Assembly (NCBI GenBank): GCA_005889475.1
Contig: VBGT01000039.1
Coordinates: 1 to 35,574, forward strand
Length of the DNA: 35,574 nt
From: Chloroflexota bacterium
GTDB taxonomy: Bacteria; Chloroflexota; Limnocylindria; Limnocylindrales; CSP1-4
Direction of reading: 5' to 3'
A model generated the notes under the pieces. The model saw only the letters and a program-made list of their open reading frames with translations. It was not told where the DNA came from and did not search any database. This document shows positions 1 through 35,574 of this stretch, piece after piece; the stretch's first letter is position 1; every line of letters begins with the position of its first letter. Made by a program: the position numbers and the translations under genes.

Positions 1-471
1 TCGACCGTCGAGGTCAGCCTCGAGGACGGCGAGGGCGAGGTGCTCGTGCGGGTGCGTGACAACGGGCCGGGCATCAATCTGGACGATGCCGAGCGGCTGT
101 TCGGCCTGTACTACCGGGCGGCCCCGCAGTCGTCGACCGCCCCGGGGGCCGGCATCGGCCTGTTCGTCTGTCGCGAGCTCGTCGCGACGATGGGCGGCCG
201 GATCTGGGCGGCGCCACTGCCCGACAAGGGCGCCGAGTTCGGCTTCAGCATCCCGGCCTACGTCGACGAGCTCGATACCATCCCCGCCGGCGACGAGCCG
301 GGCCACGTCTTCCATCGAGCACCGGAGCCGGCGACGGATCCGGCGCCGGCAGCCGCGGCGCCGGCAGCCGCCACGGCCGAGACGAACGGGACCGGCGGAG
401 TGCATGACGTCGTCGCGCAGACTGGCCCTGGCGATGGAGCCGGCCCGAACAAGGCGCCCGCAACTGCGTAG
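1..471 (+). CDS. Sensor histidine kinase, C-terminal part (5' truncated by window edge)
   Basis: The reading frame is open from base 1, so only the 3' end of the gene is present (156 codons plus stop). It shows the end of a HATPase_c domain: the G1 box DNGPGI near residue 21 and the G2 box GAGIGLFVCREL near residue 48, followed by the terminal strands of the ATPase fold. The H box and N box would lie upstream, outside the window, so the kinase class and its signal cannot be told. After the ATPase domain comes a tail of about 65 residues rich in Pro, Ala and Asp that belongs to no domain I recognise and is probably disordered. No response regulator follows; the next gene is on the opposite strand. 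The ATPase assignment is firm; the role is unknown. Confidence 0.85.
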   Translation, partial: STVEVSLEDGEGEVLVRVRDNGPGINLDDAERLFGLYYRAAPQSSTAPGAGIGLFVCRELVATMGGRIWAAPLPDKGAEFGFSIPAYVDELDTIPAGDEPGHVFHRAPEPATDPAPAAAAPAAATAETNGTGGVHDVVAQTGPGDGAGPNKAPATA

Positions 472-499
472 CCAGTCGACGGGGTAGACGAGTCCCGAT

Positions 500-548
500 C
501 GACTCCCCGAGGACCGAGGTCAAGCTCCTGCGGGCCCTCGGTCCAAGG
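500..548 (-). terminator. Imperfect hairpin overlapping the end of tnaA; copy 1 of a repeated hairpin
   Basis: The arm GGACCGAGG (511-519) pairs with CCTCGGTCC (about 536-544). The hairpin spans the tnaA stop codon and its last codons. There is no T tract, so a factor-independent terminator is only an inference from position. A closely similar sequence follows rlpA at 1964-2012. Confidence 0.45.
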
Positions 549-1926
549 GTGCGAACCTCGCCGTAAAGTGACGCAGGGCGGCCGGCTGCTCCACGATGCG
601 CAACCCGCGCAGCGACGATGCGCGCTCGGCGACCCAGCGCACGACCTCGATCACGTAGTCGATGTGGCTCTGGGTGTAGGTGCGGCGCGGGATCGCCAGG
701 CGGACGAGGTCCATCGCCGCAGGCGCCTCCGTGCCGTCGGGCCGCCGGCCGAACATCACGGTGCCGATCTCGCTGCTGCGGATGCCGCCCTCGCGGTAGA
801 GCGCGACGGCGAGGGCCTGCCCCGGGTAGGCCAGCGGCTCGACGTGGGGCAGCATGGCTCGCGCGTCGAGGTAGATGGCGTGCCCGCCGAACGGCTTCAC
901 GAGCGGCACGTCGGCCCGGTCGAGCGCCTCGCCGAGGTACGCCGTCGAGGTGATCCGGTAGCGGAGGTAGTCCTCCTCCACGACCTCCCGCAGGCCCTGC
1001 GCGATCGCCTCCAGGTCTCGGCCGGCGAGGCCGCCGTACGTCGGGAAGCCCTCGGTCAGGATCAAGAGGTTGCGGCACTGCTCGGCCAGGTCGTCGTCGT
1101 TGAGCGCGAGCCAGCCACCGATGTTCGCGAGGCCGTCCTTCTTTGCCGACATCGTCATCCCGTCGGCGAGGCCGGCCATGTCGCGCACGATGTCGGGGAT
1201 CGCCCGATCGCCCTGGCCCGGCTCGCGCAGCTTGATGAACCAGGCGTTCTCGGCGAACCGGCAAGCATCGAGGAAGAGCGGCACCCGATGCTGGTCGCAC
1301 ACCTCGCGGACCGCGCGCAGGTTCGCGAGCGAGACTGGCTGGCCGCCGCCCGAGTTGTTGGTCACGGTGACGAAGACGACGGGCACGCTGCCGCGTCGCT
1401 CGTCGAGGAAGCGGTCGAGCGCGTCCACGTCCATGTTGCCCTTGAACGGATGGATCGCCGACGGGTCGCGGCCCTCCTCGATCACGAGATCGACCGCCTC
1501 GGCGCCGGTGGCCTCGACGTTCGCCCGGGTCGTGTCGAAGTGGGTGTTGTTGGCCACCGCCTTGCCCGCCCCGCCGAGGACGCTGAACAGGATCTTCTCG
1601 GCCGCCCGGCCCTGGTGGGTGGGGATCACGTGCCGGAACGGGAAGAGCTCCGTGACGGCATCAAGGAAGGCGTACCACGAGGGTGATCCGGCGTAGCTCT
1701 CGTCACCGTGCTGCACGGCAGCCCACTGGTCGCGCGACATCGCGCCCGTGCCAGAATCGGTGAGCAGGTCGATCAGGACGTCGTCCGCGTGGAGGTTGAA
1801 CAGGTTGTACCCGGCGGCCTCGAGCGCCACGTCTCGCTGCTCGACCGTCGTCAGCCGGATCGGCTCGACCGAGTGGATCCGGAACGGCTCGATGATCGTG
1901 CGCCAGCGCCCCACGAGATCGAGCAT
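520..1926 (-). CDS. tnaA: Tryptophanase (tryptophan indole-lyase), beta-eliminating lyase family
   Basis: PLP enzyme predicted to split L-tryptophan into indole, pyruvate and ammonia in the cytosol. The start ATG at 1926 gives 468 residues, the usual family length, and places the conserved EPFRI block at residue 13; the frame stays open upstream but has no family similarity there. The PLP lysine is Lys263 in SAKKDG. Three positions that separate tryptophanase from tyrosine phenol-lyase favour tryptophanase: Asp131 (HFDTT; Thr in phenol-lyase), Ile387 (SEIG; Arg in phenol-lyase) and His453 (LRHFTARF; Phe in phenol-lyase). The KKDGLANIGG and PTYGGLAGRDLEAIAQGL stretches look more like the phenol-lyase branch, so this is a divergent member. 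It lies 86 nt behind rlpA on the same strand. No TnaB permease or TnaC leader is visible. No clear Shine-Dalgarno precedes the start. Confidence 0.9.
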   Translation of the reverse strand: MLDLVGRWRTIIEPFRIHSVEPIRLTTVEQRDVALEAAGYNLFNLHADDVLIDLLTDSGTGAMSRDQWAAVQHGDESYAGSPSWYAFLDAVTELFPFRHVIPTHQGRAAEKILFSVLGGAGKAVANNTHFDTTRANVEATGAEAVDLVIEEGRDPSAIHPFKGNMDVDALDRFLDERRGSVPVVFVTVTNNSGGGQPVSLANLRAVREVCDQHRVPLFLDACRFAENAWFIKLREPGQGDRAIPDIVRDMAGLADGMTMSAKKDGLANIGGWLALNDDDLAEQCRNLLILTEGFPTYGGLAGRDLEAIAQGLREVVEEDYLRYRITSTAYLGEALDRADVPLVKPFGGHAIYLDARAMLPHVEPLAYPGQALAVALYREGGIRSSEIGTVMFGRRPDGTEAPAAMDLVRLAIPRRTYTQSHIDYVIEVVRWVAERASSLRGLRIVEQPAALRHFTARFAPLDRGPAGA

Positions 1927-1963
1927 ACGTGAGCGGTGAGAGGCTGCGCGCGACTCGAGTGGA

Positions 1964-2012
1964 GCTCTCCGAGGACCGAGGTGGAGCCCCTGCGGGGCTT
2001 CGGTCCGAGGAG
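1964..2012 (-). terminator. Hairpin just after rlpA; copy 2 of the repeated hairpin
   Basis: The outer arms GGACCGA (1973-1979) and TCGGTCC (1999-2005) enclose a perfect inner stem AGCCCC-TGC-GGGGCT (about 1985-1999). It begins directly after the rlpA stop and precedes tnaA. The sequence closely matches the element at 500-548, including the CCTGCGGG centre. It is probably a terminator or mRNA 3'-end stabiliser, or a small dispersed repeat. Confidence 0.5.
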
Positions 2013-2606
2013 CTAGCCGATGCGGTAGTACACGCCTCCGCCGGTGAAGCAGTGGTCGAGCAGGACGCACAGGCCGTGCGTCATGTCCCAGATCCGTCCC
2101 TTCACGTACGGACCACGGTCGATGACCATCGTCGTGACCGTCCGGCCGTTGTACCGGAACGTGACCTTCGTGCCGCACGGCAGCGTCCGGTGCGCGACGC
2201 CGACGGTGTCCTTCTGGATGCCGCCGGGGACCAGCCCGCAGGCGCCGTTGTGGCCGTAGAAACCCGGCCCGTACCAGCTGATGTTCGAGTCGAGATGCCA
2301 GGCGTTGCGCACGATCAACTGCGCTGCCGGGGTCGATCCGTCGGGCCGCGGAGCAGGCTCGCCGAACGCGGGCGCGGGCTCCCGAAGGACGGCATCGAGC
2401 TCGAGCCTTCCGGCAGACGCGGTGTCAGGATCCAACGAGCTGGTCGTCATCGTCGTCATCTCGTACCCGAGCTCGACATTTGCGAACTTCGACGGGTCGA
2501 TGGCCCCGGGGGCGCTGGGAGCGCGCGAGCCGGCGGATCCGGGAACGACGATCAAGGCGAGCGACGCGATGAGCGCGGCGCGCGCGACGACTCTGGGGAG
2601 TCGCAC
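2013..2606 (-). CDS. Secreted RlpA-like double-psi beta-barrel protein
   Basis: The 197-residue product has an N-terminal signal peptide (residues 1-27, RLPRVVARAALIASLALIV then a small-residue cleavage region). A linker of about 80 residues follows, then a C-terminal double-psi beta-barrel of the RlpA type. Diagnostic pieces are SWYGPGFYGHNGACG near residue 109, GVAHRTLPCGTKVTF near residue 136 and the catalytic-type VIDRGPYVKGRIWDMT block near residue 164. Four cysteines in the barrel suggest disulphides after export. RlpA proteins act on denuded peptidoglycan as lytic transglycosylases or bind it; no SPOR domain is present, so septal targeting of the E. coli kind is not supported. The start is GTG at 2606. 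It is followed by a hairpin and then tnaA. Confidence 0.82.
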   Translation of the reverse strand: MRLPRVVARAALIASLALIVVPGSAGSRAPSAPGAIDPSKFANVELGYEMTTMTTSSLDPDTASAGRLELDAVLREPAPAFGEPAPRPDGSTPAAQLIVRNAWHLDSNISWYGPGFYGHNGACGLVPGGIQKDTVGVAHRTLPCGTKVTFRYNGRTVTTMVIDRGPYVKGRIWDMTHGLCVLLDHCFTGGGVYYRIG

Positions 2607-2640
2607 TACCGGCCGTACCTTACCCGAGATTCACTTGCAA
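2607..2640 (-). promoter_or_regulatory. Possible rlpA promoter
   Basis: Reading toward rlpA there is TAAGGT (2622-2617) 10 nt before the GTG start and TTGCAA at 2640-2635. The spacing between the two hexamers is only 12, while TACGGC (2617-2612) sits at the ideal 17. Weak evidence overall. Confidence 0.3.
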
Positions 2641-2683
2641 GGCCGCGTCAAGCGGCCGCGGCGGGCGCTTCAGGGACGTTTTC

Positions 2684-3682
2684 GTGACGGTCGGCACCAG
2701 CTTTCAGTACCACGCCGGGGCGGCGACGCGGACGCTCAGCCTCGATCGGCCGGTCGACCTGCGGTTCGTGCTGGGGCCGCTCGTGCGCGGTGCCGGGGAC
2801 CCAACGATTCGCGTTGCGGAGGGAGCGGCGATTCGCGCCTCCGTGACCCCCGACGGTCCGGGCACGATCGAGATCCGACTCGACGGGCCCGAGGTCCACG
2901 CCTGGGCGTGGGGACCGGGTGCCGCCCATATCCTCGATGGCGTCCCGGGCCTGCTCGGCGTCGACGACGACGATTCCGGCTTCGAGCCGGCGCACCACCC
3001 TGTCGTCGCCTCGCTCGCACGCCGCCGCGGGCGGGTCACGCTCGGTCGCACCGGCGCGGTCTGGGAGGCGCTCCTGCCGGCCATGCTCGAGCAGCGAATC
3101 ACCGGGACCGAGGCCTGGCGCAACTATCGGCGCCTGGTCAGGGCACACGGCATGCCGGCGCCTGGACCGCTCGCGCTGTGGCTCCCGCCCACGCCTCGGA
3201 CCATCGCCGCCCTCCCGTCGTTCCGGCTGACCGCGCTGGGTATCGAGCCTCGGCGCGGCACGCTCCTGCGGCGGATCGCGCGAGAGGCCCGGCGATACGA
3301 GGCGCTGGGAGCGCCGGCCCGCGCGGCCGGCGGCGGTGGGGGCGGCGCGGTCGCGCTCGCGGCGGCCCTCCGGGCGCAGCCCGGCATCGGGCCCTGGACG
3401 ACCGCCGAGGTGACGCTTCGGGCGCTCGGCGACCCCGACGCCGTCAGCGTCGGCGACGCGCACCTCTCGAACGTCGTCGCGTTCGCGCTCACGGGCCGGC
3501 CGCGCGGCACCGACGAGGAGATGCTCGGGCTGCTTGCGCCATGGGCGGGCCATCGGGCGCGGGTGATCAGGCTGCTCGAGACGTCCGGGATCACGCCGCC
3601 CCGGTTCGGGCCGCGGGTCGCACCACGCGACCTGGTGCGCGACCTCGCGCCGCCGCCGGAGCGCGGCGAAGGGCGCCGCTGA
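2684..3682 (+). CDS. AlkA-like DNA-3-methyladenine glycosylase (HhH-GPD family)
   Basis: Predicted base-excision repair glycosylase that removes alkylated purines from DNA. It has 332 residues from a GTG start at 2684. Residues 1-120 resemble the beta-rich N-terminal domain of AlkA. The HhH-GPD core runs from about 125 to 300 and contains the hairpin AQPGIGPWTT (residues 231-240), followed by GDPDAVSVGDAH in which Asp258 aligns with the catalytic Asp of AlkA. A Gly-rich insert near residues 216-221 and a Pro/Arg-rich tail are unusual. It is divergent from rlpA, with 77 nt between starts. The family is secure from the HhH motif; substrate range cannot be told. A second, shorter glycosylase of the same superfamily lies at 19823-20467. 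Confidence 0.82.
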   Translation: MTVGTSFQYHAGAATRTLSLDRPVDLRFVLGPLVRGAGDPTIRVAEGAAIRASVTPDGPGTIEIRLDGPEVHAWAWGPGAAHILDGVPGLLGVDDDDSGFEPAHHPVVASLARRRGRVTLGRTGAVWEALLPAMLEQRITGTEAWRNYRRLVRAHGMPAPGPLALWLPPTPRTIAALPSFRLTALGIEPRRGTLLRRIAREARRYEALGAPARAAGGGGGGAVALAAALRAQPGIGPWTTAEVTLRALGDPDAVSVGDAHLSNVVAFALTGRPRGTDEEMLGLLAPWAGHRARVIRLLETSGITPPRFGPRVAPRDLVRDLAPPPERGEGRR

Positions 3683-3702
3683 CCGATCCGGGACGGGGGG
3701 CG

Positions 3703-3708
3703 TATCGT
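3703..3708 (+). promoter_or_regulatory. -10 box TATCGT for the TfoX-N gene
   Basis: TATCGT ends 7 nt before the ATG at 3716, so transcription would begin at or next to the start codon (leaderless mRNA). No Shine-Dalgarno sequence is present. Confidence 0.5.
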
Positions 3709-3715
3709 CCCGGCC

Positions 3716-4078
3716 ATGCCCGAGATGCCCAGGTTCGAGAAATCGTCGCCGGAGCTGGTGGGGCGGTTCTCGGCGGTCCTCGAGCGGGTCGGGACGCCGG
3801 ACACGACGCGACGCCCGATGTTCGGCTACCCCTGCGCCTGGATCGGCGGGAACATGGCCACGGGCCTCTTCGCGCAATCGTGGTGGGTGCGCCTCCCGCC
3901 CGAGCGGCTGGCCGCGGTCCTTGCCTCGGGCGAGGGCCACACCTTCGAGGTGATGCCGGGCCGGCCGATGAAGGGCTATGCGGCACTGCCCGACTCGGTC
4001 GTGGCCGACGACGCTCAGATCGACGCCTGGGTGAGCGAAGCCCTCGCCTACACCGCCACGCTGCCGGCGAAGAAATAG
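3716..4078 (+). CDS. TfoX N-terminal domain protein
   Basis: The 120-residue protein consists of one TfoX_N domain. Matching blocks are RRPMFGYPCAWIGGNMATGLF (residues 33-53) and GRPMKGYAALP (residues 82-92), which are the signature segments of the family. TfoX_N proteins were named for the competence regulator TfoX/Sxy, but most stand-alone members are uncharacterised and this one lacks the TfoX_C domain. No competence genes are nearby, so a role in DNA uptake should not be assumed. It sits 33 nt after the alkA-like gene on the same strand but appears to have its own -10 box. It converges with the zinc peptidase gene, whose stop is 34 nt away. Confidence 0.85.
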   Translation: MPEMPRFEKSSPELVGRFSAVLERVGTPDTTRRPMFGYPCAWIGGNMATGLFAQSWWVRLPPERLAAVLASGEGHTFEVMPGRPMKGYAALPDSVVADDAQIDAWVSEALAYTATLPAKK

Positions 4079-4111
4079 CGCCGGATCCGCTCGAGGGACG
4101 CCGGGTGACGG

Positions 4112-5020
4112 CTACAGGGTCGACGCGGCGAACGTGTCGCAGCTGTCGGTGGTGCCGCCGTGGAAGCCGTTGGTGAACCAGGTCGAGCGCTGCGCGGCGG
4201 AGCCGTGGGTCCACGACTCCTTGTCGATCGTGCCGGTGGCCTGCTCCTGGATCCGGTCGTCGCCGACCGCCGCGGCCGCGTCGATCGCCTCTTTTACGTC
4301 CGCATCGGTGATCGACTCGACGTTGGCCTGGTCGGGTGACGCCCACACCGAGTGCGCCCACACGCCCGCGTAGCAGTCGGCCTGGAGCTCGAGCCGGATC
4401 GACAGCTCGTTCGCGCTGTTCGGGTCGCTCTGCTGCTGCGTGGCGACCTGGTCCATCGTGCCCAGGGCGTCCTGGACGTGATGTCCGAACTCATGCGCGA
4501 TCACGTACGCCTGGGCGAAGTCGCCGGGAGCGCCGAACCGATTGCTCAGCTCGTCGAAGAAGGCGGTGTCGAGGTACACCTTCTGGTCGTTCGGGCAGTA
4601 GAACGGGCCGGTCGACGACGAGGCGACGCCGCAGCCGGACTGGTACTGATCGGTGAACAGGACGGTCACGGTCTCCGGATAGTCCTTGCCCGTCGCGCTG
4701 AACTGCTCGCCCCAGAAGGTCTGGACATCGACGGTGACCGCGTTGACGAACTGGAGTTCGTTGTCCTTCGGGTCGAGCGAGGCAATGGCGCCACCCGGCG
4801 CGCCCTGGAGTCCGCCCGATGGGACAGTCCCGCCGCCGCCGAACAGGTTGAGCACGACGACGATGATGATCAGCAGGACGATGCCGCCGATCCCGCCGCC
4901 CACGGGGATGGGGATGCCGCCGCCGCCGAGGCCGCCCATGCCCAGGCCACCGAGCCCGCCGCCACCCCCGGCACCGCGGCGGTCTTCGACCTGGATCGAG
5001 CCGGATGGTCTCCAGCGCAC
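4112..5020 (-). CDS. Neutral zinc metallopeptidase, YpfJ family (PF04228)
   Basis: The 302-residue product is a membrane-anchored zinc peptidase. The N-terminal 45 residues are extremely rich in Gly and Pro. One transmembrane segment follows at about residues 46-61 (GIVLLIIIVVVLNLF), then the extracytoplasmic peptidase domain. Zinc-site motifs are HEFGHHVQ (near residue 177) and ELQADCYAGVWA (near residue 212), typical of the family. The GTG start at 5020 is supported by an AGGAGG Shine-Dalgarno 5 nt upstream, one of the clearest in the window. The physiological substrate of the family is not known. Upstream is the end of fumC on the same strand, 67 nt away. Confidence 0.88.
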   Translation of the reverse strand: MRWRPSGSIQVEDRRGAGGGGGLGGLGMGGLGGGGIPIPVGGGIGGIVLLIIIVVVLNLFGGGGTVPSGGLQGAPGGAIASLDPKDNELQFVNAVTVDVQTFWGEQFSATGKDYPETVTVLFTDQYQSGCGVASSSTGPFYCPNDQKVYLDTAFFDELSNRFGAPGDFAQAYVIAHEFGHHVQDALGTMDQVATQQQSDPNSANELSIRLELQADCYAGVWAHSVWASPDQANVESITDADVKEAIDAAAAVGDDRIQEQATGTIDKESWTHGSAAQRSTWFTNGFHGGTTDSCDTFAASTL

Positions 5021-5087
5021 GACACGTCCTCCTGGCGGCTGCGTGGCGCCTGGAGGCGCCGTTCGCAGCTGGCCGGATCCGCCGGTC

Positions 5088-6485
5088 TCAGGCGGAGGGG
5101 CGGGTCATCGCCTCCGGTCGCATGAGCGCGTCGAACTCGGCGCCGTCGAGATAGCCAAGGGCGAGAGCGGCGGCGCGAAGCGTCGTGGCCTCCTTGTGTG
5201 CCTTCTTGGCGATCTCGGCAGCCTTGTCATACCCGATCCGGGGTGTCAGGGCCGTCACGAGCATGAGCGAGTTCGTCACGTGCTCGTCGATCCGTGCCCG
5301 GTCCGCCTCGAGGCCCTCGACGCAGTTCTCGCGGAAGCTGCGGCAGGCGTCGGTGAGCAGCTCGTTCGCGTGGAGCAGGTCGTGGGCGATGACCGGCTTG
5401 AACACGTTGAGCTCGAAGTTGCCCTGCGAGCCGGCGATCCCGATCGCGACGTCGTAGCCCATGACCTGCACGCAGACCATCGTGAGCGCCTCGCTCTGGG
5501 TCGGATTCACCTTGCCGGGCATAATCGACGAGCCCGGCTCGTTCTCGGGCAGGCGCAGCTCGCCGAGGCCGGCACGCGGCCCGGATCCGAGCCAGCGGAT
5601 GTCGTTGGCGATCTTCATGAGGCTGGTGGCGAGCGTGCGCAGCGCGCCCGAGGCGAAGACCGTCGCTTCCTGGCCCGCGAGGGCAGCGAACTTGTTCGGC
5701 GCGGTCACGAACGGGCGCCCGGTGAGCTGGGCAATCCGCGCGGCCACGCGCTCGGCGAACTCGGGGTGACTGTTCAGCCCGGTCCCGACGGCCGTCCCGC
5801 CGAGCGCGATCTCGTACAGGCCGGGGAGGGTGGCCTCGATGCGGGCGATGTCGCCGTCGAGCTGGGCCACGTAGCCGCTGAACTCCTGGCCGAGCGTCAG
5901 GGGGACGGCATCCTGGAGGTGCGTGCGCCCGATCTTGACGACGTCATCGAACTCGGCGCGCTTGGCGTCGAGGGCGTCGCGCAGCGCCCGCACCGAGGGC
6001 AGCAGGTCTTCGACGAGCGCCGTCGCGACGGCCATGTGCAGCGCGGTCGGGAAGGTGTCGTTGCTGGACTGGCTGCGGTTCACGTGATCGTTCGGGTGGA
6101 TGGGTTGCTTGCCGCCTCTCGCTCCCGTGGCCGCCTCGTTGGCGCGACCCGCGATGACCTCGTTCACGTTCATGTTGGTCTGGGTTCCCGAGCCGGTCTG
6201 CCAGACGCGGAGTGGGAACTCGGCGGACAGGCGGCCATCCGCGACCTCGCGCGCAGCGGCAGCGATGCGGGCGTGCTCGTCGGAACCGAGCAGGCCGAGG
6301 GACAGGTTCACGTCCGCCGCTGCGAGCTTGAGCAGCCCGAACGCGCGAATGATTCGCTCCGGCATCACGTCGCGCCCGATCGCGAAGTGCTGCAGCGAGC
6401 GCTGCGTCTGGGCCGCCCAGTAGTGCTCCGCCGGCACGTCGATGGCGCCCATCGAGTCGGTCTCGGGGCGCGTCTCGCCTGTCAC
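5088..6485 (-). CDS. fumC: Class II fumarate hydratase
   Basis: TCA-cycle enzyme interconverting fumarate and L-malate, iron-independent homotetramer. Length is 465 residues from GTG at 6485, matching FumC. Family landmarks are the [14 protein letters not shown] block, [45 protein letters not shown] and the signature [16 protein letters not shown]. The frame continues upstream of 6485 but without similarity. The GTG is chosen because it places the [21 protein letters not shown] segment at the normal distance and because a CATACT -10-like box lies 6 nt before it. It is divergent from proline dehydrogenase, with only 41 nt between the two start codons. The call is secure. Confidence 0.95.
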
Positions 6486-6491
6486 CTGTCC

Positions 6492-6497
6492 AGTATG
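6492..6497 (-). promoter_or_regulatory. -10-like box CATACT for fumC
   Basis: CATACT (read on the minus strand) ends 6 nt before the fumC GTG, consistent with a leaderless transcript. It lies 16 bp from the opposing putA -10 box. Confidence 0.45.
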
Positions 6498-6513
6498 GCG
6501 AGGGCTGCCGCGG

Positions 6514-6519
6514 TAGGCT
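6514..6519 (+). promoter_or_regulatory. -10 box TAGGCT for proline dehydrogenase
   Basis: TAGGCT ends 7 nt before the ATG at 6527 (4 nt before the alternative GTG at 6524). No Shine-Dalgarno is present. Confidence 0.45.
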
Positions 6520-6526
6520 GCGCGTG

Positions 6527-7447
6527 ATGCGTCGGCTGCTGCTCTGGATGGCCCGGAACGGCTGGCTGCGCGATCACATCCCACGCCTGTGGTTCGCGCG
6601 GCGGGCGGTCCGTCGGTTCATGCCCGGCGAGGACCCCGAGAGCGCGCTCCAGGCGGCCACGCGGTTCAAGGCCGAGGGCATCGCCAGCGAGTTCACCCGC
6701 CTCGGCGAGAACGTCACCACGGGCGAAGAGGGCGAGGCCGTCGTCGAGCATTACCTCGGGCTGCTCGACGACATCAGGCAGCGAGCGCTCGACGGCGAGG
6801 TGAGCGTCAAGCTTACGCAGCTCGGCTACGACCTCGACGTCGACCGCACCCTGGCGCATACCCGACGCCTGGCGGAGCGCGCGGCGGAGGCCGGCAGGAC
6901 GCTCTGGATCGACATGGAGGGCAGCGCCTACGCGGAGGGCACGATCGCGTTCTACGAGCGGTTGAAGGCGACCAACCCGAACACGGGCCTGTGCCTCCAG
7001 TCGTACCTGCATCGGACCGCCGCCGACATCCAGCGGCTGCTCCCACTGTCGCCCGAAATCCGCCTCGTCAAGGGGGCCTACGCCGAGCCGGCGTCGATCG
7101 CATACCAGACGCGGCATGACGTCGACACGAACTACGTCGCCCTCGCCGTCGCCCTGCTCGACGCGCAGCACGCGGGGCACAAGGTCCGCCTCGGCCTGGG
7201 CACCCACGACGTTCGGCTGATCGAGCAGATCGCTGAGCACGCCACGGCGCTGGGCCTGCCGAAGACCAGCTTCGAGGTGCAGATGCTGTTCGGCATCCGG
7301 ATGGACCAGCAGCGCCGGTTCGCCGGCGAGGGCTACCTCGTCCGCGACCTGATCGCCTACGGCGAGGCGTGGTACCCGTGGTACATGCGCCGCCTCGCCG
7401 AGCGGCCCGCGAACGTGCTGTTCGCGCTGCGCCAGATCCTTGGCTGA
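6527..7447 (+). CDS. putA: Proline dehydrogenase (monofunctional)
   Basis: FAD enzyme that oxidises L-proline to pyrroline-5-carboxylate and passes electrons to the quinone pool. It has 306 residues, the size of the monofunctional (PruB-type) enzyme rather than bifunctional PutA. Seen motifs: SVKLTQLG and [10 protein letters not shown] in the barrel, [20 protein letters not shown] near residue 246, and the C-terminal [16 protein letters not shown], whose paired arginines bind the substrate carboxylate in this family. The start could be GTG 6524 or ATG 6527; the ATG fits the 7-nt spacing from TAGGCT. No pyrroline-5-carboxylate dehydrogenase gene is in the window. It is divergent from fumC, with which it may share regulation since proline carbon enters the TCA cycle via 2-oxoglutarate. 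Confidence 0.92.
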
Positions 7448-7509
7448 CCAAACTCGCGGCTCGTCCGCAACTGCCGAGGGCGCCCCGCGTTTCTCTTGCG
7501 TCGCGAATT

Positions 7510-7538
7510 TTGAATATTGACGCGCAGTTCGTTACGAT
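7510..7538 (+). promoter_or_regulatory. Sigma-70-type promoter of the small basic protein gene
   Basis: TTGAAT (7510-7515), a 17-nt spacer and TACGAT (7533-7538) form the best two-box promoter in the window, in a locally AT-rich patch. It predicts a 5' leader of about 48 nt ending in a strong Shine-Dalgarno (GAGGAGG at 7581-7587). Confidence 0.65.
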
Positions 7539-7592
7539 ACCGGCCCGTCCGTCACGACCGGTGCGCGTCCCGACATTCTGGAGGAGGCCCCC

Positions 7593-7919
7593 ATGGTTCG
7601 CGTTCGCGATGCGAAGCCCGAAGAGCTTGCACCGAAGCCGCGCAAGCCGCGCGCACTGAGCCCGCGTCAGCTTGCGATCAAGCGACGCGAGGCAACGCTC
7701 GACAAAGTGCTCAACGAGCTTGGCGCCGGACCGGCGTCGTGGATCAAGAAGATCGAGCTCGAGGATAACGAGAAGCTGGTGACGATTCGCGCCGCCGTGG
7801 CGCGCCAGATCAAGGCCTCCGGCAGCACGGTCAACCTCGGCGTTCGCAACGGCGCGATCTACCTGAGCCGAGGCCCGATCCCGGGCGGACGCGGCGGGCG
7901 GCGCAAGAAGTCGGCCTAG
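7593..7919 (+). CDS. Small basic protein of unknown function
   Basis: I do not recognise this 108-residue protein. It is strongly basic: an N-terminal stretch rich in Lys, Arg and Pro ([19 protein letters not shown]), a central predicted alpha/beta region (about residues 30-92) and a Gly/Arg/Lys tail ([11 protein letters not shown]). It has no signal peptide, membrane segment or cysteine. Such composition fits a nucleic-acid- or ribosome-binding protein, but that is inference. The gene has the strongest expression signals in the window: a two-box promoter and GAGGAGG 5 nt before the ATG. It converges with the GMC oxidoreductase remnant and the two stop codons share the palindrome CTAG at 7916-7919. 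Confidence 0.75.
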
Positions 7920-9603
7920 CGCGAGGCGCCTCGGGGGCTCGCGGCTCGGGCGGTGGCCCGGCGTCGAGCGCTGGGCACGTGGCGGTAGAACGGCACTGAT
8001 TCGGGTGGCAGGGGGGCGTCGCCGCGGATCAGGTCGGCGGCCTTCTCGGCGACCATCATCACCGGGGCGTAGATGTTCGCGTTCGTGATCGTCGGGAACA
8101 CCGAGGCGTCGACCACGCGCAGGCCGTCGAGGCCGTGGACGCGCATCGTGGCCGGGTCCACGACCGCATCGTCGTCGCTGCCCATCCGTGCCGTACACGA
8201 GGGATGCAGCGCGGTCTCGGCATCGTGGCGGACCCAGTCGAGCACCTCGTCGTCGGTCGCTACGCCCGGGCCGGGCGAGATCTCGCCGGCGTCGTAGCGC
8301 GCCAGCGCCGGCTGGCCGAGGATGTGCCGGGCGACGGAGATCGCCTCGAGCCATTCGCGCCGGTCCTGGTCGGTCGACAGGTAGTTGAACCTGAGGGCCG
8401 GATGGACGCTGGGATCCGCCGATCTGATCTGCACGGTTCCGCGCGCATCCGAGTACATCGGCCCGACATGGACCTGGTAGCCATGGCGGCCGGCCGGTGC
8501 CGTCCCGTCGTAGCGAACATCAGGTTGGGATAGGCCACGTCCTCGTCGCCGCGGACGAACCCGCCGGCCTCGAAGTGGTTCGTTGCACCGGGGCCTGCCC
8601 GGAAGAACAGCCACTGGAACCCGATCCACGGCCGGCGCCACTTCTCGGTTGCGTGGGGCTGCATCGACACGGGCTCGCGACTGCCGTGCTGGACGTACAC
8701 CTCGAGGTGGTCCTGCAGGTTCCGACCGACGCCCGGGAGGTCGTGCACGGGCTCGATGCCCAGGCTGCGCAGATGCTCCGGGTCACCCACACCCGACAGC
8801 TGCAGCAGCTGCGGGGTATTGATCGCGCCGCCGGCGAGGATCACCTCGCCCGCTTCGACATGGTGCGTGCCGCCGCCGGTCGAGTAATCGACGCCGGTCG
8901 CGCGGCGGCCGTCGAACGTGACGTTGGTCACCGGCGCCGACGTTCGGACCTCGAGGTTGCGCCGGCCGAGTGCGGGCTTCAGGTAGGCCGTCGAGGCCGA
9001 GAGGCGGCGCCCGCGGTGGATGTTCCGGTCGAACGCGCCGAAGCCTTCCTGGCGGTAGCCGTTGATGTCGTCGGTCAACGCGTAGCCCGCCTCCTGGACG
9101 GCATCGAAGAACGCACTGAACAACGGCCCCGTCGCAGGCCCGCGCTCGAGGACGAGCGGGCCGGCATGCCCGCGATAGGGGTCGTCTTGCGTGGCGGCGA
9201 GACAGGTCTCGAGCCGCTTGAAGTAGGGCAGGCAGTGGGCATAGTCCCACGCGGCCATCCCGGGCACCTTGGCCCAGCCCTCGAAGTCGAGCACGTTGCC
9301 GCGCTGGAAGATCATGCCGTTGATCGACGAGGACCCGCCGAGGACCTTGCCTCGGGCGTGGTATACCCGCCGGCCGCCGAGGTGCGGCTCGGGCTCGGAG
9401 CGATAGCCCCAGTCGTAGAGCGGGCTGCCGATCGGGAATGCGAGCGCGGCAGGCATGTGCAGGAACACGTCGAAGCGCCAGTCGGGCCGGCCCGCCTCGA
9501 GGACGAGGACCCGCGTGCCGGGGTCCTCAGAGAGCCGGTTGGCGAGCACGCAACCAGCCGAGCCGCCGCCCACGATCACGACATCGAAGCGATCCTCGGG
9601 CAT
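7916..9603 (-). pseudogene. GMC-family (choline dehydrogenase-like) oxidoreductase, frameshifted
   Basis: Two overlapping frames together make one FAD-dependent GMC oxidoreductase of about 560 residues. The first (from ATG 9603) has the Rossmann motif [37 protein letters not shown] and [15 protein letters not shown], and is conserved up to AYPNLMF near residue 362. The similarity then jumps to another frame at [12 protein letters not shown] and continues through the catalytic-His block [14 protein letters not shown] and [19 protein letters not shown] to the stop at 7916. The break is near 8515. Relatives such as BetA carry about seven extra residues here (HFLPVA-like), so a frameshifting deletion of roughly 22 nt is likely. 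Either a real pseudogene or a consensus error. The substrate is uncertain. A TAGATT -10 box lies 8 nt before the start. Confidence 0.82.
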
Positions 9604-9611
9604 CGGAGCGG

Positions 9612-9617
9612 AATCTA
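9612..9617 (-). promoter_or_regulatory. -10 box TAGATT for the GMC gene
   Basis: TAGATT on the minus strand ends 8 nt before the ATG at 9603. No Shine-Dalgarno is seen. Confidence 0.45.
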
Positions 9618-9636
9618 ACGGAGGCGGGGCCTGTCG

Positions 9637-10203
9637 CTATTCCTTCGGGGGAAGGACGTGCACCGAGAGGCGATGCCGGCCGGGACCGTCGGCATCCGCA
9701 ACGAGCCGGTAGGCAACCTCACGCGGCCGGCCGTCGGCGTAGTTGAAGCGGAGCGTCGAAGCGAGGGTCCCGCCCGAGCGGAACTCGGACCAGAGCCGGG
9801 CGATGTCCTCGCGGATGGTCGGATCCGCGGGGTTGCTGAACTCCTCGATCGCGAGGCCGACCATCCGACCCGCCGGCAGCTCGGCGATCTCGGCCAGTCC
9901 CGGGCTGACCTCGAGGAATCGCCGGTCGTCGTCGAGGATCGCCCATGCCTCCTCGCGCGTGGGTGCGTCGTCGATCGCAGGCGCGCCGATCGCCGCCGTT
10001 CGGAAGGCGTACCACACGATCGGCCCGTCGCCGCGGCGCGCGAGCTCCTCCTGGACGACGACGATCGATGCCGGGTAGCGGACGCGGAGAGCGTCCTGCA
10101 GGCCCTCGGGCGTCCTCGGCGCGGCCAAGGACGCCCAGGCCGCGCGGACGTGGTCGACGAACTCGCGGTCGCGCGACGGGAATGCGTGGAGCTGGGCGTC
10201 CAT
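9637..10203 (-). CDS. Stand-alone PAS-domain protein
   Basis: The 188-residue soluble protein has a C-terminal PAS-like domain of about residues 88-186. AWAILDDDRRFLEVSPGLAEI is the typical opening strand and helix, followed by NPADPTIREDIARLWSEFRSGG and a closing RLSVHVL strand. The N-terminal 85 residues look like a second, degenerate alpha/beta sensory module (ASIVVVQEEL, VWYAFRTAAI). No kinase, GGDEF or DNA-binding output domain is attached, so it must act through a partner or has lost its output. It lies 33 nt ahead of the broken GMC gene on the same strand. A TATCCT box lies 7 nt before the ATG. Two other PAS-only genes occur in the window (21893 and 27243). Confidence 0.7.
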   Translation of the reverse strand: MDAQLHAFPSRDREFVDHVRAAWASLAAPRTPEGLQDALRVRYPASIVVVQEELARRGDGPIVWYAFRTAAIGAPAIDDAPTREEAWAILDDDRRFLEVSPGLAEIAELPAGRMVGLAIEEFSNPADPTIREDIARLWSEFRSGGTLASTLRFNYADGRPREVAYRLVADADGPGRHRLSVHVLPPKE

Positions 10204-10210
10204 CGCGGCG

Positions 10211-10216
10211 AGGATA
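10211..10216 (-). promoter_or_regulatory. -10 box TATCCT for the PAS gene
   Basis: TATCCT (minus strand) ends 7 nt before the ATG at 10203, the same spacing as at other predicted leaderless starts here. Confidence 0.5.
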
Positions 10217-10312
10217 TGCGTGATGAATTCGCGGCCACAGGGTCGCGAAAGGGCTATTGGGCGGCGCCCGCTCGCCTATGCGCCGGCGCACCGCGAACGG
10301 TCGGGGCGGGCG

Positions 10313-11062
10313 CTACTGGTGCCGGAAGTGGAGCTGGAACTCCATGACCCCATGATCCTCGATCGAGAGGACGACGAACGACGTCGGTCGCTCGATGTCG
10401 TAGTCGGCGAACTGGATCGCGATGCTGCCGGCGACCGTCACCACGTCGCCGGACATTCGGGCCTCGATGGGCACCTCGACGGTGCGCGTCACGCCGTGCA
10501 GTGTCAGCTCGCCGGTGGCGGTTGCGGTGAAGGTCTCCCCGTCTGCCGGCAGTGCGCCCAGCTCGATGGGGCTCGTGAGCTTGAACGTGGCCTCCGGGAA
10601 CTGCGACGTCTCGATCGCCTGGCGCCGGAGCTGGCCGTCACGCCGATCGTCGTCGCTCTTGAGCGTCTGCAGGCTCGCGGTCACCTCGACGCTCGTGATC
10701 TGGGTGCCCGACAGGGCGAGCGTGCCGGACACGTCCGGGGTCCGCCCGACGGCGGTGTTGGCACGATTGCCGGCGAGGGTCTCGTCGACGCGATAGCCGA
10801 CCCAAGACGAGCTGAAGTCCGAGAACGAACCGATCGACGTGTCCACCGACCACGTGCCGTCGAGGCCGGCGAGCGCGATTGAAGACGCCGCGCCGCTCGG
10901 CAGCGCGCCGAGGGATGCCGCCGGCTGGCTCGAGCCCGGGTCGAGACTCACGGCGGCCGGCGGTGCGCCGCGCAGGAACAGGTAGGCGAGGCCGCCGGCA
11001 CCCGCGACCCCGGCCAGGACGAGTGCGGCCGCGACGGCCAAGACGACCGGGGAGGGTTTCAC
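10313..11062 (-). CDS. YceI-like lipocalin-fold protein with N-terminal membrane anchor
   Basis: Starts at GTG 11062, overlapping the histidine kinase stop as GTGA, so translation is coupled. The 249-residue product opens with one hydrophobic segment (residues 6-30) that is a signal anchor or signal peptide, then a short Ser/Pro/Ala linker. The YceI domain begins at about residue 67 with LDGTWSVDTSIGSFSDFSSSW. Further YceI hallmarks are SGTLALSGTQITSVEV, SQFPEATFKLTSPIELG, ATGELTLHGVTRTVEVPIEA and a closing IEDHGVMEFQLHF. YceI proteins bind polyisoprenoid or other lipids in a barrel outside the cytoplasm. Being the last gene of an RR-HK-YceI operon suggests it is either a target or an accessory sensor of that two-component system. 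Confidence 0.88.
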   Translation of the reverse strand: MKPSPVVLAVAAALVLAGVAGAGGLAYLFLRGAPPAAVSLDPGSSQPAASLGALPSGAASSIALAGLDGTWSVDTSIGSFSDFSSSWVGYRVDETLAGNRANTAVGRTPDVSGTLALSGTQITSVEVTASLQTLKSDDDRRDGQLRRQAIETSQFPEATFKLTSPIELGALPADGETFTATATGELTLHGVTRTVEVPIEARMSGDVVTVAGSIAIQFADYDIERPTSFVVLSIEDHGVMEFQLHFRHQ

Positions 11063-12459
11063 GCGGTCACCTCGGGAGCGGGGCGGACCGGCAGCCGCAC
11101 CTCGAAGCGGGCGCCGCCCGCTGCGGACTGGTCGACCGAGATGCTCCCGTCGTGGTGCTCGGCGATCCACTTGGCGATGGCCAGGCCGAGGCCCGTGCCA
11201 CCCGCGGGCGCGCCCGGGGCGCGCCAGAACCGATCGAATACGCGCGGGCGGTCCTCGAGCCGGACACCCGGACCTGCATCCTCGACCGTGACGCTCGCGG
11301 CGCCCGACTCGGGCCGGATCACCACCCGCACGGCGCCGCCACGCGGGCTATGCCGGATCGCGTTGTCGACGAGGATCATCACCAGCTGCCGGAGCCGGGC
11401 CGGGTCACCGACCGCCGTGGTCGGCTCAGGGTCCACCTCGACCCGCACGCCCGCGGCTGCGGCCGGCTGGGCAAGCGCCGCGGCCGCGTCGGCGGCCACG
11501 TCGTCGAGGTGCAGCGGGACCTTCTCGAGCGTGACCGCGCCGGAGTCGGAGCGGGCGAGGAGGAGCAGGTCCTCGACGAGGCCGGTCAGCTGCTCCACCT
11601 CGTCGTCGATGTCGACGAGCGCGTCGCCGACCTCGCGCACCGGCCGGTCCGCGTTCCGCCGGAGGTGGTCGACCGAGCTCCGGATCACGGTCAGTGGCGT
11701 GCGCAGCTCATGGCTGGCGTCCGCGGCGAACTCGCGCTGCCGGCGGAGCGCGGCGCGCTGCGCGCCGAGCGACTCGCGGATCGGCACGAGGGCGCGGCGG
11801 GCGTAGACAGCCCCGAACCCGACCGCGACGATCACGACCACGAGCCCGCCCAGCACGAGAACGAGCACGATGCTGTCGAGCGTGCGGACCTCGGCCGTGC
11901 GGTCCTGGATGACCTGGACGAAGAACTGGCCCGCCTGGACCTGCGATGCGACCGTCAGCTGGCGCACGGGCACGGCGACGTCGCGATTCCCCGGGGCCGC
12001 GAACGTCACGGTCCGCACGCGGACGTCCCGGCCGCTCTGGCTCGCCGCCATGGCTGCGTCCTGATCCGGCAGGCCCTCGGGAAGCGGGAATCGAGGCGGC
12101 CCGACGGTCGTGCCATCCGGGGCGATCAGGATCGCGAACGTGCCGCCGCCGCCGAATGTCAGGTCCGTTCGAGGGTCGCCGGGCTCCGGCGGCTGGCGCG
12201 TGATGGAGCCCACGATGTCGCTCGCCCGACTGTCCAGCAGCGCGAGGCCCGACGACGCGAGCGACGATGCGACGCTGAGGTAGAGCGCGACCCCCAGGAC
12301 GAGCAGCACGACGAGCGTGGAGCCGCCACTCCACGCCACGAGGCGCCAGCGCACGGCGCGAACGAGCTGCGCGTCGCTCTCCGAGGCCTGCCGCTCGGCC
12401 GTATCGAGAGACAGGTCAGGCTTGCTCGTCGCCGCCATCGGCTCGGCGGTCTCAGGCAT
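11059..12459 (-). CDS. Sensor histidine kinase, OmpR-partner type
   Basis: The 466-residue membrane kinase has a cytoplasmic N-terminus of about 40 residues, TM1 at about 41-63, an extracytoplasmic sensor region of about 130 residues, and TM2 at about 196-219. The HisKA helix carries the phosphoacceptor His250 in FAADASHELRTPLTVI. The HATPase domain shows the N box around Asn366 (MILVDNAIRHSP), G1 DAGPG at 394-398 and G2 GTGLGLAIAKWI from 421. The sensor part matches no domain I can name; a glycine run (FGGGGTF) near residue 102 and the following strands hint at a Cache/PAS-like fold. It overlaps the regulator gene by 8 nt upstream and the YceI gene by 4 nt downstream, so all three are one operon. 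Confidence 0.93.
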   Translation of the reverse strand: MPETAEPMAATSKPDLSLDTAERQASESDAQLVRAVRWRLVAWSGGSTLVVLLVLGVALYLSVASSLASSGLALLDSRASDIVGSITRQPPEPGDPRTDLTFGGGGTFAILIAPDGTTVGPPRFPLPEGLPDQDAAMAASQSGRDVRVRTVTFAAPGNRDVAVPVRQLTVASQVQAGQFFVQVIQDRTAEVRTLDSIVLVLVLGGLVVVIVAVGFGAVYARRALVPIRESLGAQRAALRRQREFAADASHELRTPLTVIRSSVDHLRRNADRPVREVGDALVDIDDEVEQLTGLVEDLLLLARSDSGAVTLEKVPLHLDDVAADAAAALAQPAAAAGVRVEVDPEPTTAVGDPARLRQLVMILVDNAIRHSPRGGAVRVVIRPESGAASVTVEDAGPGVRLEDRPRVFDRFWRAPGAPAGGTGLGLAIAKWIAEHHDGSISVDQSAAGGARFEVRLPVRPAPEVTA

Positions 12460-13129
12460 CGGCGAGCCGGTACCCGACGCCGCGCACGGTCTCGATCCAG
12501 CGGCCGGCCTCGCCGAGCTTCGTGCGCAGGTAGTGCACGTAGGCGTCGACGGCGTTGGGCGTGACGGCTACCGAGAACGGCCACGCCTGGTCGAGGAGCT
12601 GGTCGCGGGTGAGCGACTGGCCCGGGTGCCGGAGGAAGCACTCCAGCAGCGAGAACTCACGCGGGCTCAGGTCGATCGAGCGGCCGCTGACCGTCACGCG
12701 CCGGCTCCGCTCGTCGAGCGCGATCGGACCGACCGCGAGCACGGGGTCCGGGCGTCGGGGGCCGGGCTCGGCCCGGCGGGCGAGCGCGCGCAGGCGCGCG
12801 GCGAGCTCCTCGTACGCGAACGGCTTGACGAGGTAGTCGTCGGCGCCCGCGTCCAGCCCGGCGACGCGGTCGTTGACCGTGTCCCGCGCGGTGAGCATGA
12901 GGATCGACAGCTCGCGCGCACGCTTGCGAAGGCGTTGCGCGACCTCGATGCCGGAGATGTCCGGGAGGCCGATGTCGAGGATCACCGTCTCGATGCCCTG
13001 GGTGGCGTCGGCAAGCTCGAGCGCCGTTTCCCCATCGGGAGCGACCTCCACCACGTGGCGGTCGTCCTCGAGGAGGCGGCGCAGGACGCGCTGCAGGCGC
13101 GGGTCGTCTTCGACGAGCAGGAGGTGCAT
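12452..13129 (-). CDS. Response regulator, OmpR/PhoB family
   Basis: The 225-residue protein has a receiver domain at residues 1-115 with the acidic pair in VEDD, phosphoacceptor Asp52 (LDIGLPD), Thr80 and Lys102 (YLVKPF). The C-terminal winged-helix DNA-binding domain at about 130-222 includes LSPREFSLLECFLRHPGQSLTRDQLL, the recognition helix NAVDAYVHYLRTKL and the wing ETVRGVGYRL. It is first in the operon RR-HK-YceI. The likely -10 is TAGGCT about 15 nt before the ATG. The HtrA-like protease gene sits 99 nt upstream on the same strand and has an 11-bp-spaced direct repeat in front of it, the type of site this family binds, so HtrA is a plausible target. Confidence 0.95.
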   Translation of the reverse strand: MHLLLVEDDPRLQRVLRRLLEDDRHVVEVAPDGETALELADATQGIETVILDIGLPDISGIEVAQRLRKRARELSILMLTARDTVNDRVAGLDAGADDYLVKPFAYEELAARLRALARRAEPGPRRPDPVLAVGPIALDERSRRVTVSGRSIDLSPREFSLLECFLRHPGQSLTRDQLLDQAWPFSVAVTPNAVDAYVHYLRTKLGEAGRWIETVRGVGYRLADA

Positions 13130-13228
13130 GGGCCGGTTGGCGGGAGCCTACGGAACGACCGTCACGTCGCTCGCGGGCGGGCGGGGGCTCCCGTTCATCA
13201 GGCTGGGCATGGTAGGCGGTGCCGCCGC

Positions 13229-14212
13229 TCAGGCAGCGGAGCCGGTCGCCAGCCCGATGAGGTCCTTGGCGGCGCCGATCGGGATCGCGAAGCCGAGGCC
13301 CTCGGCGCTCGTCGCGACCGCGGTGTTGATGCCGATCACGTTCCCGGCGGCGTCGAGCAGTGGCCCGCCGCTGTTGCCGGGGTTGATCGCGGCGTCGGTC
13401 TGGATGAGGCCCTTGAGCGTCGTCTGGCTGCGCGTTGACTCGTCGGTGACGGTGATCTCACGATCGAGCCCGGACACGATGCCCCGGGTGACCGTCTCGG
13501 TGTAGGTCCCGAGCGGGCTGCCGATGGCGATCGCCGTCTGGCCGACCTGGATCGAGTCCGAATCGCCGATCGTGGCCGCCGACAGGTTGGTGGCGTTGAC
13601 CTTGATCAGGGCCAGGTCCGTGGTATCCGAGATCCTGACGATGGTCGCCGGGAGCTCACGCCCGTCGGCGAGGGCGACGGTGAGGCTCTGGCTGCCCTCG
13701 ACGACGTGGCGGTTGGTGAGGATGTAGCCCGAAGCGGTGAGGATCACGCCCGAGCCGACGCCGGTGGTGGGGACCTGGAATGGCGTGAACCGGTTCGAGC
13801 TGAGGCCATCGGCGGTGATCGTCACGACCGACTGGCGCGCGGTCGCGACGACGGCGGTGATGTCATCGGTGCCCGTCGCGGTGGTCACGGCGCGGGAGTT
13901 GGCCGTCGGCGAGGCGGTCGTGGCCCCGGCGAGGGAGCTGGTCAGGACCGCGGCGGTGCCGGTCGAGGCGAGCACGGCGGAGAGGAGGCTCGCGGCGAGG
14001 ATGCCGGCGAGTCCCCGACCGGCCGTGCGGGTCGGTCGGGGCTCCCGGTCGGCCACCGGAGCGTCGAGCCGGGGAGGAGGAGCCGGCTCGACGTCGGTGT
14101 GGAGGAAGGAGTTGGCGTCGGGAGGTGCATCCGCATCGGGAGTTGCGGGGGTTGTGCCCGTGCCCACGGCGGGGTCAGCGCGGGGCCCGCCGGGTTCGAG
14201 GTCGTCGTTCAT
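13229..14212 (-). CDS. Membrane-anchored HtrA/DegP-like serine protease lacking a PDZ domain
   Basis: The 327-residue trypsin-like protease starts at ATG 14212. The N-terminal 60 residues are Pro/Asp-rich and cytoplasmic, one TM segment spans about 66-91, and the S1C protease domain faces outward. The catalytic triad is His169 (TNRHVV), Asp199 (DTTDLALI) and Ser281 ([10 protein letters not shown]). The chain ends at the end of the protease domain ([15 protein letters not shown] plus a short tail), so the C-terminal PDZ domain of classical HtrA is absent. HtrA enzymes degrade misfolded envelope proteins. It lies 99 nt upstream of an RR-HK-YceI operon in the same direction. No -10 box of the usual local pattern precedes the start; instead a TCTCAG direct repeat lies at 14235-14251. 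Confidence 0.9.
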
Positions 14213-14234
14213 GCGCCCATGACACCGGGCGGGG

Positions 14235-14251
14235 CTGAGATTCTCCTGAGA
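14235..14251 (-). promoter_or_regulatory. Direct repeat TCTCAG-N5-TCTCAG upstream of htrA (candidate response-regulator operator)
   Basis: CTGAGA occurs on the plus strand at 14235-14240 and 14246-14251 (TCTCAG toward htrA). The start-to-start distance is 11 bp, the spacing typical of OmpR/PhoB dimer sites. It ends 23 bp before the htrA start codon. The neighbouring OmpR-type regulator is the natural candidate binder; this is inference. Confidence 0.45.
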
Positions 14252-14262
14252 GCGTCGAGCAT

Positions 14263-14317
14263 TTGGCATGCCAGGACCGTTGCAGCGGCAGGCGCTCCAC
14301 TGATTTGGCGACGCCAA
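14263..14317. promoter_or_regulatory. Two TTGGC palindromes in the htrA/metallophosphoesterase intergenic region
   Basis: TTGGCATGCCA (14263-14273, with the perfect 10-bp palindrome TGGCATGCCA) and TTGGCGACGCCAA (14305-14317, 6-bp arms around A) share the TTGGC half-site. The second covers the position of a -35 element 16 nt before the TAGCGT box. Possible operators for an unidentified regulator. Confidence 0.35.
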
Positions 14318-14326
14318 GGCCGGTGC

Positions 14327-14332
14327 TAGCGT
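14327..14332 (+). promoter_or_regulatory. -10 box TAGCGT for the metallophosphoesterase gene
   Basis: TAGCGT ends 6 nt before the GTG start at 14339. A TTGGCG hexamer (14305-14310) is 16 nt upstream and lies inside the palindrome there. Confidence 0.45.
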
Positions 14333-14338
14333 GGCTTC

Positions 14339-15319
14339 GTGCCGTCATCGACCGGCCGCGTCACGCCAGTCATTGCGATCGTCGCGGCCGCCGCTCTCGT
14401 GTTCCTCCTGATCTGGGCGCTCGGCACTCGCGGTTCGGTGGGAACGACCGCGAGTGGTGCGCCTGCCGTCGGGTCATCGCTCCCGTCGAAGTCATCGCTG
14501 CCGTCGAGAGGCACGCCGAACTCGCCCGTGGTGCTCGTCGGCGCGGGCGACATCGCCGCCTGCGCGGCGAGCGGGGACGAGGCCACGGCGGACCTGCTCG
14601 ACACCATCGATGGCACGGTGTTCACGCTCGGCGACAACGTCTACGAGAACGGGACCGCCGCCGAGTTCCAGCGGTGCTACGACCCGACGTGGGGCAGGCA
14701 GCGCGACCGAACGCTGCCCGTGCCCGGCAACCACGACTACAACACCCCCGGCGCGGCGGGCTACTTCGGCTACTTCGGGGCGGCGGCGGGCGATCCCTCG
14801 ACCGGCTACCACGCCACCGACCTCGGAACGTGGCGGATCTACGTCCTGAACAGCAACTGCGCGGCGATCGGGGGCTGCGACGCCGGCTCGGCGCAGGAGC
14901 GCTGGCTCCGGGACGACCTCGCGGCCAACCCGCGCCGTTGCGTCCTGGCGATGTGGCACCACCCTCGCTTCAGCTCCGGCCAGCACGGCAACATCTCGGC
15001 GACGCAGGCGCTGTGGCAGGCGCTGTACGCCGCCGGCGCCGAGCTCGTCCTCAACGGCCATGACCACATCTACGAGCGGTTCGCCCCGCAGACCCCGACC
15101 GGTAAGGCGGACCCGAGCGCCGGCATCGTCGAGATCGTCGCCGGCACAGGCGGCCGCAGCCATTACGTCTTCGAGCGGATCCGGGCCAACAGCCTCGTCC
15201 GGGACAACACGACCTACGGGGTGGTCCGACTGGTCCTGTCAGACGGCGCCTGGTCGTCCGAGTTCATCCCGGTGCCGGGTGGGTCGTTCTCGGACAGCAG
15301 CAGCGGGACCTGCCACTGA
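14339..15319 (+). CDS. Exported metallophosphoesterase (purple acid phosphatase/calcineurin-like)
   Basis: The 326-residue protein has an N-terminal hydrophobic segment (about residues 9-29) acting as signal peptide or anchor, a Ser/Pro-rich linker to residue 60, then a calcineurin-like domain. All metal-binding motifs are visible in order: GAGDIA (near 68), FTLGDNVYENG (near 94), PVPGNHDYNT (near 127), MWHHPRF (near 205) and NGHDHIYERFAP (near 240). These residues hold a two-metal centre that hydrolyses phosphate esters outside the membrane. Closing blocks IVEIVAGTGG and YGVVRLVLSDGAWSSEFIP fit the acid-phosphatase branch. The substrate is unknown; phosphate scavenging is likely. It is divergent from htrA with 126 nt between starts. 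The GTG start is supported by the adjacent TAGCGT box. Confidence 0.9.
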   Translation: MPSSTGRVTPVIAIVAAAALVFLLIWALGTRGSVGTTASGAPAVGSSLPSKSSLPSRGTPNSPVVLVGAGDIAACAASGDEATADLLDTIDGTVFTLGDNVYENGTAAEFQRCYDPTWGRQRDRTLPVPGNHDYNTPGAAGYFGYFGAAAGDPSTGYHATDLGTWRIYVLNSNCAAIGGCDAGSAQERWLRDDLAANPRRCVLAMWHHPRFSSGQHGNISATQALWQALYAAGAELVLNGHDHIYERFAPQTPTGKADPSAGIVEIVAGTGGRSHYVFERIRANSLVRDNTTYGVVRLVLSDGAWSSEFIPVPGGSFSDSSSGTCH

Positions 15320-15356
15320 GGGTTCGATCCGCCGGGTCACCCTGCCTGCGCCCGGA

Positions 15357-15785
15357 TCAGCCCTCGAGGAGGTCCTTCAGGCGATCGAGCGCGCCCATCT
15401 CCGCGTTCATCGTCGACTGCACCGCGCCGCCCATCAGCAGCCGCTTCCAGCCCGACAGCTCGGCGTGGAGCTCGAAGGTCAACACCGTGCCGGTGCCGAT
15501 GCCCTCGAAGGTGAACGAGCCCTCGGGCCGGACCGGCCCCGCGATCGCCCGGAACGCGATCCTCTCGTTCGGCTGGAACTGGGTGATCTCGTAGTCGGCC
15601 GGGATGCGCCGCCCGCCCGGGCCCTTGACGCCCTGCGAGTACCTCGCGCCGAGGCCCTGTCCGGACACGAGGTCGACGTCGAGCACGCCCGAGCGCCAGT
15701 GCTTCGCGTTCCGGCCGTCGGCAACGAAGGTGAAGACCTCGGCGATCGGCCGGTTGATCGTGATCGTCCGCTCCGCGTTGGGCAT
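15357..15785 (-). CDS. SRPBCC (polyketide cyclase/dehydrase-like) family protein
   Basis: The 142-residue protein forms a single START/Bet v1-like domain. Seen features are the opening strand RTITINRPIAEVFTFVADGRNAKHW, the AxYSQGVKGPGGRRIPADYEITQF centre split by turns, GSFTFEGIGTGTVLTFELHAEL and the long C-terminal helix ending MGALDRLKDLLEG. Such domains bind hydrophobic ligands in a cavity; the ligand here is unknown. The ATG at 15785 is preceded by GAGGAG 8 nt upstream, which lies just past the stop of the esterase gene (29 nt gap), so it is probably the third gene of the ATP-grasp/esterase cassette. Confidence 0.88.
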   Translation of the reverse strand: MPNAERTITINRPIAEVFTFVADGRNAKHWRSGVLDVDLVSGQGLGARYSQGVKGPGGRRIPADYEITQFQPNERIAFRAIAGPVRPEGSFTFEGIGTGTVLTFELHAELSGWKRLLMGGAVQSTMNAEMGALDRLKDLLEG

Positions 15786-15814
15786 GAGGCCAGCTCCTCG
15801 CGACGTCGCCGCAG

Positions 15815-16549
15815 CTACACCCCGAGCCGATCGAGGTAGTGCGGCAACATCTTGCGCCACCACGGCCAGTCATGATTCACGTCGTCGCCCCACTCGTCGA
15901 CGAGCGCCGGGATGTCCTTGGCCGCGAGCACGTCGCGCATCGCCCGGGTGTCGGCGAGCATGTCGTCCTCCCACGCTCCGCGCCCGACGACGAAGGCGAG
16001 CTTGGCCTCGCGCAGCCGGTCGAGGTACCACGGGGCGTCGAGGTTCGGGAGATAGCGAAGGGGCGAGTTGAGGTACACGCCCTCGCTCTTGTCGTCGCCG
16101 ACGAACAGGCCGAGCTGGTACAGCCCCGAGATCGCGATCAGCCCGTCGAACGCGTCCGGGTGGCGGAACACGACGTTGGCGGCGTGGTAGCCGCCCATGC
16201 TCACGCCGGTCGCCCACGCTCGCTCCCAGCCCGTCAGGTCGCGCAGGAACGGGACGACCTCGGCGGCGAGGTACCGGTCGTAGTCGTCGTGGCGCCGGGC
16301 CCGGTCGGCAGGGCTGATCGCCTGGTTCGTCCACGACTGCCGATCGATGCTGTCGACCGAGATGATCCTGGCCCGGCCCTCGTCGATGAACCGAGCGCAG
16401 GCCTCGACCATGCCCCACGACTCGAAGTCCCAGTAGCGGCCATCCTGCGACGGGAACGCCACGACCGGCCGGCCCGCGTGGCCGTAGACCTTGAGCGCCA
16501 TGTCCTGGCCGAGCGCGTCGCTGTACCAGGATCGCTCCTCGACCTGCAC
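15815..16549 (-). CDS. Esterase-D-like alpha/beta hydrolase
   Basis: The 244-residue cytosolic hydrolase is of the putative-esterase family (PF00756). It opens with SWYSDALGQDMALKVYGHAG and PVVAFPSQDGRYWDFE, a typical N-terminus of one esterase-D subgroup. The nucleophile elbow is GVSMGGYHAANVVFRHP. The acid is probably in GAWEDDM and the catalytic His in VNHDWPWWRKMLPHYL near the C-terminus. No signal peptide is seen. The start is GTG 16549, only 4 nt after the ATP-grasp stop, so translation is likely coupled; longer upstream frames overlap the ATP-grasp gene and lack similarity. The tight pairing suggests the hydrolase acts on the product or substrate of the ligase, which is inference. Confidence 0.85.
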   Translation of the reverse strand: MQVEERSWYSDALGQDMALKVYGHAGRPVVAFPSQDGRYWDFESWGMVEACARFIDEGRARIISVDSIDRQSWTNQAISPADRARRHDDYDRYLAAEVVPFLRDLTGWERAWATGVSMGGYHAANVVFRHPDAFDGLIAISGLYQLGLFVGDDKSEGVYLNSPLRYLPNLDAPWYLDRLREAKLAFVVGRGAWEDDMLADTRAMRDVLAAKDIPALVDEWGDDVNHDWPWWRKMLPHYLDRLGV

Positions 16550-16553
16550 GTGG

Positions 16554-17717
16554 CTACGCCCGCGCCAGGATTTCGTGCGCCGCCGCGAGGAGGGGGTCCA
16601 GGCGCGGCTCGCGCATGATGTAGCCGTAGTTGCCGAGCGCGGTCGAGAACACATCGTCCACGCGCTCGTGATGGATGAGCAGCTTCGCGTACCGGCGGAG
16701 GACATCGTCGTGCGACAGCCGGTACGTTCGACCGGCCTTCCGGCCGGCCCACATCACGTACCACTTCTTCTCCGCTGGAACGCTCGTCGTGCCGTTGACC
16801 ACGACCTCCGCCCACGCCCGGTAGAAGTCGATGTCGCTCGTCCAGTTCCACATGTCGACGGTCAGGCCGCCGGGCTGGCGCATGTTCACCTCGAGCGCCG
16901 CGAGCTCGCCGTCGGGCAGCCTGAAGAACTCGAAGTGGAACGGGCGCTCGCGGACGCCGAACGCGCGCACGATGTGCCGCCCGAGCGCGTCGAGGTCGGG
17001 CGCGATCTCCCGGTCGATCCAGTAGAACATGTCTGCCCCGCGCACCGAGTCGAGCACGGTCAGCCCATAGACCAGGGACGATGCGAACACCACCTCGCCC
17101 GAGCGATCGACGAGCCCGTCGAAGCTGAGGAGCTGGCCCTCGAGGTACTCCTCGAGGATGTAGTCGATGCTCGGCCGGTCGCCGAGGAAGGCGTCGAGGT
17201 CGGTGTCGTTCTCGATCCGGTAGGTGCGCGCGGCGCCGACCCCGACGTCGGGCTTGGCGATGATCGGGTAGCCGACCTCCTCGATGAAGTGCCTGGCAAC
17301 CGGCGCGCTGACCCGGCGCACGACGCGCCCGCGCGCGACCCGCACGCCGGCGCGCTCGAACACCCGCTTCATGGCCGACTTGCGCTTGACCTTGTCGATG
17401 CCCTCGGCGTGCAGTCCCGGGATGTTGAACTCGCTGCGCAACCGGGCGTCGGTGGCCAGCCAGTACTCGTTGAGCGACTCAAGCCGGTCGATCTTGCCGT
17501 AGCGGTGGGTGTAGTACCCGACGGCTCGGGTCAGCTGGTCGATCGAGTGCAGGTCGTCGACGCGGTAGTAGTCGGTGAGGGCCGCCCGCAGCTCCGGGCG
17601 GAGCGCCTCGTAGGCGACGTCGGCGATCCCGAGCACGGTCGCGCCCGCCTCGCGCAGCCGCTGGACGTACAGGTACATCCCCGGCGGGAAGTGCGGCGAG
17701 AGGAAGACCACGTTCAC
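16554..17717 (-). CDS. ATP-grasp carboxylate ligase of unknown substrate
   Basis: The 387-residue cytosolic protein has a pre-ATP-grasp domain (about 1-105, opening VVFLSPHFPPGMYLYVQRLREAGATVLGI split after VFLSPHF) and an ATP-grasp fold. It shows the nucleotide-binding lysine in YPIIAKPDVGVGAART, the hinge in YILEEYLEGQLLSFDGLV and metal ligands in FHFEFF and ALEVNMRQPGG. The layout resembles carbamoyl-phosphate-synthase-like and amino-acid ligases that join a carboxylate to an amine via an acyl phosphate. The C-terminal 60 residues (KAGRTYRLSHDDVLRRYAKL onward) are not recognised. It is the first gene of a three-gene minus-strand unit with the esterase and SRPBCC genes. The start is GTG 17717 with CACACT 7 nt upstream. 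Confidence 0.85.
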   Translation of the reverse strand: MNVVFLSPHFPPGMYLYVQRLREAGATVLGIADVAYEALRPELRAALTDYYRVDDLHSIDQLTRAVGYYTHRYGKIDRLESLNEYWLATDARLRSEFNIPGLHAEGIDKVKRKSAMKRVFERAGVRVARGRVVRRVSAPVARHFIEEVGYPIIAKPDVGVGAARTYRIENDTDLDAFLGDRPSIDYILEEYLEGQLLSFDGLVDRSGEVVFASSLVYGLTVLDSVRGADMFYWIDREIAPDLDALGRHIVRAFGVRERPFHFEFFRLPDGELAALEVNMRQPGGLTVDMWNWTSDIDFYRAWAEVVVNGTTSVPAEKKWYVMWAGRKAGRTYRLSHDDVLRRYAKLLIHHERVDDVFSTALGNYGYIMREPRLDPLLAAAHEILARA

Positions 17718-17751
17718 GCGCGAGAGTGTGCCCGAACGCGGGGCGCGAGCA

Positions 17752-19275
17752 CTAACGCTCGGGAAGCGCCTCGAGCGCCGAGCGCGCCTGCTCTCGACTG
17801 AGATTCCACGACAGCGGACCTGCCGTCGTCGGGTCGCCGGTGAGTTCCGCGCGCCGGAGCTGCAGCTGCCTCAGGAGGGCCGCCCGCTCGGCCGGCGGCA
17901 GCACGGCGAGCGCGGCGACGAGGTCCGGGACCGCGTCCTCGCCGAGCGTCAGACCGTAGGGCAGGTCGAAGCCGGCGAAGCCGCCGGGCGCGACGAGGCC
18001 AGGATCGACGACGCGCGCCAGGTTCTGGCGGATCACGAACGCCTGCGGACCGAGGACAGACACGGCCAGCGTCACCGCAACGGCGCTCGCCGCGAGGGCG
18101 TGCGGTAGCCAGCGCATGCGGTCCGCAACGAGCAGGCCGATCGCCAGCGCGAGGCACAGCGCGAGCCAGGCGATGGACGCGGCCACGAAGAAGCGGAGCT
18201 CGGTCCAGCCGTAGGCGCCCTGGTAGAGCGCGAGCCGGAGCGCGGCAGAGGCGAGGATCACGCTGGTCAGGCCCAGCAGCGCCAGCGCACCGACCAGGAG
18301 CGCGCGCGTCCGGCCGACGACCTCGTGCGCCCCCAGCAGGAGCAGGCCCGCCAGCCCGACCACGCCGACCAGCTGGAAGTAGCCCTGTCGCGCGTAGTCG
18401 CTGTAGGTCATGCCGACGACGCCCAGGGTGTCCACGCCGCCGAAGAGGTACACGACCTGGACGATGGCGAACGCGCCGAACAGCAGGTCGACGGCGGCAA
18501 GGACGGTCAACGTCTCGACGGCGCCGACGCGCCGCGCCCGTGCCGGCTCGACTTCCGCCGTGGCGGCGCGCGACGTGCCCGCGCCCGCGCCCAGGCCCGA
18601 CCAGCTGAACAGGCCTGCGCCGCCCGCCGCGAGCACGAGCGGCCCGGCGATGAGGCCGGCGGCCAGGACCGAGAAGGCGCCCCGGTCGACGACCTCGCCG
18701 AGGTCGATGGGCAGGCGGAACGCCTCGTCGATGGCGCGGCCGAAGACGGCGTCGGCCGATGCGAGGAGCAGGCTGAACCCGGCGACGACAGGCACGGCGA
18801 TGAGGACGCCCCTCGCGATCGCGGCGAAGCGCCCGAGCTGGCCGAAGCCGCGGGAGAAGAAGCCGTCTGCGCCCGATCGAGTCACCAGCCACGCCAGCGC
18901 GACGGTCGCGACCAGGCCGGCGAGGCAGCCCAGCAGGATCACGCTCGAAGCGGCCCGCCTCGTCACCGGCACGCCGCTCATGGCGAGGCTCCAGGCTGCT
19001 GTTGCCAGGCCGACGAGGCCCAGGTCGAGGACGACCACGCTCGGGTCCGTGCGCAGCGCCGGGCCCAGCGAGGCCATGACCGCGACGACCGGCAGCCACA
19101 GGTCGAGCGGATCCGCCGGCCGGCGGTTCGGGGCGAGCCAGATCACGAGGGCGAGAATCGCGACGGTGGCGATCGGCACGTTGATCCCGAGCCCCACCCT
19201 GTCGAAGAGCACGTCAGCGGCGAGACCCGCGGTGAAGGCTGCTGCGGCGGCTCGCCGCGCGAGGCGTGGATCCAC
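17752..19275 (-). CDS. DUF4173 polytopic membrane protein
   Basis: The 507-residue integral membrane protein has about ten to twelve predicted TM helices and a soluble C-terminal tail of about 90 residues. The segment VYLFGGVDTLGVVGMTYSDYARQGYFQL (split by a short loop; near residues 265-292) is the hallmark of DUF4173 (PF13687), where a YLFGG and a YxxYARxGFxxL motif are conserved. The family has no settled function. The tail (ALAVLPPAERAALLRQLQLRR) looks helical and cytoplasmic or periplasmic. The start is GTG 19275, preceded by GGAGGG about 5 nt upstream. It is alone on the minus strand, 34 nt upstream of the ATP-grasp gene, with which it might be co-transcribed, and divergent from the PPOX gene. 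Confidence 0.85.
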   Translation of the reverse strand: MDPRLARRAAAAAFTAGLAADVLFDRVGLGINVPIATVAILALVIWLAPNRRPADPLDLWLPVVAVMASLGPALRTDPSVVVLDLGLVGLATAAWSLAMSGVPVTRRAASSVILLGCLAGLVATVALAWLVTRSGADGFFSRGFGQLGRFAAIARGVLIAVPVVAGFSLLLASADAVFGRAIDEAFRLPIDLGEVVDRGAFSVLAAGLIAGPLVLAAGGAGLFSWSGLGAGAGTSRAATAEVEPARARRVGAVETLTVLAAVDLLFGAFAIVQVVYLFGGVDTLGVVGMTYSDYARQGYFQLVGVVGLAGLLLLGAHEVVGRTRALLVGALALLGLTSVILASAALRLALYQGAYGWTELRFFVAASIAWLALCLALAIGLLVADRMRWLPHALAASAVAVTLAVSVLGPQAFVIRQNLARVVDPGLVAPGGFAGFDLPYGLTLGEDAVPDLVAALAVLPPAERAALLRQLQLRRAELTGDPTTAGPLSWNLSREQARSALEALPER

Positions 19276-19391
19276 GTCTACCCTCCAGGCTGATCGGCCA
19301 CCCTGGGACGTGGCGCGGCATTCGATGGGAGACTGACGGACGCCGCGCCGGCGTCCGTTGTTGCGCAGCGTCTTGAATCTCGGAGAAGCGG

Positions 19392-19808
19392 GTGCACCTC
19401 GACAGCGACGAGGCCATGCGACGGGCGGCCTCGGCCGACCATGGTGTGCTCGCCACGCTCAACCGCTCGGGCGTCGCCGACCTCGTCCCGGCATGCTTCG
19501 CCATCGTTGGCCAGTCGCTGGCCGTGCCCGTCGACTCGGTCAAGCCGAAGCGCTCGACCGCGCTCGGCCGGATCCGCAACCTGGAGCGCGATCCGAGGGC
19601 GACCCTGCTCGTCGAGCACTGGGACCAGGCCGACTGGTCGCGCCTGTGGTGGGTTCGCCTGTCGCTCCTGCGTCGGGACGTGCCCGCCAGCGTTGCCGCG
19701 GCGCTGGAGCAGGGCCTGCGCGAGCGCTATCCGCAGTACGCCACGGAGCCGTTCGTCGCCCTGCTCACCTTCGAGGTCGAGTCGGTCGTCGGCTGGGCAG
19801 CCGCCTGA
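19392..19808 (+). CDS. PPOX-class split-barrel oxidoreductase, Rv0121-like (probable F420 or FMN cofactor)
   Basis: The 138-residue protein has a pyridoxamine-5'-phosphate-oxidase-like split barrel. Matching blocks are HGVLATLNRSGVADLVPACFA (residues 17-37, read as two strands), AVPVDSVKPKRSTALGRIRNLERDPRATLLVEH split over 44-76, and the strongly diagnostic DWSRLWWVRLSLL near residue 81. These fit the TIGR03668 (Rv0121) subfamily, annotated as F420-dependent in mycobacteria. If so, the host would make coenzyme F420, which occurs in Actinobacteria and Chloroflexota. The start is GTG 19392 with a GGAGAAG Shine-Dalgarno just upstream. It converges with the second glycosylase gene, 14 nt from its stop. 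Confidence 0.85.
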   Translation: MHLDSDEAMRRAASADHGVLATLNRSGVADLVPACFAIVGQSLAVPVDSVKPKRSTALGRIRNLERDPRATLLVEHWDQADWSRLWWVRLSLLRRDVPASVAAALEQGLRERYPQYATEPFVALLTFEVESVVGWAAA

Positions 19809-19822
19809 CCTGACGCTCGCGA

Positions 19823-20467
19823 TCAGGCCTGGCCGCGCTCGACGTGCACGGCGTGCCAGCAGTACAGGGCGAGCGTCGAGCGGTACGGCCGGAACCGCTC
19901 GCCCTCCGCCTCCAGCGGCCGCGGCCTGATCGTCTCCGCCAACCCGTGGATGAGGCTCCAGCCGTGGCGGATCCCGAGGTCGTCGACCGGCCAGACGTCG
20001 GGCCGGCGGAGCTGGAACAGGAGGAACATCTCGGCGGTCCAGCGGCCGATCCCGCGGACCGTCGTGAGGCGCTCGACGATCTCGTCGTCGCCGAGTCCGT
20101 CAATGCCGTCGAGCGGCACCGTGCGGTCCCGGGTCTTCGTCGCGAGATCGATCAGCGACGCGGTCTTCGCGCCGGAGAGCCCCGCCGCGCGGAGCGCCTC
20201 CGGCTCGGTAGCGAGGATCGCCTCGGCCGTCACGGAGCCGCCGATCGCAGCCACGAACCGGCCGTGGATCGCCGCCGCGGCGCGACCGGCCAGCTGCTGA
20301 AACACGATCGCCCGCGACAGCGACGTGAACGAGTCCGGGTCACCCGGCCGGAGCGCGAACGGGCCGGCCCGACGGACGAAGGCGGCGACCATTGGGTCCG
20401 CGGTGGAGATCGCGCTGGTTGCCGCGGCCTCTTCTGCCGGGACCTCGCGTCGCTCTGCCTGGGGCAC
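19823..20467 (-). CDS. DNA-3-methyladenine glycosylase II (short AlkA type, HhH-GPD)
   Basis: The 214-residue glycosylase consists of the HhH-GPD core only. Landmarks are SFTSLSRAIVFQQLAGRAAAAI (near 47-68, two segments), GLSGAKTASLIDLA near 97, the hairpin VRGIGRWTAEMFLLF (138-151) and WPVDDLGIRHG, with catalytic Asp163. It removes alkylated bases such as 3-methyladenine. The frame runs open far upstream through the broken sugar dehydrogenase, but that is accidental. GTG 20467 is chosen because it follows the dehydrogenase stop by 36 nt and has GATCCT 7 nt upstream, matching the local start pattern; ATG 20392 is the alternative. It lacks the N-terminal domain of the longer homologue at 2684-3682. 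Confidence 0.88.
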   Translation of the reverse strand: MPQAERREVPAEEAAATSAISTADPMVAAFVRRAGPFALRPGDPDSFTSLSRAIVFQQLAGRAAAAIHGRFVAAIGGSVTAEAILATEPEALRAAGLSGAKTASLIDLATKTRDRTVPLDGIDGLGDDEIVERLTTVRGIGRWTAEMFLLFQLRRPDVWPVDDLGIRHGWSLIHGLAETIRPRPLEAEGERFRPYRSTLALYCWHAVHVERGQA

Positions 20468-20502
20468 GGGGCTCAGGATCGCACGCCGACCCTTGCGCCG
20501 GT

Positions 20503-21763
20503 TCAGGCCCGCGCGAGCTGGTACACCCTCCCGTTGAGGTCGGTCACGACCAGCTCGCCACCGCCGATCTGACCGAACGAGCTGATCAACAGGTTCGTGT
20601 CCAGGAGGCGAACCTTGCTGGCAGGTGGAGACGCGCTCGAGGCCACGACCCAGATCTCGCCGGAGCAGTAGTCGCCGAAGACGTAGCCGCCGCGAAGAAG
20701 CGGGATCGCGCTGCCGCGATAGACATAGCCGCCGGTCACCGCGCAGCGACCGTTGCCGTGGTCGTAGTCGAGCAGCGGCATCTTCTTGCCCGCCGTGTTG
20801 CAGCCCGTCATCGGGGCATAGCAATGGGTCCCCTCGAGGACCCTCCAGCCCCAGTTCACGCCCCTGCCCGCGCCCGCGCTCGTCGGGACCGCGTGGTCGA
20901 CCTCCTCGTACCGCGCCTGCCCCACGTCGCCGATCCACAGGTCGCCAGCGCAGGCCGATCTGCCAGATCTCGTCCCTGCCGGCGACGCCCACGTATGGGT
21001 TCGACCCCGGGTTGACATAGGCGGTGGTCGACGTGGTGCGGTTGATGCCGATCCGGAGCATCTTGCCCAGCAGGTAATTGGGGTTCTGCGCGCGGTTGCC
21101 TGGATCGCCGGCGTCGCCGCCGTCACCCATGCCGATGTACAGGTACCCGTCCGGGCCGAACGCCAGCATGCCGCCGTTGTGGTTCGCGTACGGCTGCGCG
21201 ATCTTCAGGATCTGGCGCTTCGTCGACGTGCTCACGACGTTCGGGTTCGAGGACGACGCCCGGTATTCGCGGATGACCGTGTCGCCGGCGAGGTTCGTGA
21301 AGTTCACGTACAGCTTGCGGTTGGTGCTGAACTTCGGGTGGAAGGCGAGCCCGAGCAGACCCTGCTCGCTCCCCTTGCTCACCTCGCTGGAGATGTTCAG
21401 GAACGGCGTCGACCGGACCACGCCGTTCTGCAGGATCTTGATCTTGCCGGTCTTCTCGACGATGAAGATGCGATGGCTGCCGTCGTTGGCGATCGTGGCA
21501 AAGACCGGCTTCGACAGGCCGGACGCGATGAGACGGAGCCTGATGCGGGCGTCGGTCGGGGCGGCAAGGACGGTCGGGGCGGTGCCCGAGCCGCCGAACG
21601 GGACGGCGTCGACCGTCGCCGCCGCAGTGCTCCCGGCGTCTCCGGTGTCGCCGACGATCGGGACGGCGACGACCTCCCCGGTGAGGACGAGGGTCGTGGT
21701 CCACAGCGTGGCCGCCAGGGTCACGGTGAGGAGGCGGCGTCGGAGCGCTCGAGGTTGGTCCAT
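20503..21763 (-). pseudogene. PQQ-dependent sugar dehydrogenase (GSDH family), frameshifted
   Basis: Two frames combine into one secreted six-bladed beta-propeller dehydrogenase of about 420 residues. The first, from ATG 21763, has a signal peptide (LLTVTLAATLWTTTLVLTGE) and the GSDH blocks SGLSKPVFATIAND, EQGLLGLAFHPKF, QPYANHNGGMLAFGPDGYLYIGMGDGGDAGD (split by a turn) and GRDEIWQIGLR at residue 272. Similarity then resumes in another frame with GDLWIGDVGQARYEEVD, GVNWGWRVLEG, GGYVYRGSAIPLLRGGYVFGD and ELVVTDLNGRVYQLARA. The break is near 20947. Relatives have about 12 further residues between GLRNPWR and TGDLWIGDVGQ, so a short frameshifting deletion is likely. Either a true pseudogene or a consensus error. 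The enzyme would oxidise sugars outside the cell using PQQ. Confidence 0.85.
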
Positions 21764-21892
21764 GGTCGGACATGGTCGGCGGCGTCGGGCGCACTGTCCA
21801 TAGCCCCCTCGATCGCGGGGTGAGTCGGGGCACGCAACGGAGGACAATCCAGCCGTCACGGGAAGCTGCCGAGTTGCGGAGGTGGAGCGACG

Positions 21893-22288
21893 ATGGCCCA
21901 GCAGCCGATCGAGCTGATCCTGTTCCGCCAGCTGGCGACGAACCTCGCCGTGCCCGTCTTCCTGGTCGACGAGCGAGGCGATCTCGTGTTCCTCAACGAG
22001 GCCGCGGGCGACCTGCTCGGCATCCGCTTCGACGACGTCGACCAGCTCCCATTCGAGCGCTGGGCGACGATGTTCCGGCCCCGAACGCCGGAGGGCGAGC
22101 TGATGCCGGCCGAGACCCTGCCGCTGAGCCTCGCCGTGCTCGAGCGGCGACCCGCCCACGACACCATCTCCCTCACCGGCGCGGACGGCGTGGATCGGAC
22201 GATCGAGGTCACCGCGTTCCCGCTGGAGGGCGGCGGCGGGCGGTTGATCGGCGCGGTGGCGATGTTCTGGGAGCGCGAGACCCCGTGA
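21893..22288 (+). CDS. Small single-PAS-domain protein
   Basis: The 131-residue soluble protein is one PAS domain. NLAVPVFLVDERGDLVFLNEAAGDLLGIRFDD is the classic opening (strand, helix, strand; residues 17-48) and ADGVDRTIEVTAFPLEGGGGRLIGAVAMFWE closes the fold. There is no output domain. The start is supported by GGAGGTGG about 8 nt before the ATG. Its stop overlaps the start of the metallo-beta-lactamase-fold gene (GTGA, 22285-22288), so the two proteins are made together and PAS may sense a signal for that hydrolase. A similar solitary PAS gene precedes an unrelated effector at 27243. Confidence 0.85.
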   Translation: MAQQPIELILFRQLATNLAVPVFLVDERGDLVFLNEAAGDLLGIRFDDVDQLPFERWATMFRPRTPEGELMPAETLPLSLAVLERRPAHDTISLTGADGVDRTIEVTAFPLEGGGGRLIGAVAMFWERETP

Positions 22289-23118
22289 AGGTCACGTTCT
22301 GGGGAACGCGCGGCTCGATCGCGAGCGCCGGACCGGCAACGGCGCGCTACGGCGGGAACACCGCCTCCGTCCAGGTCATGGGCCGCGACGGGACGTGTGT
22401 CGTGCTGGATGCAGGCACCGGGATTCGCTCTCTGGGCTACGCGCTCGAGGACGCCGTCGACCGCATCGACATCCTCCTCAGCCATCTCCACATGGATCAC
22501 ATCCAGGGGCTCGGGTTCTTCGGGCCACTCTTCGCACCGAAGGTCGAGGTCCACATCTGGGGCCCGCCCTCGGCGACGCTCGACCTGCGCGCTCGCCTGA
22601 CCCGCTACTTCTCGCCGCCGCTGTTCCCGGTCCAGCTCCGCGACCTGCCGTCGCGGGTGGAGCTGCACAACGCACCGGACGTGCCGACGGCGATCGGCGG
22701 CCTGCTGGTGACCTCGGCGACGGTCATCCACCCCGGTCCGACCGTCGGCTACCGAATCGAGGAGGACGGCGCGTCGGTGGCCTACCTGCCCGACCACGAG
22801 CCTGCGCTCGGCCCCATCGGGCTGCCCGATGATCCTGCCTGGATCTCGGGGTTCGAGCTGGCCTCCGAGGTCTCGTTGCTCGTCCACGACGCACAGTACT
22901 TCCCCGATGAGCGCGCAACACGCGTGGGCTGGGGCCACTCGTCCACTGTCGAGGTGGCCGCGTTCGCTCGTCGGGCCCGTGTCGGCAGGGTGGCCTGCTT
23001 CCATCACGATCCCGCGCACGACGATGCGACGATCGACCGGCTCGTGACCGAGGTCGGCGAGGCGGCGCCGGGGATCACGGTCATCGGGGCACGCGAGGGC
23101 GAGACGCTCGAGATCTGA
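22285..23118 (+). CDS. Metallo-beta-lactamase-fold hydrolase
   Basis: The 277-residue cytosolic protein begins at GTG 22285, overlapping the PAS gene by 4 nt; the frame is open further upstream without similarity. It opens with VKVTFWGTRGSIASAGP and RYGGNTASVQV. The metal-binding motif SHLHMDHIQGL has His67, His69, Asp71 and His72, with further likely ligands in YLPDHEP and FHHDPAHDD. This pattern belongs to the branch related to class III cyclic-nucleotide phosphodiesterases, RNase Z and PhnP. Several actinobacterial and deltaproteobacterial relatives are fused to or paired with sensory domains. The substrate is unknown; a cyclic phosphodiester is a reasonable guess. Confidence 0.9.
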   Translation: MKVTFWGTRGSIASAGPATARYGGNTASVQVMGRDGTCVVLDAGTGIRSLGYALEDAVDRIDILLSHLHMDHIQGLGFFGPLFAPKVEVHIWGPPSATLDLRARLTRYFSPPLFPVQLRDLPSRVELHNAPDVPTAIGGLLVTSATVIHPGPTVGYRIEEDGASVAYLPDHEPALGPIGLPDDPAWISGFELASEVSLLVHDAQYFPDERATRVGWGHSSTVEVAAFARRARVGRVACFHHDPAHDDATIDRLVTEVGEAAPGITVIGAREGETLEI

Positions 23119-23129
23119 GCCGCCGCGGC

Positions 23130-23135
23130 TACGAT
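23130..23135 (+). promoter_or_regulatory. -10 box TACGAT for adenosine deaminase
   Basis: TACGAT ends 8 nt before the ATG at 23144 and lies just after the stop of the preceding gene, suggesting separate transcription of add. Confidence 0.5.
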
Positions 23136-23143
23136 CTCCGACG

Positions 23144-24178
23144 ATGGGCGACCTGTACGACGCGATCCCCAAGGTCGAGCTGCACTGCCACGTCGAGGGC
23201 ACCGTGCGGGCCGGGACGGTGCTCGAGCTCGCACGGAAGGCCGGGCGGCCACTGCCCGTCGAGGACCCCGCGGAGCTGTACCGCTACACGTCGCTCGACA
23301 CCTTCCTGGCCATCTTCTGGCTGGTCCAGGAGACGCTCGTCGAGCCCGCGGACTGGGAGCGGATCGCGTACGAATCGCTGGTCGACGCCGCGCCCCACGG
23401 GCTGCGCTACCGCGAGACGTTCTTCACGCCCGCGCGCCACCTCGCCGCCGGACACGATCTCGGGGGCATCGTCGACGGGCTGTCCGCGGGGATCGCGGCG
23501 GCCGAGGCCGACACCGGGGTGCGAGCCTCGCTGATCGCCGACATGGATCGCGCCTACGGGCCGGCCGCCGGGCTCGAATTCATCGAGCTGCTCGTCGCCC
23601 TGCGCCGGGCGGGCCGCGCCGAGCGGGTCATCGGAGTCGGCATGGATTCGACCGAGCTGGGCGTCGACCTGTCGGCGTTCAAGCCGGCGTTCGAGCTGGC
23701 CCGGGGCGCCGGCTTCCGGCTGACGGGCCACGCCGGCGAGGCCGTCGGCACCGGCCCCCGGAACGTCCGCGTCGCCCTCGACCTCCTCCGCGTCGAACGC
23801 ATCGACCACGGCGTCGCGATCATGGAGGACCCGGAGCTGGTCAACCGCGTCGCGGGCGAGCGGATCCCGCTGACGGTCTGCCCGAACAGCAACGTGGTCA
23901 TCGCCAACCGGTTCCCGAGCCTCGAAGCCCACCCGTTCCGGGCCATGCGCGAGGCCGGTCTCGTCGCGACCATCAACACCGACGACCCGGGCATGACGGA
24001 CCTCGACCTGGGGGTGGAGTACCGAACCGTCGCAGCGGCCCAGCGCCTGTCGTTCGACGAGGTCGCGGCAGTGGCGCTGGACGGCGTGGAGGCGAGCTGG
24101 CTCGAAGGTGACGACAAGCGACGCCTGCGCGGCGAGTTCGAGGCGCGCCTCGACGACCTTCGGCCGGCGTCGGCGTAG
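23144..24178 (+). CDS. add: Adenosine deaminase
   Basis: The 344-residue zinc hydrolase converts adenosine to inosine and ammonia in purine salvage. Active-site residues are in their usual places: His14 and His16 in KVELHCHVEGT, His196 and Glu199 in LTGHAGEAVG, His222 in ERIDHGVAI and Asp280 in INTDDPGM. The length and the NTDDP motif fit adenosine deaminase better than adenine deaminase, which usually has SDDP; aminofutalosine deaminase is a remaining alternative within the family. The gene follows the metallohydrolase by 25 nt but appears to have its own -10 box. Confidence 0.9.
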   Translation: MGDLYDAIPKVELHCHVEGTVRAGTVLELARKAGRPLPVEDPAELYRYTSLDTFLAIFWLVQETLVEPADWERIAYESLVDAAPHGLRYRETFFTPARHLAAGHDLGGIVDGLSAGIAAAEADTGVRASLIADMDRAYGPAAGLEFIELLVALRRAGRAERVIGVGMDSTELGVDLSAFKPAFELARGAGFRLTGHAGEAVGTGPRNVRVALDLLRVERIDHGVAIMEDPELVNRVAGERIPLTVCPNSNVVIANRFPSLEAHPFRAMREAGLVATINTDDPGMTDLDLGVEYRTVAAAQRLSFDEVAAVALDGVEASWLEGDDKRRLRGEFEARLDDLRPASA

Positions 24179-24267
24179 CTCATCGCGACCCCCGTGACGA
24201 ACGACGTCGCTGATTGATGCCCTGCCGCAATGTTCCCGCCGGCCGGCGCGCAGGTCGGAGCGCGGTG

Positions 24268-25818
24268 GTGCGTTCCCTGGTCTCGACGAACGCGCGCTGG
24301 CTCGCGCCCGTCGTCGCCGCCTGCCTGATCGCCTCGGGCTGCCAGCCGTCGCCGACCGCATCGCCGACGCCACGCGCCAGCTCTCCGGCGCCGACCTCGC
24401 CGGCAGCCTCGCCCGTCGGCCCCTCGTCGGCGGCGAGGATCCCGCTCGCGGACGACCTCCGCGACGCGGTCGACGTCGATGCGATCGTGGCCGACCTTGG
24501 CCGGCTGCAGTCCATCGCCGCCGAGCACGGCGGTGCGCGCCCGGCGGGCAGCGACGGCCACGCCGCGGCCGCGGCCTTCGTCGCCGACCAGCTTCGCGCT
24601 GCGGGCTACTCGGTCGAGCTCCAGCCGGTCGATGTGCCCTTCTTCCGCCAGCTCGCGCCGAGCGTGCTCCAGGTCGAGGGCGCCGGCCCCGCATTCGAGG
24701 ACGTCCACGACTTCAAGGCGATGCTCCTCTCGGCCAGCGGCACGGTGACCGCGCCGGTCTTCGCCCTCGGCTTCAACCCGGGGGCGCTGCCGGGCGATCG
24801 CGCCGGCCTCGGCTGCAACCCCGGGGACTGGAGCGGCGTCCCCGCCGGCTCGATCGTGCTGGTGCAGGCCGCCGGATGCCGGCGTCGCGACGTCATCGTG
24901 CAGGCGCAGGCCGCAGGCGCCCTCGCGCTGCTGACCGCCTACCCGGAGTGGGCTCGCGATGAGGTGCTGCGGCCCACGCTGATCAACCCGAACGGCATCC
25001 GGATCCCGGTCCTCGGCGTCACCGAGGCGACCGGGACGGCGCTCGCCGACGCGGCTGCCGCCGGGAAGCAGGTCCACATCTCGACCCGGACCGCCGTCGA
25101 GACCCGATCGAGCGTGAACGTGATCGGCGAGACGGCGGGTGGCGACCCCAGCCACGTCGTCATGCTCGGCGGACATCTCGACTCGGTGGTCGACGGGCCG
25201 GGGATCAACGACGACGGCAGCGGCACCATGACCGTGCTCGAGATCGCCCGCGAGCTGGCTGCCCAGCTCCGAAAGGGAGGCAGCGGAGCGCCGGCGCCGG
25301 GCTGGAAGGTGCGCGTCGGCTTCTGGACCGGGGAGGAGATCGGGCTGCTGGGCTCGACCGCGTGGGTCGGCCGGTCGGGCGCGCCGCCCCTCACCTCGAT
25401 CGCGGCCTACCTCAACCTCGACATGCTCGGCTCGCCGAACGGCGGGCGGTTCGTCTACGACGGCGCCACCACGACGCGCCCGGCCCCGTCCGGCATCGCC
25501 AGCCAGCTGTTCGTCCGCGCCCTCGAGGAGGAGGGCCTCGTCTGGCAGTCCGTGTCGGTCGGGTCGAGCGACAACGTCCCCTTCGACCAGTTCGGGGTGC
25601 CGACAAGCGGGCTGTTCTCCGGCGCCAACGAGATCAAATCGGGGACACAGGCCGAGCTCTTCGGGGGAACGGGCGACGCGCCTGCTGACGCCTGCTTCCA
25701 CCTCGCCTGCGACACGACGGCGAACATCGATCGGCAGCTGCTGGGCGAGCTGGCGCGGACCGCGGGCTGGGTGGTCGGCGCGCTCGCATCAGGCGAGGTC
25801 GACCTGGGCTCGTCCTGA
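24268..25818 (+). CDS. M28-family zinc aminopeptidase lipoprotein with PA domain
   Basis: The predicted product is a lipoprotein on the outer face of the membrane. The signal peptide RWLAPVVAACLIASGC places the lipobox Cys at residue 25 from GTG 24268. That start has GGAG 7 nt upstream and gives a normal signal length; ATG 24217 would add an unlikely 17 residues. A Ser/Pro/Ala spacer follows. A protease-associated insert lies around residues 150-240 (LVQAAGCRRRDVIVQAQAAGALALL in two pieces). The M28 catalytic domain has ligands in LGGHLDSVVDGPGINDDGSG, WTGEEIGLLG, YLNLDMLGSPN and ACFHLACDT, the order of Streptomyces griseus aminopeptidase. It probably trims peptides for uptake. It converges with tRNA-Pro. 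Confidence 0.88.
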   Translation: MRSLVSTNARWLAPVVAACLIASGCQPSPTASPTPRASSPAPTSPAASPVGPSSAARIPLADDLRDAVDVDAIVADLGRLQSIAAEHGGARPAGSDGHAAAAAFVADQLRAAGYSVELQPVDVPFFRQLAPSVLQVEGAGPAFEDVHDFKAMLLSASGTVTAPVFALGFNPGALPGDRAGLGCNPGDWSGVPAGSIVLVQAAGCRRRDVIVQAQAAGALALLTAYPEWARDEVLRPTLINPNGIRIPVLGVTEATGTALADAAAAGKQVHISTRTAVETRSSVNVIGETAGGDPSHVVMLGGHLDSVVDGPGINDDGSGTMTVLEIARELAAQLRKGGSGAPAPGWKVRVGFWTGEEIGLLGSTAWVGRSGAPPLTSIAAYLNLDMLGSPNGGRFVYDGATTTRPAPSGIASQLFVRALEEEGLVWQSVSVGSSDNVPFDQFGVPTSGLFSGANEIKSGTQAELFGGTGDAPADACFHLACDTTANIDRQLLGELARTAGWVVGALASGEVDLGSS

Positions 25819-25830
25819 CACGGCGGGAAT

Positions 25831-25907
25831 TGGTCGGGGCGGCGGGATTTGAACCCACGACTTCATCGTCCCGAACGATGCGCGCTACCAGGCTGCGCTA
25901 CGCCCCG
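25831..25907 (-). tRNA. tRNA-Pro(CGG)
   Basis: A 77-nt cloverleaf with encoded CCA reads on the minus strand: acceptor CGGGGCG pairs with CGCCCCG, D arm GCGC/GCGC with AGCCTGGTA loop, anticodon stem CATCG/CGATG enclosing TTCGGGA (anticodon CGG), and T arm GTGGG/CCCGC with TTCAAAT. The first base is at 25907, the discriminator A at 25834. A TATCAT box lies about 30 nt upstream (minus strand). Confidence 0.97.
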
Positions 25908-25957
25908 ACCGAGGGGCCCTCTGGCGGGCCCGCGGATGATAGCAGAGGGTCGCCGCG

Positions 25958-27217
25958 CTACTCGCCGAGGGCGTCGGCCGCCGGGTCGTGGCGCGGCGGG
26001 TCGTGGACCGGCCACATGGTCACGGCCGCGGCGAGGAACGAGGCCGCCATCAGCCCGAACACGATCGGCAGGCCCGCCGTCTCGCCGACCCGTTCGATGA
26101 GCGCGCCGTAGGCCGCGACCCACAGCGAGCCGACGCCGAAGGCGAGTGTGAAGTACAGGGCGAAGGCGACGTCACGCACGCCGGTCGGGACGACGTCAGC
26201 CAGGAGGGCCTGGAGCTGCGGGCTCTCGGCGAACGAGAAGAGGCCCATGATCGCGACGCCGACCCACAGCCCGAGGAGGCTGGAGCCGACGGCGATGAAC
26301 ACCAGGAAGCCGAGCGCCCCGCCAACGTAGGCGCCGACGATCGTCGGCCGCCGGCCGATGCGATCCGAGAGCCAGCCGGCAACGAGCGGCATCGGCACCG
26401 AGAGGACGATGAGCCCCGCGTACATGAGGTTCGTCGTCGACTCCGGCAGCCGGAGCACGTGGGTGAGGTACAGCAGGGCGAACAGGTTGGCCACGCCGAG
26501 GCCTCGCCCGCCGCCGCCGAAGACCGAGGCGAGGTAGGTCCGCTTGATCCTCGAATCCCGCCAGATCGTGCCGACCGCGGCGCGCACCGAGCCCTCCCGG
26601 ATCGCGGCGAGCCGGTCGGCGCCCGTCTCGCGCACCCAGCGCAGCATCGCGAGGCCGACCAGCGCGGCCGGGATGCCGAAGACCACGGAGGCGCCCCGCC
26701 ACCCGGCGACCGCGAGCAGGGGTGGCCCAGCGAGCGCGGCGATGACCGTGCCCACGTTGCCGCCGGAGATGTGGGCGCTGATCGCGAACCCGCGGCGCTC
26801 CGGCGGAAACTGCTCGGCGAGGAGGGCGTTGCCGACCGGGTGCTGCGGCGAGCCGCCGATGCGCGAGACGACGTTCGTGGCGGCGAACGTGATGAATGAC
26901 GAGGCTGCCGCCTGCGCCGCAAAGCCGAGCCCGAACAGGACGCCGCCGGCGGCCATCAGCCAGCGCCGCTCGACGTATCGGGTGACGATGCCGTAGGTCG
27001 CCTGGACGAGGCCCGACGAGAACGCCCCCGCCGCGGCGACGAAGGTCACGGCCTGCACCCCGACCCCGAACTCATCGATGATCTTGAGGAAGATCAGGGG
27101 CAGGATGACCGCCTGCGCGTGGTTGACGGCATGGGCGATCGCGAGCAGCCACAGGGTCCGCTCCGGGCGGATCTCGGACGCCGATGGCGTGGACGGGCGG
27201 GGCCGGTCGGCAGCCAC
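25958..27217 (-). CDS. Major facilitator superfamily transporter
   Basis: The 419-residue inner-membrane protein has about 12 TM helices. MFS signatures are SRIGGSPQHPVGNALLAEQF after TM4, the loop motif GWLSDRIGRRPT between TM8 and TM9 (the repeat of motif A) and a central cytoplasmic loop of about 40 residues (RWVRETGADRLAAIREGSVR). The first helix starts after 22 polar residues. The ADHFGV-type N-terminal segment and AISAHISGGNVGTVIAAL resemble fosmidomycin-resistance-like and other efflux MFS. The start is GTG 27217, 25 nt after the PAS gene stop, so the two are an operon. A TetR gene lies divergently upstream, the usual arrangement for drug-efflux control. The substrate is not known. Confidence 0.88.
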   Translation of the reverse strand: MAADRPRPSTPSASEIRPERTLWLLAIAHAVNHAQAVILPLIFLKIIDEFGVGVQAVTFVAAAGAFSSGLVQATYGIVTRYVERRWLMAAGGVLFGLGFAAQAAASSFITFAATNVVSRIGGSPQHPVGNALLAEQFPPERRGFAISAHISGGNVGTVIAALAGPPLLAVAGWRGASVVFGIPAALVGLAMLRWVRETGADRLAAIREGSVRAAVGTIWRDSRIKRTYLASVFGGGGRGLGVANLFALLYLTHVLRLPESTTNLMYAGLIVLSVPMPLVAGWLSDRIGRRPTIVGAYVGGALGFLVFIAVGSSLLGLWVGVAIMGLFSFAESPQLQALLADVVPTGVRDVAFALYFTLAFGVGSLWVAAYGALIERVGETAGLPIVFGLMAASFLAAAVTMWPVHDPPRHDPAADALGE

Positions 27218-27242
27218 CCCGTCGATCTGTCGGGCGCCCGGC

Positions 27243-27716
27243 TCAGCCGGGCTCGGGCGTGGCGGCGCGCCGGCGCCACGTGCTCACGTAGCCATCGCCG
27301 AGGCGGATCGCCCGGAGGTCGTAGGACCCGCCGATCCAGCGGCCACCGGCCACCGTGTCGGCGACCATGGCGCCGTCCCTGGAGTAGGGCCGGCCGGTCT
27401 CGACGACATCACGCAGCGTGTCGAAGTAACCACTCGAGCGGAACTCGGGCAGCAGCTCGCCGGTGATGAGCCCGATCAGCGCCTCGCGCTCGATGCCGGC
27501 CCAGCTGGCCGCGGCGAGGTTCACGAACTCGAGCCGGAAGTCGAGGATTCGGCCGTCTCGGTCCCGGATGGCGGTGGCGACCGAGACCGGTTCTTCGATC
27601 GTGTCGAGGACGGCGAGCAGCCGCCGCTCGAGCTCTGGTCGGTTGGTCGTCACGTTCCGCGGAAGCATAGGGGAACGGCCGTTCGCGGAGACCGGCTGGT
27701 CGCGTTTCCGAGACAT
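27243..27716 (-). CDS. Stand-alone PAS-domain protein upstream of the MFS transporter
   Basis: The 157-residue soluble protein has one PAS domain of about residues 30-150. RRLLAVLDTIEEPVSVATAIRD is the opening, LDFRLEFVNLAAASWAGI the core strand and helix, and LLPEFRSSGYFDTLRDVVETG the helix that precedes the closing strands. This PAS variant is typically found at the N-terminus of actinobacterial GAF/SpoIIE or GGDEF proteins, but here it stands alone. ATG 27716 is the likely start, with AGGAG about 12 nt upstream; ATG 27668 is the alternative and removes only disordered residues. It is the first gene of a two-gene unit with the MFS transporter. Confidence 0.75.
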   Translation of the reverse strand: MSRKRDQPVSANGRSPMLPRNVTTNRPELERRLLAVLDTIEEPVSVATAIRDRDGRILDFRLEFVNLAAASWAGIEREALIGLITGELLPEFRSSGYFDTLRDVVETGRPYSRDGAMVADTVAGGRWIGGSYDLRAIRLGDGYVSTWRRRAATPEPG

Positions 27717-27839
27717 GGGGTAGTGGCGCTCCTGGAGTGGATGAGCCGTGCTCGCTGGGTTGCTCGTCGGGTGAGCGGCCGCGCCAGGGCGGACCCGGCG
27801 CGGCAAGGTGCTCGGCGCGAGGGGTTGCGCCACCCGGAC

Positions 27840-27857
27840 TGTATCAGTTTCTATACA
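27840..27857. promoter_or_regulatory. TGTAT-N8-ATACA inverted repeat upstream of tetR
   Basis: An inverted repeat in an AT-rich patch (TGTAT at 27840-27844, ATACA at 27853-27857) between tetR and the PAS/MFS pair. It lies 13 bp before the tetR -35 box, a fitting place for a TetR autoregulatory operator. Confidence 0.45.
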
Positions 27858-27869
27858 TGGCGTCTAGTA

Positions 27870-27897
27870 TTGATTTCCCAAGAGTGGATGCTATGGT
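27870..27897 (+). promoter_or_regulatory. tetR promoter
   Basis: TTGATT (27870-27875), a 16-nt spacer and TATGGT (27892-27897). The -10 box ends 6 nt before the ATG, predicting a leaderless transcript. Confidence 0.55.
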
Positions 27898-27903
27898 GGG
27901 GCG

Positions 27904-28500
27904 ATGGACGCGGACGCGCGATCGGCACGCCATCCGGGCCGGCCGCGCCGTGCCGCCACCGACGCCGCGATCGTTCGGGCAGCCGTCGAGCTCATGACCA
28001 AGGGAGGCGTCCAGGCGACCACCCTGACCGCGGTCGCGAAGCGGGCCGGCGTCGCCCGCGCGACGGTGTACCTGCGCTGGCCCACCCGCTCGGCGCTGAT
28101 CGGCGCGGCCGCTCGGGCGGCCGTCGGGGGCCAGGTCCTGCCGCTCACGGGCAACGTCGAGCAGGACATCCGCGGCGGCGCGGGGTTCATCCAGCGTGTG
28201 TTCGAGCGTGCATCGACGCCGGCGATGCTCCCGGAGATCGTCCGCGGCGTGCTGGCCAACCCGCCCGAGATCAGCTTCGAGGCGGTGGCGCCACGACGGC
28301 GCGAGTTCGCGCGCCTCTATCGGGCCGGCGCGGAGGCCGCCGGTCTCGACCCGACGGTCGACCCCCACCTTGCATTCGACATCCTCCTCGGGACCGCGAT
28401 CGCCCATCTGCTCGCGAACGGTCGGCCGATGGCGGAGGCGGAGGCCGAAAAGCTCGCCGAGGTGATCATCGCCGGCCTGCGCGTCCCGAGGCCGGCCTAG
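27904..28500 (+). CDS. TetR/AcrR-family transcriptional regulator
   Basis: The 198-residue repressor-type protein has a helix-turn-helix at about residues 18-62 (AIVRAAVELMTKGGVQATTL, then AVAKRAGVARATVYLRWPTR), the strongly conserved TetR block. The C-terminal region (about 75-195) is all-helical and would bind a ligand and dimerise; LLGTAIAHLLANGRPM is near the dimer interface. It belongs to the subgroup with TetR_C_11-like C-terminus by general look, which is uncertain. It is divergent from the PAS/MFS genes, 187 bp between starts, and probably controls them and itself through the TGTAT-N8-ATACA site. It converges with glnA, from which it is separated by a strong hairpin. Confidence 0.92.
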   Translation: MDADARSARHPGRPRRAATDAAIVRAAVELMTKGGVQATTLTAVAKRAGVARATVYLRWPTRSALIGAAARAAVGGQVLPLTGNVEQDIRGGAGFIQRVFERASTPAMLPEIVRGVLANPPEISFEAVAPRRREFARLYRAGAEAAGLDPTVDPHLAFDILLGTAIAHLLANGRPMAEAEAEKLAEVIIAGLRVPRPA

Positions 28501-28513
28501 CGTCCGAGACGAA

Positions 28514-28542
28514 CCGAGCGGCCGGTTGGACCGGCCGCTCGG
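28514..28542. terminator. Perfect 13-bp hairpin between convergent tetR and glnA
   Basis: CCGAGCGGCCGGT (28514-28526), loop TGG, ACCGGCCGCTCGG (28530-28542). It has no T tract but an extremely stable stem between two convergent genes, so it is probably a bidirectional transcription stop. Confidence 0.7.
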
Positions 28543-28550
28543 GCTGTGCT

Positions 28551-28574
28551 GCGGGCCGAGGAGGACCAGCCCGC
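28551..28574 (-). terminator. Second, weaker hairpin after glnA
   Basis: GCGGGC (28551-28556) pairs with GCCCGC (28569-28574) across a 12-nt loop, immediately past the glnA stop. It probably assists the larger hairpin. Confidence 0.35.
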
Positions 28575-28579
28575 GGGTT

Positions 28580-29932
28580 CTAGAACTGCTCGAGGTAGCG
28601 CTCGACCTCCCAATCGGAGACCTGCGTCCGGTACTCGTCCCACTCGGCGCGCTTCGCGTCGACGAAATGGCTGAACACGTGGTCGCCGAGCGCCTCGCGG
28701 ATCACGGCATCCTTCTCGAGCTCGTCGAGGGCCTCGCCGAGCGTGCCCGGGAGCTCCTTGATCGATTTGGCCGCGATCTGCGCCGCGTCCATCTCGAAGA
28801 GCGACTCCTCCACCGGCTCGGCGAGCTCGAGACCCTTGTCCACGCCGTCGAGTCCGGCCGCGATCATCGCGGCGAAGGCGAGGTACGTGTTCGACGATGG
28901 GTCTGGGCAGCGCACCTCGACCCGGGTGCCCTCGATCGACTTGCCGGGCGAGACCATCGGCACCCGGATGAGCGCCGAACGATTGGTCCGGCCCCAGGTG
29001 AGGTACGTCGGGGCCTCGTAGCCGGGAACCAGCCGCTTGTAGCTGTTCACGAGCGGCGCGAGGACCGCGATCATGCCCCGCGCATGGCTCAGGATGCCGG
29101 CCATGTACGACTTGGCGAGCGGCGAGAGGCCGTACGACGACTCGGCGTCGGCGAACGCGTTCTGCGAGCGCTCGATCGAGTACAGGCTCTGGTGGGTGTG
29201 CATCCCCGAGCCGTTGATCCCGTGGATCGGCTTGGGCATGAATGTCGCGTACAGGCCGTGCTGCTGGGCAATCGCCTTCAGCGTGAACTTGAAGGTGATC
29301 GCGTTGTCGGCCGTCTGGAGCGCATCCGCATACTCGAAGTCGATCTCGTGCTGGCCGGCCGCGACCTCGTGGTGGGCGGCCTCGACGCGGATCCCGAACG
29401 CCTCGAGCGCGTCGACCATGTCGTGGCGGATCGCCCCGGCGAGGTCGGTGCTGAAGTCGAAGTAGCCGGCCTGGTCGTGGGGCAGCGGCTCGATCGTCCC
29501 GTCCTCGGCTCGGCGGAACAGGAAGAACTCGAGCTCGGGCCCCATGTTCACGATGTAGCCGAGCTTGCGAGCCCGATCCACCTGGCGCCGGAGCACGAAG
29601 CGCGGGTCACCGGCGAACGCCTCGCCGCGCGGCGTGTACACGTCGCAGATGACCCGGGCCGCCGTGCCGCTTGACCACGGGATCTCCGAGAACGTGCGCA
29701 TGTCGGGCATGAGGTACTGGTCGCTCTCGGCGATCCGGGTGAAGCCCTCGATCGAGGAACCGTCGAACCAGGTGCCGTGGCGGACCGAGCCCTCGAGCTG
29801 ATGGACCGGGATCGTCACCGCCTTGACCACGCCCATGATGTCGGTGAACTGGAGCTGGACGAAGCGGATGCCCTTGGCCTTCGCGGCTTCGATCTCGTCC
29901 ATGCTCGACACTGCTTCGTAGGGAGCGACCAC
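28580..29932 (-). CDS. glnA: Glutamine synthetase type I (GSI-alpha)
   Basis: Dodecameric enzyme making glutamine from glutamate, ammonia and ATP, the main ammonium-assimilation step. Length is 450 residues from GTG 29932, chosen because AGGAGG lies 8 nt upstream; ATG 29902 is the shorter alternative. Conserved blocks: FTDIMGVVKAVTIP, FDGSSIEGFTRIAESDQYL, MGPELEFFLF, HHEVAAGQHEIDF, FMPKPIHGINGSGMHTHQSL, LVPGYEAPTYLTWGRTNRSA (in parts) and RVEVRCPDPSSNTYL. The adenylylation motif NLYDLP of GSI-beta is replaced by a SLFEM/KELP stretch and the GSI-beta insertion is absent. It is therefore the GSI-alpha type, regulated by feedback and transcription rather than adenylylation. The Arg in FTRIAESD corresponds to the feedback Arg of the Bacillus enzyme. 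A PucR-type regulator gene lies 145 bp upstream. Confidence 0.96.
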   Translation of the reverse strand: MVAPYEAVSSMDEIEAAKAKGIRFVQLQFTDIMGVVKAVTIPVHQLEGSVRHGTWFDGSSIEGFTRIAESDQYLMPDMRTFSEIPWSSGTAARVICDVYTPRGEAFAGDPRFVLRRQVDRARKLGYIVNMGPELEFFLFRRAEDGTIEPLPHDQAGYFDFSTDLAGAIRHDMVDALEAFGIRVEAAHHEVAAGQHEIDFEYADALQTADNAITFKFTLKAIAQQHGLYATFMPKPIHGINGSGMHTHQSLYSIERSQNAFADAESSYGLSPLAKSYMAGILSHARGMIAVLAPLVNSYKRLVPGYEAPTYLTWGRTNRSALIRVPMVSPGKSIEGTRVEVRCPDPSSNTYLAFAAMIAAGLDGVDKGLELAEPVEESLFEMDAAQIAAKSIKELPGTLGEALDELEKDAVIREALGDHVFSHFVDAKRAEWDEYRTQVSDWEVERYLEQF

Positions 29933-29940
29933 CGACGCTG

Positions 29941-29946
29941 CCTCCT
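29941..29946 (-). promoter_or_regulatory. Ribosome binding site AGGAGG of glnA
   Basis: AGGAGG on the minus strand is 8 nt before GTG 29932 and decides this start over ATG 29902, which has no Shine-Dalgarno. Confidence 0.65.
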
Positions 29947-30077
29947 GTCCTTCGCGGACCTGTCCCCACCACGCGCCTTGTGCAGCGCGCACGAGCAATC
30001 ACGCGGCAGGCTCTCGGGCTCCGAGCGTAACACCCCGACCGGCCGCCCGAGGATGGGGACGGCGGGCCTGATCGAGA

Positions 30078-31574
30078 CTAGACTTGTTCTTCTTGCACGA
30101 ATTCGAGCGCGAGGGCCAGGGGCAGGCGGAGGTCGGGATCGGCGAGCTGCCAGCCCGTCGCGGCCTCGATGCGGCGGAGGCGGTAGGCGACCGTGTTGCG
30201 ATGCACGCCGAGGGCCGCGGCCGCCTCGCCGACGCCGCCGTGGCCGAGGATCGCCCGGAGCGTCTCGATCCGCTCGCGACGGACATCCGGGCGGGCGTCG
30301 AGCAGCGGCTCGAGCACGGCCAGCGCGAGCTGCGGGCCGTCGGGCAGCTTGTGCATCGCGCCCAGCATCCGGTAGATCGCCAGGCGGTCGGCGCGGGCGA
30401 GCCGGGGTTGGCGGTCGAGGGCGACCGCTGCCTCGAGCGTCGCCCGCGCGTCGCCCTCCGCGGCCGGTCGTTCGGTGGGGGTCGAGAACGGGCGCGAGAC
30501 GGCCACCGGCCGGGCGAGGAGGTCACCGGCTCGCTCGGCGAGCGCGAGCGCCTCCGCCAGATCACCGGCGACCACGGCCCGGATCTCGAGGCTGTCGGCG
30601 TCGCCGCGCAGGGTCATCCGCCGGGCCGGGGCGAGCAGGCGGATCGCCCGCCGTGCCGCCTCGCGGGCCTCCCGCCCGGCCGGCGTGTCCTCCTCGCCGC
30701 CGGCCTCACGCTGCCGGGCGAGAATGACGACCCACGGCGGGCCGGCGGCGGGCATGGGCTCCGCCCGGCGGGCGCGGTCCACCGCGCCCCGGATCGCCTC
30801 GTCGCGTGCGAGCTCGAGGGCGACGAGCGCGGCGACGCGCGGCAGCGTGACCCGGGCGAGCTCGCTCGCCGGCTCCGCGCCCAGCACGAGCAGGCTCCCG
30901 GCGGCGCCGGTCGCGGAGGGCAGGTCGACGCGGAGCGCCACCGGGGCCACGCGGCCTGTCGCGCCGGTTTCGTAGCGCGCCGCCTCGGCCGCGGCGCCGG
31001 GGGCCTCCGCCGGGGCGTGCACCACGATCGGCGCGCCGCGGCCGGCCTCGAGGGCGAGCGCGCGGCCGAGGAACGCCGACACGGTCGCGACGAGTCCTGC
31101 CACTCCCCCGCCCTCGAGCGCGCGGCGCCGCAGCTCCGCCTCGAGCAGCGAGGCCTGCCGCTCCAGCTCTGCGCCGCGGCCGACGATGAACCCGATGACG
31201 CTCCGCTCGAGGGCGGCTGCGTCGGTCCCACGGACGCGGACGGTCGGAATGCCCGCTTCGTCGAGCGCAGCGGCGGTCCGCTCGAACGCCGCGGCGTCGG
31301 CACCGGACGCGCCCTCGGCCAGGATCGCCCCGGAGACCGGCACGGCGGCGAGCGCGGCCACGAGGTCGGCGAGCTCGTTCGGTCCGGGCGCCACGACCCC
31401 AAGCGCCGAGGCGGGCACGATCGCCACGTCCCCCGCCTCGAGGGCGTCGAACGCCGGGACGCGGGCGCGCATGACGCGCACCCAGGCGATCTGCGGCGAG
31501 GCCGCACTACCACGGGCCACGGTGCGCGGTGTTCCCGGGAAGAGCTCGTCGGCGAGCGCCGCGAGGTCGGTCAC
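30078..31574 (-). CDS. PucR/CdaR-family transcriptional regulator
   Basis: The 498-residue protein starts at GTG 31574, overlapping the resB stop as GTGA. Its N-terminal domain (about 1-120, with SPQIAWVRVMRARVPAF and LEAGDVAIVPASALG) is the PucR purine-catabolism-like sensor domain. The middle (about 150-390) is a GAF/GGDEF-like region rich in Ala and Arg. The C-terminal HTH_30 domain (about 435-495) contains LGHGGVGEAAAALGVHRNT and VAYRLRRIEAATGWQLADPD, the signature of PucR/CdaR proteins. Such regulators control purine, amino-acid or sugar-acid use and often nitrogen metabolism. Its place 145 bp ahead of glnA on the same strand suggests a nitrogen role, which is inference. Confidence 0.9.
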   Translation of the reverse strand: MTDLAALADELFPGTPRTVARGSAASPQIAWVRVMRARVPAFDALEAGDVAIVPASALGVVAPGPNELADLVAALAAVPVSGAILAEGASGADAAAFERTAAALDEAGIPTVRVRGTDAAALERSVIGFIVGRGAELERQASLLEAELRRRALEGGGVAGLVATVSAFLGRALALEAGRGAPIVVHAPAEAPGAAAEAARYETGATGRVAPVALRVDLPSATGAAGSLLVLGAEPASELARVTLPRVAALVALELARDEAIRGAVDRARRAEPMPAAGPPWVVILARQREAGGEEDTPAGREAREAARRAIRLLAPARRMTLRGDADSLEIRAVVAGDLAEALALAERAGDLLARPVAVSRPFSTPTERPAAEGDARATLEAAVALDRQPRLARADRLAIYRMLGAMHKLPDGPQLALAVLEPLLDARPDVRRERIETLRAILGHGGVGEAAAALGVHRNTVAYRLRRIEAATGWQLADPDLRLPLALALEFVQEEQV

Positions 31575-33055
31575 GGCGCGGCGCCTGGATCGGGCCGCGG
31601 CGTCCCCCGAGCCACGACGAGCGCGTCGATCAGGCTCCCGAACTCCCGATCGAAGTCGACGTGCCGGTCGGAGCGGCCGACCAGGTCGAGCCGGCCGTCG
31701 CTCCGGAGCCTCGCCCAGACCCGGCGACGGGGCAGGTAGAACGTGATCGCCAGCCCGATGATGAGCGAGACGAACGCCGCCCAGACGATCGGCTGGCCGG
31801 GATCGCGCTTGGCGATCAGCAGGGTGTACTGGCTGAAGCCGCGCAGGGTCATCGTCATGTCGAGACCCGCCATGGTCACCGTCTGGCCCCGGACGGCGAC
31901 GACCGGGAAGCCCATGACGACGTCGGGCGTGCCGTCGGGCAGGGTGCCCCGGACCGCGTAGGGCAGCGCGATCAGCGTCCCGACCCCCTGCTCGGTCCGA
32001 TCGAGGAGCAGCTCGAGCCCGTACGGTCGGCCTGGGATCGGGATGGCGCCGAGCGGCCGACCCCCCGCGGCATCGGTCAGCGGCACCGGGCCCGACCACA
32101 GCACCGAGTCGTCGACCGTGGATCGGATCTCGAGGTCGGGCGCCGGCCCGAATCCGTTCTGGTGGAACGTGTAGCCGCCGACGGTCAACGGGTCGTTGAC
32201 CCGGATCGTCTTGCGGGCCAGCTGCTCGCCGTCGCTGTACACCGCGAGGTCGGTCGTGAAGTCAGTCGGGCTGCCGGTGTCGAGGCCCGGCGCGTCGAAG
32301 CCGAGGTTCTGGACCAGCAGGAGGCCCGGCGTGCCGATGGGCTGGACCGTCAACGTGTCGCCCTCCGCCACCACCAGCCCCTGCTCGTCGCCGAAGCGGG
32401 CGGTGACCAGCCCGGCGACGAGAAACAGGATGAGCCCGAGGTGCGAGATCAGCGTCGCCAGCTTGGTCCACCGATTGCGGTCGCCGTACACGAACCTCGC
32501 CCCGGCCGGCCCGACGGCCTCACGGACCATGAACCGATGCCGCCGCAGCGCCTCCGCCACGACGCCCGGAGTCAGGCCGGGCCCGGCCGCGACGGAGACG
32601 CGATCGGGCAACCTCGGGTCGAAGTACGCATCCGGCTGGACGACCCTGATCGTCGCCGACTGCTGCCACAGCCGGGGCGTGCGATCCAGGGTGCAGATCA
32701 GGATCGAGATGACGAGGACGAGCAGGGCCACGCTGAACGGCGTCGAGGTGAAGACGTGGAACAGCTGGAGCCGCTCGAGCACGTCCACGCCGCCGACCCC
32801 CAGGACGGGCTCGTAGATCGAGCGCAGCTTGTTCATCTCGGTCGCGTAGTCCGCTGCCGAGCGGAAGGCGAAGCCCGGCAGCTGGCGGACTGTCATGCCG
32901 AAGACGGCGAGGATCGCCACCGCCACGATCTGGACCACGGCGAAGTTCACCGAGGTGAACAGGCGCCAGAGGCGCATGCCGGCCTGCGCGAGGAGGCTCG
33001 GCCCGGTGCGGCCCTCGGGCCGGCCGGCAGCCCGGCCGATCGTCAGGCTGGTCAA
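31571..33055 (-). CDS. resB: Cytochrome c biogenesis protein ResB (Ccs1)
   Basis: Integral membrane subunit of the system II heme-handling complex that attaches heme to c-type cytochromes outside the membrane. Features: TM1 at about residues 35-55 after MRLWRLFTSVNFAVVQ, TM2 at about 106-124 (VALLVLVISILICTLDR), TM3 around 196-215 (LATLISHLGLILFLVAGLVT), a large extracytoplasmic domain with PLTVGGYTFHQNGFGPAP, and TM4 near 425-445 (VWAAFVSLIIGLAITFYLPRRR in two parts). The His in TM3 and the NGFGP region match ResB. TTG 33055 is the longest start; ATG 32977 (residue 27) is equally possible. The partner ResC/CcsA is not next to it. It lies 10 nt after the trans-sulfuration gene and overlaps the PucR gene. 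Confidence 0.9.
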   Translation of the reverse strand: MTSLTIGRAAGRPEGRTGPSLLAQAGMRLWRLFTSVNFAVVQIVAVAILAVFGMTVRQLPGFAFRSAADYATEMNKLRSIYEPVLGVGGVDVLERLQLFHVFTSTPFSVALLVLVISILICTLDRTPRLWQQSATIRVVQPDAYFDPRLPDRVSVAAGPGLTPGVVAEALRRHRFMVREAVGPAGARFVYGDRNRWTKLATLISHLGLILFLVAGLVTARFGDEQGLVVAEGDTLTVQPIGTPGLLLVQNLGFDAPGLDTGSPTDFTTDLAVYSDGEQLARKTIRVNDPLTVGGYTFHQNGFGPAPDLEIRSTVDDSVLWSGPVPLTDAAGGRPLGAIPIPGRPYGLELLLDRTEQGVGTLIALPYAVRGTLPDGTPDVVMGFPVVAVRGQTVTMAGLDMTMTLRGFSQYTLLIAKRDPGQPIVWAAFVSLIIGLAITFYLPRRRVWARLRSDGRLDLVGRSDRHVDFDREFGSLIDALVVARGTPRPDPGAAP

Positions 33056-33065
33056 GGAGTCTGGG

Positions 33066-34289
33066 TCAGACCCCGGCCGGAACGGCCGCAGCCGCTCGCG
33101 CCGCGGCGAGCGCCTGCTCGAAGTCGGCGATCAGGTCGGGGACGTCCTCGAGCCCGACGCTCACCCGGAGGAGCCCGGGCGTGATGCCGCTCTCGATGAG
33201 CTCGGCCTCCGACAGCTGGCGCTGCGACGTCGAAGGCGGGTGGACGACCATCGTGTGCACGCTGCCGAGCGAGGCGGTGAGCTCGGTCAGTCGGAGGGCG
33301 TCGATGACGGCCCCGCCGGCGGCCCGCCCGCCGGCGAGCTCGAAGGAGAGCATCCCGCCGCCGTTGCCCGGCCGGAGCTGCCGCTCGGCGATGGCTCGCT
33401 GCGGGTGGCTGGGGAGACCCGGGTAGTAGACCCGCTGCACGCCGCCCTGACGCTCGAGCCAGGCGGCGAGTGCCAGCGCGTTCGCCGCGTGGCGGTCCAT
33501 CCGTACGGCGAGCGTGAGCAGGCCGCGAAGGACCAGGAAGGCCTCGAACGGCCCGAGGGTCCCGCCCGTGTCGACCTGGGCGCGGGCGACCTTCGCGACG
33601 AGCCCGTGCGGGCCGGCGACGACGCCGGCCATCAGGTCGCTGTGTCCGCCGAGGTACTTCGTCGCGGACTCGAGCACGAGATCGGCGCCAAGCTCCAGCG
33701 GGCGGCAGACATACGTCGAGGCGAACGTGTTGTCGACGAGGTACGTGGCGCCATGCTCGTGGGCGAGCGCAGAGAGCGCCCGGTGGTCGGCCAGGAAGGT
33801 GGTCGGGTTGGCCGAGGTCTCGGCATACAGCACCCTGGTCGGCGCGGCGGCCAGCGCCCGGGCGACCGCCTCGTGGTCGGTGACATCGACCAGCTCGGTC
33901 GTGACCCCGAACCGGCCGAAGTAGCCGGTCAGCTGGGCGCGCGTCGAGCCGTACAGCGCCGCCGAGGCGACGACGCGTTCGCCATCGTGCAGGAGCGACG
34001 CCAGCGAAGCGTGGATCGCGGCCATGCCCGAGGCGAATGCGTACCCGGCTTCTCCGCCGGCCAGCTCGGCGTACGCGTTACCGAGGGCCTGCGTGGTCGG
34101 GTTCGAGAGGCGGCTGTACGAGTAGCCCGCCCATGGGTCGCCGACGACGTCGCCGAGCTGCTCGGCGTCTTCCGAGGCGAACGTCGCCGTCTGGTAGATC
34201 GGCACCGAGGTGGGCCGCTGGCGGACCGCCGGCGTCCGGGACGCCGCCCGGATGGCTCGTGTCGAGAAGCCCAGCGGGTCGTCGCTCAT
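33066..34289 (-). CDS. Cys/Met-metabolism PLP enzyme (cystathionine or methionine gamma-lyase/synthase family)
   Basis: The 407-residue fold-type I PLP enzyme has GYSYSRLSNPTTQALG (cofactor Tyr and Arg from the neighbouring subunit), ASGMAAIHASLASLL, VDNTFASTYVCRPLELGADLVLES (in parts) and the PLP lysine in SATKYLGGHSDLMAG. The C-terminal VHTMVVHPPSTSQRQL and GLLRVSVGLEDVPDLIADFEQAL complete the family. At the position where methionine gamma-lyases have Cys (LYGCT) this protein has Ser (LYGST), so methionine gamma-lyase is not favoured. Cystathionine gamma-lyase/synthase or O-acetylhomoserine sulfhydrylase remain possible. TAGCAT lies 9 nt before the ATG. It is first in the chain with resB and the pucR-like gene. 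Confidence 0.88.
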   Translation of the reverse strand: MSDDPLGFSTRAIRAASRTPAVRQRPTSVPIYQTATFASEDAEQLGDVVGDPWAGYSYSRLSNPTTQALGNAYAELAGGEAGYAFASGMAAIHASLASLLHDGERVVASAALYGSTRAQLTGYFGRFGVTTELVDVTDHEAVARALAAAPTRVLYAETSANPTTFLADHRALSALAHEHGATYLVDNTFASTYVCRPLELGADLVLESATKYLGGHSDLMAGVVAGPHGLVAKVARAQVDTGGTLGPFEAFLVLRGLLTLAVRMDRHAANALALAAWLERQGGVQRVYYPGLPSHPQRAIAERQLRPGNGGGMLSFELAGGRAAGGAVIDALRLTELTASLGSVHTMVVHPPSTSQRQLSEAELIESGITPGLLRVSVGLEDVPDLIADFEQALAAARAAAAVPAGV

Positions 34290-34298
34290 CGCGCCGCG

Positions 34299-34304
34299 AT
34301 GCTA
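34299..34304 (-). promoter_or_regulatory. -10 box TAGCAT for the trans-sulfuration gene
   Basis: TAGCAT on the minus strand ends 9 nt before the ATG at 34289, predicting a leader of at most a few nucleotides. Confidence 0.45.
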
Positions 34305-34347
34305 CACCGGGTCGCGGTTCGGTCCGCCGGCGCGGCCGGCGCAGGCG

Positions 34348-35556
34348 CTAGCCGACGCGCTCGCTCTCGCGCGACGCCTTGCCTTCCGAGGCGGTCTTCG
34401 CTTCGAGGTGCGGCTCGATCGCCAGCATCATCGGCTCGGCCGTCGCCCGCGCGACGCGGTTCTTGCCGCCTCGCTTCGACGCGTACATCGCACGGTCGGC
34501 GCTGACCAGCAGGGCATCGGCCGAGCGGCCGTCCGCCGGGTACGAGACGACACCGACCGACACCGTCGGCCCCGGGTCGACGCCGGGCAGGCCCTGCTCG
34601 GCGACGGTCAGCCGGATCTTCTCGGCCAGCACCCAGCCACCGGTCGGGTCGGTCTCGGGCAGGAGCGCCACGAACTCGTCGCCGCCGTACCGCGCCGCGA
34701 CGTCGATCTTGCGGACACCGCTGCGGACGATGTCGGACACGCCACGAAGCACCTGGTCGCCGGCGATGTGGCCGAAGCGGTCGTTGACCGCCTTCAGGTC
34801 GTCGAGGTCGAGCATCACGAGACAGAAGGCGCGGCCCGATCGATCGCCCCGAGCGATCTCGCGCTCGAGCGCGGTGAAGAAGAACGTCCGGTTGTACAGG
34901 CCGGTCAATGAGTCGATCGTCGACAGGCGGATGGCGGCATCGCGCGCCCGACGCTGCTCGCGCCCGACGGAGGCGCCGATGTAGGCCAGCAGATAGACGC
35001 CGGTCAGGTTCACGCCCATCTGGATGAGCGACTCCACCACGGGCGTCTGGTCCACCGCGAAGCCGGCGCCGATGTAGCCGGCGGTCGCGAGGAGCGCGAG
35101 CGCCAGCGCGATTCGCGGCGCGACCAGGAGCGCTCCCGCGCCGACGATCAGCGGGAAGGTGAACGTGAACGGGCTCTCGAAGCCGCCGGTCAGGATGACG
35201 AGACCGGTCGCGAAGACGAGGGCGAGGATGCCCTGCAGCGGACCGCCGATCCGGCGGACCGCCGTCCGCGGCAGCACGTCCTGGAGGATGAGCATCAGCA
35301 GCCCGGTGGCGGCGATGATGATCACGATCGTCGGCAGCGAGCTGGCCCAGATGCCGCTGCCCGCCGCGAACACGGCGACCGCCATCAGGAACGCCCAGCT
35401 GACGATCCGGATGACCCGGTTCTCGAGCGTCGGATCGCTCGCGGCCTGGGCCAGCGGCCCGGTCAGCGGCGGCTCGGGATGGTCGGCGATGGGCATGAGC
35501 GCACGCGAGCCGTCTTTGTCCGCCACGTCCGCCACGCTGGCTTCTGGGTCGTTCAT
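34348..35556 (-). CDS. Membrane diguanylate cyclase (GGDEF)
   Basis: The 402-residue protein makes cyclic di-GMP. About 45 polar N-terminal residues are followed by five or six TM helices (about 50-195), with the loop GGFESPFTFTFPLIVGAGALL typical of 5TM sensor modules also found in histidine kinases. A short linker (GREQRRARDAAIRLSTIDSL) leads into the GGDEF domain. It shows SLTGLYNRTFFF, MLDLDDLKAVNDRFGHIAGDQ and the active GGDEF at residues 291-295. An inhibitory I site RKID (282-285) lies exactly five residues before, so product feedback is expected. The tail of about 35 residues is charged. GGAGG lies very close (2 nt) to the ATG at 35556. No phosphodiesterase (EAL/HD-GYP) is in the window. 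Confidence 0.93.
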   Translation of the reverse strand: MNDPEASVADVADKDGSRALMPIADHPEPPLTGPLAQAASDPTLENRVIRIVSWAFLMAVAVFAAGSGIWASSLPTIVIIIAATGLLMLILQDVLPRTAVRRIGGPLQGILALVFATGLVILTGGFESPFTFTFPLIVGAGALLVAPRIALALALLATAGYIGAGFAVDQTPVVESLIQMGVNLTGVYLLAYIGASVGREQRRARDAAIRLSTIDSLTGLYNRTFFFTALEREIARGDRSGRAFCLVMLDLDDLKAVNDRFGHIAGDQVLRGVSDIVRSGVRKIDVAARYGGDEFVALLPETDPTGGWVLAEKIRLTVAEQGLPGVDPGPTVSVGVVSYPADGRSADALLVSADRAMYASKRGGKNRVARATAEPMMLAIEPHLEAKTASEGKASRESERVG

Positions 35557-35574
35557 GCCCTCCGCCCCTGTGTC

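Follow-up and report, generated by a model that had tools for sequence, protein, structure and literature searches.

What do an ATP-grasp ligase and an esterase do side by side in a Chloroflexota genome, and does the small SRPBCC gene that follows them belong to the same unit? The three genes lie in a contig of 35,574 nt (hereafter the window, meaning the whole stretch of DNA analysed), one of the 123 contigs of a 2.64-Mb genome. They are arranged as follows:

17717–16554, minus strand: ATP-grasp ligase gene (GTG start, 387 aa; Pfam ATP-grasp_4, 1.5e-10)
16550–16553, minus strand: spacer of 4 nt between the ligase stop and the esterase start
16549–15815, minus strand: esterase gene (GTG start, 244 aa; Pfam Esterase PF00756, 8.7e-11)
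15785–15357, minus strand: SRPBCC gene (ATG start, 142 aa; Pfam Polyketide_cyc2, 9.1e-18)

The open reading frame coordinates agree with the arrangement described in a first-pass annotation of this DNA: three minus-strand genes, with spacers of 4 nt (ligase–esterase) and 29 nt (esterase–SRPBCC). The shorter spacer is consistent with co-translation, and the esterase start coincides with a methionine in 12 of 12 aligned rows (GTG and TTG starts being read as M). A promoter and terminator scan, uninformative at about 70% GC, found neither. All three proteins fall below the cut-offs of the curated NCBIfam models, and none matches a PADLOC model at E 0.01, so that a known anti-phage defence system was rejected. 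The scanned neighbours in the window encode a DUF4153 protein, a metallophosphoesterase, a trypsin-like protease, a response regulator, a histidine kinase, a YceI-like protein, and others; given genes of these types, no biosynthetic cluster is evident, as had been noted at first pass. At gathering thresholds, Rfam matches the window only once, at a tRNA gene (25834–25907, minus strand).

The pairing of ligase and esterase extends well beyond the window. Among the best-scoring 80 of 402 ligase relatives from public genomes—a sample that is not random, and that partly overlaps with the loci of the class search described below—an esterase gene lies directly downstream of the ligase gene, on the same strand and within 250 nt, at 61 loci. 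The median spacing is 12 nt, and 37 of the 61 paired loci have a spacing of 20 nt or less. Adjacency this frequent and this close indicates that the proximity of the two genes is beyond chance: ligase and esterase are a conserved two-gene unit, though one that is not universal. The outcome named at first pass as refuting, homologues that are seldom adjacent, was thus not observed. Of the 78 loci where a partner would fit (L097 and L107 end too soon to show one), 17 lack an esterase beside the ligase, among them four of four Roseiflexus and four of four Obscuribacterales loci. The paired loci span at least eight phyla, by the taxa given in the sequence records: Chloroflexota, Deinococcota, Thermodesulfobacteriota, Nitrospirota, Bacteroidota, Bacillota, Synergistota, and Pseudomonadota. 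Named species with the pair include Meiothermus rufus, Calidithermus roseus, Desulfopila aestuarii, and Heliophilum fasciatum; plasmid records from Peptoclostridium, Pararhizobium, and Sinorhizobium also carry it, and a Massilia plasmid carries a distant ligase without an esterase. The closest named relatives of the window ligase come from Chloroflexota metagenome-assembled genomes (MAGs). The second most widespread neighbour cluster occurs at 15 of the 80 loci, at scattered offsets, and ten nearby genes scanned by Pfam are for the most part lineage-specific and have housekeeping roles (among them pseudouridine synthase, aldolase, ArgS, MnmA, and aldehyde dehydrogenase). A search of the open literature, with Iyer et al. 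2009 outside its scope, found no description of the ligase–esterase pair.

Closer to home, a clear ligase orthologue, in some cases in pieces, is present in 16 of 177 genomes of the window's class (the window's own genome included), and the esterase adjoins it at 13 of these 16 loci. Of the other loci, L037 runs into a contig end, and L033 and L039 show no esterase. The pair also appears to have been lost as a pair. In a congener (genome G011), a 42-codon open frame lies between the DUF4153 and SRPBCC genes (locus L176, G011:C99, positions 329–457), and joins 23 codons from the start of the ligase gene, in frame, to 19 codons from the end of the esterase gene. The contig retains the C-terminus of the DUF4153 protein, the SRPBCC gene, and seven more genes in the order of the window; about 3.7 kb between the SRPBCC and metallophosphoesterase genes matches no open reading frame of the window. 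One in-frame deletion would account for the absence of both ligase and esterase, although this genome is fragmentary and the scar could be an artefact of misassembly.

The ligase itself most resembles enzymes that join free amino acids. Its AlphaFold model (pLDDT 93.2) is closest to the chains of RizA (4wd3; Z 32.3, rmsd 3.9 over 359 residues) and BL00235 (3vot; Z 31.2, rmsd 3.4 over 358 residues), with PurK-type enzymes at Z 28.5 and below, and the BacD/YwfE entries 3wnz and 3vmm at 27.5 and 26.9. RizA is also the best match by sequence (9.6e-23 with a profile), and in the predicted model the ATP-grasp fold covers the whole chain. The residues predicted to bind substrate and Mg/ATP, from 50 aligned rows, are:

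N83-E84, K113, K155, E189, E263, E276, N278, R280

E84, K113, K155, E189, E263, E276, N278, and R280 are invariant in all 50 rows. We take the roles of these residues (Mg/ATP binding, anchoring of a carboxylate by an Arg, binding of amine and carboxylate) to be those assigned in work on BacD and BL00235; the ATP-grasp residues of the ligase are common to many ligases with other substrates. K155, E263, E276, N278, and R280 are present and aligned to the E-x-x-M-R stretch of RizA, an alignment that speaks to their presence and not to their role. An active-site comparison with amino-acid ligases, as envisaged in the first-pass annotation, places window residues on substrate-pocket positions of RizA: in hmmsearch and phmmer alignments, N83-E84-Y85-W86 falls on T81-E82-K83-S84 of RizA, and V160 and A162 on S156 and A158. 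In RizA, T81, K83, S84, S156, and A158 belong to the C-terminal substrate pocket, and their mutation alters product yields (PMC9321006). Judged by model and aligned residues, the ligase is closest to the L-amino-acid ligases RizA and BL00235.

The esterase is a hydrolase of the CE1/esterase-D type with an alpha/beta-hydrolase fold, by both Pfam (PF00756) and its model (pLDDT 96.9). The closest chain is that of a feruloyl esterase (7xrt; Z 24.7, rmsd 2.8 over 229); further matches are 4rgy, 5vol (Z 23.9), FphF (23.7), FrmB (23.6), and Ag85 entries (about 22). Its catalytic residues were compared among 64 esterases of the type found in the pair and 33 from a sister branch. Ser117 is present in 64 of 64 pair-type and 33 of 33 sister esterases, and His226 in 63 of 64 (with one gap) and 33 of 33. 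At the third position, 194, the pair-type esterases have Glu (58) or Asp (six); the sisters vary more, with Asp in 21, Glu in seven, and another residue in five. The triad is thus predicted to be intact as Ser117-Glu194-His226, where Glu194, just after the strand at 183–190, was assigned by alignment and secondary structure rather than from coordinates. The intact Ser/Asp/His triad proposed at first pass therefore holds for its serine and histidine, with the acid predicted to be Glu rather than Asp. Two signature residues of the pair type, G191 and W193, are each present in 64 of 64 pair-type esterases and fall in a gap in 30 of the 33 sisters.

Taking these observations together, we put at about even the chance that the ligase and esterase genes are an operon whose enzymes produce a single small compound derived from an amino acid and then process it. 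In the first step, the ATP-grasp enzyme would use ATP to convert a carboxylate to its activated acyl phosphate, which would then be joined to the amine of an amino-acid-like partner to give an amide or dipeptide, as the fold and aligned residues suggest. In the second step, the serine hydrolase would act on the ligase product or on its ester; hydrolysis back (i.e., turnover) is the most likely form of this step, and trimming of an ester, or release of the product, a less likely one. A ligase–hydrolase module acting on one small amide is suggested by (i) the conserved adjacency of the genes, (ii) their apparent joint loss, (iii) the amino-acid-ligase-like fold and residues of the ligase, and (iv) a sister branch of the hydrolase that adjoins other amidoligases (see below). 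The earlier proposal that ligase, hydrolase, and SRPBCC protein together serve a small amide or ester is supported on these grounds for the first two, and not supported for the third. For protein-linked modification, the other option raised at first pass, the results speak neither way. A two-gene unit kept so widely probably makes something that the cell uses, and the pair offers a small, directly testable way in to a metabolite.

The strongest competitor, which we hold to be rather unlikely, is that the hydrolase finishes the ligase product as a tailoring enzyme (by ester removal, acyl transfer, or thioester release) instead of turning it over. It shares its fold with feruloyl esterases, S-formylglutathione hydrolases, and Ag85 proteins, which act on esters or thioesters rather than amides, and the folds matching its model include esterases, thioesterases, and acyltransferases; to our knowledge, CE1 enzymes do not typically hydrolyse amides. 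The position of the hydrolase gene, downstream of the ligase gene, also fits the order of such a pathway. However, the ligase persists at 17 of 78 loci without an adjacent hydrolase, which is easier to understand if the hydrolase is dispensable.

Ligases without the esterase are also found in a sample of 400 Chloroflexota genomes, 99 of which have a match to the esterase profile at E 1e-25, and 17 a match to the ligase profile at E 1e-40. Four pair-type esterases (at least 327 bits) occur in this sample, each adjoining a ligase; the next esterase scores 269. Against the two-step reading, an esterase is adjacent to only four of the 11 strong ligase matches. Six of the seven unpaired ligases belong to a single family, and each of their six genomes has two sister esterases at other sites; beside the seventh (genome G076), the stretch ends after roughly 1 kb, and no esterase lies in that part. 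A ligase found without an adjacent esterase can, it follows, work without this hydrolase at its side. On the ligase tree, the label for presence or absence of the esterase changes about seven times (L129, the esterase-less Massilia locus, being mislabelled as paired), which points to probable repeated loss of the hydrolase, or to its gain.

The ligase gene varies in number as well. Two consecutive ligases are present at 16 of the 80 loci (again, the best 80 of 402). On the ligase tree, the entry L118_g2 is half of an interrupted ligase gene and no tandem copy. In 13 of the 16 tandem loci, mostly from Desulfobacterota, the upstream copy falls on a deep, separate branch of the ligase tree (L080, L081, L093, L095–L097, L103, L105–L107, and L115–L117). 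Five upstream copies that were aligned retain E84, K113, K155, E189, E263, E276, N278, and R280, and have Lys at 258. An acetyl-CoA hydrolase–GNAT fusion precedes the tandem ligases at L095, L107, L116, and L117. At three of the four esterase-less Obscuribacterales loci (L065, L070, and L074), a ureidoglycolate-lyase-like gene lies directly upstream of the ligase, as identified by Pfam in L074 and by similarity in the others. This gene and the acetyl-CoA hydrolase–GNAT fusion are the only suggestive ones among the neighbours scanned. The frame of the L118 ligase C-terminus continues into that of the esterase; this was set aside as evidence of a gene fusion, the ligase frame being interrupted further up.

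It is also conceivable, but improbable, that the ligase tags a protein or peptide with an amino acid and the hydrolase reverses the tagging. Amidoligase operons with peptidases were reportedly proposed for peptide tagging in the earlier work of Iyer et al. 2009. Against such a role for the pair, no small partner gene is conserved within 800 nt: of 1364 small open reading frames (20–110 aa) within 800 nt on either side of L046–L125, the widest cluster occurs in six loci. Moreover, the two structures closest to the ligase model are ligases of free amino acids.

A three-gene cassette, with the SRPBCC protein binding the product, is very improbable. It is true that the SRPBCC gene is only 29 nt away in the window, and that in a congener (G004) a homologue also adjoins the pair, on the upstream side of the ligase. 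Yet this G004 locus, which entered our searches as L003, L046, and L177, is (as L046) the only one of the best 80 of 402 loci with an SRPBCC gene beside the pair. Within the genus, five of 15 genomes (those of the window, G004, G011, G009, and G003) carry an SRPBCC homologue; G003 and G009 do so without a matching pair, and the pair-bearing congeners G007 and G014 have no homologue at E 1e-15. In G011, the gene persists beside the deletion scar. Since the SRPBCC gene is rarely beside the pair, can be on either side of it, and is kept where the pair was lost, we judge it to be a local neighbour outside the ligase–esterase unit. Least probable of all is graspetide-type RiPP maturation with an accessory hydrolase: alpha/beta hydrolases are present in some graspetide loci (PMC8939145), but the best ligase matches are L-amino-acid ligases, and a graspetide precursor beside the ATP-grasp gene was rejected, with no small-ORF family in more than six of loci L046–L125 within 800 nt.

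Returning to the ligase–hydrolase module on a small amide, we consider the sister branch of the hydrolase, sampled at 33 loci in 31 genomes that were hand-picked from the 99 esterase-positive Chloroflexota genomes. At 22 of the 33 loci, the sister esterase adjoins, or lies near, a RimK-like ATP-grasp gene (L135–L139, L141, L144, L146, L149, L157, L158, L160, L163, L164, L166–L169, L171–L173, and L175). A circularly permuted ATP-grasp gene (CP_ATPgrasp_2) is present at 20 of these 22 loci, and a GCS2 carboxylate-amine ligase gene at 14; at L146, ligases and esterase are encoded on opposite strands. Eight of the 22 seeded the ligase models with which the rest were counted; of the 25 non-seed loci, such a ligase is present at 14 and absent from the DNA examined at 11, three of the latter (L140, L161, and L162) adjoining a contig end. 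There are two side observations. Firstly, a subtilisin-type peptidase gene lies near the sister esterase at L135, L141, L144, and L175. Secondly, in one Chloroflexota family (L130–L134), three ATP-grasp paralogues and two esterase-type genes are clustered with the gene of a conserved protein without a Pfam match; GCS2 and RimK-like genes are also present at four of these five loci, and L130 starts at a contig end.

In the esterase tree (102 rows), the pair type forms one clade with a support of 97/97, which is partly expected because the pair rows were found via the ligase and the sisters come from Chloroflexota only. The three ligase models of the sister cluster have no match at E 1e-8 in the DNA around the 80 pair loci. 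The hydrolase is the constant element, and its amide-forming ligase partner varies; in this way, the pair links a hydrolase family to amide-forming ligases. More tentatively, one hydrolase family may be the shared second half of two amide-making systems, both yielding undescribed small amino-acid amides with a dedicated turnover enzyme. If so, one system, found across at least eight phyla, would rely on a single amino-acid ligase enzyme and the other, in Chloroflexota, on a RimK-like/circularly permuted ATP-grasp/GCS2 set, and the amides could be, for example, an osmolyte, a storage compound, or a low-molecular-weight thiol.

How does the pair compare with known systems? The ligases RizA, BL00235, and BacD/YwfE match the predicted model of the window ligase over the whole length of the fold; RizA shares its E-x-x-M-R stretch, and BacD its N-E pair. 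They differ in sequence, with only 14–21% identity to the window ligase, and we know of none that is paired with an esterase. The CE1/esterase-D enzymes (feruloyl esterases, FrmB, FphF, and Ag85; PF00756) share with the window esterase its fold, the G-x-S-x-G nucleophile elbow, and the His, at 12–19% identity among the 50 structural matches listed. In the EST–RimK–CP_ATPgrasp_2–GCS2 cluster of Chloroflexota, the hydrolase is of the sister branch, from which the G191/W193 signature sets the window esterase apart, and the ligases differ from that of the pair. Finally, Iyer et al. 2009 are said to have predicted operons of one or more amide-forming ligases plus a hydrolase; by analogy, the pair would likewise combine an amide-forming ligase and a hydrolase in one operon. 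The pair is best read as a variant of this amidoligase–hydrolase operon type.
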